Shown here piece after piece: positions 1 through 64,000 of a stretch of 64,000 nucleotides of DNA. Source of the stretch: Quadrisphaera granulorum (lineage in GTDB: Bacteria; Actinomycetota; Actinomycetes; Actinomycetales; Quadrisphaeraceae). Location of the stretch: NCBI RefSeq assembly GCF_003149145.1, contig NZ_QGDQ01000023.1, positions 1 to 64,000 on the forward strand, given 5' to 3'. Within the stretch, counting starts at the first letter, position 1; each line of letters opens with the position of its first letter. The notes under the pieces were generated by a model, which saw only the letters and a list, made by a program, of their open reading frames with translations, did no database searches and was not told where the DNA came from. Made by a program: the position numbers and the translations under genes.

Positions 1-238
1 CGAAAAAGACGTCATCTGACATCCAACTCGAGCCAACATAAAGCTGGCATCGACATTCGGCACGCTGTTGAGTTCTCAAGAAACGAACACACACCGATTC
101 GCAGCCTTTCGGCCGTTCGCTCGGGATGTCTCCATCCTACCCACAACAATCCCCCGGTCGTTACCGACCGGATTCTGTCGAGGTGGTCCTCCTCACCGGG
201 GCTGGCCCTTTCAGGCCGGCCCGCCCGGCGGGCGAACA
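1..238 (-). other. rRNA operon leader (16S lies beyond the left edge)
   Basis: Read on the minus strand, this stretch starts just downstream of a consensus promoter (245-273) and carries the TTGAGAACTCAACAG element (complement of 65-79). That element is characteristic of actinobacterial rRNA leaders, where it is part of the box antitermination signals read by Nus factors. There is no credible coding frame. The mature 16S gene is expected a short distance left of position 1, so no rRNA gene can be annotated inside the window. Assignment rests on the leader element, the promoter quality and the position after tyrS; it is a strong inference, not a direct view of 16S sequence. Confidence 0.85.
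61..85 (-). promoter_or_regulatory. rRNA antitermination box in the leader
   Basis: The minus strand reads CGTTTCTTGAGAACTCAACA, matching the conserved leader block found before 16S genes in mycobacteria, streptomycetes and relatives. It is thought to recruit NusB/NusE-type antitermination factors so that the untranslated rRNA transcript escapes Rho. Its internal TTGAG/CTCAA symmetry is part of the conserved element. Confidence 0.75.
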
Positions 239-244
239 AGAAGA

Positions 245-273
245 ACATTACGTGACGCTCCGGTGAGCGTCAA
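245..273 (-). promoter_or_regulatory. rRNA operon promoter with palindromic spacer
   Basis: On the minus strand a -35 hexamer TTGACG (complement of 268-273) is separated by exactly 17 bp from a -10 hexamer TAATGT (complement of 245-250), giving a start near 238. This is the best sigma-70-type promoter in the window, as expected for an rRNA operon. The spacer and part of the -35 form a perfect inverted repeat, 253-272 (TGACGCTC / GAGCGTCA around a 4-bp centre), which is not a normal part of an rRNA promoter and could be an operator. Confidence 0.85.
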
Positions 274-366
274 ACTCGGGGTGTCGGCTGCACGTCATCA
301 GCAGCCCGATCGGCCGCCCAGCCCCGCACCTGCGCAGGTCACACGGGGTTCACACAGCCGAGACAT

Positions 367-403
367 GGGTGTCACCGACCGGACGCCCCGCTCGGTGACA
401 CCC
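367..403 (-). terminator. Terminator hairpin after tyrS
   Basis: A perfect 12-bp stem (GGGTGTCACCGA at 367-378 with TCGGTGACACCC at 392-403) lies 27 bp past the tyrS stop and upstream of the rRNA promoter on the same strand. There is no U tract, which is usual for actinobacteria. It would insulate the rRNA operon from tyrS transcription. Confidence 0.7.
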
Positions 404-429
404 CGTCACCCCGATCTGTCCCCCGTGCG

Positions 430-1710
430 TCAGGCGACGTCGACAGCAGCAAGCGTGCGCTTACCCCGTCGCAGGACGAGCCACCGCCCGTGGAGGAGCT
501 GCTCCACGGGCACCGGCGCATCGGCGTCGGCCCATCGCTCGTTGTTGACGTACGCGCCGCCCTCGACCACGGCCCGCCGTCCTGACGAGGCACTGGGCAC
601 CACGCCTGCCTCCGCCAGAAGCCGGGGCACGATAAGCGGCTCCCCCGGCGACACCCGCGCCGTCGGTAGTTCCGCGAGGGCCGATCCCAGGGTCTCGGCG
701 TCCAAGGTGGCCAGATCGCCCTGCCCGAAGAGCGCCGCGCTGGCGGCCTCCACGCGCGCCGTCGTCGTCGCGCCGTGGACGAGGGTGGTGACGTCCTGCG
801 CGAGCAGTCGCTGCGCCGCCCGCGCCTGCGGACGGGCCGCCGTCTCCTCCGCGAGCGCCGCCAGCTCCTCCTGCGTGCGCTGGGTGAAGACGCGCAGGTA
901 CCAGTCGACGGCGGCGTCCTCCGCCGCCAACCAGAACTGGTAGAAGGCGTACGGGCTGGTCATCTCCGGGCTCAGCCACACCGTGCCCGACTCGGTCTTG
1001 CCGAACTTGGTGCCGTCGGGCTTGGTGATGAGCTGGGTCGACAGTGCGTGCACCGAGACGCCCTCCACCCGGTGGATGAGGTCGACACCGCTGGTGATGT
1101 TGCCCCACTGGTCCGACCCACCGGTCTGCAGCGTGCAGCCGTGGCGGCGGTACAGCTCGAGGTAGTCCATCCCCTGGAGGATCTGGTAGCTGAACTCGGT
1201 GAAGCTGATGCCCTCCTCGGAGTTCATCCGCGCCGAGACGGCCTCCTTGGCGAGCATCCTGCCGACCCGGAAGTGCTTGCCGACGTCGCGGAGGAACTCG
1301 ATGGCGCTCATCGGCGCCGTCCAGTCGAGGTTGTTCACCAGGCGCGCCGCGTTCGGCCCCTCGAAGGACACGAACGGCTTCACCTGGTCGGCGATCCGCG
1401 CCACCCAGCCCGCCACGACCTCCGGGTCGTTGAGGACACGCTCGCCGCTCATGCGCGGATCGCCCACGAGCCCGGTGGACCCGCCCACGAGGATCAACGG
1501 GATGTGGCCCGCGTCCTGCAGGCGCCGGGCGGTGACCAGCTGGACGAGGTTGCCCATGTGCAGGCTCGGGGCCGTGGGGTCGAAGCCCACGTAGAAGGTG
1601 ACCGGGCCGGCGTCCAGGGCCGCGCGCAGCGCGTCCTCGTCGGTGCTCTGCGCCAGCACACCTCGCCAGCGCAGCTCGTCGATGATCCCGGATCCGGGTG
1701 CCGTGGTCAC
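430..1710 (-). CDS. tyrS: Tyrosyl-tRNA synthetase
   Basis: This class I aminoacyl-tRNA synthetase charges tRNA-Tyr in the cytoplasm. The 426-residue product has the usual length. The HIGH-equivalent motif is PSLHMGNL near residues 48-55, the KMSKS loop is KFGKT near residues 235-239, the tyrosine-pocket segment [10 protein letters not shown] lies near 195-204, and an S4-like RNA-binding domain fills the last 70 residues. The GTG start is chosen because it has a GAGGAG ribosome site and overlaps the glycosylase stop as GTGA, so translation of the two genes is probably coupled. A longer upstream reading frame exists but lies over the neighbouring gene and is not homologous. tyrS is the last gene before the rRNA operon. 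Confidence 0.97.
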
Positions 1711-2438
1711 TGCGTGCTCTCCTCGTCGGTCGGCCTCGTCGTCGTCGTCGTCGAGGTCGTCGGGGCAGAGCCTGCCCGACGGCGCCGCGGCGCCGCCACG
1801 CGGTAAGCCGACACGGTGGGCTCCCCCGTCAGCCAGAGCCGCCAGGGGTAGCGCGCGCCGTCCCCGCCCTCCCCCGAGACGCCGACCCGTGGGCCGGTGA
1901 GGATCTCGGAGGACGACGACGGCGAGCGCCCGTCCAGCACGCGCAACGCCGAGCTCGGGGCACACAGGTCGGCGCCGTCCTGCACCTGGCCGAGACCGAG
2001 CGCCGCGGCGAGGCGGGCCGGGCCGCGGGCGAGGTCGACGTCCTTGCGGGCGGTCGGGCGACGGTGGCGCGCCAGCTCCAGGCCGCTGACCACCTCCCCC
2101 GCTCGGAGCAACACGGCGCTGGCCGTGCCCTCGGGCCCGCAGACGAGGTTGGCGCACCAGTGCATGCCGTAGCTGAAGTAGACGTACGCATGACCGGGCG
2201 GGCCGAACATCACCGCGGTGCGCGGGGTGCGGCCTCGCGCGGCGTGGGAGCCCGGGTCTCCGGGGCCGGCGTACGCCTCGACCTCCGTGAGTCGGACGGC
2301 GACAGTGCCGCCGCCGACGCCGTCGACGCCGTCATCGGAGGTGTGGACGACGACGCGGCCGAGGAGGTCTCGCGCGACGTCGAGCACCGGCCTGTCGAAG
2401 AAGGCGCGCGGCAGCGATTCAGGTGGCCGACTGCCCAT
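1707..2438 (-). CDS. 3-methyladenine DNA glycosylase (AAG/MPG family)
   Basis: This base-excision repair enzyme removes alkylated purines from DNA. The roughly 243-residue product shows the family blocks ARDLLGRVV near the N terminus, [19 protein letters not shown] and [15 protein letters not shown] in the middle, and a C-terminal YPWRLWL segment. The C terminus is a low-complexity Thr tail encoded by a GTC/GAC repeat (about 1737-1760). The ATG at 2438 is preferred, with GTG at 2444 as alternative; neither has a clear ribosome site. Both lie inside a copy of a dispersed GCCCATGATCACGG repeat, so the 5' end is uncertain. The gene sits between argH and tyrS, a common actinobacterial order, and overlaps tyrS by 4 bp. 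Confidence 0.9.
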
Positions 2439-2477
2439 GATCACGGCCGGAGGTTTGTGCAGCGCCCATGATCACGG
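2433..2477. repeat. Two direct copies of the GCCCATGATCACGG repeat
   Basis: Identical 14-mers lie at 2433-2446 and 2464-2477 in the argH-glycosylase gap. Each contains the palindrome TGATCA. The same 14-mer recurs at 52937 and closely related forms occur at 29651, 52971 and 55311-55434, always within a few dozen bases of a gene end. The first copy overlaps the glycosylase start codon. Confidence 0.8.
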
Positions 2478-2483
2478 GGGGCG

Positions 2484-4500
<2,017 letters not shown>

Positions 4501-4504
<4 letters not shown>

Positions 4505-5502
4505 GCGCCGGGGAACGGCAGGCCCTCGCGGGCCTCGAGCAGGGCCACGAGCAGGGCCTTCTGCGCGTGGAGGCGGTTCTCGGCCTCGTCCCACACCCAG
4601 CTGCCGGGGCCGTCGAGGTAGCTCGCGTCGATCTCCTTGCCGCGGTAGGCGGGCAGGCAGTGCAGCACCCCGGCGTCGGGCTTGGCGCCCGCCATGAGCT
4701 CCGGCGTCACCGCGAACGGCACGAACGGGGTCTCGCGGGAGGCGGCCTCGGCCTCCTGGCCCATCGACACCCAGGTGTCCGTGGCGACGACGTCGGCGCC
4801 GGCCACCGCCTCGGCGGCGTCGTGGACGACGCTCACCGAGCCACCCGTGAGCGCGGCCGCGCGGCGCGCATCCTCGAGGATGCCGGGGTCGGGCAGGTGG
4901 GTCTCGGGCGTGCCGACCACCACGTGCATGCCGGCCACCGCCCCGCCGAGCAGGTAGGAGTTGGCCATGTTGTTGTTGCCGTCGCCGACGTAGGCGAAGA
5001 CCGTGCCGGGCAGGGCGTCGACGCCGCCGGGGCGGTGCTCGGCCACCGTCTGGAGGTCCGCGAGGATCTGGCACGGGTGCAGCAGGTCGGTGAGTGCGTT
5101 GACCACCGGCACGTCGCTGGCGGCGGCCATCGCCTCCAGCTTGGCGTGCTCGAAGGTGCGCCACGTGATGAGCGCGACCTGGCGGGACAGCACGCGGGCG
5201 GTGTCCTCCACCGGCTCGCCGCGCCCCAGCTGGCTGGTCGACGCGTCGATGAGGAGCGGGAACCCGCCCAGCTCCGCGACCCCCACCGAGAAGGACAGCC
5301 GCGTGCGGGTGGAGGGCTTGTCGAAGAGCAGCGCGGCCGTCTTCGGACCCTCCAGCGGACGCTTCGGGTGAAGACCCGCCGTGCGCGCCGCCTTGAGCTC
5401 GATGGCCAGGCGCAGGACGTCGGCCTGCTGGGCCTGGGTGAGGTCGTCGTCACGGAGGAAGTGCCGGGGGAAGTCCTGGGAGAGGTGCGTGGTGCTGGTC
5501 AT
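4501..5502 (-). CDS. argF: Ornithine carbamoyltransferase
   Basis: This enzyme joins ornithine and carbamoyl phosphate to give citrulline. The 333-residue product carries the carbamoyl-phosphate loop [11 protein letters not shown] near residue 56, [11 protein letters not shown] in the middle, and the ornithine-side signature [11 protein letters not shown] near the C terminus, all intact. The ATG at 5502 overlaps the argD stop by 4 bp. A longer frame continues upstream inside argD but shows no homology, so the internal ATG is the true start. Confidence 0.97.
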
Positions 5503-6887
5503 TCGGGGCTCCCGGTCGGGGCAGGCGGGGTGGGGGCGCTGCTGCCGGGACTGGACGCCGCGTGAGAGGCAGCGGCGCGCGCGAGGATCCCGGGGATGGC
5601 GTCGGTGAACTCGGCCAGCTGTGCGTCGGTGAGGACGAGCGGCGGGGCGATCCGGACGGCGTCCGGGGCGACGGCGTTGACGATGAAGCCGGCGTCGAGC
5701 GCCGCGGCGGCGACGTCCTTGGACGCCGGGGCGTCCAGCACGAGGGCCTGCAGCGCTCCGACGCCACGCAGGCCGACCAGCAGCGGCGGGCGCTGACCTT
5801 CCGGCTGGGCGACCAGGGCGTCGACAGCGGCCTGCAGCTGCTCGCCGATGCTGCGGGCGCGCTCGGCGAGGCCGTCTCGCTCCACGACGTGCAGCACCGC
5901 AAGGCCCGCGGCAGTGGCGAGCGGGTTGCCGCCGTACGTCGTGCCGTGCTGGCCGGGGCCGAGCAGGCTCGCGGCCTTGTCGGTCACGGCGACGGCAGCG
6001 CCGACGGGCACTCCCCCGCCGAGCGCCTTGGCGAGCGTCACCACGTCGGGCAGCGTCCCGGCGTCCAGGCCGATGCCCGGCAGCTGGTGGGCGAACCAGG
6101 CCCCGGTGCGCGCGATACCGGTCTGCACCTCGTCGAGCACGAGCAGCGCGCCCGCCTCGGAGGTGAGGCGTCGCGCGGCCGCGAGGTAGCCGTCGGGAGC
6201 GGGCAGCACGCCGCCCTCCCCCTGCACGGGCTCGAGCACCACGGCAGCCACCGCGCCACGCGGGGCGCCGTCGTCGTCGACCTCCGACAGAGCAGCGGCG
6301 AGCGCGTCGACGTCGCCGAAGGGGACGTGCTCGACTCCGCCCGGGAGGGGCGCGAAGGGCTCGCGATAGCTCGGGTTCCACGTCATCGCGAGGGCGCCCA
6401 TCGTGCGGCCGTGGAAGGCACCGCGAGCAGCGACGATGCGCGGACGCCCCGTGCGGCGGGCGATCTTGAAAGCCGCCTCGTTCGCCTCCGCGCCGGAGTT
6501 GGTGAAGAAGACGCGGCCGCCCGGCTCCGCGCGGGTGACGGCGAGCAGCTGCTCGGCCAGGGCCACCTGCGCGGGCGTCGCGAAGAAGTTGGAGACGTGG
6601 CCGAGGGTCGCCATCTGGCTGGTCACCGCGGCGGTGAGCAGCGGGTGGGCGTGCCCGAGCACCGAGGTGGCGATGCCGGCGAGCAGGTCGACGTAGCGGC
6701 GGCCGTCGGCGTCCCAGACCTGGGCTCCCTCACCGCGCACGAGCGTGCGCAGCGGGGTGCCGTAGGTGCCCATGACGGCGCGGCCGTGGCGCTGCAACCA
6801 GGCGGCGGACCCGCCGTCCGGGTGCGCGAGGGCCGGGGGGAGATCTGGGGTGACGTCGGTGCCCGTCGGATGGGTGGGGGCGCTCAC
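5499..6887 (-). CDS. argD: Acetylornithine aminotransferase
   Basis: This PLP-dependent class III aminotransferase converts N-acetylglutamate semialdehyde to N-acetylornithine. The 462-residue product contains [18 protein letters not shown] (phosphate-binding loop), [13 protein letters not shown], and the PLP lysine in [15 protein letters not shown]. It is longer than the usual 390-430 residues because of an N-terminal extension and a Pro/Ser-rich C-terminal tail of about 25 residues. GTG start and stop both overlap the neighbouring genes by 4 bp. Confidence 0.96.
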
Positions 6888-7807
6888 GGCAGCACCATCG
6901 TTCCCACGCCGGACTCGGTGAAGACCTCCACCAGCAGGGTGTGCGGCACGCGTCCGTCGACGACGTGCGCGGCCTCGACACCGCCGCGCACCGCGCGCAG
7001 GCAGGCCTCCATCTTGGGCACCATCCCGGACTCCAGGGTCGGCAGTAGCTGCTCCAGCTCGGCGGCGCCGATCTGGGAGACGAGCGAGGACCTGTCCGGC
7101 CAGTCGGAGTACAGGCCCTCGACGTCGGTGAGGACGACGAGCTTGCGAGCGCCGAGCGCCACCGCGAGGGCCGCGGCGGCGGTGTCGGCGTTGACGTTGA
7201 GGACGCCGTCGCCGTCCTCCTCGGGGGCGACCGTGGCGACGACGGGGATACGACCGGCCTCGAGGAGGTCTTGGACGGCGCGCGGGTCGACGGCGACGAC
7301 GTCACCGACGAGTCCGACGTCCACCGGCTCCCCGTCGACCACGGCGTGGCGGCGGCGGGCGGTGAACAGGCCGGCGTCCTCCCCGGACAGGCCCACGGCG
7401 TGCGGCCCGGAGGCGTTGAGCAGGCCCACCAGCTCGCGGCCGACGGAGCCGGTGAGCACCATGCGGACCACCTCCATGACCTCGGGGGTGGTGACCCGCA
7501 GGCCACCGCGGAACTCGCTGGCGATGTTCAGCCGCTTGAGCATCCGCGAGATCTGCGGGCCGCCGCCGTGGACGACGACGGGGCGCAGCCCGGCCAGGCG
7601 CAGGAAGTTGACGTCGGCGGCGAACGCGCGCGTCAGCGTCTCGTCGACCATGGCGTTGCCGCCGTACTTCACCACCACGAGGGAGCCGTGGAACTGCTCC
7701 AGGTAGGGCAGCGCCTCGACGAGGACGGCGGCCTTCTCGACGGCGGTGCGCAACCGCGGGTTGCTCCCGGTGCTGCTCAGGTCAGCGCTGCTCAGGTCGG
7801 TGCTCAT
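6884..7807 (-). CDS. argB: Acetylglutamate kinase
   Basis: This enzyme phosphorylates N-acetylglutamate and is the usual arginine-feedback point of the pathway. The 307-residue product has the amino-acid kinase fold: [12 protein letters not shown] near residues 45-56, [17 protein letters not shown], and the nucleotide-site segment [14 protein letters not shown]. The ATG at 7807 overlaps the argJ stop. The first 20 residues are a Ser/Leu-rich repeat ([12 protein letters not shown]) not conserved in the family. Whether it has the N-terminal helix of arginine-inhibited forms cannot be judged from sequence alone. Confidence 0.96.
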
Positions 7808-8993
7808 GAGGAGTACGCGCTGTTCTCGTGCACGTAGTCGTGCGTGAGGTCGTTCGTCCAGACCGTCGCGCTGGCAGGGCCGGCGTGGAGGTCGACGAGG
7901 ATCCGCACCTCGCGGGGGCTGAGGTCGACGCCGTCGCGGGAGTCGCCCACGCCACCGGCGCGGCAGACCTGAACGCCGTTGAAGGACACGTCGAGGGCGT
8001 CGGGGTCGAAGGCGGCGTCGGTGGTGCCGACGGCGGCGAGCACGCGGCCCCAGTTGGGGTCGTTGCCGAAGATCGCGGCCTTGAAGAGGTTCGAGCGGGT
8101 CACGGCCCGGGCGACGGTGACGGCGTCGTCCTCGGTGGCCGCCCCGACCACCTCCACGGCGATGTCGTGGCTGGCGCCCTCGGCGTCGGCGACGAGCTGG
8201 CGGGCGAGGTCGGCGCAGACGGCGGTGACGGCCTCGCGCAGCTCGTCCTCGCCCGGCTCGACGCCGGAGGCGCCCGAGGCCAGCAGCAGCACGGTGTCGT
8301 TGGTGGACATGCAGCCGTCGGAGTCGACCCTGTCGAAGGTGACCCGCGTGGCCGCCCGCAGCGCGGCGTCGAGCACGGAGGGCTCGGCAACGGCATCGGT
8401 GGTGAGCACCACGAGCATCGTGGCCAGGCCCGGGGCGAGCATGCCAGCGCCCTTGGCCATACCGCCGACGCTCCAGCCGGGCTGGCCGTCGGCTCCGGCG
8501 GGCCCGTGGGCCACCGCCTGCTTGGAGACCGTGTCCGTCGTCATGATCGCGGTGGCCGCGTCGGCGCCGCCCTGCGCGCCGGAGCCGTCGAGAGCGACCG
8601 CAGCGGCTGTCACACCGGCGAGGAGCTTGTCCATGGGGAGGCGCTCGCCGATGAGGCCGGTGGAGCAGACGGCGACGTCGGCCGCGCCGATGCCCAGGGC
8701 ATCGGCCACGGCCTCGGCGGTGGCGTGCGTGTCGACGAAGCCGGGCGCTCCCGTGCAGGCGTTGGCACCGCCGGAGTTGAGGACCACGGCATCGCAGCGG
8801 CCGTCGGAGAGCGCCTGGCGGGTCCACTTCACCGGGGCGGCCTGCACGCGGTTGGACGTGAGGACGACGGCGGCGTCATGGCGGGGACCGTCGTTGACGA
8901 CGAGGGCGAGATCGGGCTTGCCGCTGGCCTTGAGGCCGGCGGTGGTGCCGGCGGCGCGGAAGCCCTGCGGGGCGGTCACCCCGGTCGTGCTGG

Positions 8994-8997
<4 letters not shown>
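7804..8997 (-). CDS. argJ: Glutamate N-acetyltransferase / amino-acid acetyltransferase
   Basis: This enzyme transfers the acetyl group from N-acetylornithine to glutamate, giving the cyclic arginine pathway. The 397-residue precursor cleaves itself at a conserved Ala-Thr bond. Here the site is [16 protein letters not shown] with Thr near residue 193 as the nucleophile, so two chains of about 192 and 205 residues are expected. The C-terminal [13 protein letters not shown] block is also conserved. The ATG overlaps the stop of the ACT-domain gene by 4 bp. Confidence 0.96.
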
Positions 8998-10507
<1,510 letters not shown>

Positions 10508-11329
10508 TCAGCGCAGGGGGTCGTCGGCGCCCCAGGGGCGCAGCCGGAGGCGGCGTGCGTCGTCGTCGAGTCCTGTCGCGGCCCGCTGCGCGAGCGACGC
10601 GGGGGTGTCGACGCCCGCACGGACCATCCGACCCGAAAACGCGTCGAGCTCGCCGCGGGCGAAGGCGACGGCAAGCGCGTCGACCTCGGCCTGGGACGTC
10701 CACTCGTCGCGCTGGCGCCGCTGCTCGTGGGCGGGCATCGCCATCGTCATGGGCGTCTTGACGACGCCCGGCGCCAGCTCCAGCACCGTGATGCCGTGCG
10801 CGGCACCGGCCGCGTGGAGGTTGCCACCCAACCGGAAGAGCCCGGCCTTGGCCGCGTTGTACGCGGAGTAGACGGAGCTGTCCTTGATGCCGGCGCCCGA
10901 GTCGAGCTGCAGCACCCGCCCTCCGCCGCGCGCGACCATGCCGGGGACGACGGCGCGGATTGCGTGGAAGGCGCCGACGAGGTCGACGTCGACGACGCGA
11001 CGCCACTCGGCGGGATCCGCCTCCCAGACCGGCACCTCACTCGCCTCGATGACGCCCGCCGCCGAGACGAGCAGGTCCGCCGGCCCGAGCTGGGACTCCA
11101 GGTGCGCCACGGCATTCTGGAGCCCAGGGAGGTCGACGACGTCGGCGGGCACCGCGGCAGCCCGCGCGCCGGTGCGGCGCACGGCCTGGAGGGCCTCCGC
11201 GAGGCGCTCGCTGTCGCGGCCGAGCAGTCCCACGGCGAATCCGGCAGCGCCGAGCGCCTCGGCGAGTCCGCGCCCGATGCCGCTGGTCGCCCCGGTGACG
11301 AGCGCGACCCGGCTGGGCGGGGTACTCAT
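10508..11329 (-). CDS. Short-chain dehydrogenase/reductase
   Basis: This 273-residue classical SDR has the cofactor motif TGATSGIG near residues 13-20, an LLGRD turn that suggests NADP(H), the structural SAAGV segment in place of NNAG, and the catalytic YNAAK near residues 160-164. The substrate is unknown. The ATG overlaps the pheT stop by 4 bp, so the gene is expressed with pheS-pheT. Its stop lies about 10 bp before the argC promoter elements. The link to phenylalanyl-tRNA synthesis is probably only one of expression. Confidence 0.9.
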   Translation of the reverse strand: MSTPPSRVALVTGATSGIGRGLAEALGAAGFAVGLLGRDSERLAEALQAVRRTGARAAAVPADVVDLPGLQNAVAHLESQLGPADLLVSAAGVIEASEVPVWEADPAEWRRVVDVDLVGAFHAIRAVVPGMVARGGGRVLQLDSGAGIKDSSVYSAYNAAKAGLFRLGGNLHAAGAAHGITVLELAPGVVKTPMTMAMPAHEQRRQRDEWTSQAEVDALAVAFARGELDAFSGRMVRAGVDTPASLAQRAATGLDDDARRLRLRPWGADDPLR

Positions 11330-13982
11330 GCCCCGCGCAGCACGGCGCCGTGGCGGCGCGCTGCCTCGGCGACGGCGGCCTCACGCACGGCGGCGGCGTC
11401 CGCCGCGGTGAGCGTCCGGTCGAGCGCGCGCAGACGCAGGGAGAACGCCAGCGACCGTTGCCCGGCGGGCACGGGCGCACCGGTGTAGACGTCGAAGAGG
11501 CGGACCTCCTCGACGAGGTCGGCGTGGCCGCCCCCGGCGGCACCGGCGAGCAGCGCCTGACGGACAGCCTCGGCGGGCACGGACGCGTCGACGATGAGGG
11601 CGACGTCCTCCTTGCTCGGCGGGAACGGCGACAGGCGCGGGGCCGGCACCAGCTCGGGCGCGGCGGCAACGAGCGCGTCGAGGTCGAGCTCGAAGGCGAC
11701 CGTGCGCGGCGGCAGCCCGAGAGCAGCGACGACGGCGGGGTGCAGCTCCCCCGCGTGGCCGACCACGGCACCCGTACCCGCAGCCGCACCCTCGTCACCG
11801 TCCGGGCCGGGAGCGGGCAGCGACAGCTGCGCGCAACGGCCCGGGTGCCACGGGGCGAGCGCGCCCGCGGTCACCACGAGGTCCAGACGGAGGGCACCCG
11901 CCACGGTCTGGGCGGCGGCCACGGCGTCGGCGGCGTCAGCCGTGCGCCCCGGGCCCCACCAGCCCTCGGGCTCGGCGCGACCGGCGAGGACCCCGGCCAC
12001 GTGCACGGGCTGCGGCGGCACGGCGGCGAGCAGACCCGCCAGCTCGGCGTCCGAGGGGCGCTGGTCGACGCGCAGGCGCGGCGCCGCCGGAGCACCCGGA
12101 ACCGGGTTCACCACGCCGCCGACCTCGAACAGCGCCACATCGGTCGCTCCGCGCGAGGTGTTGCGACGCAGCACGTCGAGCAGCGTGGCGAGCACGCTGG
12201 TGCGCAGCAGCGGCTGCTCGTCGGAGAGCGGGTTGGCCAGCCGCAGGGCGGTGCGCCGCGGGTCGTCGGCGTCCAGACCCAGCTCGTCGCTGCGCGCCGC
12301 GGACGTGAACGGGTAGGACCGCACCTCGACGAAGCCTCCGGCCGCCAGGGCGTCGGCGGCGCGACGGCGCAGACGCTGCGCGCTCGTGAGGCCGCGGCCG
12401 GGCGGCGCGGGCGGCAGCACCGACGGGATCGCCTCGTAGCCGTGCAAACGCACGACCTCCTCCACGAGGTCGACGGGCTGCGCGAGGTCGGGACGCCACG
12501 TGGGCGGGACCACGTCGAGCGTGCCGAGAGCCTCGTCGTCGCTGGGCGCGACGCTGCAGCCGATCTGCTCGAGAAGCTCGACCACGCGGGCCTCGTCGAG
12601 CTGGTCCGCCGGCACGCCCGAGAGCTGGGCCGACAGGCCCACCGGCAGCGCGATCGGCGCCGGCTCCAGAGAGGTACCGGGTGCAACGACGTCGGTGGCG
12701 GCGTCGTCCGCCGTCCCCCCGCCGTGCTCCACGAGCAGTCGCACCGCCAGCTCCGCGGCCGCGGCCTGCAGCGCCGTGTCGACGCCGCGCTCGAAGCGGC
12801 GGCTCGCCTCGCTCGGCAGCTTGTGGCGCCGCGCCGTCCTCGCGATGGTCACGGGGTCGAAGCGGGCGGCCTCGACGAGCACGTCGCGCGTCGTCATCGT
12901 GACCTCGGTGTCGCGCCCACCCATGACGCCGGCGAGCCCGATGGCGCGCGCGCCACCCACGCCGTCCACACCAGTGCCGTCGGCGATGAGCAGGTCCTCG
13001 GGGTCGAGGGTGCGGTCAACCCCGTCGAGGGTCACCAGCCGCTCCCCCGGACGCGCGCGGCGCACGACGAGCGGGCCGTCGACTTCTGCGAGGTCGTAGG
13101 CGTGCAGCGGCTGGCCCAGCTCAAGCATCACGTGGTTGGTGATGTCGACGGCCAGGGAGATCGGCCGCATGCCGGCCTGCTGCAGGCGGCGCTGCAGCCA
13201 GAAGGGCGACGGGGCCGTCGGGTCGACGCCGCGCACGACGCGCGTCACGAACCGGGTGCACCCCGGAGCGCCGTGGATCGGGGCGTCGTCGCGCAGCTCG
13301 ACGCCGTGCCCGGCTGCCGCGCCGGAACCGCCGGCGGCGGGCACGTCGACGGCGGCCGGGTCGCGGAACGCGGTGGCCACGTCGAGGCGAGCGCCGTGGG
13401 CGTACTCGCGGGCCAGCCCGCGGACGCTGAAGCAGTAGCCGCGGTCGGGCGTGACGTTGACCTCGACGACCTCCTCGGTGAGCCCGAGCAGCGCGAGGGC
13501 GTCCTGGCCGGGCTCCAGCTGCGACGCGGCCGTCTCACCCAGGAGACGCGCCAACACGATGATCCCAGCGTGGTCCTCGCCGAGCCCTAGCTCGCGCGCC
13601 GAGCAGATCATGCCGTCGGAGACGTGCCCGTACGTCTTGCGGGCGGCGATGGGGAACGGGCCGGGCAGGACCGCCCCCGGCGTGGCGACGACGACGAGGT
13701 CTCCGGCGGAGAAGTTGTGCGCTCCGCAGACGACGCCCCGAGGCTCCTCGCCGCGGGCGACCTCGCCGGTGTCGACCGAGCACCAGTTAATGGTCTTGCC
13801 GTTCTTCTGCGGCTCGGGCGACACCGACAGCACGCGGCCGACGACGACGGGGCCGGTCACGTCACCACCGTGCAGGCCCTCCTCCTCCAGCCCCACACGC
13901 ACCAGCGCGGCAGCGACCTGCTCGCCCGTGACGTCAGCGGGCAGGTCGACCCACTCGCGCAGCCAGCTCAGCGGCGCGCGCA

Positions 13983-13983
<1 letters not shown>
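11326..13983 (-). CDS. pheT: Phenylalanyl-tRNA synthetase beta subunit
   Basis: This is the large subunit of the alpha2-beta2 enzyme that charges tRNA-Phe. The 885-residue product shows, in order, an N-terminal tRNA-binding OB fold (about residues 40-150, GVVCGAHNFSAGD), the B3/4 editing domain, the B5 domain, the catalytic-like core with LVEEVVRLHGYEAIP, and a C-terminal anticodon-binding FDX-ACB domain (LSPFPPSKEDVALIVD). Length is slightly above the usual 800-850. The ATG overlaps the pheS stop (TGATG), so subunits are made in a coupled way. Confidence 0.97.
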
Positions 13984-16380
<2,397 letters not shown>

Positions 16381-16400
16381 GGTTCTCGGGGGACGAGCGA

Positions 16401-16781
16401 TCAGTCAGCGACCGGGTCTGCGCGGAGCTCGAACCAGACGACCTTGCCGATGCTGTCGTCGCGGACGCCCCAGCGGGTGGTGAGCAGGTCGACGATGAAC
16501 AACCCCCGCCCGTCGAGGGCACCGTCGTCGGCGGGCTGCAGGTGCGGGTGCCGGGAGTTGTCGTCGCCGACCTCGATGCGCAGCCAGCCCCGGTCCGCCT
16601 TCATCCAGAGCCGCACGTCGGAGCGGCCGTGGACGATGGCGTTGGTGACGAGCTCACTGGTGCACAGCAGGGCGCTGTCGCACGCGTCGGGCGGGAGCTG
16701 CGCGTCAGCGCACGCCCGAGCGACGAGTCGCCGGGCTTGGCCGGCGGCCTCGGGCCCGCACGGCAGCACCGTCTCCGTCAC
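16401..16781 (-). CDS. ATP-binding protein, RsbW/anti-sigma-factor-like HATPase
   Basis: This 126-residue protein is a single GHKL ATPase domain of the HATPase_c_2 type found in serine-kinase anti-sigma factors. Visible are CTSELVTNAIVHG (N box), IEVGDDNSRHP (G1-like) and DGRGLFIVDLLTTRWGV (G2-like). It could phosphorylate an anti-sigma antagonist or hold a sigma factor, but no partner gene is adjacent. The GTG start overlaps the methyltransferase stop by 4 bp, and the kinase gene follows after a 20-bp gap. Confidence 0.85.
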   Translation of the reverse strand: MTETVLPCGPEAAGQARRLVARACADAQLPPDACDSALLCTSELVTNAIVHGRSDVRLWMKADRGWLRIEVGDDNSRHPHLQPADDGALDGRGLFIVDLLTTRWGVRDDSIGKVVWFELRADPVAD

Positions 16782-17779
16782 GAGTGGGCCCCGTGGCCGA
16801 CGTCGGCGGCGTCGCCGTCGTCCCCCGGAGCGGGGGGCGTGTGGTGCTCCACGTTGCCAGTGTGGCTGACGCCCGGGGCGATCTCGCCGAGGGTCGCCGT
16901 GAGAGCTCCCGCCGCGGCGCCGCGGCGCCGGTGGGCGCGAGCGCTGGCGTACAGGCAGACGGCTGCCGCTGTCGCGAGGTTGAGGCTCTCCGCGCGGCCG
17001 TGCAGCGGCACCCGGACGGCGAGGTCAGCCAGCTCGCGCTCGGCGGGGTCGAGGCCGCTGGCCTCGTTGCCGAACAGCCATGCGGTAGGTCCGGAGAGAG
17101 GCCCGGAGCCGGCTTCGGCGTCGTCGAGGAGGTCGTCGAGGTCGGCGCTGCCGCGACCGGGTACCCCGTCGGTGGCGAGGACGGCGACGCCGGCACCTCG
17201 CAGGCGCCCGACGGTCTCGGCGAGGTCGGCCCCGGGGACCACGTCGAGGTGGAACAGGCTGCCCGCCGTCGACCTGACGACCTTGGGGTTGTGGAGGTCG
17301 ACGCTGCCGCGGGTGAGCAGGACGGCACCCGCGCCCGCGGCGTCCGCGGCACGGATCACGGTGCCCGCGTTGCCCGGGTCCTGTACGCGGGCCAGCAGCG
17401 CGAGGAGCGCCGGCGGCCCGGGTGCGAGGACGTCGTCGAGGGTCGGGTGCACGGCATCGCAGACGGCCACGACGCCCTGGGGCGTACGGGTGCCGGAGAG
17501 GACGGCAAGTACCTCGTCGGTGCACTCCAGCAGCTCGGCCCCGGCGCGGTGGGCGCCAGGGCCGAGCTCGGGGTGACGCTGCAGCGCCGCGGCCGTGGCG
17601 ATGACGGTGCGCACTCGGTGGGGTGCTACCGCGACCAGGGCCTCGCGGACGGCCTGGGGGCCCTCCGCAAGGAAGGCGCCGGCGCGGGCACGGCCAGAAG
17701 CCGTGGCCAGGCGCGCCAGCGCCTTCACGCGGTCGGCGCGGGGGTTGCCCAGCAGCGGGATCGCCGCTGTGGTGCTCAC
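16778..17779 (-). CDS. SPOUT-family RNA 2'-O-methyltransferase (TrmH/SpoU)
   Basis: This 333-residue protein has an N-terminal substrate-binding domain (ETxx-type FLAEGPQAVREAL) and a C-terminal knotted SPOUT domain with the three motifs DPGNAGTVIRAADAAGA, LFGNEASGLDP and SLNLATAAAVCLY. Such proteins methylate ribose in rRNA or tRNA. Placement right after rplT suggests 23S rRNA as the target, as in many actinobacteria. About 50 extra C-terminal residues (His/Asp/Pro-rich) are not part of the fold. Confidence 0.92.
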   Translation of the reverse strand: MSTTAAIPLLGNPRADRVKALARLATASGRARAGAFLAEGPQAVREALVAVAPHRVRTVIATAAALQRHPELGPGAHRAGAELLECTDEVLAVLSGTRTPQGVVAVCDAVHPTLDDVLAPGPPALLALLARVQDPGNAGTVIRAADAAGAGAVLLTRGSVDLHNPKVVRSTAGSLFHLDVVPGADLAETVGRLRGAGVAVLATDGVPGRGSADLDDLLDDAEAGSGPLSGPTAWLFGNEASGLDPAERELADLAVRVPLHGRAESLNLATAAAVCLYASARAHRRRGAAAGALTATLGEIAPGVSHTGNVEHHTPPAPGDDGDAADVGHGAHS

Positions 17780-17817
17780 GCGTCGCGCCGTTCGCGTCGA
17801 GGAGTCTGAGACTGCCG

Positions 17818-18201
17818 TCAGGCCGCCGACTCGGCGGTCTGGGTCGCCGGCAGCGCAGCGCGAGCCGTGGTGACGAGGGCGGTGAAAGCGCCCGGGTCGT
17901 TGACGGCGAGCTCGGCCAGCATGCGACGGTCGACCTCGACACCAGCGGCCTTGAGGCCCTGGATGAAGCGGTTGTACGTCATGCCGTTCTCACGGACCGC
18001 AGCGTTGATGCGCTGGATCCACAGGCGGCGGAAGTCGCCCTTGCGGGCGCGACGGTCACGGTAGGCGTAGACGAGGGAGTGAGTGACCTGCTCCTTCGCC
18101 TTGCGGTATAGCCGCGAGCGCTGGCCGCGGTAGCCGCTGGCGCGCTCGAGGACGGTGCGGCGCTTCTTCTGGGCGTTGACTGCCCGCTTGACGCGTGCCA
18201 C
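17818..18201 (-). CDS. rplT: Ribosomal protein L20
   Basis: L20 is an early-assembly protein that binds 23S rRNA. The 127-residue product starts [15 protein letters not shown] and has the conserved [18 protein letters not shown] and [20 protein letters not shown] blocks. The GTG start is preceded by AGGAG. It follows rpmI by 59 bp and ends the infC-rpmI-rplT operon. In other bacteria L20 represses this operon by binding the mRNA. Confidence 0.97.
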
Positions 18202-18260
18202 GGGGTGCTCCTGGGTCTTCTAGAGGTCGGTAGACGTCGGTGAGGGTGCGCTCAGCCGCG

Positions 18261-18455
18261 TCAGCGGCCGAGCAGGCGCTCGGCGCGCTTGGCGTCGGCC
18301 GGCGAGAGCTGCGCGTCAACGGACAGGCGGCGCGTGCGGCGGGTGGACTTGCCCTCCAGCAGGTGGCGCAGGTTGGTGCGCTCGCGCATGAGCTTGCCGC
18401 TCCCGGTGACCTTGAAACGCTTCTTGGCCCCGCTGTGGGTCTTCATCTTCGGCAC
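18261..18455 (-). CDS. rpmI: Ribosomal protein L35
   Basis: This is a 64-residue large-subunit protein of exactly the expected length. [20 protein letters not shown] at the N terminus and the ARG/HLL-type [12 protein letters not shown] segment are conserved. A GTG start at 18455 is used; the reading frame is open further upstream but without homology. It is separated from infC by 114 bp containing two strong hairpins. Confidence 0.97.
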
Positions 18456-18475
18456 GGCTGCCGTCCTCCTCGTAT

Positions 18476-18535
18476 CGGGCGGGCGCACTGGCCCGCCCGC
18501 GCTCTGGTCAGCGCCCGGAGGGGTCCCTCCGGGCG
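18476..18535 (-). promoter_or_regulatory. Two hairpins between infC and rpmI
   Basis: A perfect 11-bp stem with a 2-base loop (18512-18535, CGCCCGGAGGG / CCCTCCGGGCG) is followed, in the transcribed direction, by a 9-bp stem with a 6-base loop (18476-18499, CGGGCGGGC / GCCCGCCCG), ending about 20 bp before the rpmI start. They could be an attenuator or the L20 autoregulatory site; in E. coli that site lies in this same gap. No U tract follows. Function is inferred. Confidence 0.55.
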
Positions 18536-18569
18536 GCACGGGTGCTGTGGTGTCTGGCTGGTCCGACGC

Positions 18570-19808
18570 TCACTCGCCCGAAGGCGGCGGGGGTGTCGGA
18601 CGAGCCGGACGGGGGGTCGGCCGCGGGGCGGCCGGTGTGGGGCGGGGCCCCGGCGTGGCGCCGGGCGTCGGTCCCGGCGTGGCGCCCGGACGGGCGGCCG
18701 CGGGACGCGGCGTCGGGCTCGGCGCTGCTCCCTCGCGGGAAGGCACGGGGGCCGGCGGGCGAGGGCCGGGCGCTGCACCCGGACCCGCCGCGGGACGCGG
18801 CATGGCCGGACGGGCAGGCCGAAGACCGGGCGGAGGACCGGAGGGACGCGTCGACGGACCGGCAGCGGGACGCATCGGGCGGGAGCCGCCCTCACGGTCG
18901 CCACCGCGGTAGCCGCCGCCCTCACGGTCCGGACGGTCACCACCACGGTCGGGGCGGTCGCCACCGCGGTAGCCGCCGCCCTCACGGTCGGGACGGTCAC
19001 CGCGGTCGGGACGGTCACCGCGGTCAGGACGCTCGCTGCGGTAGCCACCCTCGCGGTCACCGCGGTACCCGCCCTCGCGTGCCGCCGGGGCGGCCGGCTG
19101 CGGGGCGCGACGTACGAAGAGCGGCTCGTCACCCTCGGCGATGAGCGGGGAGATCTGCGGCGGCTCGGGAGCCTCCGGCGCGGTGGACTCGCGCTCGGCC
19201 TGCTCCGTGCGGTCCTTCTCGGTCCGCTCGGCGCGGGCAGAGCGGTCGGCGTCGCGGCGGGTGCGCTGCTCGGCCTTCTGCTCGGCCTTGACGTCCGCCT
19301 TGCGGCGCGTCGGGCCGATGACCATGACCATGTTGCGGCCGTCCTGCTGCGGGCTGGACTCGATCGAGCCCAGCTCGGCGACGTCGTTGGCGAACCGCTG
19401 GAGCAGACGCAGACCCATCTCCGGGCGCGACTGCTCACGACCACGGAACATGATCATGACCTTGACCTTGTCGCCACCTTCGAGGAACTTCTCGGCGAAG
19501 CCCTTCTTGGTCTCGTAGTCGTGCGGGTCGATCTTCAGGCGCAGCCGGACGGTCTTGAGCACGGTGTTCGTCTGGTTCTTCCGAGCCTCGCGCTCTTTCA
19601 TCGCGGACTCGTACTTGAACTTGCCGAAATCCATGAGCTTGCAGACCGGGGGCTTCGCCTGCGGGGCGACCTCGACCAGGTCGAGGTCGGCCTCCTGCGC
19701 GAGGCGAAGCGCGTCCTCGACGCGCACGATCCCGACCTGCTCACCGTTCGGCCCGACCAGCCGCACCTCGGGGACGCGGATGCGGTCGTTGATGCGCGGT
19801 TCGCTGAT
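18570..19808 (-). CDS. infC: Translation initiation factor IF-3 with AUC start and long repetitive tail
   Basis: IF-3 binds the 30S subunit and checks start-codon choice. The core, [19 protein letters not shown] to about residue 180, has both IF-3 domains. No ATG, GTG or TTG lies at the expected start; instead ATC at 19808 follows an AGGAG ribosome site by 8 bases. Non-canonical AUU/AUC starts are known for infC elsewhere and serve autoregulation. After the core comes a tail of about 230 residues: a charged stretch, then [14 protein letters not shown]-type repeats, then Pro/Ala/Gly runs. The tail is predicted disordered and far exceeds the usual 180-220-residue protein. Confidence 0.93.
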
Positions 19809-20120
19809 GTGCCTAGCTCCTCTGCGACGTGCTCGGAACCACCGTCGCGGGAGGGTCTCCCCCGGCGGACGCGTCGCGGGGGCCTGACCCGGCTCGAACG
19901 TCGTCAGTCGACGCCCGAGAGCCGCACGTGCCCTCAATGACTCACAGGGCAGTGCGGTGGACCGGGAACCCGGCGGCCGGTAAGGGCCGACGCGGGTGGG
20001 AGGAGGCCTCCACTTGGCGCACCGGGCCTCGTGCAGCGTCGCCCCCGAGGACCCGGCAGGGCCGGGTGGGGGCGGGCGCGGTCACGAAGCCGCGGTCGGT
20101 CAATCACCTAATGTACCAGC
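19809..20120. other. infC 5' leader / divergent intergenic region
   Basis: These 312 bp hold no convincing gene. They are the upstream region of infC (minus strand) and of the DUF1844 gene (plus strand). The minus-strand leader is GC-rich and can fold, for example the 7-bp stem at 20051-20067 (ACCCGGC / GCCGGGT). I could not identify a convincing infC promoter. The leader is long enough for IF-3 or L20 control. Confidence 0.5.
20109..20114 (+). promoter_or_regulatory. -10 hexamer for a leaderless DUF1844 gene
   Basis: TAATGT ends 6 bp before the GTG at 20121, the spacing seen for leaderless actinobacterial genes, and no ribosome site is present. No good -35 hexamer is visible. Confidence 0.55.
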
Positions 20121-20498
20121 GTGAGCGAGTCCGAACCTCCTGCGTCGTCCGAGCACCAGAACGGCGGAGCCTCCAGCGCCGCCCGGGACCTCGCGGAGGT
20201 CCCCGCCGTCGAGGTGGTGACCGCCGCCGCCGTCCACCTGATGAGCGCCGCGGCCGTGAAGTGCGGGCTCGCGGAGGACGCCGAGGCGGACGGCCACCTC
20301 GACCTGGGCGAGGCCCGCGTCCTCATCACGGCACTGGCCGGCCTGGTCACCGCAGCCTCTCCGGAGATCGGAGACCACCACGCCAGGCCCCTGCGCGACG
20401 GGCTCCGCACGCTGCAGCTGGCGTTCCGGGAAGCGTCCCTGTTCCCCGACCCCCACGGCTCCGGACCGGGCGAGAAGTACACCGGCCCCGTCCGCTGA
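20121..20498 (+). CDS. DUF1844 protein
   Basis: This is a 125-residue conserved actinobacterial protein of unknown function. The core EVVTAAAVHLMSAAAVKCGL and EARVLITALAGLV helices match DUF1844, normally found beside infC. The GTG start has a -10 hexamer 6 bp upstream and no ribosome site. The C terminus ends in a Pro/Gly-rich GPGEKYTGPVR tail, also typical. It is transcribed away from infC. Confidence 0.85.
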   Translation: MSESEPPASSEHQNGGASSAARDLAEVPAVEVVTAAAVHLMSAAAVKCGLAEDAEADGHLDLGEARVLITALAGLVTAASPEIGDHHARPLRDGLRTLQLAFREASLFPDPHGSGPGEKYTGPVR

Positions 20499-20579
20499 CA
20501 CCCTCGCCGTGACCATGGACTTCCCGAACACCCGGGGACAGCGACGCGGAGACACCCGTGCCTCACCCCACTCCGCTGA

Positions 20580-23252
20580 TCACGAGGGAGCGAGGGGGTC
20601 TTCGGGCCAGGGGTGCTTGGGGTACCGGCCGCGCATCTGCGCTCGCACCTCCCGGTAGGCGCCGCGCCAGAACCCGGCGAGGTCGGCCGTCACGGCGAGC
20701 GGCCTTCCCGCCGGGGAGAGCAGATGGACGACGACGGCGACGCGCCCGTCCAGCACACGCGGCGCCCCGGTCCAGCCGAGGACGTGCTGGAGCCGCACAG
20801 CGAGCACGGGCGCCGCCGGGTCGGACCAGTCGAGCGCGGCGCTGGCCTGGCGCCCGCCCGCCGGCAGCGGAAGGCGCTCGGGGGCCAGCTCGTCGAGACG
20901 GGTGGCTTCGGGCCAGGGCAGCAGGCGCCGCAGTGCCGACGTCGTGTCCACGCGGGCCAGGTCGGCGCGGCGGCGGGCATCTGCCAGCTCCGGCCCGAGC
21001 CACTCGGTGGCACGGGCAAGCAGGGCGTCGTCGTCGACGGCGGGCCAGGGATCGCCGAGCGCCTCGCGGCACGCGGCGAGGCGCTGCCGCAGCCGCACCG
21101 CCGCCTCGGGCCAGGGCAGCAGCGCGAGGCCGGCCTGGGCCAGCCCGTCCGCGAGGGCGTCGGCGACGAGGGCGCGCTGGCGGTCGTCCAGGGCACCGGT
21201 GAGCGGGCGGCTGGACAGCTCGATCACCCCCAGACGCTCGACGCGGCGGGTGACCACGTCACCGCCGGCCCCTCCCTCCCAGGTGATCTCCTCGACATCG
21301 GAGAGCAGCTGGGGCGCGGCAGCGCGCGCGCCGTCCTCGTCGAGCGCGGCGGCTACCCGCACGCGCGCCTCAGGGTCGGCCCCGGACCTGTCGGCCACGG
21401 CCACCGCCAGCCACGGCGCGCCCCGCAGCGCCGACCCGGGGGCCAGCCGGACCGCCGTGCCGCCGGCCGTCAGGTAGGAGTCGCCCGACGACCCCGCAGA
21501 GCGGGCGCGGGCGAGGCGCTCGGGATGCGCCAGGCCGACGACGAGGGCCGCCGCCGCATCGTCGGTGAGTCGCGCTGCTCGCTCTGCAACCTGTCCAACG
21601 CCCTGACCTGTGGGCAGGTCGGCCAGCGCACCGGTCAGTCGCCTCACCTCGGCGCGCCAGCGTGCCGAGCGGCCGGGGTCGTCCTCGCGGCGCAGGGAGC
21701 GCCAGCTCGCCGCCACGTCGTCGCCTGCGCCCGCGCCCCCGCCTGGGCCACCGCCACGACCACCTCCTCCGACGAGACCGTCCTCGCTGAGCAGCGCGAC
21801 CACCTCGGCCGCGGTCCGCTCCCCCACCAGCGCGGCGCCGTCGAGCAGCGCCCGGCCCCACCGCGGCTCCAGGCCGAGCGAGGCGACAGCGCGACCCCGC
21901 GCGGTGGGACGGGCGGTGGACGGATCGTCGCCGTCCAGGAGGCCCAGGTCGTGCAGTACCCGGACGGCCGCAGCGGTGGCGCCGGCGGGAAGGGGGTCGA
22001 GGAGCGGCAGGCCGGCGCCGTCGGCCCGCGACCACGCGGCCAGCGCCAGCACCGCGCCGGTGAGGTCGGCGGTGGCCACCTCCGGCTGCGGCTGGGCCGC
22101 AAGGCGCTCGTGCTCCAGCGCGCTCCAGCAGCGGTAGACCGTGCCAGGCGCCTCGCGGGCGGCGCGGCCGGCGCGCTGCTCGGCAGCCGCGCGGCTCACC
22201 CGGACGGTCGCGAGGCCGCCGAGTCCGCGGGCGTGATCGGTGCGGGGAACGCGAGCGAGGCCGGCATCGACGACGGTCCGCACACCCGGCACCGTCAGGC
22301 TCGACTCGGCCACCGCCGTGGAGACGACCACGCGGCGCCGGCCCGGCGGGGACGGGCGCAGGGCCGAGTCCTGCTCGTCGGCGCTCTGGCGGCCGGAGAG
22401 GGCGAGCACGTCGGTCTCGGAAGCCACCGACGCGGCCAGCCGCGAGCGCACCCCGCCGACCTCGGCGGCGCCCGGGACGAAGACCAGCACGTCGCCGTCG
22501 CGCTCGGCGAGGGCACGGCGCACCGTGGCGGCCACGTGGTCGAGCAGGGCCGGGTCGGTGCGCGTCCCCTCGGGTGGTCGCACGGGGCGCGTCGGCGGGG
22601 CCCACACGACGTCGAGGGGGTGCAGCGGTGCCGTGGCGACGACGACGGGCGCCGGCCGCTCGCCGTCGTCGTCCTCTGAACTCTCTGAACCGCCGGAGGA
22701 ACCGAGGACGGCGGCGAGCCGGGCGGTGTCGGGCGTGGCCGACGCGGCGAGCACGCGCAGGTCGGGGCGGAGCGCGGCGCGGGCGTCGAGGAGGAGGGCG
22801 AGGGCGAGGTCGGCGTCGAGGTGGCGCTCGTGGACCTCGTCGAGGACGACGACGGCGACGCCCGGCAGCTCCGGGTCACGCTGCAGGCGCCGCAGCAGCA
22901 GCCCGGTGGTGACGACCTCGATGAGCGTGGCGGCGCTGGTGCGGCGCTCTCCGCGGACGCTCCAGCCGACCCGCTGGCCCACCGGCTCGCCGACGAGGGA
23001 GGCCATGCGGCGGGCGGCGGCGCGCACGGCCACACGGCGGGGTTCGGCGACCACCACGCGCCCACCGCCGGTGGGCAGGGAGTCGGCGAGGGCGAGCGGC
23101 ACGAGCGTGGTCTTGCCGGTGCCCGGCGGGGCGACCAGCAGGGCGGTGCCGCGCTCAGCGAGGGCGGTCGCCAGCTCGTCGAGGACGTCCCGGACCGGCA
23201 GGTCGGAGCCGGCGCCAGGCCGTCCCGCGGGCGGCAGCATCACGCCACCCAT
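20580..23252 (-). CDS. hrpB: ATP-dependent RNA helicase HrpB
   Basis: This 890-residue DEAH-box helicase has Walker A in VAPPGTGKTTLVPLAL near residues 40-55, the DEVH box in VLDEVHERHLDADL, motif III-like ASATPD, motif VI-like AAAEQRAGRAAREAPG, and the HrpB-specific C-terminal domain ending GRYPKHPWPEDP. The substrate is not known. Two hydrophilic inserts are notable: [16 protein letters not shown] near residue 200 (encoded partly by the dispersed 15-mer) and a Gly-rich GGGGRGGGPGGGAGAG stretch. The ATG at 23252 abuts a GGAGG; GTG 23243 or ATG 23240 would have better spacing. Confidence 0.93.
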   Translation of the reverse strand: MGGVMLPPAGRPGAGSDLPVRDVLDELATALAERGTALLVAPPGTGKTTLVPLALADSLPTGGGRVVVAEPRRVAVRAAARRMASLVGEPVGQRVGWSVRGERRTSAATLIEVVTTGLLLRRLQRDPELPGVAVVVLDEVHERHLDADLALALLLDARAALRPDLRVLAASATPDTARLAAVLGSSGGSESSEDDDGERPAPVVVATAPLHPLDVVWAPPTRPVRPPEGTRTDPALLDHVAATVRRALAERDGDVLVFVPGAAEVGGVRSRLAASVASETDVLALSGRQSADEQDSALRPSPPGRRRVVVSTAVAESSLTVPGVRTVVDAGLARVPRTDHARGLGGLATVRVSRAAAEQRAGRAAREAPGTVYRCWSALEHERLAAQPQPEVATADLTGAVLALAAWSRADGAGLPLLDPLPAGATAAAVRVLHDLGLLDGDDPSTARPTARGRAVASLGLEPRWGRALLDGAALVGERTAAEVVALLSEDGLVGGGGRGGGPGGGAGAGDDVAASWRSLRREDDPGRSARWRAEVRRLTGALADLPTGQGVGQVAERAARLTDDAAAALVVGLAHPERLARARSAGSSGDSYLTAGGTAVRLAPGSALRGAPWLAVAVADRSGADPEARVRVAAALDEDGARAAAPQLLSDVEEITWEGGAGGDVVTRRVERLGVIELSSRPLTGALDDRQRALVADALADGLAQAGLALLPWPEAAVRLRQRLAACREALGDPWPAVDDDALLARATEWLGPELADARRRADLARVDTTSALRRLLPWPEATRLDELAPERLPLPAGGRQASAALDWSDPAAPVLAVRLQHVLGWTGAPRVLDGRVAVVVHLLSPAGRPLAVTADLAGFWRGAYREVRAQMRGRYPKHPWPEDPLAPS

Positions 23253-23266
23253 CCTCCCTCCCGTTC

Positions 23267-23315
23267 ACGATCAAGGAAGTTCTGCACGCCGAGCGTGCAG
23301 AACGTCCTTGATCGT
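23267..23315. repeat. Long inverted repeat between ptsI and hrpB
   Basis: Two 22-bp arms (23267-23288 and 23294-23315) pair with one mismatch around a 5-base loop. The arms begin ACGATCAAGGA and end TCCTTGATCGT. It lies 15 bp past the ptsI stop and just upstream of hrpB, so a terminator for ptsI is the simplest role. The GATC core recalls the CATGATC repeats elsewhere in the window. Confidence 0.75.
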
Positions 23316-23329
23316 CGCGGGGGTGGGGG

Positions 23330-25051
23330 TCAGACGCCGAGCAGGGACTCGCGGGCCGCGGCGCGGGCGGCGGCCGGATCGTCAGCGGCGACGGCGGCGC
23401 GGGCGGCCTTCTGGCAGGCGGCCAGCTCGACCTGCGCCAGGCGCGCACCCACGGCCGAGATCGCGCTCGCCGCGCACGACAGCGACGTGACACCCATCCC
23501 CGCGAGCACCGCACCGAGCAGCGGGTCGGCTGCGGCCTCACCGCACACGCCGACGGGCTTGCCGGCTGCCACGCCCGCCGCGGCGGTCATCGCGACAAGC
23601 TGCAGCAGCGCCGGCTGCCACGGGTCGTTGAGGTGGGCCAGGTCGGCGGAGAGCCGGTCGGCGGCGAGGGTGTACTGGCACAGGTCGTTGGTGCCGATGG
23701 AGAGGAAGTCGACCTCGCGCAGGATCCGCTCGGCGTGCAGCGCCGCCGCGGGGATCTCGATCATGACGCCGGCGGTCAGGCCGCGGGCGCGCACCTTGGT
23801 GGCGAAGTCACGGGCCTCGGCGGCGGTGGCGACCATCGGCGCCATCACCCACGGCGAGGTGCCGGTCTGCTCGGCGGCGAGGGCAATCGCGTCGAGCTGG
23901 CGGTCGAGGATGCCGGGCTGGCCCCATGCGATGCGCAGACCGCGCACGCCGAGGGCGGGGTTCTCCTCGTCCGGGGCGGTGGCAAACTTCAGCGGCTTGT
24001 CGGAGCCGGCGTCGAGGGTGCGCAGCACCACCTTGCTCCCCCCCTCGCGCCCGGCGAAGGCGGCGAAGACCTCGCCGTAGATACGGGCCTGCTCGGCCAC
24101 GGAGGGCTCGGAGTCGGCGTCGAGGAAGCACAGCTCGGTGCGGAACAGGCCCACGCCCTGCGCGCCGGTGGCGGCGGCCTTGCGGGCGCCCGCGCCGTCC
24201 TGGACGTTGGCGAGGACGTCGACGGTGTGCCCGTCGGCGGTGGCCCCCGGGCCGGTCCAGGCGGCGACGGCGGCAGCCTCGCGCTCGGCAGCTTCCACGC
24301 GGGCGGCGGCGTGCACCCGGTCGGGCTCGATGACCACCTCACCGGAGGTGCCGTCGACCAGGACGAACTGGCCGGTGGCGACGTCGTCGAGACCGGCCAC
24401 GGCCACGACGCACGGGATGCCGAGCTGGCGGGCGATGATCGCGGTGTGGCTCGTAGGGCCGCCGCGCGTGGTGGCGATCGCGAGGATCAGCTCCGGCTGC
24501 AGGCCCGCGGTGTCGGCGGGGGCGAGGTCGTCGGCGAGGAGCACCGAGGGGACGGCGGGCACGGGCACGCCGGGCTCGGCCTGGCCGGTGAGCTCCGCGA
24601 CGAGCCGGTCGCGCAGGTCGGCCAGGTCGGTGACGCGCTCGGCCATGAGGCCGCCCAGCTGGGTGAACATCGCGCTGAACTGGTCGGCGGCGCCGACGAC
24701 GGCCTGGTCGGCGGGGACGCCGGACTTCACCCGCTTGGCGACGGCGGCGAGCAGGCCGCGGTCACGGGCCAGCCCGGCGGTGGCCTCGAGCACCTCGGCG
24801 GCGGCCCCTGACGCACGGGTCGCGCGGCCTTCGAGCCGCTCGGCGACGACGCCGGCGGCGGCCTGGAACCGCTCCAGCTCGGCCGGGCGGCCCTCCTCCG
24901 ACACCGCGGGCTCGCCCGTGAGCTGGGGAAGGAGGGGCCGCTCAGCGGGCCGGATCACGGAACCGGCGCCGACCCCGGGGACCACGGGGATGCCGGCGAG
25001 GGCGCGGCCGCCCGAGGCGGACGCGGTGGGGGCGGTAGCGACGCTGCTCAT
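23330..25051 (-). CDS. ptsI: Phosphoenolpyruvate-protein phosphotransferase (PTS enzyme I)
   Basis: Enzyme I takes phosphate from phosphoenolpyruvate and passes it to HPr (ptsH, 29316). The 573-residue product has the active-site histidine in GGPTSHTAIIARQLGIP, the PEP-binding region with LFRTELCFLD and GVMIEIPAAAL, and the catalytic cysteine in GVCGEAAADP. The ATG at 25051 has an AGGAGT ribosome site; a longer frame upstream is unrelated. It is transcribed divergently from the fructose operon, from a shared control region. Confidence 0.97.
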   Translation of the reverse strand: MSSVATAPTASASGGRALAGIPVVPGVGAGSVIRPAERPLLPQLTGEPAVSEEGRPAELERFQAAAGVVAERLEGRATRASGAAAEVLEATAGLARDRGLLAAVAKRVKSGVPADQAVVGAADQFSAMFTQLGGLMAERVTDLADLRDRLVAELTGQAEPGVPVPAVPSVLLADDLAPADTAGLQPELILAIATTRGGPTSHTAIIARQLGIPCVVAVAGLDDVATGQFVLVDGTSGEVVIEPDRVHAAARVEAAEREAAAVAAWTGPGATADGHTVDVLANVQDGAGARKAAATGAQGVGLFRTELCFLDADSEPSVAEQARIYGEVFAAFAGREGGSKVVLRTLDAGSDKPLKFATAPDEENPALGVRGLRIAWGQPGILDRQLDAIALAAEQTGTSPWVMAPMVATAAEARDFATKVRARGLTAGVMIEIPAAALHAERILREVDFLSIGTNDLCQYTLAADRLSADLAHLNDPWQPALLQLVAMTAAAGVAAGKPVGVCGEAAADPLLGAVLAGMGVTSLSCAASAISAVGARLAQVELAACQKAARAAVAADDPAAARAAARESLLGV

Positions 25052-25154
25052 GGTGACTCCTGCGCTGGAGCGGACCCGGCGTCCGAGACGGGCGCTGACG
25101 GGCGGGGGGGCTGGAGATGTGGTGTCCAGGGACAGCGTGCACCGAACCTGGCAC

Positions 25155-25202
25155 TTGACACAACAACATGACCGGGCGTAGAACCACACATCACAAAGAT
25201 GT
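25155..25202 (+). promoter_or_regulatory. Fructose operon promoter and candidate DeoR-type operator
   Basis: TTGACA (25155-25160) and TAGAAC (25179-25184) are 18 bp apart. Just downstream, at the expected transcription start, is an inverted repeat ACATC-ACAAA-GATGT (25188-25202), with further ACATG/ACATC half-sites at about 25168, 25212 and 25223. This is a plausible operator for the regulator encoded next. The leader to the TTG start is about 100 bases. Confidence 0.6.
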
Positions 25203-25293
25203 TTCCCACATGGACCAACATCGTTGCGCAGTCGCAGCGGCGCCGGCGAACCAGCGGGAAGCACTCGGACCCACAGCACGAGGGAGTGCGCGG

Positions 25294-26058
25294 TTGTACG
25301 CGACGGAGCGCCACGAACTGATCACCGGACTGGTGCGCCAGCACGGGCGCATCGGTGTCGCCGACGTCGCCGCGCAGTTCGGCGTCACCACCGAGACCGT
25401 GCGTCGTGACCTCGCCGTCCTCGAGAAGGCCGGCCTGCTGCGCCGCGTGCACGGCGGCGCCGTCCCCACCACGGCGCTGTCCGTGGTGGAGCGGGCCGTG
25501 GCCGACCGCGACGTCGAGCACGCCGACGTCAAGGAGCGCATCGCCCGCGCCGCCCTCGACCTCGTGCCCTCCGGCGGCTCCATCGCCCTGGACGCCGGCA
25601 CGACGACGGTGCGCCTGGCACGGCTGCTGCCGCTGGACTCCCCCCTCCTCGTCGTCACCAGCGCCGTGCCCGTGGCCGCTCAGCTCGCCGGCGCCGGCCG
25701 CATCGACCTGCACCTCGTGGGGGGCCGCGTGCGCGGCACCACGCAGGCCGCCGTCGGCCCCGAGGCGCTGGCCTCGCTCGGCGCGCTGCGCGTCGACACC
25801 GCCTTCGTGGGCACCAACGGCCTCACCGCCGACCACGGCCTGACCACCCCCGACCACGACGAGGCCGCCCTCAAGCGCGCGCTCGTCGCGGCCGGGCGCC
25901 GCGTCGTCGTCCTCGCCGACGCCTCCAAGCTCGGACAGGAGCACCTCGTGCGCTTCGCCGGGCTCGACCAGATCGACGTCCTGGTCACCGATTCCAGCGC
26001 CCCCCGGCGCGAGCTCAAGTCCCTCGAAGCCCGTGGAGTGGAGGTGCTGGTCGCGTGA
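25294..26058 (+). CDS. DeoR-family transcriptional regulator of fructose use
   Basis: This 254-residue regulator has an N-terminal HTH (ERHELITGLVRQHGRIGVAD, then VTTETVRRDLAVLEKAGLLRR) and a C-terminal sugar-phosphate sensor domain with DAGTTTVRLA and the GTNGL loop. The TTG at 25294 is chosen because it has a GAGGGAG ribosome site and gives the standard YATERH N terminus; an upstream ATG at 25168 would add 42 unconserved residues over the promoter. The gene overlaps fruK (GTGA) and is probably an autoregulated repressor that responds to fructose 1-phosphate. Confidence 0.92.
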   Translation: MYATERHELITGLVRQHGRIGVADVAAQFGVTTETVRRDLAVLEKAGLLRRVHGGAVPTTALSVVERAVADRDVEHADVKERIARAALDLVPSGGSIALDAGTTTVRLARLLPLDSPLLVVTSAVPVAAQLAGAGRIDLHLVGGRVRGTTQAAVGPEALASLGALRVDTAFVGTNGLTADHGLTTPDHDEAALKRALVAAGRRVVVLADASKLGQEHLVRFAGLDQIDVLVTDSSAPRRELKSLEARGVEVLVA

Positions 26059-27041
26059 TCGTCACTCTGACCGCCAACCCCAGCCTTGACCGTCTGGTCT
26101 CGCTGGCAGGTCCCCTGGAGCGCGGCGCCGTGCTGCGCTCGGCAGCAGCCGTCGACCAACCCGGCGGCAAGGGCGTCAACGTGGCCCGCGTGGTGACCGC
26201 CGGCGGGCGTACCGCCGTCGCCGTCCTGCCCGGCCACCCTGACGACCCGCTGCTGCTGGCCCTGCGTGAGGCGCACCTCGTGCACACGGCGGTGCCGATC
26301 GCCGGCTACGCCCGGGTCAACCTCACCCTCGCCGAGCCCGACGGGACCACCACCAAGGTCAACGCCCCGGGCGCACCGCTCGACGAGGCGGCGCGGACGG
26401 GCCTGGTGGAGGCGCTGCGCCGGGAAGCCGACGGGGCGCGCTGGGTGGCGCTGTCCGGCTCGCTGCCCCCCGGCGTGGCAGACGACTGGTACGGCCGGCT
26501 CGCGGCGCAGCTGCGCGGCACCGGCGCACGGGTGGCCGTCGACACCTCCGGCGCGGCACTGCTCGCGACGGCCGGACAGGACGCCCCCGCGTCGTCGTCC
26601 TCGAGCACGGCCCTGCCCGACCTGCTCAAGCCGAACGCCGAGGAACTCGCCGAGCTCACCGGGCTGGCCGCCCCCGGCCGTGGCGGCGCGGCGGGAGCCG
26701 AGCTCGAAGCCGACCCGGTGGCTGCGGCCAAGGCCGCCTCGACCCTCGTCGAGCGCGGCGTCGAGACCGTGCTGGTCACCCTCGGCGGAGCGGGTGCCCT
26801 GCTCGTCACCGCCGACGGCGCCTGGCACGCCGTGCACGAGCCCGTCACGCCGGTCAGCACCGTCGGCGCCGGGGACTCCACCCTCGCCGGCTACCTGCTG
26901 GCCGAGCTGGACGGCGCCGACGAGGCCGAGCGCCTCGCCGTCGCCGTCGCCCACGGCACCGCTGCCGTGCAGCTGCCCGGCTCGACCCTGCCCGGGCCCG
27001 AGCACGTGCAGCGCGACCGGGTCACCACCCGGCGCCTCTGA
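26055..27041 (+). CDS. fruK: 1-phosphofructokinase
   Basis: This PfkB-family enzyme phosphorylates fructose 1-phosphate to fructose 1,6-bisphosphate. The 328-residue product has MIVTLTANPSLDRLV at the N terminus, GGKGVNVARV, and the catalytic-Asp signature STVGAGDSTLAGYL near the C terminus. An Asp/Ser insert (DAPASSSSS) sits near residue 180. The GTG start overlaps the regulator stop. Spacing to fruA is 82 bp. Confidence 0.95.
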   Translation: MIVTLTANPSLDRLVSLAGPLERGAVLRSAAAVDQPGGKGVNVARVVTAGGRTAVAVLPGHPDDPLLLALREAHLVHTAVPIAGYARVNLTLAEPDGTTTKVNAPGAPLDEAARTGLVEALRREADGARWVALSGSLPPGVADDWYGRLAAQLRGTGARVAVDTSGAALLATAGQDAPASSSSSTALPDLLKPNAEELAELTGLAAPGRGGAAGAELEADPVAAAKAASTLVERGVETVLVTLGGAGALLVTADGAWHAVHEPVTPVSTVGAGDSTLAGYLLAELDGADEAERLAVAVAHGTAAVQLPGSTLPGPEHVQRDRVTTRRL

Positions 27042-27123
27042 TCCCTTTTCCGCACCACCCCGTTTCCCCCAGCTCTCCCAGCAAGTGGACCGCCGACGCC
27101 GTCGGCCAGACCAGGAGGACCCT

Positions 27124-29235
27124 GTGACCACCCCCGACACCGCGGCCCCGCCGCGGCTGATCACGACGGAGCTCGTGCGTCTCGACGCCGACCTCGGCTC
27201 CCGCAAGGAAGACGTCATCGCGGCGCTCGCCGAGACCGTCGCCGCCACGGGACGCGCCACCAGCGCCGAGGGCCTGCAGCGCGACGCCATGGCCCGCGAG
27301 GCACAGTCGGCCACCGGCCTGCCCGGCGGCATCGCGATCCCCCACTGCCGCTCCGAGGCCGTGACGACGGCGACGCTCGCGTTCGCGCGGCTCGCACCCA
27401 AGGTCGACTTCGGCGCCCCCGACGGCGGCGCCGACCTGGCCTTCCTCATCGCCGCACCGGCCTCCGGCGGCCAGGAGCACCTCAAGCTCCTCACCGCGCT
27501 GGCCCGCGCGCTGGTCAAGCCGGCCTTCACCACCGCGCTGCGCGAGGCGAAGACCCCCCAGGAGATCGTCGACCTCGTCACCGACGTCGTGACCCCCAAG
27601 CCGGCCGCCGCGCCGGCTGCTGGGGCGACGACCGGGACAGCTACTGGGACGACGACGAGCGCCGCTCCGGCTGCCGCGGGCGCTGCGTCGACGTCGGGTT
27701 CCTCCTCGGCGGCCGGCAAGGTCGTCGTGGCGGTCACCGCGTGCCCCACCGGCATCGCCCACACCTACATGGCTGCCGACTCCCTCGTGGCGGCCGCCGA
27801 GCGCGCCGGCATCACGCTCAAGGTGGAGACGCAGGGCTCCGGCGCGACGACGCCGCTGCCCGCCTCCCTCATCGCCAGCGCCGACGCCGTCATCTTCGCC
27901 ACCGACGTGCCGGTCAAGGGCCGCGAACGGTTCGCCGGCAAGCCGGTCATCGCCTCCGGCGTGAAGCGCGCCATCAACGAGCCCGACGTCATGGTGGCCG
28001 AGGCGCTCAAGGCCGCCACCGACCCGTCGGCCGCGCGCGTGGCCGGGGACGGCGGCGGGGCGTCGGCCTCGACGGCGGTGCAGGGCGGCGACGTGTCGTT
28101 CTGGGTCAAGGTGCGCCAGGTGCTGCTGACCGGCGTCAGCTACATGATCCCGTTCGTGGCGGCCGGCGGTCTGCTCATCGCCCTCGGCTTCCTGCTGGCG
28201 GGCTACCGCGTGACCAACCTGCCCAGCGGCGCGGACAGCATCCTGCTGAACAACTCGCTGTGGAACCTGCCCGACGTCGCCTCCCTCAAGGCAGCCGAGC
28301 CGCTGCTGCAGGGTGACGGTCTGCGTGACAGCGCGCTGCTCGTCTACCTCGGCGCGATGCTCTTCCAGATCGGTGCGCTGGCGTTCAGCTTCCTCGTGCC
28401 GGCCCTGGCCGGTTACATCTCCTTCGGCATCGCCGACCGGCCCGGTATCGCCCCCGGCTTCACCGCCGGTGCGGTCGCCGTGTTCACGGGAGCCGGCTTC
28501 CTCGGTGGTCTGGTCGGTGGTGTGCTCGCCGGTCTGGTGGCGTACGCGTTCTCGCGTCTCGACGTCCCCAAGTGGCTGCGCGGCCTCATGCCCGTGATGA
28601 TCATTCCGCTGGTGGCCTCGATCGTGGCCGGTGGCCTGATGTTCCTCTTCCTCGGCCGCCCGCTGGCTGCCGCCACCAACGGCCTGTCGAGCTGGCTGAG
28701 CGGCCTCACCGGCACGTCGGCGATCCTGCTCGGCGTCATCCTCGGCCTGATGATGTGCTTCGACCTCGGCGGCCCGGTCAACAAGGCGGCCTACGCGTTC
28801 GCCACCGCCGGCCTCTCGGTGAGCAACCCCGGCTCGATGCAGGTCATGGCTGCTGTCATGGCTGCCGGCATGGTGCCGCCGCTGGCGATGGCGCTGGCCA
28901 CCGCCGTCCGCCCGAAGCTCTTCTCCGCCGTGGAGCAGGAGAACGGCAAGGCCGCTTGGCTGCTCGGCTTCTCGTTCATCTCCGAGGGCGCCATCCCGTT
29001 CGCCGCGGCCGACCCGCTGCGCATCATCCCGGCGTCGATGGCCGGTGGCGCTGTGACCGGCGCGCTGATCATGGCGTTCCAGGTGCAGTTGTCCGCTCCC
29101 CACGGCGGCCTGTTCGTGTTCTTCGCGATGAACAACTTCGTGCTGTTCATCGCCGCGCTGGTGGTCGGGTTCGTGATCTCGGCGGCGCTGGTCATCGTGC
29201 TGAAGAGCACCGCCAAGCGCCCGGTCGCCGCCTGA
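27124..29235 (+). CDS. fruA: PTS fructose transporter subunit IIABC
   Basis: This fused enzyme II imports and phosphorylates fructose. The 703-residue product has IIA (about residues 1-155, phosphohistidine in GGIAIPHCRSE, His74), an Ala/Thr-rich linker, IIB (about 198-300, phosphocysteine in VTACPTGIAHTY, Cys207) and IIC with several hydrophobic membrane spans from about residue 335 (VSYMIPFVAAGGLLIALGF; EGAIPFAAADP). The GTG at 27124 has an AGGAGG ribosome site and gives the normal IIA start. Confidence 0.96.
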   Translation: MTTPDTAAPPRLITTELVRLDADLGSRKEDVIAALAETVAATGRATSAEGLQRDAMAREAQSATGLPGGIAIPHCRSEAVTTATLAFARLAPKVDFGAPDGGADLAFLIAAPASGGQEHLKLLTALARALVKPAFTTALREAKTPQEIVDLVTDVVTPKPAAAPAAGATTGTATGTTTSAAPAAAGAASTSGSSSAAGKVVVAVTACPTGIAHTYMAADSLVAAAERAGITLKVETQGSGATTPLPASLIASADAVIFATDVPVKGRERFAGKPVIASGVKRAINEPDVMVAEALKAATDPSAARVAGDGGGASASTAVQGGDVSFWVKVRQVLLTGVSYMIPFVAAGGLLIALGFLLAGYRVTNLPSGADSILLNNSLWNLPDVASLKAAEPLLQGDGLRDSALLVYLGAMLFQIGALAFSFLVPALAGYISFGIADRPGIAPGFTAGAVAVFTGAGFLGGLVGGVLAGLVAYAFSRLDVPKWLRGLMPVMIIPLVASIVAGGLMFLFLGRPLAAATNGLSSWLSGLTGTSAILLGVILGLMMCFDLGGPVNKAAYAFATAGLSVSNPGSMQVMAAVMAAGMVPPLAMALATAVRPKLFSAVEQENGKAAWLLGFSFISEGAIPFAAADPLRIIPASMAGGAVTGALIMAFQVQLSAPHGGLFVFFAMNNFVLFIAALVVGFVISAALVIVLKSTAKRPVAA

Positions 29236-29315
29236 CTAGGGTTCTGACTCAGTCCGTCTGACGTCGCGTTCCATCTGACGTCGTCTTCCATGTGACCCCC
29301 GCGAAGGAGAGCTCC

Positions 29316-29573
29316 GTGCCCAGCACCACCGTGACCGTCGGATCCGCCGTCGGCCTGCACGCCCGTCCCGCTGCCGTCATCGCGCAGGCTGCGGCCGCGT
29401 CGGGTGCCGAGGTGACCCTGTCGGTCGAGGGCCAGGAGCCCGTCGACGCCGGCTCCGCCCTGATGATCATGACTCTGGGCGCCGCCAAGGGTGACCAGGT
29501 CACCGTCGAGTCCGACGACGAGACCGCCATGAAGACCGTGGCCGACCTCATCGCCACGGACCTCGACGCCTGA
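29316..29573 (+). CDS. ptsH: Phosphocarrier protein HPr
   Basis: HPr carries phosphate from enzyme I to enzyme II. The 85-residue product contains the active-site motif GLHARPAA with His15. The regulatory-serine region here reads GSALMIMTLGAAKGD, with the SIM-type serine at S47-like position. The GTG at 29316 has an AAGGAG ribosome site; an earlier start at 29292 lacks one. It ends the fructose operon, before a strong terminator. Confidence 0.95.
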   Translation: MPSTTVTVGSAVGLHARPAAVIAQAAAASGAEVTLSVEGQEPVDAGSALMIMTLGAAKGDQVTVESDDETAMKTVADLIATDLDA

Positions 29574-29587
29574 CGCGTCAGCTCCAC

Positions 29588-29625
29588 CGCGAGGGCCCCC
29601 GCCGGATCCGGCGGGGGCCCTCGCG
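29588..29625 (+). terminator. Terminator of the fructose PTS operon
   Basis: A perfect 38-bp palindrome (18-bp arms from CGCGAGGGCCCCCGCCGG and a 2-base centre) lies 14 bp after the ptsH stop. It is the strongest hairpin of the window, without a U tract. Confidence 0.85.
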
Positions 29626-29638
29626 CGTCCCACCCAGA

Positions 29639-29691
29639 GGTGGCGGACGCCCATGATCACCAAACGTCGGTGATCATGGGCGTCCGCCACC
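29639..29691. repeat. Inverted pair of the GCCCATGATCAC repeat
   Basis: Perfect 23-bp arms (29639-29661 and 29669-29691) flank a 7-base loop. Each arm contains GGACGCCCATGATCACC or its complement, the same core as the repeats at 2433 and 52937. It follows the PTS terminator and precedes the CGCACTT repeats, so three stem-loops occur in 190 bp. Confidence 0.85.
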
Positions 29692-29711
29692 CCGCCGGCT
29701 CCGCCCCCTCC

Positions 29712-29775
29712 CCGCACTTGCCGCGGAAAGTGCGGCAAAGGGACCCCAAGTAGCGCACTTGCCGCGGAAAGTGCG
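29712..29775. repeat. Two direct copies of the CGCACTT-N8-AAGTGCG repeat
   Basis: Two copies (29712-29735 and 29754-29775), each a 7-8-bp stem CGCACTT / AAGTGCG around GCCGCGGA, are separated by 18 bp. The identical unit occurs as an inverted pair at 62623-62686. They lie 100-170 bp before the ABC transporter start, so they could be operators as well as transcript hairpins. Confidence 0.8.
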
Positions 29776-29878
29776 GGAAGAGGTGTGACGGATGTCAGGC
29801 CGCGGGCCGTGACGGGTGCACACGAGGTCGTGAGGGCGCGCACTGCCGCCGGGCCTCCCGGAGCGGGAGCGTGGAGCC

Positions 29879-30865
29879 ATGACCACGACAAAGACCGCCG
29901 ACGCCCCGGCGGGCACGACGACGGATCTCGTCGTCGACGTCCGGGGCCTGTCCGTCACCTACGGCGCGTTCAGCGCCGTGGACGGCATCGACCTCGACGT
30001 CCGCCGCGGTGAGGTCTTCGCCCTGCTCGGCACCAACGGCGCCGGCAAGACCTCCACCCTCGAAGCGCTCCAGGGCTTCCGCCGCCGCGCCGCCGGCAGC
30101 GTCACGGTGCTCGGCGAAGACCCGATGATCAGCACGCGGCGCCTCCGCGCGAGCAGCGGCACGATGGTGCAGGAGGCGGGCTTCGTGCCCGAGGCCACGC
30201 CGCTCAGTGCCCTCCAGCTGTGGGCCTCGCTGAGCAGCCGCGTCGACGACGCCGACGCCGTGCTCGAGCGCGTCGGCCTCGCGCACCGCCGCACGGTGCT
30301 CGTCAAGGACCTCTCCGGCGGCGAGAAGCGTCGCCTCGACCTGGCCCTGGCCATCTGGGGCGCCCCCGAGCTCATCGTGCTCGACGAGCCGACCACGGGG
30401 CTGGACCCGGAGTCGCGCGCCACCCTGTGGAGCCTCGTCCGTGAACTCCGCGACGGCGGCACCACCGTCCTCATGACCACGCACCACCTCGAGGAAGCCG
30501 AAGCCCTCGCCGACCGGGTAGCGATCATGCACCGCGGCCGCATCGCCGTGGCCGGCACGCTCGCCGAGGTGCTCCGCGAGCGCCCCGCCCGCATCACCGC
30601 CGTCCGCAGGCTCCCGGGTCAGGACGCCGTCACGGCGGAACAGGTCGACCTCCGCACCCACCACCTCCAGCGCGACCTGCTCGCCCTGCTCACCGACGCC
30701 GAGCGCACCGGCGCGGTGCTCGACCAGCTGCGCGCTACCCCGGCCTCCCTGGAGGAGGTCTTCCACGCCGTGGTCCGCGGCGACCTGCACACCACGTCAG
30801 CCGCCCCGTCAGCGAGCACGGCAGCGAGCACGTCAGCCAGCACCTCCGAGGGAGCGTCCCGATGA
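29879..30865 (+). CDS. ABC transporter ATP-binding protein (exporter type)
   Basis: This 328-residue ATPase has Walker A LLGTNGAGKTSTLE near residues 49-62, signature LSGGEKRRLDLAL, Walker B LIVLDEPTTGLD and the H-loop TTHHLEEAE. It resembles the DrrA/CcmA group of drug or lipid exporters and has an Ala/Ser/Thr-rich tail. It overlaps its permease (ATGA) and is followed by a two-component system, a common arrangement for antibiotic-stress exporters. Confidence 0.92.
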   Translation: MTTTKTADAPAGTTTDLVVDVRGLSVTYGAFSAVDGIDLDVRRGEVFALLGTNGAGKTSTLEALQGFRRRAAGSVTVLGEDPMISTRRLRASSGTMVQEAGFVPEATPLSALQLWASLSSRVDDADAVLERVGLAHRRTVLVKDLSGGEKRRLDLALAIWGAPELIVLDEPTTGLDPESRATLWSLVRELRDGGTTVLMTTHHLEEAEALADRVAIMHRGRIAVAGTLAEVLRERPARITAVRRLPGQDAVTAEQVDLRTHHLQRDLLALLTDAERTGAVLDQLRATPASLEEVFHAVVRGDLHTTSAAPSASTAASTSASTSEGASR

Positions 30866-31698
30866 CCACCGAAGCCCCCACCCCCATCAGCAGGACGACG
30901 ACGACGGCGCGCGGCCGCCGCACCGTGACCCCGCTGCAGCGCACGCTGCGCCTGGCGAGGTTCGAGACGTCGATGCTCGCCAAGCAGCGCACCACCCTCG
31001 TGACGCTGCTCAGCGGGCCGCTGCTCGTGCTGGGCCTGGCGGCCATCAGCCCGTCGAGCTCACCGCAGGCGCTCGCCGCCCTCGCCGGGATGGGCGTCGT
31101 CGTCGTCATGTCCCTCACCACGCACTTCGCCGCGGTGATGCTCACGGTCAACCGCCGGGAGGCGCAGGTGCTCAAACGCCTGCGGACCTCCGAGCTCAGC
31201 GGCAGCGAACTGGTCACGGGCATGTACCTGCCGCTCGCGGTGGTCGGCGTGCTGGAGTCGCTCGCGGTGGTCGCGGTGCTGGCCGCCCGGGGCGGGGCAC
31301 TGCCCGACGCGGTCGGCTGGCTGCCCTGGCTGGCCGGTGTGCTCATCGGCTCGGCGGGCCTGGTCGCGGCGGGCGTCGCCGTCGCCGGGCTGTCGGGCAA
31401 CGCCGAGAAGGCCAACTGGGCTGCGGTGCCGCTGCTGGTCGTGATCTCCGGCGCGGCCAACATGCTCACCGTCGGCGTGCTGCCGGAGGCGGTGCGGCAG
31501 GTGCTGCTGCTCGTGCCGTTCGCCAGCCTGACGGACCTCGTGGCCCGCACGTCGGGCGCTTCGGTGTCGTTGGTGGAGCTGCCGGACGTCGTCGCCGGGG
31601 TCCCGCCCGAGCTGGTCGACCTGGTGCTGCTCCTGCTGTGGACGGTCGTGTTCGCGGCGGTGGCGAAGAAGCTCTGGCGCTGGGAGCCTCGCGGCTGA
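30862..31698 (+). CDS. ABC-2-type transporter permease
   Basis: This 278-residue membrane protein has about six hydrophobic segments (for example LSGPLLVLGLAAI, ALAALAGMGVVVVMS, LPWLAGVLIGSAGLVAAGVAVAG) after a basic Thr/Arg-rich N terminus. It pairs with the preceding ATPase. It overlaps the next gene by one base (TGATG). Confidence 0.88.
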   Translation: MTTEAPTPISRTTTTARGRRTVTPLQRTLRLARFETSMLAKQRTTLVTLLSGPLLVLGLAAISPSSSPQALAALAGMGVVVVMSLTTHFAAVMLTVNRREAQVLKRLRTSELSGSELVTGMYLPLAVVGVLESLAVVAVLAARGGALPDAVGWLPWLAGVLIGSAGLVAAGVAVAGLSGNAEKANWAAVPLLVVISGAANMLTVGVLPEAVRQVLLLVPFASLTDLVARTSGASVSLVELPDVVAGVPPELVDLVLLLLWTVVFAAVAKKLWRWEPRG

Positions 31699-33068
31699 TG
31701 CACGAGGCACGCCAGCACGAGACACATCAGCAGGGAGCGCCACCACGGCGGGACCCGGTCGGCGACCGGGTCCCGCCGTGGTGGCGATCTCCGCGACTCT
31801 GGTGGGCCTCGCTCGACCAGGTGCAGCGGGTAGAGCTCTACACCGCGCAGCTCCTCTACTGGCTGGGAGCCTTCCCTCCGCTACTCCTGCTCGTGCTCAC
31901 CCGAGGCTCCGGACCGGGGTGGCAGACGGCGCTGGTGGTGAGCCTGTCCGCGGTGCAGGGCGTCGCGGCCTTCCTGGTCCTGCGGGGTGGTCTCGACCCG
32001 CGCAGGACCCACGAGCACCGACCGGGGCTGGTGCTGCTCGCGGTGAGCACCGCGGTGCTGCTCGCCGTCGCGCCGATCCTGCCGGGAACGGACCCCTCCG
32101 GCGCCTCCCCGCAGCAGGCGGTGGTGGCGTACTCGGTGCTGTTCTCGCCCGCTGCGGTCGCCGTGGTCCACCGGCGCGCGGGGTGGCTGGTGCCCCTCGG
32201 CGCGGGCGCCGCGATCGCCGTCGCCGGGCTGCTGGCGGGCAGGCCGGCCCTGGTGGTCGTCACCGCCACCGTCTTCACCGTGGTGGGGTCGGCGTTCATC
32301 GTCGCGACGCTGCGGCTGTCGGTATGGCTTCTCGACGTGGTGCGCCAGCTCGCCGACGCCCAGGGAGACCGCGCCCGCCTCGCCGTTGCGGAGGAGCGCC
32401 TGCGCTTCGCGCGCGACCTGCACGACGTGGTCGGCCGTGACCTGTCGGCCATCGCCCTGAAGTCGGAGGTGGTGGCGCGGCTCGCCGAGCGCGGCCGCCC
32501 CGAGGCGGTCGCGGAGGCGCTCGCGGTGCGGGAGCTGGCGCAGTCCTCGCTGGCCGAGGTCCGCGCCGTGGTGCGCGGGCACCGCCGCGCCGACCTCGAC
32601 GTGGAGCTGGCTGGGGCACGGGCGCTCCTGGCCTCGGCCGGGACGGCGTGCAAGCTGCGCGTGGAGCCGGGCGCCGTCGCCGCACTGACACCGGCCGCCC
32701 AGGAGGCGCTGGCGTGGGCGGTGCGCGAGGCCGTGACCAACGTGGTGCGGCACTCCCACGCCCGGCAGTGCTCGGTGTCGCTGGCCGTGGTCGAGGGGAC
32801 GGGCGTGCTCGTGGTGAGGAACGACGACGCCATCGACGACGGAGCCGGGCCCGTCCGCCCCGGCGCCGGCCTGTCGGGCCTGGCCGAGCGTCTGGAGGCC
32901 CGCGGTGGGTCGCTCCAGGTGCGCCGCGAGCATGGGCGTGTGGTGCTCACGGCTACCGTCCCGGTGTCCCCGGCGGAGCCGGGATCGTCGGTGGCGTCGG
33001 TATCCCCGGCGGAGCCGGCAGGATCGGCGACGTCGGCCCACGAGCCGGAGCAGGAGGTCCGCGCGTGA
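31698..33068 (+). CDS. NarL-type sensor histidine kinase
   Basis: This 456-residue kinase has five or six membrane spans in the first 220 residues, a HisKA_3 domain with the phospho-His in RFARDLHDVVGRDLSAIALKSE, and a HATPase domain (REAVTNVVRHSHA). The last 25 residues are an imperfect Pro-Ala-Glu repeat (VSPAEPGSSVASVSPAEPAG). ATG at 31698 overlaps the permease stop; a longer frame runs inside the permease and is rejected. It probably senses drug or envelope stress for the exporter. Confidence 0.92.
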   Translation: MHEARQHETHQQGAPPRRDPVGDRVPPWWRSPRLWWASLDQVQRVELYTAQLLYWLGAFPPLLLLVLTRGSGPGWQTALVVSLSAVQGVAAFLVLRGGLDPRRTHEHRPGLVLLAVSTAVLLAVAPILPGTDPSGASPQQAVVAYSVLFSPAAVAVVHRRAGWLVPLGAGAAIAVAGLLAGRPALVVVTATVFTVVGSAFIVATLRLSVWLLDVVRQLADAQGDRARLAVAEERLRFARDLHDVVGRDLSAIALKSEVVARLAERGRPEAVAEALAVRELAQSSLAEVRAVVRGHRRADLDVELAGARALLASAGTACKLRVEPGAVAALTPAAQEALAWAVREAVTNVVRHSHARQCSVSLAVVEGTGVLVVRNDDAIDDGAGPVRPGAGLSGLAERLEARGGSLQVRREHGRVVLTATVPVSPAEPGSSVASVSPAEPAGSATSAHEPEQEVRA

Positions 33069-33667
33069 TCAGGGTGCTGCTGGCGGACGACGAGCAGCTC
33101 ATCCGCACCGCACTCGCCACACTCGTGAACCTCGAGGACGACGTCGAGGTGGTCGGCCAGGCGGCGTCCGGGCCGGAGGCCGTCGCGGTGGCTCGGCAGG
33201 TGCAGCCCGACGTCGCCGTCCTCGACCTGCAGATGCCCGGCCTGGACGGCATCGAGGTGGCAGCGCAGCTGCGGGAGCACGTACCCGGGTGCGGCGTCGT
33301 CGTCACCGGCCACGGACGGCCCGGTCACCTCAAGCGGGCACTCGCTACGGGCGTGCGGGGCTTCCTGCCGAAGACGACGTCGGCGGCGGTGCTCGCGCAG
33401 GTGATCCGCACGGTGCACGCCGGTGGCCGGCACGTCGACCCGGAGCTCGCCGCTGACGCCATCGCCGCCGGTGACTCACCGCTCACCCCGCGCGAGGCCG
33501 ACGTGCTGGAGCTGGCCGCGGGTGGGGCGAGCGTGGAGGAGATCGCGGTGCGCGCGTCGCTGTCTCCGGGCACCGTGCGCAACTACCTGTCGGCGGCGGT
33601 GCAGAAGCTCGGCGTGACCAACCGCCACGAAGCCGTGGTGCGAGCCCAGGCAGCCGGGTGGATCTGA
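33065..33667 (+). CDS. NarL/FixJ-family response regulator
   Basis: This 200-residue regulator has a receiver domain (LLADDEQLIRTAL; phospho-acceptor Asp54 in AVLDLQMPG; conserved Lys in GFLPKTT) and a C-terminal LuxR-type HTH (LTPREADVLELAAGGASVEEIA, VRNYLSAAVQKLGV). The GTG overlaps the kinase stop, so the two are produced together. The exporter operon is the likely target. Confidence 0.94.
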   Translation: MIRVLLADDEQLIRTALATLVNLEDDVEVVGQAASGPEAVAVARQVQPDVAVLDLQMPGLDGIEVAAQLREHVPGCGVVVTGHGRPGHLKRALATGVRGFLPKTTSAAVLAQVIRTVHAGGRHVDPELAADAIAAGDSPLTPREADVLELAAGGASVEEIAVRASLSPGTVRNYLSAAVQKLGVTNRHEAVVRAQAAGWI

Positions 33668-33702
33668 CCCTCACCGGACCTTTCGGCGGGCACCCGCGTG
33701 AC

Positions 33703-33716
33703 GCCGCGTCCGCGGC
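33703..33716 (+). terminator. Small hairpin after the response regulator
   Basis: GCCGCG-TC-CGCGGC is a perfect 6-bp stem with a 2-base loop between the response regulator and the ferritin gene. It is a weak terminator candidate. Confidence 0.4.
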
Positions 33717-33760
33717 ATCCGCGAAGATCAGAACCTCCCCCGTTGAGAGGACCATTCAGC

Positions 33761-34282
33761 ATGACCACGTTCGACACTCTCCTGGCCCAGCAGATCGGGC
33801 ATGAGTTCGCCGCGTCGCACCAGTACGTCGCCATCGCCGTCTGGTTCGACGACCACGACCTCCCGCAGCTCGCCGGGTACTTCTACCGCCAGTCCGTGGA
33901 AGAGCGGAACCACGCCATGATGCTCGTCCAGTACCGCCTGGACCGCGGCATGGGCGTCGTCATCCCCAGCGTTCCGGCCGTGCGGAACGAGTTCGCCGAC
34001 GTGCGCGAGCCGATCGCTCTGGCGCTCGCCCAGGAGAAGCAGGTGTCCGAGCAGATCCAGGCGCTGTTCGCCGCCGCCCGCGCCGAGAACGACGGTCTCG
34101 GCGAGCAGGCGATGCTGTGGTTCCTCAAGGAGCAGGTCGAGGAGGTTGCCTCGATGCAGACGCTGCTGACCATCGCCGAGCGCACCACCAACCTCTTCGA
34201 CATCGAGAACTTCGTGGCCCGCGAGGCCGGCAGCCACGGGGACGACCCGAGCGCGCCCTCCGCCGCCGGCGGAGCTTTGTGA
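33761..34282 (+). CDS. Ferritin
   Basis: This 173-residue iron-storage protein has the four-helix ferritin fold. Ferroxidase residues are visible in IGHEFAASHQYVAIAVWF, QSVEERNHAMMLVQY (the ExxH motif) and WFLKEQVEEVASMQ. It resembles the mycobacterial BfrB-type ferritin. GAGAGG lies 10 bases before the ATG. No iron box is seen in the 93 bp upstream. A perfect 18-bp hairpin follows the stop. Confidence 0.93.
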   Translation: MTTFDTLLAQQIGHEFAASHQYVAIAVWFDDHDLPQLAGYFYRQSVEERNHAMMLVQYRLDRGMGVVIPSVPAVRNEFADVREPIALALAQEKQVSEQIQALFAAARAENDGLGEQAMLWFLKEQVEEVASMQTLLTIAERTTNLFDIENFVAREAGSHGDDPSAPSAAGGAL

Positions 34283-34296
34283 GGCGTTGACCGCCA

Positions 34297-34335
34297 AGGT
34301 TCCATCCGCTGAGGCACCCTCAGCGGATGGAACCT
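34297..34335 (+). terminator. Hairpin ending ferritin and overlapping the next start codon
   Basis: Perfect 18-bp arms (34297-34314 and 34318-34335) enclose a 3-base loop. The ATG of the next gene (34327) lies inside the 3' arm. It may terminate the ferritin transcript, mask the start of the next gene, or both. Confidence 0.75.
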
Positions 34336-34851
34336 GACCTCACAGCGACAGGGAGTGCGTGGCCGCTGGACGCTCCCGACGTCGTCGTCCTGCCCTCGGG
34401 CAGGCGGGTGCGCGGCCGCGGCGTGCGCACCGGCGCTCCCCCGGCGGGTCTGGAACCGACCGTCAGCTACCAGTGCACATGGGTTCGCCCGGCGCCCCAG
34501 CCTTGGCCCGTGCGATGGGTGCGCTGGCCCGACTTCGGGTTGCCGCTGGTGCCCGTTGACGCCCGTGCTGCGCTATGTGAAGCCTGGGAGCGCGCCGCCA
34601 CCGAGCGCGTCGAGGTGAGCTGCGGCGGCGGCAACGGACGCACCGGGACGGCGCTCGCGGTGATGGCGGTGATCGACGGCGTCGACCCGGCCGATGCCGT
34701 GGCGTGGGTGCGCGAGCACTACCGGCCGACCGCCGTCGAGACGCTGTGGCAGCGCCGGTGGGTGGCTGGCGCTCAGAGCACCGGCGCCCGCGGCACCACG
34801 AGCGGAGTGCCCGTCTCCGGGTCGGGGACCACGCGACAGGCTAGGCCGTAG
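34327..34851 (+). CDS. Small protein-tyrosine-phosphatase-like protein
   Basis: This 174-residue protein carries a P-loop phosphatase motif CGGGNGRTG (the Cx5R signature, near residues 99-107) preceded by a WPDFGLPLVPVD segment, which resembles dual-specificity/tyrosine phosphatases. The substrate is unknown. The start ATG is inside the 3' arm of a perfect hairpin and has no ribosome site. The last 79 bp overlap the 3' end of the siderophore ABC ATPase gene on the other strand, and the C-terminal residues (about 150-174) are low-complexity. Confidence 0.75.
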   Translation: MEPDLTATGSAWPLDAPDVVVLPSGRRVRGRGVRTGAPPAGLEPTVSYQCTWVRPAPQPWPVRWVRWPDFGLPLVPVDARAALCEAWERAATERVEVSCGGGNGRTGTALAVMAVIDGVDPADAVAWVREHYRPTAVETLWQRRWVAGAQSTGARGTTSGVPVSGSGTTRQARP

Positions 34852-35600
34852 ACCTCCTCCACCAGCTCCGCGGTGACGACGTCCGTGGGCTTCCCCTGCG
34901 CCACGAGCCGCCCGCCGGACATGGCGATGAGGTGCGTCCCGTACCGGCACGCGAGGTTGAGATCGTGCAGGACGGCTACCACGGTGCGGCCCTCGCGGCG
35001 CAGCCGCGCGCACAGGTCGAGCACTTCGACCTGATGGGCGATGTCCAGGTACGTGGTCGGCTCGTCGAGCAGCAGCACCGGCGTCTCCTGCGCCAGCGCC
35101 ATCGCGATCCAGGCGCGCTGCCGCTGGCCACCCGACAGCTCGTCGACCGGCGCGCTGGCCAGGGAGGCCACTCCGGTGGCCTCCATCGCAGCCCTCACGG
35201 CGCGCTCGTCGGCGGCGGACCACTGTCGCAGCAGGCTCTGGTGGGGGTAGCGGCCGCGGCCGACAAGGTCGGCCACGGTGATGGCGTCGGGTGCGGTGGG
35301 GCTCTGCGGCAGCAGGCCCAGCTGGCGGGCGACGGCCTTGGCAGGCTGGCGATGCAGCGCCTCGCCGTCGAGCAGCACCGCCCCGGCCTGCGGCACGAGC
35401 AGGCGGGCGAGGGCGCGGAGAAGCGTCGACTTGCCGCACGCGTTGGGGCCGACCACCACGGTGAACTCGCCGTCGGGGATGTCGAGGGTCAACGCATCGA
35501 CGATGACGCGGTCGGCGTAGCCGAGCCGCACCCCGTCGACCCGCAGCCGCGCCGAGCGGGACGCGGGAGGAGGCGGCGGATCACTGGGAGCGGTGGTCAT
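34773..35600 (-). CDS. Iron-siderophore ABC transporter, ATP-binding protein
   Basis: This is a 275-residue FecE/FepC-type ATPase. Walker A is VVVGPNACGKSTLLRAL, the signature is LSGGQRQRAWIAMALAQ, Walker B is PVLLLDEPTTYLDIAHQ; YLDIAHQ is typical of siderophore importers. The ATG overlaps the permease stop by 4 bp. It is the last gene of a three-gene minus-strand unit whose binding protein is encoded divergently at 37796. Confidence 0.95.
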   Translation of the reverse strand: MTTAPSDPPPPPASRSARLRVDGVRLGYADRVIVDALTLDIPDGEFTVVVGPNACGKSTLLRALARLLVPQAGAVLLDGEALHRQPAKAVARQLGLLPQSPTAPDAITVADLVGRGRYPHQSLLRQWSAADERAVRAAMEATGVASLASAPVDELSGGQRQRAWIAMALAQETPVLLLDEPTTYLDIAHQVEVLDLCARLRREGRTVVAVLHDLNLACRYGTHLIAMSGGRLVAQGKPTDVVTAELVEEVYGLACRVVPDPETGTPLVVPRAPVL

Positions 35601-36670
35601 CGGCGCCTTCCGAGAGAAACCAGCAGGTAGACGAGGTAGAGGCCGCCCACCGCGCCGGTGACGAGCCCGACCGGCAGAGGGTCGGGGAAGCGGGAGGCGA
35701 TGAGGTCGGACAGGAGCAGCAGGGCCGCTCCCCCGAACGCCGCGGCGAGCAGGCCTGGACCGGGCGCCCGGGTCAGCCGGCGCGTCACCTGCGGTGCGAC
35801 GAGGGCGACGAAGGCGATGGGCCCGGCTACCCCCACCGCGAGTGCTGCAAGGAGCACTCCGACCAGGGCGAGCAGGAGCCGGGCCCGGCCGAGGCGGACG
35901 CCGAGGGCGCGGCTGGTGTCGTCGCCGACCTCCATCGCTGTCAGGGGTCTGCTGAGCGCGGCGAGCAGGGGCGTCAGGACCACGAGGCCGACGGCGAGCA
36001 GCTGCAGCTGCGACCAGGTGGCCTGGGAGGTGCTGCCGACGGTCCACCGCTCGGCGGTGAGCGCGTCGAGCACGTTCGCGCGGCTGATGAGCGCGGCGTT
36101 GAGCGCGTAGACGGCGTACCCGGTACCCAGGCCGACGAGCACCAGCCGGAACGGCTGCAGCACTCCGCCGCGCACGGACAGGGCGTACACCGCCGCGGCG
36201 GTGAGCAGGCCCCCGGCGACCGCCGCGCCCGACACCTGCCACTGCTGGCCCGAGCCGTGCAGCACGGCGACGACGCCCCCTGCCGCAGCTCCGCTGGTGA
36301 ACCCGATGACGTCGGGGCTGCCCAGGGGGTTGCCGGTGAGCCCTTGGAACACCGCGCCCGCGGCTCCCAGGGCCGCTCCGACGAGCAGCGCCGTCACGAC
36401 CCGCGGCGCTCGCAGCTCGGTCACTACGAAGGCGGTACCCGGGTCAGCGGTGCCCAAGAGCGCCCTGACGACGTCGACCGGGGGCACGGCCAGGTCTCCG
36501 GTGGTCATGCCCACGGTGGCCATCGCCACGAGGAGCACCAGGAGGAGGACGACGACGGCGACGCTGCGGCGTCGCACGCGCACGCTGGTGCCCAGAGGGC
36601 CACGCAGCACCGACACCCCGGCGGGCAGCACCGAGTCGCGGAGTACGCGCTCCGTGCTCTGCGCGCTCAC
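35597..36670 (-). CDS. Iron-siderophore ABC transporter, FecCD-type permease
   Basis: This 357-residue permease has about nine or ten membrane spans after a 30-residue basic N terminus. FecCD-family blocks are RAPRVVTALLVGAALGAAG, FQGLTGNPLGSPDVIGF and PIAFVALVAPQVTRRLTR. It forms a heterodimer with the next gene product. The GTG start overlaps the other permease stop. Confidence 0.94.
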   Translation of the reverse strand: MSAQSTERVLRDSVLPAGVSVLRGPLGTSVRVRRRSVAVVVLLLVLLVAMATVGMTTGDLAVPPVDVVRALLGTADPGTAFVVTELRAPRVVTALLVGAALGAAGAVFQGLTGNPLGSPDVIGFTSGAAAGGVVAVLHGSGQQWQVSGAAVAGGLLTAAAVYALSVRGGVLQPFRLVLVGLGTGYAVYALNAALISRANVLDALTAERWTVGSTSQATWSQLQLLAVGLVVLTPLLAALSRPLTAMEVGDDTSRALGVRLGRARLLLALVGVLLAALAVGVAGPIAFVALVAPQVTRRLTRAPGPGLLAAAFGGAALLLLSDLIASRFPDPLPVGLVTGAVGGLYLVYLLVSLGRRR

Positions 36671-37734
36671 AGGCGGGGGATCCGGCGCCGCCGGACCAGG
36701 AGCACGAAGAGGGGGCCGCCGACGGCTGCGGTGACGATGCCGACGGAGACCTCACCGGGGCTGCCGACCACGCGACCCATCACGTCTGCGGCCAGCAGTG
36801 CCACCGCTCCCAGGGGCAGGGAGAGCACCAGGACCCACCGCAGGTCCGCCCCGACGAGCAGGCGTGCGACGTACGGAACCGCGAGGCCGATAAAGGCGAT
36901 CGGCCCGGCCAGGGCCGTCGCCGCACCACACAGCACCGCGACGGCGGCGGCCGCGAGCACCCGGGTGCGTCGCAGGCTGACGCCGAGGCCGGCGCCGACG
37001 TCGTCGCCGAGGGCAGCGGCGTTGAGCGCCTGCCCCAGCCCGAGGGCCACCACGGCGCCGAGGAACAGCAGCGGCCCGACGACGAGCAGGTCGCCGGCGT
37101 CACGCCCGGCGATCGCGCCGTACCGCCAGGAGCGGAAGGCGGTGAACGCGGCGGGGTCGAGGAGGATGACGGCCTCGATGTAGGCGTAGAGGACGGCGGA
37201 GACCGCCGCTCCGGCCAGCACGAGGCGCACGGGATCGGTGCCGTTGCGCCCAGCGCCGACCGCGTGGACGAGCGCCGCGACGACAGCCGCTCCGACCAGT
37301 GCGAACGCCACGAACTCCCCCGGTGTACGCAGGCCCAGTAGCGCGATCGCGGTGACGACGGCGGCTGCGGCCCCCGCCTCGACGCCGAGCAGTCCCGGGT
37401 CGGCGAGGGGGTTGCGGGTGAGGGCCTGCATCAGCGCACCCGCCAGCCCCAGGGCGGCGCCGACGACCAGACCCAGGACCGTTCGCGGCACGCGGAGGTC
37501 GCGCACGATGACGGCGCCCTCGCTCGTGCCGCCGCGCACGAGCGCATCCCAGACCTCAGCTGGCGCGAGGCCGTGCGAGCCGAGTGCCAGACTCGCCACC
37601 GACACGACCACGACGGCAGCCAGGGCTGCGGCAAGCAGCGCACTGCGGCGTACGGCGCTGCGGTGCAGCGCACCCGGCGTCACAGAGCCAGGTGCCTGAG
37701 GGGAGTCCCGGCTTGCCGGGACCGTCGACGTCAC
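36667..37734 (-). CDS. Iron-siderophore ABC transporter, FecCD-type permease
   Basis: This 355-residue permease is the first gene of the unit. Family blocks are LRVPRTVLGLVVGAALGLAG, MQALTRNPLADPGLLGVEAG and GPIAFIGLAVPYVARLLVG. The GTG at 37734 lies 6 bp after a -10-like TAGGGT (complement of 37741-37746) and has no ribosome site, so the mRNA is probably leaderless. Expression should be iron-repressed through the box at 37754. Confidence 0.93.
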   Translation of the reverse strand: MTSTVPASRDSPQAPGSVTPGALHRSAVRRSALLAAALAAVVVVSVASLALGSHGLAPAEVWDALVRGGTSEGAVIVRDLRVPRTVLGLVVGAALGLAGALMQALTRNPLADPGLLGVEAGAAAAVVTAIALLGLRTPGEFVAFALVGAAVVAALVHAVGAGRNGTDPVRLVLAGAAVSAVLYAYIEAVILLDPAAFTAFRSWRYGAIAGRDAGDLLVVGPLLFLGAVVALGLGQALNAAALGDDVGAGLGVSLRRTRVLAAAAVAVLCGAATALAGPIAFIGLAVPYVARLLVGADLRWVLVLSLPLGAVALLAADVMGRVVGSPGEVSVGIVTAAVGGPLFVLLVRRRRIPRL

Positions 37735-37753
37735 GAACGCACCCTAACCGTAA

Positions 37754-37772
37754 GTAGGCAAGCCTTACCTAA
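37754..37772. promoter_or_regulatory. DtxR/IdeR-type iron box
   Basis: GTAGGCAAGCCTTACCTAA is a 19-bp match to the DtxR/IdeR operator consensus TTAGGTTAGGCTAACCTAA, allowing a few changes. It lies midway between two divergent promoters with TAGGGT -10 elements and covers the -35 region of both. Iron-loaded repressor would silence the permease/ATPase unit and the binding protein together. Confidence 0.85.
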
Positions 37773-37795
37773 GCCCCCTGCTAGGGTCCGGCGCC

Positions 37796-38860
37796 GTGAC
37801 CGACATCTCGCGCAGGGCCCTGCTGGCCGTCGCCGCCACCACCACCGCCGGCGCTCTCGCCGCGTGCGGCGCATCCGCAGCCGGGGACTCCGCCGCCACC
37901 CCGGGAGCGGCGAGCGGATCCTCCGCGGGAACGGCCGGTGCGTTCCCGGTCACCATCGACACGCAGTACGGGCCCGTCACCGTGGAGAAGGCGCCGGAGC
38001 GCGTCGTCGTCGTCGGCATCACCGAGCAGGACACCCTGCTCGCCCTCGGGGTGGTCCCCGTGGCGACCACCGAGTGGTACGGCGAGCACCCCGGAGCGGT
38101 CTGGCCGTGGGCCCAGGACCGGCTCGGGAGCCAGGTGCCCGAGGTGTTGAGCACTGCCGACGGCTTCCAGTACGAGAAGATCGCGGCCCTGCGCCCGGAC
38201 CTCATCATCGGCACCAACTCCCGGATGACGCAGGAGGAGTTCACCAAGCTCTCCGCGTTCGCCCCCGTGATCACCGGCCCGACGGGCAGCACGGGCTACT
38301 TCATGCCCTGGGACGAGCAAACGCTGATCATCGCCAAGGCCCTCGGGCGCGAGGCAGATGGCACGAAGCTCGTCGATGACGTCAAGGCCTCCTACGCAGC
38401 GGCGGCCGCCGCCCACCCCGAGTTCGCCGGCAAGGTCGCGACCTTCTCCCAGAACGCCTTCTACGACGGCGTTCTCTACGTCTACCCGCCCGGGCTGAGC
38501 ACCCACTTCCTCACCATGCTCGGCTTCACCATCAACCCCGAGCTGACGCCGCTCGCCCCCGGGCCGGGCTCGCAGGCGGAGCTCTCAGCGGAGAACCTCG
38601 GCGTCATCGACACCGACGTCCTCGTGGTGGCCGCCGAGAAGCCGGAGGACATCCCCGCGCTCATGGCGGTCCCCACCTACGCGCGGCTCGACGTCGTCAC
38701 GCAGAAGCGCACCGTGTACACCGACCCGGTGCTCGCCGGGGCCATCTACTTCGACTCGCCGCTGAGCCTGCCGTACGTGGTCGAGCGCCTGCCCCAGCAG
38801 CTCGCGGCCGCGGTGACGGGGCAGGCGCCCGCCGAGATCCAGGACACCTCCAGCAGCTGA
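37796..38860 (+). CDS. Iron-siderophore ABC transporter substrate-binding lipoprotein
   Basis: This 354-residue protein has a lipoprotein signal (SRRALLAVAATTTAGALAACG, read here in two parts: the RR pair near residue 6 and the lipobox LAAC near residue 23) that may be Tat-dependent. A FecB/FepB-type binding domain follows (VTVEKAPERVVVVGITEQD; LRPDLIIGTN). It delivers ferric siderophore to the permeases encoded on the other strand. GTG start, -10-like TAGGGT 8 bp upstream and no ribosome site. Confidence 0.94.
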   Translation: MTDISRRALLAVAATTTAGALAACGASAAGDSAATPGAASGSSAGTAGAFPVTIDTQYGPVTVEKAPERVVVVGITEQDTLLALGVVPVATTEWYGEHPGAVWPWAQDRLGSQVPEVLSTADGFQYEKIAALRPDLIIGTNSRMTQEEFTKLSAFAPVITGPTGSTGYFMPWDEQTLIIAKALGREADGTKLVDDVKASYAAAAAAHPEFAGKVATFSQNAFYDGVLYVYPPGLSTHFLTMLGFTINPELTPLAPGPGSQAELSAENLGVIDTDVLVVAAEKPEDIPALMAVPTYARLDVVTQKRTVYTDPVLAGAIYFDSPLSLPYVVERLPQQLAAAVTGQAPAEIQDTSSS

Positions 38861-38903
38861 CGGCGACGAACGCGGGCTACAGCAGATGCTGGCCGGGCAG
38901 CGG

Positions 38904-40361
38904 TCAGTGCTGTCCGCACGGTGAGCCGGTACCCGCGGGCAGCGCGGCGGCGGGCAACCACGTCGGGAGGGGCCGCGGGTCGGGCACGGGCTGGTCCTCG
39001 GGGCCGCCGTACGTCCACGCCGGACCGCGGGTGAGCAGCTGGCGCAGGCCGGCGAGGAGCCTGTCGACGTCGTCGGCGCTGCTCCCGAGCCCGAGGCTGG
39101 CGCGCACGGCTCCGCCGTCGGCGCCGAGGCGCTCCAGCAGCGGGTGGGCACAGAAGCGGCCGTCGCGCACGCCGATGCCGTGCTCGGCCGAGAGGTACTG
39201 GGCCACCAGGCTCGGCCGCACGCCCTCGACGGTGAATGTCAGCACGCCGATCCGCTGGTCGACGGCGAGACCCGGCCACAGGCGGAGCACGCGCACGGCG
39301 TCGAGCTCCGCCAGTCCCCGCTCGAGGCGAGCCAGCAGCTCGGCTTCGTGGTCGATCACGTCCCGCTCCGGGAACGCCGCGAGCGTCTCGCACGCCGCGG
39401 CGAGTGCCAGGGCGCCGACGACGTTGGGCGTGCCGGCCTCGTGGCGGGCCGGCGACGTCGTCCACGTGGCGGTCTCGGTGGTGACGTTTCGCACCGCGCC
39501 GCCTCCGGCCAGGTGCGGCGGGGCGGCGTCGAGCCAGTCGCGTCGCCCCGCGAGGAAGCCGGCGCCGAAAGGTGCGTAGAGCTTGTGCCCGGAGGCGGCG
39601 ACGTAGTCGACGCCCGAAGCGGCGAGGTCGAGCCGACGGTGCGGCAGCAGCTGGGCGCCGTCGACGGCAATGCGGGCGCCGTGGGCGTGGGCGATCTCGG
39701 CCAGCTGGGCCAGCGGGAGCAGCTCGCCGGTGACGTTGGAGGCGCCGGTGACCGCCAGCAGAGCGGCGGGCTCGCGGCGTAGCTCGGCGTCGACGGCCCT
39801 GACGGTCTCTTCGACGGACACACCCGCGGTGACCACACGGGCGCCGCGTGCCTGCCAGGGCAGAAGGTTGGCGTGGTGCTCCAGGTCGAGGTGCACGACC
39901 GGTCGATCGGTGCCGGGGACGTCGGGCACCGCAGAGGCCAGCAGGTTCAGCGCGTCGGTGGTGTTGCGGGTGATGACGACGACGTCGACTGCCACGTCCG
40001 CGCTGTCGTCACTGCCCGTGCGGGCGCCGACGAACGCGCCGATGGTGGAGCGGGCGTGCTCGTACGCCGCCGTCGCCACGGTGGAGGAGTAGCCGGCGCC
40101 GCGGTGCACGCTGGCGGCCAGGGGCAAGTACTCGGCCACCCTGCCGGCCACCGACGCGAGCGCCGGGGCGCTGGCGGCGAGGTCGAGGTTGGCGTAGCGC
40201 ACGGTGCCGCCGGTCACGAGCGGCACCTGGAGGTCGGCACCGACGAGCGCTGCGAGCGGCCCCGCGGCGAGCGGACCCGCGCCGGGACAGCTGTCGCGCC
40301 GCCGGTGCCCCGTCTGCTGTGACTGCTGCGTCGGGAAGGGCGTGGGCAGGGTCGTGGTCAT
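38904..40361 (-). CDS. Class V aminotransferase-fold PLP enzyme (cysteine desulfurase-like) under SAM-IV control
   Basis: This 485-residue PLP enzyme has the class V core: YANLDLAASAPAL near the N terminus, VVITRNTTDALNLLA, LEHHANLLPWQ, the PLP aspartate in IAVDGAQLLPHRRLD and the Schiff-base lysine in YVAASGHKLYAPFGAGFLAG. It resembles SufS/isopenicillin-epimerase-like proteins, but no suf genes are near. It is preceded on the same strand by a SAM-IV riboswitch, so it should be off when S-adenosylmethionine is plentiful. A role in releasing or moving sulfur is inferred. ATG at 40361 has an AGGAG ribosome site. Confidence 0.88.
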   Translation of the reverse strand: MTTTLPTPFPTQQSQQTGHRRRDSCPGAGPLAAGPLAALVGADLQVPLVTGGTVRYANLDLAASAPALASVAGRVAEYLPLAASVHRGAGYSSTVATAAYEHARSTIGAFVGARTGSDDSADVAVDVVVITRNTTDALNLLASAVPDVPGTDRPVVHLDLEHHANLLPWQARGARVVTAGVSVEETVRAVDAELRREPAALLAVTGASNVTGELLPLAQLAEIAHAHGARIAVDGAQLLPHRRLDLAASGVDYVAASGHKLYAPFGAGFLAGRRDWLDAAPPHLAGGGAVRNVTTETATWTTSPARHEAGTPNVVGALALAAACETLAAFPERDVIDHEAELLARLERGLAELDAVRVLRLWPGLAVDQRIGVLTFTVEGVRPSLVAQYLSAEHGIGVRDGRFCAHPLLERLGADGGAVRASLGLGSSADDVDRLLAGLRQLLTRGPAWTYGGPEDQPVPDPRPLPTWLPAAALPAGTGSPCGQH

Positions 40362-40397
40362 GAGCGCTCCTCGCGGAGTCGGGGACCCGTCGAGGGT

Positions 40398-40506
40398 CCG
40401 CACTTGCCCGCCCCGGACGGGACGGACCGTGTCATCACCCGGGGCACCCCAGCGCGGAGCAGGGTTGCCGGCCAGCGAGCCGGGGCTTGGTGCTGGCACT
40501 CGTGAC
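40398..40506 (-). ncRNA. SAM-IV riboswitch (minus strand, for the class V PLP enzyme)
   Basis: The minus strand reads GTCACGAGTGCCAGC, then CAAGCCCCGGCTCGCTGG, CCGGCAACCCT, GGGGTGCCCCGGGTGATGAC, and ends with GGGCAAGTGCGG. These are the ordered conserved blocks of the actinobacterial SAM-IV aptamer, including the closing GCAAGNGCGG pseudoknot arm. It starts about 7 bp past a TAGCGT -10. SAM binding usually lowers expression of sulfur or methionine genes downstream. Confidence 0.88.
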
Positions 40507-40513
40507 GGCGCAC

Positions 40514-40519
40514 ACGCTA
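40514..40519 (-). promoter_or_regulatory. -10 hexamer for the minus-strand SAM-IV transcript
   Basis: TAGCGT on the minus strand would place the transcript start at the first base of the aptamer (about 40506). No clear -35 is visible. Confidence 0.5.
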
Positions 40520-40581
40520 CGACACCGAGCGTGGTCGGGGCTAGCTCCAGCGTGAGGACACAGCCACCACGCGGCCCCTGG

Positions 40582-40611
40582 TTGACGACACCTCGGGAAC
40601 GCCTCTAGCTT
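40582..40611 (+). promoter_or_regulatory. Promoter for the plus-strand SAM-IV transcript
   Basis: TTGACG (40582-40587) and TAGCTT (40606-40611) are 18 bp apart and predict a start near 40618, exactly where the second aptamer begins. Confidence 0.7.
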
Positions 40612-40617
40612 CACCCG

Positions 40618-40727
40618 CGGCAACGAGCGTCAGCGACAAGCCCTGGCTTGCTGACCAGCAACCCTCTCCGCGAGCGGGGTGCTCCAGGTGACAGCCCGGC
40701 AGGTCCGTCCGGACCCGCAAGCGCGTG
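40618..40727 (+). ncRNA. SAM-IV riboswitch (plus strand, for the luciferase-like monooxygenase)
   Basis: The blocks AACGAGCGTCAGCG, CAAGCCCTGGCTTGCTGACC, AGCAACCCT, GGGGTGCTCCAGGTGACAGC and CCGCAAGCGCG occur in the SAM-IV order. It lies 32 bp before the monooxygenase start and is divergent to a second SAM-IV element only about 110 bp away. The two copies differ at many positions but keep the same core. Confidence 0.87.
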
Positions 40728-40759
40728 GCCCGTCAGGGCCAGGACCCGAGGAGCAGTCC

Positions 40760-41800
40760 GTGTCGTCGTCGTCCCCGATCACCTCCCTCGCTTTCCTGAC
40801 GCCCGGCAACTACCCCGACGACGATCCCGCCGCCGGCCTCGAGGCGACGCTGCAGCTCTTCGAGCTGGCGGAAGGCCTCGGCTACGACGGAGGCTGGGTG
40901 CGGCAGCGCCACCTCGAGCACGGCGTCTCGTCCGCGGCGGTGTTCCTCGCGGCTGCGAGCCAGCGCACGTCGCGGTTGGAGCTCGGCACCGGCGTCATCC
41001 CCATCGGCTACGAGAACCCGCTGCGCCTCGCGGAGGACCTCGCCACCGCCGACGCACTCTCCCGGGGACGCCTCCAGCCCGGCTTCAGCACCGGAGCACC
41101 GCACCTGGACCTGCTCGGAGACCTCGTCCACGAAGGCGACTGGGCCAAGCGGGACCTGTCCTACGGGCGCATCGCCCGGACCGTGGAGCACCTGCGAGGC
41201 CGGTACCTGGGCGGACCCGACACCGTCATCCGCTCCCCCGGCAACGTCCAGCGCCCGCGCGTCCAGCCTTACAGCCCCGGCCTGGTGGACCGCGCCTGGC
41301 TCGGTAGCGGCAGCGCCCGGTCCGCCGCGTGGGCGGGGCGGCGAGGCCTTCACCTGCTGACCGGCAACATCGTCTCGGGTACTGACGGTGACGACTTCAC
41401 CTCCGTGCAGCTGGCCGTGCTCCGCGCGCACGCGGCGGCGTCCGACCCGCGGCGGCCGCTGCGGGTGGCGCTGGGGCGCGTGGTCGTGCCGACGGACAGT
41501 GCAGACCGCTCGACCCGCGCGCGCTACCGCGAGTACGCGGCCAGCCGGCACGAGCGCACGCTGACCGCGCACGGGCCCGCGGCGACGCGCTTCGCGCCCG
41601 ACCTCGTCGGCAGCAGCGACGAGATCGTCGAGAAGCTCCTCGCCGACCCGGTGGTGGCGCAGGTCAGCGAGCTGCGTCTGGAGCTGCCGTACGAGTTCTC
41701 CGCGGAGGACTACGCCCAGATCCTCACGGACGTCGCTCGCTCGGTCGCTCCGGCGCTGGGGTGGCGGCCAGCCGCCGTGCCCGTCCCTGTTCCGGCCTGA
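40760..41800 (+). CDS. Luciferase-like FMN-dependent monooxygenase under SAM-IV control
   Basis: This 346-residue protein of the luciferase-like (LLM) superfamily has FLTPGNYPDDDPAAGLEATL at the N terminus, the GYDGGWVRQRHLEHG segment and LGTGVIPIGYENPLRLAEDL, matching the KPN_01858-type subgroup as I recall it. Other LLM enzymes cleave C-S bonds of sulfonates (SsuD); the substrate here is unknown. A SAM-IV riboswitch in its leader ties it to sulfur/methionine status. The GTG at 40760 has a GAGGAG ribosome site; an ATG/TTG further upstream would lie in the riboswitch. Confidence 0.88.
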   Translation: MSSSSPITSLAFLTPGNYPDDDPAAGLEATLQLFELAEGLGYDGGWVRQRHLEHGVSSAAVFLAAASQRTSRLELGTGVIPIGYENPLRLAEDLATADALSRGRLQPGFSTGAPHLDLLGDLVHEGDWAKRDLSYGRIARTVEHLRGRYLGGPDTVIRSPGNVQRPRVQPYSPGLVDRAWLGSGSARSAAWAGRRGLHLLTGNIVSGTDGDDFTSVQLAVLRAHAAASDPRRPLRVALGRVVVPTDSADRSTRARYREYAASRHERTLTAHGPAATRFAPDLVGSSDEIVEKLLADPVVAQVSELRLELPYEFSAEDYAQILTDVARSVAPALGWRPAAVPVPVPA

Positions 41801-41802
41801 GG

Positions 41803-41863
41803 AGGACGACGACGGCGACGGCAGTCGTGGCGTCTGGGCTGACGCCCGCGCCGTCGTCGTCCT
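41803..41863. repeat. Inverted pair of the dispersed 15-mer, convergent gene end
   Basis: AGGACGACGACGGCG (41803-41817) and its exact complement (41849-41863) form a stem between two convergent genes, with a 31-base loop. They begin 2 bp after one stop codon and end 2 bp before the other, so they may act as a bidirectional terminator. Single copies occur elsewhere in the window inside genes. Confidence 0.65.
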
Positions 41864-41865
41864 GA

Positions 41866-42685
41866 TCAGCCGAGCAGGCCGTGCTCCTGCCAGTAGCGCA
41901 GGTGCTCGGTGGTCGACCACGCGCTGACGGCGTCGAGGTCGGGGTGCTCCGGTAACGGTGACCGACCGGTGGCCAGCAGGTCCTCCAGCTCGGCGGCGCG
42001 GGCATCGATGAGAGCAAGCGCCTGCTCCTGGGTGCGCTCGCCGCGCTTGACCCTCCAGTGCCAGCTGGCGATCGGGCTCCGGCATCGGCAGTGTCAGGCG
42101 CCCGTGGCGTGCGACCTCCAGGCCCTGGATCGCGAGCCGCAAGGCGTGAGAGGCGTACTTGGTGTCGAACCCGTACTGCGCGATGAGCTCCGGGCGGTTC
42201 GGGGCACCGGACGCGACGCCGAGCATCCGCTCACGCTGGCTGCGCAGGTACCCGAGGAACCGGTGCCCCGCCTGCTGGCTCAGCAGCTGCGGGCCGAGCG
42301 CGCGCAGTCGCTCTCCCAACGGCGTCGTGACGAGCACGTCGGAGGGCGGCGTGAAGAGCGGTAGCAACGCGGTCGGGTTGCCCGTCATGACCAGCGCCAG
42401 GTAGCGGCGCAGGCTATAGGCGACGAGGTCGACGTCGCCATGCTTGGAGCGGTGCCCCTCGGGCACGGTCCGCGCGACGTAGTGGCCGTCGACGTGCCCG
42501 ACGCCGAGCACCGCACGCGGGTGCTCGACGAAAACGGCCATCTCGTCGTGGTCGTCGGTGCCCTCGATGGCGATGCCATGCACACCCGAGCCGACCACCG
42601 TGCGCAGGATCTCTCGCTCGGTGGCGGTGGTGTCACCGTGCTGCGTCAGCCACGTACGGCCGCTGTCGACGTCGTCCCTGTCCAC
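41866..42685 (-). pseudogene. RlaP-type nucleotidyltransferase, frameshifted
   Basis: The N-terminal part (about 205 residues, GTG at 42685) has the features of predicted RNA-repair nucleotidyltransferases of the DNA polymerase beta fold: REILRTVVGSGVHGIAIEGT, DDHDEMAVFVE, DTKYASHALRLAIQGLE. After LPMPEPDRQL near 42060 the frame loses similarity, while the adjacent frame supplies the expected ending (WRVKRGERTQEQALALID to a stop at 41866, ...LRYWQEHGLLG). One base insertion or deletion near 42052-42065 explains this. It is either a real inactivation or a sequencing error. Confidence 0.75.
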
Positions 42686-42718
42686 GCGGAGATCATCGCC
42701 GACAGGCGCAAGCGAGTA

Positions 42719-44380
42719 TCAGGTGTCGCCGAGCCAGACCTTGCCGTAGCGGGGCAGCTCCAGCTCGAAGGGCCCCTCGGGCACGGTCACCGGTGTAGAC
42801 GTCAGCAGCTCCACCAGCTCGGTGCCCGGCGCCACCACCCCGTCCGGCACCGTCACCGTGAGGGACTCGGACGACAGCGAGTGCAGCGCCAGCACCGTGC
42901 GGCCCCGCCACGTCATGGTGTGCGCCAGCACCGACGGCTCCCCCACGTCCACCAGGCGCACCTCACCGCGGCCAAGCTCGGGACGGCCGCGGTAGGCGCG
43001 CAGCATGCGGCGGAAGAAGTGCAGCAGGGAGTCCGGGTCACGCTCCTGATCTGCCACCACCGGTCCGGGACCGGCGTCGCCGGCGGCCCAGGCCATCGGC
43101 GTGCGCACGGACATCCGCCCCGGGATCGACAGGTCCTCCAGCTGGCCGACCTCCTCGCCGTAGTAGAGCACCGGTGTGCCGGGCAGGCTCCACGTCAGGA
43201 CGTAGGCGAGCTCCATCCGGTCTCGGTCTCCGTCGACCATGGTCGGCAGGCGCAGCCGCAGCCCGCGGCCGAACAGCTGCACCTCCTCCTCGGGGCCGAA
43301 GGCGGCGAAGACCTCCTGCCGCTCGTCGTCGTCGAGCTGGTCGAGGGTGAGCTCGTCGTGGTTGCGGACGAACAGGCCCCAGCTCTTGCCCTCCGAGAGC
43401 CGCGGCCGAGACTCCAGCGCGTCGCGCAGCGGGGAGGCGTCACCGCGGGCCATCGCCAGGTAGAGGGCCTGGTTGAGCGTGAAGTCGAAGCACATCGTCA
43501 TGCGCTGGCCGGCGCCGCCGAAGAAGGGGGCGATCTCGTCCCGGGGCTTGTTGACCTCCCCGAGCATCACCGCCTCAGCGCTGCGGCGAGACAGGAAGGT
43601 GCGCATCACGTCGAGCATCGCCAGCGACTCGTCCAGGGCGGTGTCGCCGTCGTGCTGCTCATCGCGCTCGCCACTGGGCGAGCCGGGCGAACCGGCCCCG
43701 CTCGCCACGCCGGCGTCGTCGGCGTCACCGGACCGGGTGGCCGTCTCGGCCAGGTACGGGGCCGCGTCCACCCGGAAGCCCGCGACGCCCAGCTGCAGCC
43801 AGAACCCCATGATCCGGCGGATCTCGTCGCGAACCTCGGGGTTGGAGGTGTTGAGGTCGGGCTGGTGGCGGTAGAAGCGGTGGCGGTAGTAGAGACCGGC
43901 CGCCTCGTCGTGGCTCCACACAGAGTCTTCCGCGTCCGGGAAGATGATGTCCGCGTCGTCGTCCTCGGGGTCCGGCTCCTCGCGCCACACGTACCAGTGG
44001 CGGTAGGGGGAGTCCGGGTCGGAGCGGGCCGACTGGAACCACGGGTGCTCGTCGCTGGTGTGATTGACGACGAGGTCCACGATGACGCGCATCCCGCGCT
44101 CGCGGGCCGCCCGGACCACCTCGACGAACTCGCCCAGCGTGCCCAGACCGTCGTCGACGCCGTAATAGTCGGAGATGTCGTAGCCGTCGTCGCCCTCGGG
44201 CGAGGGGTAGAACGGCTGCAGCCACAGGAAGTCAACCCCCAGGTCGACCAGGTGGTCGAGGTGGGCGCCGAGCCCGGCGAGGTCACCGCGCCCGTCGCCG
44301 TCGGAGTCGGTGAAGCGTTTGATGTCCAGGCAGTAGCCGACGGCGGTGGCCCACCACTCGTCCGCGGTCGTGGTCAACAT
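42719..44380 (-). CDS. Glycoside hydrolase family 13 (trehalose synthase / alpha-glucosidase-like)
   Basis: This 553-residue (beta/alpha)8-barrel enzyme has the four GH13 regions: VIVDLVVNHTSDEHPWF (I), GFRVDAAPYLAE with the Asp nucleophile (II), VMLGEVNKPRDE with the acid Glu (III) and FVRNHDELT (IV). It is closest in pattern to trehalose synthases, but lacks a fused kinase domain. No signal peptide is visible, so it acts in the cytoplasm. An acidic insert occurs near residue 225-245. The ATG overlaps the flavin oxidoreductase stop (TGATG). Confidence 0.92.
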   Translation of the reverse strand: MLTTTADEWWATAVGYCLDIKRFTDSDGDGRGDLAGLGAHLDHLVDLGVDFLWLQPFYPSPEGDDGYDISDYYGVDDGLGTLGEFVEVVRAARERGMRVIVDLVVNHTSDEHPWFQSARSDPDSPYRHWYVWREEPDPEDDDADIIFPDAEDSVWSHDEAAGLYYRHRFYRHQPDLNTSNPEVRDEIRRIMGFWLQLGVAGFRVDAAPYLAETATRSGDADDAGVASGAGSPGSPSGERDEQHDGDTALDESLAMLDVMRTFLSRRSAEAVMLGEVNKPRDEIAPFFGGAGQRMTMCFDFTLNQALYLAMARGDASPLRDALESRPRLSEGKSWGLFVRNHDELTLDQLDDDERQEVFAAFGPEEEVQLFGRGLRLRLPTMVDGDRDRMELAYVLTWSLPGTPVLYYGEEVGQLEDLSIPGRMSVRTPMAWAAGDAGPGPVVADQERDPDSLLHFFRRMLRAYRGRPELGRGEVRLVDVGEPSVLAHTMTWRGRTVLALHSLSSESLTVTVPDGVVAPGTELVELLTSTPVTVPEGPFELELPRYGKVWLGDT

Positions 44381-45480
44381 CAGAGGACTCCCGTCCCTGC
44401 GTCGGCGCCCCCGGCCGCGCCCCGGTCCGACGCGGGTGCGGTGCCGCCCCCTCGCTCGGCCAGGGCGCGCGCCGTCGTCCCCCCGCCGGTGCGGCCGACC
44501 AGCTCCGGCGGAGCCATCGGAGCCAGGCGCGGCAGCACGCGCTCGCCGGCCTCGTCGATCCACGCCTGGAGATGCTGTCCCACGTGGTGGAGGTACACGC
44601 CGTCGAACCCGAGCCCGGCCCACTCGGCCACGGTGTCCGCGACGTGCGCTGCGTCGGCCGAGACCAGCACCGAGTTCTCCACCTCGGACGGCTGCACCCG
44701 CTGGCCGACGTCGTCGAACTGCTCGACCGTGGCGAGGTCAGCGAGGACCTTGGAGGTGAAGACGTTGTTGCGCCACTGCTCGTGCGCCACCGCCAGCGCC
44801 TCCTCGCGGGTGGGCGCCCACGACAGGTGCACCTGGAGGTTGACCGGACCGGTGCCGCCCGCGCCCCGATAAGCCTCGACCACCGAGCGCATCTGGTCGG
44901 GCAGGGCGTTGACCGTGATGAGGCCGTCGGCCCAGCTCGCGGCCCACTGCGCGGTGCGAGGGGTCAGCGCGGCGGCCAGCAGCGCCGGCGCCCGCTCGAC
45001 CGGCGGGCGGCTGAAGACCCGGGCCTCGTGCACGACCACCCGTCCGCGGTGCGTCACCTCCTCGCCTGCCAGCAGCCGACGGACGACGTCGACCACCTCC
45101 ACCAGCCGGGCGTCTCGCTCGTCCTTGGGCGGCCAGCCCTGCCCCGTGACGTGCTCGTTCATGTACTGACCGCTGCCGAGCGCCGCCCAGAAGCGGCCCG
45201 GGAACATCTCCGACAGCGTCGCGATGCCCTGCGCCGTGATCGCCGGGTGGTAGCGCTGGCCGGGGGCGTGGACCACGCCGAACGGGAGACGCGTGCGGGC
45301 GAGCGCGGCACCGAGCCACGCGAACGCCAGACCCGACTGGCCCTGGGCGGTGCCCCAGGGCGTGATGTGGTCCGAGCACATGGCGGCGGTGAAGCCAGCC
45401 TGCTCCGCCATGACGGCGTACTCCAGGAGCCGGCTCGGAGGGAGCTGTTCGTGGCTGCAGTGGAAGCCGATCACCGTCAC
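44380..45480 (-). CDS. LLM-class flavin oxidoreductase, TIGR03885-like
   Basis: This 366-residue luciferase-like protein starts VTVIGFHCSHEQLPPSRLLE and has MCSDHITPWG, FWAALGSGQYMNEHV and VFSRPPVERAPALLAAALTP, a pattern of a subgroup described as found also in genomes without coenzyme F420. It is coupled by a one-base overlap to the GH13 gene, a pairing I have seen described for this subgroup. The last 45 residues are a Gly/Ala/Thr-rich tail. GTG 45480 is preferred; 45504 is the alternative. Confidence 0.87.
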   Translation of the reverse strand: MTVIGFHCSHEQLPPSRLLEYAVMAEQAGFTAAMCSDHITPWGTAQGQSGLAFAWLGAALARTRLPFGVVHAPGQRYHPAITAQGIATLSEMFPGRFWAALGSGQYMNEHVTGQGWPPKDERDARLVEVVDVVRRLLAGEEVTHRGRVVVHEARVFSRPPVERAPALLAAALTPRTAQWAASWADGLITVNALPDQMRSVVEAYRGAGGTGPVNLQVHLSWAPTREEALAVAHEQWRNNVFTSKVLADLATVEQFDDVGQRVQPSEVENSVLVSADAAHVADTVAEWAGLGFDGVYLHHVGQHLQAWIDEAGERVLPRLAPMAPPELVGRTGGGTTARALAERGGGTAPASDRGAAGGADAGTGVL

Positions 45481-45522
45481 GCACAGCGACGCTAGGGGGC
45501 GCACAGCGGTTGAGCACGTCGA

Positions 45523-45554
45523 CGACGGACGGGCATCGGGCTGCCCGTCCGTCG
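45523..45554. terminator. Hairpin between GH3 and the flavin oxidoreductase
   Basis: Perfect 13-bp arms CGACGGACGGGCA / TGCCCGTCCGTCG with a 6-base loop lie 21 bp past the GH3 stop on the minus strand, consistent with a terminator for the sugar operon. Confidence 0.75.
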
Positions 45555-45574
45555 CTGACGTGCCTCACCGGGGC

Positions 45575-47485
45575 TCACACCGTCGCAGGCACCTCCAGGC
45601 CCAGGCCGTGGTGCAACGGGAACACCGGGTCGGCGGTGTCGCTGGGCACGTCCTCCCGCGACGCGCGCACGGCGTCCATCGACCGCGGGATCTCCACCGG
45701 CAGCTTCCCCCGCGGTGCGATCCGCCCGGTCAGCGCCGCCAGTACCGCCGCGTCGGAACTGCCGTACTCCGCGACGATCGCCGCGGCGAACTCCGTGAAC
45801 GGCGTGAGGATCCCCGGCCGGTCCAGCCCGACCACGACCACCAGCGGGCAGTGGTCGGCCACCCGCCGCAGCCGGTGCACCAGCCCGGGCGGGAACTCCA
45901 GGGAGCCCTGGTGGAACCACGCTTCCAGGAACAGGTCGCTGCGCGGCTCGAAGGGAGCCCCGATGCGGACGACGGCGACGTCGGCGTCCTCGGGAGCGGT
46001 CGCGACGGCAGCCCCCCACTCCGCGAGCGCCTCCGGGCGCACGCCCTCGGCGTAGACGCGCAGCCCCGCGCCGTCCTGTGGCAGGGGCAGCAGCGGACGG
46101 CCGTCCGGCTGGCCGGTGGGGGCGTCGTTCTGCAGCACCGTCACCGATGCCGCTTGCGCCTCGAACCCCAGCGCGCGGTGCTCCGCGCAGCCGACCACGG
46201 CCTCCGCGGCGTCCTCGTCGACGTACGGGTTGTCGAAGAGCCCGAGGCGGAACTTCACGAGCAGCAGACGCCGCGCGGACTCGTCCACTCGCGCCTCGGA
46301 GACGCGACCGGAGCGCACGAGGTCGAGGAGCACGTCGACGCACTCCTCCCCGCCGAACTGGTCGCATCCGGCGTCGAGGATCTTCAGCATCCGTCCGGCC
46401 GGGTCGAGGTGCTCCACGCCCCAGGCCCGCGCGGGGAGCACCTGGTCGCCGACGTGGTTGTCGTTGACGAGCTCCCAGTCGGTGACGACGACGCCGTCGT
46501 AGCCCATCTCTTCGCGCAGCAGTCCGGTGATGATCTGGCGGTTGTAGCCGAAGCCGACCTCTTCGATCGGCTCGTCGTGGCGCACGAGCCCCACGGGCAT
46601 GCCGTAGTAGGGCATCACTGCGGCGGTGCCGTGGGCGATGGCCTCCTGGAAGGGCCGCAGGTGGTACTCGAACATCCCGCCCGGGTAGACCTGTTCGCGC
46701 CCGTAGGGGAAGTGCGCGTCCTCGCCGTCCTTCTGGGGTCCGCCGCCGGGGAAGTGCTTGGTGGTGCACGCGACGCTGTCGGGTCCGAGCCGGTCGCCCT
46801 GGAACCCGGCGAGGTAGGCGGCGGTGTACGCGGCGACGCGCTCGGCGTCGTGCCCGAGCGACTGCGCCTGCCGGCCCCAGCGGGGCTCGGTGGCGAGGTC
46901 GACCTGCGGGTGCAGGGCCGCCCGAATGCCCACTGCCACGTATTCGCGGCGGGCGACGTCGGCGAAGCGGCGGACCAGGTCGATGTCGTCGAGAGCTGCC
47001 AGCCCCATCGCCTCGGGCCACTGCGAGAACGGTCCCGCGGAGAACGCCACGCCGGTGTTCTCCTGGAACGCGTGCCGCGGGTCGGTGCTGATGGTGACCG
47101 GCACCCCGTGCGGGGTTCCCTCCGCGAGGCGCTGCAGGGTGTTGTTCCACCGTGCCGCCTGCCGCGCCGCGGCGATGTGGTGGACGTTGAAGTGGCTGAG
47201 GTGCTTGCGCAGCACCACCTCCGACGTGCCGGACTTGCTGATGTTCCCCGCGCCCTCCACGAGTGCGCCGTCGGGCCCGACCTCGATGACGGTCTGGAAG
47301 AGCAGGCCGACCTTCTCCTCCAGTGACATCCGCGCCAGCAGGTCGTCCGTGCGCTCGTCCGGCGTGCGGCGCGGGTCCTCGTAGGGGTCCATGACGCCGT
47401 TGCCGTTGAGGTCGCGGTAGACGGTGCCGTCGGGTGCGGTGAGGGTGGTCAGCAGGGGGTTCGGAGTGCTCGGGGTGGCGGGCAC
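45575..47485 (-). CDS. Glycoside hydrolase family 3 (beta-glucosidase-like)
   Basis: This 636-residue GH3 enzyme has the N-terminal barrel with KHFPGGGPQKDGEDAHFPYG and the nucleophile Asp in DGVVVTDWELVND, and a C-terminal alpha/beta domain ending in GRIAPRGKLPVEIPRS. No signal peptide is seen, so it probably hydrolyses an imported oligosaccharide in the cytoplasm. It is the last gene of a LacI-type sugar ABC operon. The N terminus carries a DLNGNGVMDPYEDP calcium-loop-like motif also seen in secreted GH3 enzymes. Confidence 0.93.
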   Translation of the reverse strand: MPATPSTPNPLLTTLTAPDGTVYRDLNGNGVMDPYEDPRRTPDERTDDLLARMSLEEKVGLLFQTVIEVGPDGALVEGAGNISKSGTSEVVLRKHLSHFNVHHIAAARQAARWNNTLQRLAEGTPHGVPVTISTDPRHAFQENTGVAFSAGPFSQWPEAMGLAALDDIDLVRRFADVARREYVAVGIRAALHPQVDLATEPRWGRQAQSLGHDAERVAAYTAAYLAGFQGDRLGPDSVACTTKHFPGGGPQKDGEDAHFPYGREQVYPGGMFEYHLRPFQEAIAHGTAAVMPYYGMPVGLVRHDEPIEEVGFGYNRQIITGLLREEMGYDGVVVTDWELVNDNHVGDQVLPARAWGVEHLDPAGRMLKILDAGCDQFGGEECVDVLLDLVRSGRVSEARVDESARRLLLVKFRLGLFDNPYVDEDAAEAVVGCAEHRALGFEAQAASVTVLQNDAPTGQPDGRPLLPLPQDGAGLRVYAEGVRPEALAEWGAAVATAPEDADVAVVRIGAPFEPRSDLFLEAWFHQGSLEFPPGLVHRLRRVADHCPLVVVVGLDRPGILTPFTEFAAAIVAEYGSSDAAVLAALTGRIAPRGKLPVEIPRSMDAVRASREDVPSDTADPVFPLHHGLGLEVPATV

Positions 47486-47525
47486 GGTTCTCCTCGTCGT
47501 CGTGGAGCTGTCAGTCGTGGAGCTG

Positions 47526-48359
47526 TCACTTGAGGCCCGTCGTCGCCACCCCGCGGATGAAGTACCGCTGGAGCGCCACGAAGAGCAGGAGGATGGGGGT
47601 GATGACCAGCACCGACCCGGCGAGCAGCAGCCCGTAGTCGGTGGCGTTCTGGCCGGTGGAGTACAGCGACAGCGCCACGGGCAGGGTGTAGCGCGACTCG
47701 CTCTGCGCGGCCACGAGTGGCCAGAGGAAGTTGTTCCAGCTCGACAGGAACGTGAGGATGCCGAGCGTTGCCAGCGGCGGACCGCACAGCGGCATGACGA
47801 CGCGCGCGAAGATGCGCAGCTCCCCCGCCCCGTCGATGCGCGCGGCCTCGAGCAGCGAGTCGGGGATGCCGAGGATGAACTGCCGCATGAGGAACACCCC
47901 GAGCGGGGTGGTGACGAACGGCAGCACCAGCGCCGCGTACGTGTTCACCAGGCCGAGCTTGGAGACCATGACGAACAGCGGCACGAAGGTCACCACGCCC
48001 GGGACCATGAGGGTGACCATGACGACGACGAACAGCGCGCGCTTGCCGGGGAAGTCCACCTTCGCCAGGGCGTAGCCGACCATGGAGCAGAAGACGAGGT
48101 TGCCGAGCACCGTCGCCGCGGCCACGACGAGACTGTTGGTGAAGTACGTGGTGAAGCCGAGCCGGTCGAACCAGGCCGCGAAGTTGGCGCCCGTCGGGTT
48201 CTCCGGCCACCACGTGGGCGGGCGTTGGAGGATCTCGCCCTGCGTCTTGACCGACCCCAGCGCCATCCAGGCGAACGGGACCAGCCAGGCGGCCAGGCCG
48301 ACGGTGAGCACCGCGTAGGTGAGGACCTTCGCTGAGGGCCGGCGTCGTGTCACGGACAT
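47526..48359 (-). CDS. Sugar ABC transporter permease (MalG type)
   Basis: This 277-residue inner-membrane permease has six spans and the EAA motif LLEAARIDGAGELRIFARVVMPL, where it docks with the ATPase. The ATG at 48359 is preferred; earlier starts overlap the neighbouring permease. It is 40 bp before the GH3 gene. Confidence 0.93.
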   Translation of the reverse strand: MSVTRRRPSAKVLTYAVLTVGLAAWLVPFAWMALGSVKTQGEILQRPPTWWPENPTGANFAAWFDRLGFTTYFTNSLVVAAATVLGNLVFCSMVGYALAKVDFPGKRALFVVVMVTLMVPGVVTFVPLFVMVSKLGLVNTYAALVLPFVTTPLGVFLMRQFILGIPDSLLEAARIDGAGELRIFARVVMPLCGPPLATLGILTFLSSWNNFLWPLVAAQSESRYTLPVALSLYSTGQNATDYGLLLAGSVLVITPILLLFVALQRYFIRGVATTGLK

Positions 48360-48375
48360 GATCGGGCTCCCGGGG

Positions 48376-49374
48376 TCACGAGTCCTGCGAGCGCAGCAGC
48401 CGGAACTGGAGCAGGCTGACGAGCGCGATCGCGAGGAACAGGACGTAGCTGGCGGCCGAGGCCAGGCCGTACTGGCCAAAGCCGAACTGCTGGTAGGTGT
48501 AGTAGGCGACCGAGAGCGTCGAGTCGAGCGGCCCACCGCGGGTCATGACGAAGGCCTCCTCGAAGAACTGCAGGTAGCCCACCGAGATGAGCACCGCGCC
48601 GAGCAGCAGCGTCGGGCGCAGCAGCGGCAAGGTGACCGACACCAGGCGGCGCAGCGGCCCGGCGCCGTCCATGACGGCGGCTTCCTGCACGTCTTCGGGC
48701 ACGGCCTGCAGCCCCGCCAGGAAGATCACCATGAGGGTGCCGACGTTGCGCCAGACCGCCATGAGGATGAGCGACGGCAGCGCCCACGACGGGTCCTGCA
48801 GCCAGTTCGGCCCCTGGATCCCCACCAGCGCCAGCGCCTGGTTGAGCAGCCCGTCGGGCTGCAGGATGTAGCGCCACACCACCGCCACCGCGACGATGCT
48901 CGTGACCACGGGGGCGTAGAAGCCCACCCGGAAGATCGCCACGAGGCGGCCACCGCCGCTGTTGAGCGCGAGGGCCAGGGCGAGGGCGACCAGCATCGTG
49001 ATCGGGATGCCGACGACGACGAACACCGCCGTCACGCCGAGCGACCGCAGGAAGCGTGGGTCGCTGAGCAGGGCTGAGTACTGGTCGATCCCGACGACGT
49101 TCACGGCGAACGGCGTGCGGATGTCGCGGGCGGTGAAGTCCGTGAAGGACATCGCGAACGACCCGAGGAGCGGTCCGAGCATGAAGACGGTGAAGACCGC
49201 GACGAACGGCAGGCAGAAGCCCCACGCGACGATCGCCTGACGACGGCGCCGCCGCGAGGCAGGCGCGCCTGACGCGCCAGCCTTCCTGCTGCTCGCCATC
49301 CCCGGAGCCGGCCTGGTGGCCCCGCGGCCGGGGCGATCGACCGCCCCGGCTGCGGGCGTAGTTCCGACGGACAC
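48376..49374 (-). CDS. Sugar ABC transporter permease (MalF type)
   Basis: This 332-residue permease has six spans after a 45-residue basic N-terminal tail (SRRRRRQ). The EAA motif is VQEAAVMDGAGPLRRLVSVTL. It pairs with the MalG-type permease. GTG start, 3 bp from the binding-protein stop. Confidence 0.93.
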   Translation of the reverse strand: MSVGTTPAAGAVDRPGRGATRPAPGMASSRKAGASGAPASRRRRRQAIVAWGFCLPFVAVFTVFMLGPLLGSFAMSFTDFTARDIRTPFAVNVVGIDQYSALLSDPRFLRSLGVTAVFVVVGIPITMLVALALALALNSGGGRLVAIFRVGFYAPVVTSIVAVAVVWRYILQPDGLLNQALALVGIQGPNWLQDPSWALPSLILMAVWRNVGTLMVIFLAGLQAVPEDVQEAAVMDGAGPLRRLVSVTLPLLRPTLLLGAVLISVGYLQFFEEAFVMTRGGPLDSTLSVAYYTYQQFGFGQYGLASAASYVLFLAIALVSLLQFRLLRSQDS

Positions 49375-49377
49375 GGG

Positions 49378-50643
49378 TCAGCCCAGCCCGATCGCGTCGG
49401 CCTGCTGCTGGAGCGCCTTCAGCCCGTCCTGCACGGACTCCTGGCCGCGCCGGATCTTCTCCAGCTCGGTGTCTCCGGCAGCGGCCACCTGGGTCCAGGT
49501 GGGGTTGGCAGGCGGGGCGACCGCCGTCTTGAGCTGCTCACCGAAGACGGCGAGGTTCGCGTCACCGGACAGCGACGGGTCCTGCCAGGCCTGCTGGGAG
49601 GCGGGTAGGTCAGTGGATGTCTGGTACCAGGACACCTGGGTCTTCGGGTCGCTCAGCCACTGGACGAGACGCCAGGCAGCGTCCTTGTTCTTGCTCTGGT
49701 CGAACACCACGAGGTTCGCGCCGCCGCTGAACGAGGTCGAGGAGACCTTGGTGGGGAGCACCGCCGACGCGTACTTCTGGTCGAACCCCTCACCGCCCAG
49801 CTTCGCGAGCTGGCTGCGCATGAAGGGACCCTCGATGAACATCGGCGTGGCGCCGGAGACGAAGTCGGCCTCGGCGGCACCGGGAGAGATGTCGGTGTCG
49901 GGGTTGGAGAGCTTGTCGGTGAAGAAGCTGTTGTAGTACTCGTACGCCTCGACCTGCTGCGGGGTGTCCAGGGTCCACTTCGACCCGTCGGTGAGCGTCG
50001 CGCCGTTGGACAGCGGCATCCACAGACTGCCCTGGTAGGAGTCGTTGCCCGCGGGCATCCGGATTCCCCACTCGGCGCCGGCCTTCGACTTCATGTCGGA
50101 GGCCATCTGGTGCAGCTCGTCCCAGGTGGCGGGGGGCTTGGTCCACCCAGCCGCGGCCGCGAGGTCGGTGCGGTAGTAGAGGACGCGCGTGTCCACGTAC
50201 CAGGGCACGCCCGCCGCACGCCCGTTTACCTGGGTGGACTGCACGGCCCCGGGGAAGAACCCCGACGTGTCGAGGTCCGTGGGGACCGTGGCGAAGGCGC
50301 TGCCGAAGTCGGTCATCCACGTGGAGCCCATCATCGCCATGTCGGGTGTCTGACCGCCGGCGATGGCGGTCTGGAACTTGTTGTGCGCGGCGTCCCAGGG
50401 GATGGCCGTCACCTCGACGTCGACCCCCGGGTTCTCCTGCTCGAAGGTCTTGACGAATTCGGGCAGGAGCTCGCCCTCGGTGCCCATCGCCCACAGGGTC
50501 ACCGTTCCCGAGGCCTTGCCCGAGCCGAGCGCGGTGGCCTCGGCGGGCCCTGCGGCGCTCTCGTCCGAGCGACCGCAGCCGGTCATGAGCAGGGACGCCA
50601 CCACGAGTGCGGCCGCTGCTGCGAGACGTCTGGTCCTTCGCAC
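49378..50643 (-). CDS. Sugar ABC transporter substrate-binding lipoprotein
   Basis: This 421-residue lipoprotein has a signal with lipobox LMTGC and an extracellular solute-binding family 1 domain (VTLWAMGTEGELLPEFVKTF; FIEGPFMRSQL). The GTG at 50643 has an AAAGGAGGA ribosome site, the best in the region. The operon contains no ATPase gene, so an MsiK-type ATPase encoded elsewhere must drive transport, as is usual in actinobacteria. Confidence 0.94.
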   Translation of the reverse strand: MRRTRRLAAAAALVVASLLMTGCGRSDESAAGPAEATALGSGKASGTVTLWAMGTEGELLPEFVKTFEQENPGVDVEVTAIPWDAAHNKFQTAIAGGQTPDMAMMGSTWMTDFGSAFATVPTDLDTSGFFPGAVQSTQVNGRAAGVPWYVDTRVLYYRTDLAAAAGWTKPPATWDELHQMASDMKSKAGAEWGIRMPAGNDSYQGSLWMPLSNGATLTDGSKWTLDTPQQVEAYEYYNSFFTDKLSNPDTDISPGAAEADFVSGATPMFIEGPFMRSQLAKLGGEGFDQKYASAVLPTKVSSTSFSGGANLVVFDQSKNKDAAWRLVQWLSDPKTQVSWYQTSTDLPASQQAWQDPSLSGDANLAVFGEQLKTAVAPPANPTWTQVAAAGDTELEKIRRGQESVQDGLKALQQQADAIGLG

Positions 50644-50685
50644 GAGTCCTCCTTTGGAACGGTCCGCAGGCACCTTCGCCGCGGA

Positions 50686-50699
50686 TCTATGCGCTTAGA
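50686..50699. promoter_or_regulatory. Candidate LacI-family operator before the sugar operon
   Basis: TCTATGCGCTTAGA is a 14-bp near-palindrome centred on GCGC with one mismatched pair, 43 bp before the binding-protein start. LacI-family operators usually have such a CG-centred symmetry. The palindrome GTCCCCGTCGGGGAC (50719-50733) further upstream may end the lacI-type transcript. Confidence 0.6.
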
Positions 50700-50773
50700 A
50701 CGTCACGAGTGAACCACGGTCCCCGTCGGGGACACAAGGCGAAAGGGCCGGTCGAAAGTCAGGAGGTCGGCGG

Positions 50774-51898
50774 TCAGGAGGTCGGCGGCCTGGAGCACCC
50801 GCACGAGCGTCGTACCTGCAGCCGTGTCCCGAGGCGCACCACGCGGCCGCCCTCGTCCCCGGCCCCCATGAGCAGGTGCACCGCCACGCGACCCATGGCC
50901 TCCATGGGCTGGGCGACGGTGGTCAGCGGCACTGCGCCCAGGCGCCCGGCGAGGATGCCGTCGAAGCCCGTGACCGCGATGTCCTCCGGCACGCGGACGC
51001 CCTCTCGTGCCAGCAGCTCGAGCACGGCCAGGGCGACCTGATCGCTCCCGCACACCAACGCGTGGGGAAGCCGCCCGGAAGTCACGAGAGCTCGCACCCC
51101 GTCGAAGGTCGCCCCGTCCACGAGGTCGGTGTCATCACAGACCTCGTCGGGCGCGGGCAGCCCGAGGGCCTCCAGCTCGCCACGCATCCCGAAGAACCGC
51201 TCGCGCAGGTCCCACGGCGCCTGACTCCCGACGAACGCGAGGTCGCTCAGGCCATGGACGGTGACGAGGTGGCGCACCAGCTCGCGCGCACCGCCGCGGT
51301 TGTCCGCCAGCACGTGATGGTGGGGGTCGTCGTCGGGTGGGCTCCCGAAGACGACGACGGGCATGTGCAACCGCACCTCGCGGACGAGGCGCTCCGCGGC
51401 CCGACCAGGGAAGATCGCCAGTCCGTCCACGCGCCCGGCGGTCTCGGTGACGTCGCCTCCGGACTCGGCACTCCGACCCACCAGTACGGGCCTGCCGTGA
51501 CGACGCGCCTCCAACTCGAAGCCGCGCTGCACCTCGTCGACGTAGAGCGGGAAGGCGGCGGGGCCGCTGACCGCCCCCGGTCCCAGCTGGTCCCAGGACA
51601 CGACGTCCTGGTCGAGGTCGAGGTCAGCCACCTGCAGGGGCACAGCTCCCTCGGTGAGGCCCTGCGGCCTGTCGAGCAGGTACTCGAAGCTGTGCAGGCC
51701 CAGCGCGCCCGTGCGCCGCTGCGCGAGTCCGCGGGCCGAGGCACTGGGTACGTAACCGATCTCCTGGGCCGCTCGCAGCACGGCCTCACGTGTTTCGGCA
51801 CGGACCTCGGCCGGGCGTCGGAACGCGAACGACACGGTGGCGATCGAGACGCCGGCCTGTCGGGCGACGTCGTAGACCGTGGGACGGCGACCCGCCAT
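50774..51898 (-). CDS. LacI-family transcriptional regulator
   Basis: This 374-residue regulator has the N-terminal HTH and hinge (TVYDVARQAGVSIATVSFAF; YVPSASARGLAQRR) and a periplasmic-binding-like sugar domain (VDGLAIFPGRA; DIAVTGFDGILAGRLGAVPLTTVAQP). It is upstream of the sugar operon on the same strand and is its likely repressor. The C terminus (SCGCSRPPTS) follows the usual RRSCG ending. Confidence 0.94.
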   Translation of the reverse strand: MAGRRPTVYDVARQAGVSIATVSFAFRRPAEVRAETREAVLRAAQEIGYVPSASARGLAQRRTGALGLHSFEYLLDRPQGLTEGAVPLQVADLDLDQDVVSWDQLGPGAVSGPAAFPLYVDEVQRGFELEARRHGRPVLVGRSAESGGDVTETAGRVDGLAIFPGRAAERLVREVRLHMPVVVFGSPPDDDPHHHVLADNRGGARELVRHLVTVHGLSDLAFVGSQAPWDLRERFFGMRGELEALGLPAPDEVCDDTDLVDGATFDGVRALVTSGRLPHALVCGSDQVALAVLELLAREGVRVPEDIAVTGFDGILAGRLGAVPLTTVAQPMEAMGRVAVHLLMGAGDEGGRVVRLGTRLQVRRSCGCSRPPTS

Positions 51899-51925
51899 CG
51901 CGCACCTCCTGCTCGGCGCAGCACC

Positions 51926-52942
51926 CTAGGCGCCGCACCACCGGCATCGCTCGTCGCCCGCACGCGGTTCGTGCCCACCGTCCTCCTCGCACCATTGCGC
52001 CGCGGCGGCGCGAGCGGCGGCTTCGCTGCGGTGCGCCGTCGTCGTCCTGGCCGGCTGACCGGGGGTGGCGCCGACCGGGTGCACGGCCCAGCGCCGCAGC
52101 ATCCCGCCCTCGCGGGGCCGCACCACCAGCAACGCGCGTGGCAGCTCGCGCACCACCAGCTCCACGGAGTCGACGCGCTCGGCGAGCAGCTCGTGCTGGC
52201 CGAGCCGCTGCGCCACCGCCGATCGCGCCCGGTCGGCGCGGTCACCGGCACCGGCCACGAGGTGCACCACCACGCGCAGCTCGCCGCCGGCACCCGCTCC
52301 CGCGCCGGGCTCGGCGGTCACCTCGACCACGCCCTCCAGCCCGTCTGCGAGCCCCGCAACGGCGGCAACCACGTCCGGATCACGGGGGGACGGCGTCCAC
52401 GGCTCCCCCTTCGCCAGCGCCCACAGCGCGGGACGGGGGACGACGACGGAGCCGGCCGGCCCCTCAACGCCCGGGTCGAGTACGAGCAGCTGCTGCCCCT
52501 CCTGCACTGCGCTCACGGCGGCGCGGCGCGCCTCGACGGGCACCGGGCGGGCCTTGGCGTTCCAGGCGGTGAGCGCGGCGACGCCGGTGAAGACGGGCAG
52601 CGCGTCGCGGCCGTCGGGCGATCGCAGGGTCGGGATGGCCATGTCGGCGCCCAGGTCACCTCCGGTGGCTTCGTCCGTGCCGGCGGAGACGGCAGTCACC
52701 GGCACGAAGAGCCGCGCCCCCGGAAGCGCCGCGACGAGGGCCGCCACGTCGACCGGCTCACCGCTGACACGGGCAGCATCGAGCAGGGCGGCCACCGCCG
52801 AGGCCACCGCGCCGTCGTCGCCGGCAAAGGGGCTGTCGGTGAGGGTGCGCCCGGTCCAGGGAGTGCCGGCGGAGTCGCCGTGAGCGTCACCGTGGCGGCC
52901 GGGCAGGTGCAGGCCGCCATGCGGGGGGTGGCTAGCGCCCAT
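51926..52942 (-). CDS. SseB-family protein
   Basis: This roughly 338-residue protein has a C-terminal SseB-type region (LFVPVTAV; ALPVFTGVAALTAWNAKARPVPV; LLVLDPG) preceded by the actinobacterial DSAGTPWTGRTL segment. Function is unknown; in actinobacteria it is found between hisA and infC. The C-terminal 30 residues are Ala/Thr-rich and contain a CRWC pair. The start ATG 52942 (or GTG 52948) lies in a GCCCATGATCACGG repeat, as at the glycosylase gene, and has no ribosome site, so the true start is uncertain. Confidence 0.85.
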   Translation of the reverse strand: MGASHPPHGGLHLPGRHGDAHGDSAGTPWTGRTLTDSPFAGDDGAVASAVAALLDAARVSGEPVDVAALVAALPGARLFVPVTAVSAGTDEATGGDLGADMAIPTLRSPDGRDALPVFTGVAALTAWNAKARPVPVEARRAAVSAVQEGQQLLVLDPGVEGPAGSVVVPRPALWALAKGEPWTPSPRDPDVVAAVAGLADGLEGVVEVTAEPGAGAGAGGELRVVVHLVAGAGDRADRARSAVAQRLGQHELLAERVDSVELVVRELPRALLVVRPREGGMLRRWAVHPVGATPGQPARTTTAHRSEAAARAAAAQWCEEDGGHEPRAGDERCRWCGA

Positions 52943-52982
52943 GATCACGGGAGGAAGGGGGGCGGGAAGTCCATGATCACGG
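52937..52982. repeat. Two direct copies of the CCATGATCACGG repeat
   Basis: Copies at 52937-52950 (GCCCATGATCACGG, identical to 2433 and 2464) and 52971-52982 (CCATGATCACGG) lie in the hisA-sseB gap. The arrangement matches the argH-glycosylase gap: two copies about 20 bp apart, the first over the next start codon. Confidence 0.8.
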
Positions 52983-52991
52983 CGGTGGGGG

Positions 52992-53759
52992 TCAGGGACG
53001 GCCGGCGACGTCGAGCGCTTCGGGCAGCGTGAACGCCCCCGCGTAGAGCGCCTTGCCGACGATCGCGCCCTCCACGCCGTCCGGGACCAGAGCGCGCAGC
53101 GCCTGCAGGTCGGCCAGGGAGCTCACGCCGCCGGAGGCGATGACGGGGGCCTTCGTCGCGGCACACACCTGCGCGAGCAGCTCGGTGTTCGGACCGCGCA
53201 GCGTGCCGTCCTTGGTGACGTCGGTGACCACGTAGCGGGAGCAGCCGTCGCGGTCGAGGCGGTCGAGCACCTCCCAGAGGTCACCGCCGTCCTGCGTCCA
53301 GCCGCGGGCGGCCAACGTGGTGCCGCGCACGTCGAGACCCACGGCGATGCGGTCGCCGTGGCGCGCGATGGCCTTCGCGGTCCACTCCGGGTTCTCTAGC
53401 GCCGCGGTGCCGAGGTTCACGCGCCGACAGCCGGTGGCCAGCGCGCGCTCGAGGGAGGCGTCGTCGCGGATGCCGCCGGACAGCTCCACGTCGACGTCGA
53501 GCGTGCCGACCACGGAGGCGAGCAGCTCGGCGTTGGAGCCACGACCGAAGGCGGCGTCGAGGTCGACGAGGTGGATCCATTCCGCCCCGCCCTCCTGCCA
53601 CGCCAGCGCGGCGTCGAGCGGAGCGCCGTAGTGCGTCTCGGAACCGGCCTCACCCTGCACCAGGCGGACGGCCTGGCCGTCGGCCACGTCCACGGCGGGC
53701 AACAGCTGCAGGCGGGCGGCACTCGAGGGGAGGGTGGTCTCACTGCTCACGGGCGCCAT
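52992..53759 (-). CDS. hisA: HisA/PriA phosphoribosyl isomerase
   Basis: This 255-residue (beta/alpha)8 enzyme isomerises ProFAR in histidine synthesis; actinobacterial members (PriA) often also serve tryptophan synthesis as TrpF. The catalytic Asp is in [16 protein letters not shown] and the second acid in [13 protein letters not shown]; phosphate loops ELSGGIRDD and VIASGGVSS are intact. ATG 53759 and GTG 53750 are both possible starts. It is separated from hisH by 5.7 kb of unrelated genes. Confidence 0.95.
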
Positions 53760-53778
53760 CTTCCCAGCCCCGCCGGGA

Positions 53779-53810
53779 TGGATTGCCAGGTGGCTGGATG
53801 GCCAGGTGGT
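53779..53810. repeat. Tandem 16-bp repeat in the hisA / DUF2252 promoter region
   Basis: TGGATTGCCAGGTGGC (53779-53794) is followed directly by TGGATGGCCAGGTGGT (53795-53810), differing at two positions. It sits between two divergent genes and could bind a regulator of either. Confidence 0.6.
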
Positions 53811-53842
53811 CGCCGTCCTGCGGTAGGGCCAGGCTGAGCGCC

Positions 53843-55285
53843 GTGTCCAACAGCAGCGGCGCACCCGCCACCCACCCCGTCGTCGCCGCAGCGCGCCGGC
53901 GCGAGCCCCACGCACGGCGCGAGCACGTCGTCGCCGTCCTCCTCGACGCCTTCGGGCCCCTCATCGAGTCGGACCCCGCGGCCTTCCGGCGCCGCTTCCG
54001 GCGCATGGCCGCCAGCCCCTGGACCTTCTACCGCGGCAGCGCGTGCCTGTTCTACGCCGACGTCGCCGCCCCCGAGGTGGGCGATCAGGACAGGTGGGCC
54101 GACGAGCGCACCAGCCGGGTCTGGATCCAAGGAGACCTGCACGCCGAGAACTACGGCACCTACATGAACGACCAGGGCCAGCTGGTCTTCGACGTCAACG
54201 ACTTCGACGAGGCCTACCTCGCCCCGTTCACGTGGGACGTGTGGCGGATGGCGGCGTCGGTGGCGCTGCTCGGGGTGGCCAAGGCCTTCGCCGATGCGGA
54301 CATCGAGCGCATGGTCACCGCCTACTGCACCGCGTACACCGAGCAGGTGCGGGCCTTCGCCACCGGCGACGACGACGCCGCATTCGCCCTACGCCTCGAC
54401 AACACCACCGGGCCCGTGCACGACGCACTGGAGCGCGCCCGCGCCTCCCGGCGGATCGACTTGCTGGACGCCGAGACGGAGATCGCCGACAGGCCGGACT
54501 CCACGATCGACCGCCGCTTCCGCGACACCCCACTGCACCGCCGCCTCGACGACGACGAGCGCGCGGCGGTGCTCGCGGCCTTCGACACCTACCTCGACAC
54601 CATCCCGGAGGCCAAGCGCGGCGAGCGCATCGAGTACCACGTCAAGGACGTCGTCGGCCGCTCCGGAATCGGCATCGGCAGCGCGGGCCTGCGCACCTAC
54701 AGCCTGCTCTTGGAGGGACGCACGCAGGCGATGGAGAACGACGTCGTCCTGTCGATGAAGCAGGGCGTGGTGGCGGCGCCGTCCCGGGTGGTGGGTCGGC
54801 TCGTGACGAGCGACGGGTCGACGGAGCTGTTCACCGATCACGGCCACCGCACCGCGGTGAGCCAGCGGGCGCTGCAGGCCCACGCCGACCCGTGGCTTGG
54901 TCACACGCAGATCGACGGCGTCGGCTACGTGGTCAGCGAGGTGTCGCCGTACACCGCCGACCTCGACTGGGACGACGTCGACGAGCCCGACCAGGCCGTC
55001 GCGCTGCTGCGCGACCTCGGCCGCGCGACCGCCAAGGTGCACTGCGTCGCCGACTCCTCCAGCGACGGCGGGGAGGTGCCCTTCCAGGTGGAGGAGGCGA
55101 TCGTCGCCGTGCTCGACGCCGCCGGTGAGGGCCAGGACAAGGGCGACGACGACGGCGGGCGCAGCGGCGACGAGCTCTTCGCTGCTGACGTCGTGACGTT
55201 CGCGCTCGGCTACGCCGAGGTGGTCAGAGACGACTTCCGCCTCTTCGTCGACAGCTTCCGCAACGGCGCCTTCCCCGGCCTCTGA
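53843..55285 (+). CDS. DUF2252 protein
   Basis: This 480-residue protein matches DUF2252, a large family with a kinase-like fold. Typical blocks are [14 protein letters not shown], the [11 protein letters not shown] loop followed by [21 protein letters not shown] (both resembling phosphotransferase catalytic loops), and [16 protein letters not shown]. The reaction is unknown. A Gly/Asp-rich insert ([14 protein letters not shown]) lies near residue 430. The GTG at 53843 is chosen to match the family start; no clear ribosome site. Confidence 0.88.
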
Positions 55286-55310
55286 CTCCTCCCCCTCTGA
55301 CAGTCCCTGC

Positions 55311-55434
55311 CCCGCCACGATCATGCGGTTCCGCGCCACCACCCGGTCCCCACGTCCGGTGCCCTGCGCTCTCGTGACGCGCAGGCGCATGATCGTGGCG
55401 GGTAGGTGGCGCGGACTCGCATGATCGTGGCGGG
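55311..55434. repeat. CGCATGATCGTGGCGGG repeat, three copies at a convergent gene end
   Basis: One inverted copy (55311-55327) and two direct copies (55386-55402 and 55418-55434) of the 17-mer lie between the convergent DUF2252 and amidohydrolase genes. They share the CATGATC core with the other gene-end repeats. Facing copies could form a terminator hairpin with a 58-base loop. Confidence 0.8.
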
Positions 55435-55450
55435 GTGAGAGGGCGCGAGG

Positions 55451-57136
55451 TCAGAGGGTGCGGTGGACAGGCCGGCCGCCGACCACCGTCATGACGACGG
55501 GCGCGGCGGCGAGATCGGCCGGTGGCGCCGTCGTCGGGTCCACACCCACCGCGGTGAGGTCCGCGACGGCCCCCACGCGGATCGCCCCGCGTGAGGCGTC
55601 ACCCACGGCGAGCGCCGGCCCGCGGGTGTACCCGGCGAGCGCGGCGGCGCCGCTGATGGCCTGGTCGGGCCTGACGGGCGCGGCGTCGTCGTCCTCCACG
55701 GGTCGGCGCAGCTGCGCCGCCGCCATGATCGCGCGGGCGTCGTAGTTCGCGACGGGCCAGTCCGAGCCGAGCACCACGAGCGCCCCGGCCTGGAGGAGGT
55801 CGCGGATGCGCCACCCGTGCCCGGCGCGCTCCGGCCCCAGACGCTGGGACCAGTTGTCGCTGCCGTCGGCCGCGACGAAGTGGGAGCAGTGCGTCGGCTG
55901 CATCGAGGCGGTGATCCCCGAGGCGCCGATGCGTGCCACGAGGTGGTCGGGGAGCGTCTCGAGGTGCTCCAGTCGGTGCGGGGCGCGCCGCTGGCCGTGA
56001 GACCCGGACCCGTCGGCAGCCGCGGGAGGGCCGAGGGGCTCGAGGACGTCGAGCACGAAGCCCACGCCGCGGTCTCCGATGGCGTGCGTGACCGTGGGCA
56101 CGCCGGCGGCGTCGAGGGCTCGCACGGCCCGGGCGTAGGCCTGGGGGTCGCGCCAGTACGAGGCGGTGCTCTCCCCCTTGACGTCGGGGTGCTCGAGCCA
56201 GGCCGTGCCGCCGTCGATGGTGCCGTCGATCATGAACTTGACGCCGGCGACGCCCCAGCGTCGTCCAACGCGGCTCTGCCAGGCGATGAGCTCGGCGATG
56301 CCGTCGTCGTCGACCCCGGGCATGCAGAACGGGGCGACGCGTAGCCGCAGCGGCAGGTCGTCGTCGTCCTCGGTGCGGGCCAGGAGACCCAGGGAGGAGG
56401 CGTCGCCGTCCATGACGTGGGCGCCTACCAGGCCCTGGGCTGCCATGTCACCGAGCAGCGCGTGGAGCCGTTTGCGCAGGTCGGCGTCCGGGGCACGGGG
56501 GGCGAGGTGGTCGACGAGCAGCATCGCGTCCCACTCGAGCAGGAAGCCTGTCGGGCGGGGGCCGTCGGGGCTGTCGTCGCAGACGACCTCGGCGGTGCTG
56601 GCGAACCGGCGCGGGCCGTCGACCCCGGCCGCCCGCAGCAGTGACGTGCTCGCGAGCGCAGAGTGCGCGTCGGCCATGCGGAGCAGGCAGAGCGCGCCTC
56701 CGTCGGGCCCGCCGAGGACGTCGTCGACGAGGTCGGCACGGGGCACCCCGCCGGGGAAGACGTCGGGCATGAGGCCCCAGCCCTGCACCCAGCCGTCGGT
56801 GTTCTCCCGGGCCAGCCGCGCGAGCGCGTCGCGCAGCTGGCCCAGGGTGCGGACGCCGGTGAGGTCGGCGCCGGCGGACATCGTGAGGCTGCCGACGGGG
56901 TGGGAGTGGCCGTCCACCCAGCCGGGTGTCAGCGCGGCGCCACGCAGGGGCACCACCTCGGTGCGGGAACCCCGCCATCGCTGCGCCACCTCGTCACCGC
57001 CGACGTCGACGACCACGCCACCGGCCACCGCCACCGCGCTGGCACGCGGACGGGAGGGGTCGAGGGTGACGACGTCGGCCTCGACGAAGAGGAGGTCAGC
57101 TGAGCCGGATGTCCCGGCACTGGAGGGGGTGCTCAC
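55451..57136 (-). CDS. Amidohydrolase (YtcJ-like)
   Basis: This 561-residue metal-dependent amidohydrolase has an N-terminal beta-sandwich part (FVEADVVTLD; VVPLRGAALTPGWVDGHSHP with the HxH metal site), a barrel with a KFMIDGTIDGG loop (the conserved Lys), THAIGDRGV, HRLEHLE and the Asp site VLGSDWPV, as in YtcJ-type imidases or amidases. The substrate is unknown. GTG start overlaps the APC permease stop, so the permease probably imports its substrate. Confidence 0.9.
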   Translation of the reverse strand: MSTPSSAGTSGSADLLFVEADVVTLDPSRPRASAVAVAGGVVVDVGGDEVAQRWRGSRTEVVPLRGAALTPGWVDGHSHPVGSLTMSAGADLTGVRTLGQLRDALARLARENTDGWVQGWGLMPDVFPGGVPRADLVDDVLGGPDGGALCLLRMADAHSALASTSLLRAAGVDGPRRFASTAEVVCDDSPDGPRPTGFLLEWDAMLLVDHLAPRAPDADLRKRLHALLGDMAAQGLVGAHVMDGDASSLGLLARTEDDDDLPLRLRVAPFCMPGVDDDGIAELIAWQSRVGRRWGVAGVKFMIDGTIDGGTAWLEHPDVKGESTASYWRDPQAYARAVRALDAAGVPTVTHAIGDRGVGFVLDVLEPLGPPAAADGSGSHGQRRAPHRLEHLETLPDHLVARIGASGITASMQPTHCSHFVAADGSDNWSQRLGPERAGHGWRIRDLLQAGALVVLGSDWPVANYDARAIMAAAQLRRPVEDDDAAPVRPDQAISGAAALAGYTRGPALAVGDASRGAIRVGAVADLTAVGVDPTTAPPADLAAAPVVMTVVGGRPVHRTL

Positions 57137-58632
57137 GCTGCGCCTTCCTCCCCGCGGCCGGTGCCGAGCCGCGCCCAGGCCTGCGGCAGGCGCCGCGCGA
57201 GCACCGGGGAGAGCACCAGCCCGAGGACGACGACGGCGAACACCAGCCCGACGAGCACGGTGTTGACGGCGGGTCCGGCCGAGGTGAGCAGGTCGATCTG
57301 GCCGATGGTCAGGACGATGGCCACGACGAGCAGCACGAGCCCGAGAGCGGGAGCGACGATCACGCGGAGCGTGCTGTACCCGCGCCGGTTCTTCCAGAAG
57401 AAGCGGAGCACCGCGGCGCAGGCGAGGGCCTGGAGCAGGAGCAGCCCGATGCCGCCGGGGGTGTTCACCCACAGGAGCAGCTGGCGGTAGGGGTCGGCGC
57501 CGGCGAGGGCGAAGCCGCCGACGACGACGAGCGCGAGCACCGTCTGCGCGAGGCCAGCGGTGGCCGGGGACTTGTAGCGGGGGTGCGTGCGGGCCAGCGC
57601 CCGGGGCAGGACGCCCTCGACGGCGAGGGAGCGGGCGTAGCGGTTGCAGGCGTTGTGGAAGGCCAGCAGGGAGGCGAAGACGCTGCTGACGAGCAGGATG
57701 ACGAGGACGTCCGCTGCCCACGCCCCGACGTACTCGGTGGCGGCCACGGCGAACAGGTCGTTGAGGTGCTGGGCCAGGTACTCGGGGCCCTGGTTGCCGT
57801 ACGCGTGCCCGACGGTCCACACGACGAAGGCGTAGAAGGCGGCGAGGAAGCCGACCGACACGATGGTGGCGCGGGGGATGGTGCGCTCGGGGTCGCGGGC
57901 CTCGGCCCGGTAGATGGCCGTGGACTCGAAGCCGGTGAACGCGACGAACGCCAGCGCCAGCACGGCGGCCATGCCGGGCGCGAACACGGCGGTCGGGGTG
58001 AACGATCCGGGCTGGCCGAACTGGACCGCGCCGGCGGCGAAGATGCCGATGCAGACGACCACGAGGATGGCGCTCTCCAGGGTGAGGAGCACCGCGAGGA
58101 CCTTGGCGCCGACGTCGACACCGCTGCGCCCGAGGAGGTGCACGAGCACCAGGCCGGTGAGCGAGATGACCCACCAGGGCACCTGCGCGCCGGTCAGCGT
58201 GGTGACGGCAGTGGTGCCGGCGACGCCGAGCAGGCCGTACACGCCGATCTGGAGGGCGTTGTAGGAGACCAGCGCGAGCAGCGCCGACGCGAAGCCCGCG
58301 GGGCGGCCCAGACCGAGGGTGATGTAGCTGTAGAAGGCGCCGCCGCTGGGGACCACCGCTGACATGGCGGTGAAGCCGGAGGCGAAGAGCAGCAGCACGA
58401 GGCCGGCGATGAGGTAGGCGGCCGGGGCTCCCGGACCGCCGATGAGCAGGGCGAGCGGGGCGACACCCGCCATCACGGTCAGCGGTGCGGCGGCCGAGAT
58501 GACGATGAAGGCGATGCTCGAGGTTCCGAGGACCCCCGGGCGCAGCGCGGTGGCTGCAGCGGATGAGTCCGTCGTGGTGGTGCTGGCGGCGGTGCTGGTC
58601 GCCGTCTCTGCGGCGGGGCGGTGCGTCGTCAT
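57133..58632 (-). CDS. APC-family amino acid / amine permease
   Basis: This 499-residue transporter has 12-14 membrane spans and the APC signature GLGRPAGFASALLALVSYNAL with SAAAPLTVMAGVAPLAL near the start. A Thr/Ala-rich 35-residue N-terminal tail precedes the first span. The ATG at 58632 has an AGGAG ribosome site. It forms an operon with the amidohydrolase and is divergent from a TetR regulator. Confidence 0.92.
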   Translation of the reverse strand: MTTHRPAAETATSTAASTTTTDSSAAATALRPGVLGTSSIAFIVISAAAPLTVMAGVAPLALLIGGPGAPAAYLIAGLVLLLFASGFTAMSAVVPSGGAFYSYITLGLGRPAGFASALLALVSYNALQIGVYGLLGVAGTTAVTTLTGAQVPWWVISLTGLVLVHLLGRSGVDVGAKVLAVLLTLESAILVVVCIGIFAAGAVQFGQPGSFTPTAVFAPGMAAVLALAFVAFTGFESTAIYRAEARDPERTIPRATIVSVGFLAAFYAFVVWTVGHAYGNQGPEYLAQHLNDLFAVAATEYVGAWAADVLVILLVSSVFASLLAFHNACNRYARSLAVEGVLPRALARTHPRYKSPATAGLAQTVLALVVVGGFALAGADPYRQLLLWVNTPGGIGLLLLQALACAAVLRFFWKNRRGYSTLRVIVAPALGLVLLVVAIVLTIGQIDLLTSAGPAVNTVLVGLVFAVVVLGLVLSPVLARRLPQAWARLGTGRGEEGAA

Positions 58633-58649
58633 GAGCGCTCCTCGATTAA

Positions 58650-58664
58650 CCCAAACCCTTTGGG
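58650..58664. promoter_or_regulatory. Candidate TetR operator
   Basis: CCCAAACCCTTTGGG is a perfect 6-bp inverted repeat with a 3-base centre, 18 bp before the permease start and 86 bp before the TetR gene. It overlaps the likely permease promoter. Confidence 0.6.
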
Positions 58665-58750
58665 ATTGGCACAACGTAGGGCTCACCTGAGCGTTCCGGA
58701 AGGGGGTGCGCGCAGACTCGAGCAAACGGGTCTCCTGGCACGATCGACAG

Positions 58751-59386
58751 ATGGCCCGACCCAGGACTCGACTGCTCGACCGCGACCGCATCGTCACGGC
58801 GGCCCTGCGAGAGCTCGAGCTCAACGGCCAGCTGACGATGTCGGCGGTCAGCCGCCGCCTGTCCGTGCACGTCTCCTCCCTCTACGAGCACGTGAAGGAC
58901 CGGGCGGAGCTCGTCGACCTCATCCGTGACGAAGTGACGGCAGGCATCGACGCCGATCTGACCGAGGTGCCCGAGGCCGCCGGCTGGCGCCAGCCGCTCG
59001 AGGAGTGGCTCGTCGGCTACCGCGCGGCGTTCGCCCGCCACCCTCGGGCCATCGGGCTGCTCACCACCGAGCCGATCCGCAGCCACCAGGCCGCCCGCGG
59101 GTACGACAGGGTGCTGGGGCTCCTGCGCCGCGCGGGCGTCCCGCCGCAGGAGGCGATGGCCACCCTCACCGCCCTGGAGTGCTTCGTGCTGGGCTCCGCC
59201 CTCGACGCGGCCGCCCCCGACGCGATGGTCCAGGTCGACGACGACGACGCCCACGGCCTGCTCGGTGAGGCGCTGCGCGCCGAGCCGTCACCCGACCACC
59301 GCGCCGACCATGCCTTCACCACCGGGCTGCGGCTGCTGCTCGACGGCCTCGCCGCGAGCGCCCCGCCGTCGTCGTCCTCCTCCTGA
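58751..59386 (+). CDS. TetR-family transcriptional regulator
   Basis: This 211-residue regulator has an N-terminal HTH (RIVTAALRELELNGQLTMSAV, SVHVSSLYEHVKDRAELVDLI) and a TetR C-terminal ligand domain (EWLVGYRAAFARHPRAIGLL). It probably represses the divergent permease-amidohydrolase unit. The ATG at 58751 is preferred over an earlier start. The C terminus is a Ser run encoded by the dispersed 15-mer (59364-59378). Confidence 0.92.
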   Translation: MARPRTRLLDRDRIVTAALRELELNGQLTMSAVSRRLSVHVSSLYEHVKDRAELVDLIRDEVTAGIDADLTEVPEAAGWRQPLEEWLVGYRAAFARHPRAIGLLTTEPIRSHQAARGYDRVLGLLRRAGVPPQEAMATLTALECFVLGSALDAAAPDAMVQVDDDDAHGLLGEALRAEPSPDHRADHAFTTGLRLLLDGLAASAPPSSSSS

Positions 59387-59419
59387 CCTGCGGTCCTTCG
59401 ACGGGGCGGGAGGTGGGGG

Positions 59420-60145
59420 TCAGCGCAGGGAGGTGACCCAGTTGCGCAGGAGCTGCGCGCCGGCGTCGCCGGACTTCTCGGGGTGAAACTGCGTGGCCGA
59501 CAGCGGCCCGTTCTCCACGGCCGCCACGAATCGGGCGCCGTGCTCGGCCCACGTCACGAGCGGGCGTCGGCGGCGCATCGTGCCGTCGTCGCGGACGTCG
59601 TCGTCCAGCTCCCAGTGCTGCACGCCGTAGGAGTGGACGAAGTAGAAGCGCTCATCGGCGATGCCGTCGAACAGCACCGACCCCTCGGGGGCCTCGACGG
59701 TGTTCCAGCCCATGTGCGGCACCACGGCGGCGGGCAGCTTCTCCACGGTGCCGGGCCACTCCCCCAGACCCTCGCTCTCGACGCCGTGCTCGACACCGCG
59801 GGCGAACATCACCTGCAGCCCCACGCAGATGCCCAGCACCGGGCGACCTCCGGCGAGGCGCCGGTCGACCACTTCGTCTCCACGGACGCTCTTCACGCCC
59901 TGGATGACCGCCTCGAACGCGCCGACGCCGGGGACCACGAGGCCATCGGCCTCCTGCGCGGCGCGCCGGTCGGCAGTGAGCTCGACGTCCGCACCGACCC
60001 GCTCCAGGGCCCGCACGGCCGAGCGCACGTTGCCGAAGCCGTAGTCGAGGACGACCACGCGGGGGCGCCGCGCACCGCCCGCGGCGCTGTTCGCGCTGCC
60101 GTTCGCGCTGGTCAGGTCGTCAGCAGCGGCGTTCTCGGTGCTCAC
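59420..60145 (-). CDS. hisH: Imidazole glycerol phosphate synthase, glutaminase subunit
   Basis: This class I glutamine amidotransferase supplies ammonia to HisF. The 241-residue product has the catalytic Cys in [13 protein letters not shown] and His/Glu in [12 protein letters not shown]; the Rossmann-type [14 protein letters not shown] starts near residue 29 after a 28-residue Ala/Ser/Asn-rich extension. The GTG at 60145 may therefore be too long. The neighbouring hisB/hisC/hisD genes expected upstream are absent from the window. Confidence 0.95.
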
Positions 60146-60306
60146 GAGACCAGGCTAGGCGGTCCGGCGGTGTGACTCAGACCACTGCATCCCGGTCGGC
60201 GAACAGGCCCTGGCGCGGTTAGCGTCAGCGAGCACCCGCTCCTGCCCGCGCAGGTCGACCCGCCACACGGGCGAGGTCGGTGGATCGCGCGAAGAGAGGT
60301 CAAGCC

Positions 60307-61728
60307 ATGGCTCCTGAGCGTCCGTACCCCCACCGTGATGTCTCCGACGTCGACGGCGGCCACCTGTGGAACTGGGCCCGTAACTCTGTGCTGGCCAGCC
60401 CTGAGGCTCTGGTGACGGCGAGTTCCGAGTTGGAGATCCGCTCGCTGCTCGCCTCCCGCCCCGGCCGCGTGCGGCTGGTCGGTAGCCGGATGTCCTCCGG
60501 CCGCATGCTGGCTCCGGCCGGGACCTCCGACGGCGAGGTTCTCCTCGACATCCGCGGTCACGCCGGGCTCCTCGCCCACGGTGAAGACTGGGCGACGTTC
60601 GCCGGCGGCACCGTGCTGCAGGAGGTCTTCGACGCTCTCGCCGCGCTCGGCCGCATGCTGCCCGCCGCACCCGGCGTCATCGCCGAGCAGACCCTCGCGG
60701 GCGCGCTGGCCACCGGCACGCACGGCCAGGGGCTGCAGCAGAGCTCCATCGGTGACGCGCTGCTCTCGCTGCGCCTGGTGATGGCGGATGGCTCCGTGGA
60801 GGAGTTCGGCGCCGACCACCCGTGGTTCGGGGCGCTGCAGGTGGGCCTAGGCACCCTCGGCGTGGTCACCGCGGTGACGCTGCGCACGGTGCCGGTGGCC
60901 GTGTACTCGTGCGTCAAGGGCGCCACCAGCGCGCAGACCCTCGAGGACGACCTGCTCGTGTGGAACCGCGGCCACGAGATGGCCAAGGCGTGGTGGTTCC
61001 CCGATGACGAGAAGGTGCACGTCTGGACGGCGCAGCGGGCCTCGGCGCCCGAGCTGGCCGCCTGGGAGGCCGGTGGGCGTCAGCTCGTGGAGCGCACCGA
61101 GACGAGCGACGCGATGAACCGCGCCGTCGACGCAGCGCTTGCGCACATGCGCGCGGACACCCGCATCGTTGACGCGCAAGGCAAGCCGTTCCGCACGGTG
61201 ACCCGCTTCAAGGACTTCTCCGACGTGACGGGTGACGTCTACCAGGTCTTCATGCGCGGCATCGCGACGCCGCAGATCAACGTGGAGATCGGCGTACCAC
61301 TGCACCGCGCGCCCGCCGTCGTCCAGAAGATCCGGGCCTGGCACGCGGAGACCAGCCCGCACCTGCACTACCCGATCATCCTGCGCGCCACCGGACCGTC
61401 GCGGGCCTGGCTCAGCCCGTCGCAGGGCGACGACACGCTCTACTTCGGCTTCGTCGTCTATTACGCCGAGGACGGCTCGCTGTCCGAGGAAGGCGTCGAC
61501 TTCCTCATCGAGGTCGAGAAGCTGCTCGCCGCCGAGGGCGGGCGCCCGCACTGGGGCAAGTACTTCGACGACACCCTCTACGACTGGCCCGCGCTGTACC
61601 CGCGCTGGGACGACTTCCTCGCCGTGCGCGAGGCCCTCGACCCCGAGCGCGTGTTCAGCAACACCTTCACGGATCGGCTCTTCCCGGCGTCGCGGGCGTC
61701 GTCAGCGTCGCGCGAGGTGGCCGCATGA
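60307..61728 (+). CDS. FAD-linked oxidase (aldonolactone/alditol oxidase family)
   Basis: This 473-residue flavoprotein of the VAO family has an FAD-binding domain (LVGSRMSSGRMLAP; GTHGQGLQQSSIGD, where the His next to Gly-Thr is the usual flavin-attachment region) and a C-terminal ALO-type domain ending RVFSNTFTDRLFP. It probably oxidises an aldonolactone or polyol. ATG at 60307 has an AGAGAGG ribosome site. It overlaps the glycosyltransferase gene by 4 bp (ATGA). Confidence 0.9.
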   Translation: MAPERPYPHRDVSDVDGGHLWNWARNSVLASPEALVTASSELEIRSLLASRPGRVRLVGSRMSSGRMLAPAGTSDGEVLLDIRGHAGLLAHGEDWATFAGGTVLQEVFDALAALGRMLPAAPGVIAEQTLAGALATGTHGQGLQQSSIGDALLSLRLVMADGSVEEFGADHPWFGALQVGLGTLGVVTAVTLRTVPVAVYSCVKGATSAQTLEDDLLVWNRGHEMAKAWWFPDDEKVHVWTAQRASAPELAAWEAGGRQLVERTETSDAMNRAVDAALAHMRADTRIVDAQGKPFRTVTRFKDFSDVTGDVYQVFMRGIATPQINVEIGVPLHRAPAVVQKIRAWHAETSPHLHYPIILRATGPSRAWLSPSQGDDTLYFGFVVYYAEDGSLSEEGVDFLIEVEKLLAAEGGRPHWGKYFDDTLYDWPALYPRWDDFLAVREALDPERVFSNTFTDRLFPASRASSASREVAA

Positions 61729-62597
61729 GCGGCGCTGCCTGGGCGACGCTGCTGACGCAGCCGAACTACCTCGTCGGTGTGCGGGCGCTACACGCCTCCC
61801 TGCAGCGCAGCGGTTCGCAGTACCCGCTCGTGGTGATGGTCACCGAGGACGTCGACGACGACGCCCGCCGCACGCTGCTCGCTGACGGCGCGCTCGTCCG
61901 GGAGCTGCCGCGTGTGGGTCCTGATTCCTCCCTGGAGGCGCACTACGCCAACGCCAGGTTCGCCGAGGTGTGGACCAAGCTCGGCGCCTGGGGGCTCACG
62001 GAGTTCTCCCGGCTCGTGGTGCTCGACGCCGACATGCTCGTGCTGCAGCCGATGGACGAGCTGTTCTCCATCGACCTACCTCCCGGGGGCATCGCGGCGT
62101 GCCACGCGTGCCGGTGCAACCCCAACCGCATCGCCAGCTATCCCGCCAGCTGGGTGCCCGCCAACTGCTTCTACACGCACTGCCGCGGCACCTCCCATGT
62201 GCGGGAGCCCGGTGTGGAGGAGTACTTCAACGGTGGCTTCCTCGTCATCGAACCCGATGCGGCGGTGCACGCGAAAATGCTCTCCCGCCTCCGGGGACTG
62301 GCCGACCTGTCGGCGTACCAGTTCGCCGAGCAGGACTTCCTCAACGAGTTCTTCGACGGGCGCTGGCAACCGATGCCGTACGTCTACAACGCGCTGAAGA
62401 CGCTGCCCCACCAGCATCCGCAGCTGTGGGATGCGGACGAGGTGAAGAACATCCACTACATCATCGACAAGCCGTGGGAGCACCGCCCGGAGCCGGGTGA
62501 GAAGTACGCCGCGCTGCACCAGCTCTGGTGGGACCTCGCCGACACCACGCCCGGCCTGTTCACCACGCGTCCCGCGTCCGCCTCCACCGCCGCCTGA
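61725..62597 (+). CDS. Glycosyltransferase family 8
   Basis: This 290-residue protein has the GT8 fold: WATLLTQPNYLVGVRALHASL, the metal-binding LDADMLVLQPMDELF, FNGGFLVIEPD and the C-terminal HYIIDKPWEH. It resembles glycogenin/galactinol-synthase-like enzymes that use UDP-sugars. Coupling with the preceding FAD oxidase suggests a shared product. No signal peptide. Confidence 0.92.
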   Translation: MSGAAWATLLTQPNYLVGVRALHASLQRSGSQYPLVVMVTEDVDDDARRTLLADGALVRELPRVGPDSSLEAHYANARFAEVWTKLGAWGLTEFSRLVVLDADMLVLQPMDELFSIDLPPGGIAACHACRCNPNRIASYPASWVPANCFYTHCRGTSHVREPGVEEYFNGGFLVIEPDAAVHAKMLSRLRGLADLSAYQFAEQDFLNEFFDGRWQPMPYVYNALKTLPHQHPQLWDADEVKNIHYIIDKPWEHRPEPGEKYAALHQLWWDLADTTPGLFTTRPASASTAA

Positions 62598-62614
62598 AGC
62601 CCCCCTCGCCGTCC

Positions 62615-62686
62615 GTCCTTCTCGCACTTTCCGCGGCAAGTGCGAGAAGGACGGGGGCGTATGGCGCACTTGCCGCGGAAAGTGCG
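62615..62686. repeat. Inverted pair of the CGCACTT-N8-AAGTGCG repeat
   Basis: Copies at 62623-62644 and 62665-62686 are exact complements of each other, and each is identical to the unit at 29754. The first is extended to a 15-bp stem (62615-62652). They lie between two convergent genes and probably terminate both. Confidence 0.82.
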
Positions 62687-62699
62687 AACCGGTGACGGG

Positions 62700-63008
62700 T
62701 CAGGACGTGACGGTGATCTGCGCCTTGTCGAACGCCAGGTAACCGGAGTAGTCGGCGCCCACCCGGTCGAACGAGGCCGGGTACGGCTCGGGGTAGCTCC
62801 ACGCGCCGTCGGCCGCGGTCTTCCCACCGGGGGCGGTGACGTTCCAGTACTGCGCCACGCCCTTCCACGGGCACGTGTACGGCGTGGGGCTCTTCTCCAG
62901 GGCGCCCTCCACCACGCTGCTGGGTGGGAAGTAGGCATTGCCCTCGATGCGCACGATCGCGTCGTCCTCGGCCTCGGCCACGACGACCCCGTCCAGCACA
63001 GCCTTCAC
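62700..63008 (-). CDS. DUF427 protein
   Basis: This 102-residue protein is a single DUF427 domain: the NAYFPPSSV segment, TPYTCPWKGVAQYWNV and WSYPEPYPA are typical. The biochemical role is unknown. The GTG at 63008 has a GAGGAGGA ribosome site; longer frames upstream are shadows of another gene. Confidence 0.9.
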   Translation of the reverse strand: MKAVLDGVVVAEAEDDAIVRIEGNAYFPPSSVVEGALEKSPTPYTCPWKGVAQYWNVTAPGGKTAADGAWSYPEPYPASFDRVGADYSGYLAFDKAQITVTS

Positions 63009-63091
63009 AGGTCCTCCTCGATCTGTTGGGCCCAGCGGCCCCGGTCCGTACAACGCTCCGCGCGGTTGCGGCACTCCCGCGGGCAGGCTCG

Positions 63092-63652
63092 TCAGCGGGT
63101 GATGCGCCGCAGGGTGTCGACCACGAAGTCCACGGCCACCCCGTACGCAACGTGCGAGCCGCCCTCCCACACCCACCACGCCTTCGGCAGCTCTGACGGC
63201 GACGCCTGCACGCCCAGGGCCGGCAGCGTCGAGCCGTGGAAGGCGGCGAACAGCACCGCTCCCCCGGCCGCCCCGCCGCCGGCGCGCGCCAGCGGCACCC
63301 GCCGTGTCAGCACCGCGTAGAAGACCGGGTACCCGTACGCCAGGGCGCGGTGGAACCACTGGGCGCCGGCCTCGACGTCGTCGTCGTCCAGGGCATCGGC
63401 AGCGGCCTGGCCCTTCCGCGCGGCCACAAGCTTGCGGTAGAGCAGCGACGGCGGCATGCGGTCGCCGTGACCGGCGGGGTCAGCGCCGTCCAGCTCCTTC
63501 TGGCCGGGCTCGGGCGGGAGCTTCCGCTCGCCCCACTCCTGCAGGGACGACTCGGCGGCGGCCTTCACCGTCGACCCCACCCACCCCGCGGCGAGACCCA
63601 GGGCGACGTCGGTCAGGAGCTTCGAGGAGGCCACACGTCCTGGGTACTGCAC
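63092..63652 (-). CDS. Putative membrane protein, YagU/DUF1440-like
   Basis: This 186-residue protein begins with an amphipathic/hydrophobic segment (LLTDVALGLAAGWVGSTVKAA), has a charged middle region, and three hydrophobic segments in the second half (YGYPVFYAVL; GGAAGGAVLFAAFH; HVAYGVAVDFVVD). The pattern fits the YagU/DUF1440 family; function unknown. GTG start at 63652, without a strong ribosome site. Confidence 0.7.
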   Translation of the reverse strand: MQYPGRVASSKLLTDVALGLAAGWVGSTVKAAAESSLQEWGERKLPPEPGQKELDGADPAGHGDRMPPSLLYRKLVAARKGQAAADALDDDDVEAGAQWFHRALAYGYPVFYAVLTRRVPLARAGGGAAGGAVLFAAFHGSTLPALGVQASPSELPKAWWVWEGGSHVAYGVAVDFVVDTLRRITR

Positions 63653-63677
63653 GACCGATCACCCCGCATCCGGAGGA

Positions 63678-64000
63678 TCAGCGCGGGGGCTGCGGGTCCT
63701 CGCGGGAGGCGACGTAGAGGATGCGGTCGGCGGGCTGCAGCGAGCCGATGGAGGGGTCGCTGTAGCGCAGCATCCGACCGCCGCGCCACACGCCGACCAC
63801 CGGCACCCCGCACGAGTGCGGCGGCCGGCCCACCTCCGACGGCTCCACGGCGCGCTCGTCGAGGTCGAGCCCGGAGCCGAACGACAGCAGGTCCTCCACC
63901 ACGCTCACGGCGTCCGGGCTGTCCGTGGCCAGGCCCAGCAGGCGGCCCGCGGTCTCGGAGGAGACCACCACCGACGCGGCGCCGCTCTCGCGCAGCAGCT
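63678..64000 (-). CDS. TrkA-type ion channel / NAD-binding protein, C-terminal part (runs off the right edge)
   Basis: The visible 107 codons end in LVVV-less but typical regulator sequence: ASVVVSSETAGRLLGLA, a hinge, then a TrkA_C-like domain (GVPVVGVWRGGRMLRYSDP, LQPADRILYVAS). The N-terminal part lies beyond position 64000, so start and length are unknown. It is probably the C terminus of a potassium channel or transporter regulatory protein. Confidence 0.75.
   Translation of the reverse strand, partial: LLRESGAASVVVSSETAGRLLGLATDSPDAVSVVEDLLSFGSGLDLDERAVEPSEVGRPPHSCGVPVVGVWRGGRMLRYSDPSIGSLQPADRILYVASREDPQPPR

Follow-up and report, generated by a model that had tools for sequence, protein, structure and literature searches.

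The 398-bp region between two divergent genes of Quadrisphaera granulorum (40362-40759) carries two separate riboswitches of the known SAM-IV class, one at the 5' end of each mRNA, and the pair is real. One heads a gene for a type II cysteine-desulfurase-like PLP enzyme and the other a gene for a luciferase-like monooxygenase (LLM). In our main reading, which we hold at a probability of about 0.7, each riboswitch represses its own gene at high S-adenosylmethionine (SAM), and the two enzymes serve a larger SAM-IV regulon from within a mobile or differentially lost block. With plentiful SAM, each aptamer would fold and expression of its own gene would be lowered; with low SAM, which would reflect methionine and sulfur supply, both genes would be expressed. 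The LLM would then break a C-S bond in an organosulfur compound taken up by the cell, and the PLP enzyme would release or transfer sulfur from a cysteine-type substrate. Both would belong to a regulon that covers organosulfur scavenging as well as the synthesis and uptake of methionine, and their genes would have arrived in that block. The features of the window (the whole stretch of DNA analyzed, 64 kb) are as follows.

34773-41870, no strand assigned: block absent from four congeners, with siderophore-type ABC transporter, PLP gene, LLM gene and both riboswitches (borders approximate)
38904-40361, minus: type II cysteine-desulfurase-like PLP enzyme, 485 aa (PF00266, aminotransferase class V, 265 bits)
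40383-40399, minus: predicted leader hairpin GGACCC-TCGAC-GGGTCC, 5' arm overlapping the aptamer 3' tail; a same-register hairpin is conserved in PLP leaders
40395-40507, minus: SAM-IV aptamer heading the PLP gene (RF00634, 107.5 bits, E 7.7e-19, model positions 1-116)
40514-40519, minus: putative -10 element TAGCGT of the PLP transcript (consensus match only)
40582-40587, plus: -35-like TTGACG, 18-nt spacer to TAGCTT
40606-40611, plus: putative -10 element TAGCTT of the LLM transcript (consensus match only)
40619-40729, plus: SAM-IV aptamer heading the LLM gene (RF00634, 84.0 bits, E 1.6e-13, model positions 1-116)
40726-40741, plus: predicted leader hairpin TGGCCC-GTCA-GGGCCA, 5' arm overlapping the aptamer 3' tail, one base off the PLP-leader register
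40760-41800, plus: luciferase-like monooxygenase, 346 aa (PF00296, 97.7 bits, above the gathering score of 27.9)

A cmscan search of the whole window with 4,227 Rfam families at the gathering threshold returned only two matches, both to SAM-IV. Both exceed the RF00634 gathering cut-off of 38 bits and run the full length of the model, which places both RNAs in the family. The minus aptamer also scored 104.3 bits with our own covariance model R1, which was made from 32 aptamers and had this sequence among its input. The distance from aptamer end to start is 33 nt for the PLP enzyme and 30 nt for the LLM, and the genome (4.88 Mb, 86 contigs) contains nine SAM-IV aptamers in total. Much of the original prediction, made from the letters of the DNA, was borne out: it had placed a SAM-IV-like aptamer on each strand at 40398-40727 (accurate to within 3 bases of the Rfam borders), in an intergenic region of some 400 bp, each directly 3' of its own -10 element. 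A TANNNT box indeed stands on both strands with a gap of 6-7 nt. The downstream genes had been named correctly as a class V PLP enzyme and a luciferase-like monooxygenase, and suf, ssu and met genes, said to be absent nearby, were not found among the neighbors scanned.

The plus aptamer scores 23 bits below the minus aptamer and has nonstandard pairs in P1 and P5 of the Rfam alignment. By eye, PK-2 pairs as UCCGCG/UGCGGA on the minus aptamer and as CGCG/CGCG with one mismatch on the plus aptamer; in the excerpted text of the cryo-EM structure paper, PK-2 joins the P3 loop to the 3' tail, which is the PK-2 strand (PMC6890682). These irregularities would fit a plus aptamer that is degenerate and no longer switches, the SAM response being limited to the other gene. 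We consider this quite improbable: the plus aptamer lies 46 bits above the cut-off, keeps the conserved core and shares an unusual GGCA start and a GCGTGGC tail with the aptamers of loci L119 (81%) and L120 (77%), the closest to it among 31 others, both heading ABC transporter-LLM operons. Both window RNAs are predicted to bind SAM. They resemble other SAM-IV riboswitches in their full-length match, their actinobacterial host and the sulfur-related genes downstream. They differ in standing as two on opposite strands of one 398-bp region, whereas those in the excerpts of published work are single.

The S. lividans promoter consensus is TAnnnT plus nTGACn, according to the part of the report consulted (PMC8079986). 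The plus promoter fits both elements. The minus promoter fits only TAnnnT, and no clear -35 was found upstream of TAGCGT. Simple sigma-70 and terminator scans of 40330-40800 returned nothing, and the leaders of the window contain no U-tract terminator.

Comparison of leaders indicates that the 3' tail of the aptamer, the PK-2 strand, doubles as the 5' arm of the predicted conserved hairpin. About three bases are common to PK-2 and the hairpin by eye, and the two structures should therefore compete. Taken singly, the window hairpins are not significant, since 27 of 100 shuffles (minus) and 43 of 100 (plus) do as well. Covariation was assessed on 37 leaders, namely the window minus leader and 36 hand-picked of 51 with a recognized start; the set excludes eight leaders with at least 53 nt to the start and seven others, three of which (L196, L208 and L221) fit the register poorly. 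In this set, 95.0% of the cells pair (shuffled mean, 88.8%), 13 two-sided changes occur (shuffled mean, 4.3), and the covariation of 0.328 (shuffled mean, 0.218) was reached by none of 500 shuffles. Two statistics were weaker: three pairs show a two-sided change, which 71 of 500 shuffles reach and a slide of +1 raises to four, and the nine further pair types were reached by 16 of 500 shuffles. All of these shuffle tests ignore the relatedness of the leaders.

Because the covariation set was hand-picked, the fixed-arm test was rerun without selection on 73 leaders from the 80-locus set described below and both window leaders. An unbroken 6-bp partner was present in 67 of 75, compared to a mean of 47.5 (maximum 55, n = 500) when arms were swapped among leaders and of 10.9 (maximum 21, n = 200) when the downstream sequence was shuffled. 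The partner was missing in eight (L157, L178, L181, L183, L202, L221, L223 and the window plus leader). Simple masking of the Shine-Dalgarno (SD) sequence by the freed 3' arm was considered and rejected. The test covered 50 leaders, namely both from the window and 48 of the 73 (of the 51 with a recognized start, three with the start 104-136 nt away were left out). Keeping the tail unpaired lowered SD accessibility in 16 of them and raised it in 15, and 19 stayed nearly the same; the means were 0.430 and 0.425. No consistent change was thus seen, and masking is not claimed. In riboswitches of this class SAM represses the gene downstream, and the same direction of control would hold for both window genes.

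The PLP enzyme belongs to the type II cysteine desulfurases by fold. Its best NCBIfam match is SufS (TIGR01979) at 281.5 bits, below the cut-off of 475.1, and the PDB entries closest to its profile are cysteine desulfurases. The PLP lysine K260 (SGHK) and C404 (R-x-G-x-FCAHP) are invariant in 18 of 18 aligned relatives. The C404 region aligns with RAGHHCAQPL of the solved cysteine desulfurase 8d8s, and both Lys and Cys stand at the SufS positions. The enzyme shares with SufS and CsdA the fold family, the PLP lysine and the catalytic Cys in an R-x-G-x-x-C-A motif. In contrast to them, it has FCAHP instead of HCAQP, scores below the SufS cut-off, lacks suf neighbors and is under SAM-IV control. 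A canonical SufS (487.9 bits with TIGR01979) is encoded on another contig of the same genome. Neither the PLP enzyme nor the LLM reaches the cut-off of any named NCBIfam family.

A SAM-IV aptamer ahead of such a gene is widespread. Model R1 detected one immediately 5' of the PLP gene in 73 of 80 loci; the 80 were kept as those most similar to the query and are thus not a random sample. The seven exceptions are L161, L171, L182, L186, L198, L225 and L227; record titles or tree labels assign five of these to the Microbacteriaceae. Matches at E 1e-75 or better occur in 145 of the 394 class genomes sampled. Among 21 further loci from class genomes (20 mostly high-scoring of these 145 matches, and the cluster in genome G129), 20 have SAM-IV just upstream, by Rfam in 18 of 18 scanned and by R1 in L148 and L149; in the G129 PLP cluster, neither Rfam nor R1 found one. 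A close orthologue in three other genomes of the family is preceded by SAM-IV in all three, and a second copy in G006, 47% identical, has none. The PLP half is also the kind of target already published for other species, as far as the excerpts of two Streptomyces reports go. They place SAM-IV ahead of the cysteine desulfurase gene SLIV_26975 in S. lividans (PMC8079986) and of the class V PLP gene CRV15_21540 in S. clavuligerus (PMC8269248). The excerpts mention neither a second aptamer nor an LLM, and the likeness to the window gene is drawn from the descriptions of these genes. The CRV15_21540 leader gives a premature transcript and is among the most extreme drops into coding sequence (PMC8269248, excerpt), which suggests control of transcription, at least in S. 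clavuligerus.

Two side observations concern these loci. Locus L190 (Sporosarcina beigongshangi, contig labeled Bacillota) contains an actinobacterial SAM-IV-PLP unit that branches among Micrococcaceae, by transfer or contamination. In 14 of the 80 loci, from Rhodococcus and allied genera (L151-L210, e.g., L188:6419-7045), a short, truncated LLM-like open reading frame of about 170-210 aa follows the PLP gene.

The LLM is probably an FMNH2-dependent monooxygenase; no flavin reductase gene was seen by eye among the called genes beside it. Its best NCBIfam match, TIGR04027 (LLM_KPN_01858), reaches 96.8 bits against a cut-off of 412.9. Orthologues at 64-74% identity are present in 13 other genomes of 394, two of these matches being partial, and further matches, down to the 1e-65 cut-off, show 45-51% identity. 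SAM-IV occurs in two of the 13 loci (L119 and L120), about 5.7-5.9 kb upstream of the LLM gene, at the head of an operon with genes for an SBP, two permeases and an ATPase (by eye) and for the LLM. It was not found in the stretches fetched for the other 11, and the window is the only place where this LLM subfamily was seen directly behind SAM-IV. Since the plus aptamer is nearest to those of L119 and L120, the window LLM gene probably represents that type of SAM-IV operon minus the transporter genes.

The NtaA/DmoA family and SfnG/SfnB are FMN-dependent C-S cleaving systems, and MsuD is another LLM system of this kind, according to an abstract. Like these, related genomes have LLM genes, transporters and SfnB-like oxidoreductases under one sulfur control. 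Unlike them, the window LLM falls into an unnamed subfamily nearest TIGR04027, and control is by a SAM riboswitch. It is solely SAM-IV control and the regulon that suggest C-S bond cleavage by this LLM. A second LLM at 44380-45480 (minus) scores over the cut-off for the TIGR03885 family of FMN-dependent oxidoreductases and lies beside glycosidase-like genes, without SAM-IV.

To describe the regulon, we surveyed every SAM-IV site of 13 family genomes, 70 in total, taking co-directional following genes by a 350-nt rule; sites in congeners are not independent. Labels were given by similarity to seeds, part of which were scanned against families. The sites precede metY with or without metX (13), metX alone (3), a methionine-type ABC transporter (13), an LLM-containing operon (11, among them G008:C4:29168, labeled solely by seed L048a, which itself matches no Pfam family), SfnB/DszC-like oxidoreductase genes (9), PLP genes (4) and other or unnamed genes (11); six have no gene within the rule. 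Thus, 29 of 70 sites precede metX/metY or methionine transporter genes, and 20 precede LLM or SfnB/DszC-like genes. Two of the six sites without a gene (G009:C79:30190 and G004:C7:76956) do precede LLM genes. The targets within the genome of the window include MetY-MetX, methionine-type ABC transporters, an LLM operon with one NtaA/DmoA-family member above cut-off, and two SfnB/DszC-like oxidoreductases below the cut-offs of those families. Excerpts of published work place SAM-IV ahead of an O-acetylhomoserine sulfhydrylase gene in Mycobacterium avium (PMC3774663) and name cg1478 of Corynebacterium glutamicum as a SAM-IV target (PMC3890552). At L040/L041 (G009:C79:16724-30299), four SAM-IV aptamers lie in 13.6 kb. 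They precede a methionine-type transporter, a permease-hydantoinase-like operon (by eye; two in tandem, about 0.8 kb apart) and an oligopeptide-type ABC-LLM operon (LLM by Pfam).

The original prediction had gone further and seen in the pair a small, dedicated two-enzyme pathway, for which it named a lack of conserved co-occurrence of the two genes as refuting. The divergent SAM-IV pair ahead of sulfur-type enzymes stands by sequence and comparison. The pathway with conserved linkage does not: linkage of the two genes is seen in just one of the 13 other LLM-orthologue genomes, and just 7 of 80 loci have a full LLM gene no more than 5 kb away from the PLP gene. The one linked genome, G129, has the LLM orthologue and the PLP gene 9 kb apart, without SAM-IV; within 12 kb, it holds the LLM orthologue, transporter genes, an M20 peptidase gene, an NtaA/DmoA-family LLM gene and the PLP gene. 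The 7 loci compare to about 3.8 expected by density (P ~0.09). This count comes from a tblastn search of all 80 loci with ten LLM seeds and may miss divergent LLMs; the expectation derives from 425 LLM matches in 88.9 Mb of 15 genomes other than those of the 80 loci, with the density for G068 a lower bound (78 of 117 candidates scored). Given the single linkage and the weak enrichment, the two genes are more plausibly seen as belonging to the broad SAM-IV regulon.

A two-step pathway, with the PLP enzyme acting on what the LLM produces, would explain the shared divergent control in the window and the PLP-LLM clusters of several distant lineages. The PLP gene is also present in 12 of 13 other LLM-orthologue genomes compared to 144 of 393 overall (Fisher P 4e-5, in a test that ignores genome relatedness). 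However, this co-occurrence is confounded by relatedness, this particular LLM gene is linked to the PLP gene in just one other genome, and the LLMs that do lie near PLP in the 80 loci match other seeds, with no homologue of this one found among them. We regard the two-step pathway as unlikely. The divergent pair is not a general arrangement either, as none of the 80 PLP loci has SAM-IV on the opposite strand in the DNA stretches compared. Such pairs were seen in the window, at G008:C11 (without a PLP gene) and at G058:C16; within the family, the window and G008:C11 account for all four back-to-back aptamers among the 70. A role of the siderophore-type ABC transporter in the pathway was also rejected, since none of the 80 loci has a homologue of its SBP or permeases near PLP.

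The PLP enzyme could instead be a second cysteine desulfurase, for Fe-S clusters, thiamine or tRNA thiolation, unrelated to the LLM and its neighbor by accident in an acquired block. SufS as the best NCBIfam match points this way, as do the PLP gene that looks stand-alone by eye in many of 20 loci, the 73 of 80 loci without a full LLM gene within 5 kb, and the assignment of SLIV_26975 to thiamine metabolism in the excerpt on S. lividans (PMC8079986). Against it, a canonical SufS is present elsewhere in the genome, SAM control would suit methionine and sulfur supply better than Fe-S supply, and PLP and LLM genes occur together in several other genomes. In G223, two LLM genes and one that encodes a GST C-terminal domain come after SAM-IV-PLP. 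In G058, the PLP gene stands on one side of a divergent SAM-IV pair; the opposite side has genes for three LLMs, a permease (by eye) and a flavin reductase-like protein that scores below cut-offs. Nakamurella (L174) and a Frankiales MAG (L153) likewise combine the PLP gene with LLM genes and SAM-IV, and in Leifsonia (L198) the LLM gene follows the PLP gene without SAM-IV; G129 is a further case. A second desulfurase is a serious possibility, which we nevertheless place below even odds. Just as tentatively, the SAM-IV-controlled family may have sulfur scavenging, and not Fe-S supply, as its dedicated role, acting alongside flavin monooxygenases (as a desulfinase or C-S lyase, for example) in an organosulfur regulon run by riboswitches, the divergent pair being a compact transferable module.

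The original prediction did not recognize such a pathway as one already described. A target of the PLP kind is published in the two Streptomyces species. The open-access literature searched, partly in excerpt, yielded no description of an LLM or SfnB gene under SAM-IV control, nor of two divergent SAM-IV riboswitches; for a search of open-access papers, this is not proof of absence. Protein regulators of sulfate starvation are known elsewhere. If the main reading is true, actinobacteria steer organosulfur scavenging directly by a SAM-sensing RNA and do not depend on such proteins alone. It would also give a testable role to an uncharacterized desulfurase-like family with matches in over a third of the class genomes sampled, and a reason why one sensor stands ahead of metY, methionine transporter, LLM and SfnB-like genes.

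The genes that flank the block adjoin one another in the congeners L283-L286, and about 7 kb is therefore extra in the window. Larger flanking genes were matched by blastp, and the nucleotidyltransferase gene and a small gene at 34327 by eye. The congener junction shows local differences: a DUF1684 gene in L286, the nucleotidyltransferase uncalled in L285, and ferritin uncalled in L284-L286. The PLP orthologue is missing in five of five congeners, where matches reach only 38-40% identity (SufS level), and is present, always with SAM-IV, in three of four genomes of another genus of the family. In a tree of 51 rows (32 of the 80 loci, 14 other class-genome loci, three family copies, the window and SufS), a Frankiales MAG and two Nocardioidaceae form a group with the window PLP enzyme (support 95/96), which the other copies of the family do not join. 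The GC content of the block does not stand out. The simplest reading is horizontal gain of the block; differential loss in the congeners is the alternative. At its right edge, a nucleotidyltransferase-like gene (by eye; 41871-42685, minus) seems frameshifted, and the corresponding frame is open for about 275 aa in L283, L284 and L286. The DUF1684 gene of L286 (PF07920; L286:2677-3501) occupies the same insertion site, and such a gene also lies beside the LLM orthologue in L117, with look-alikes by eye in L122, L124 and L129.
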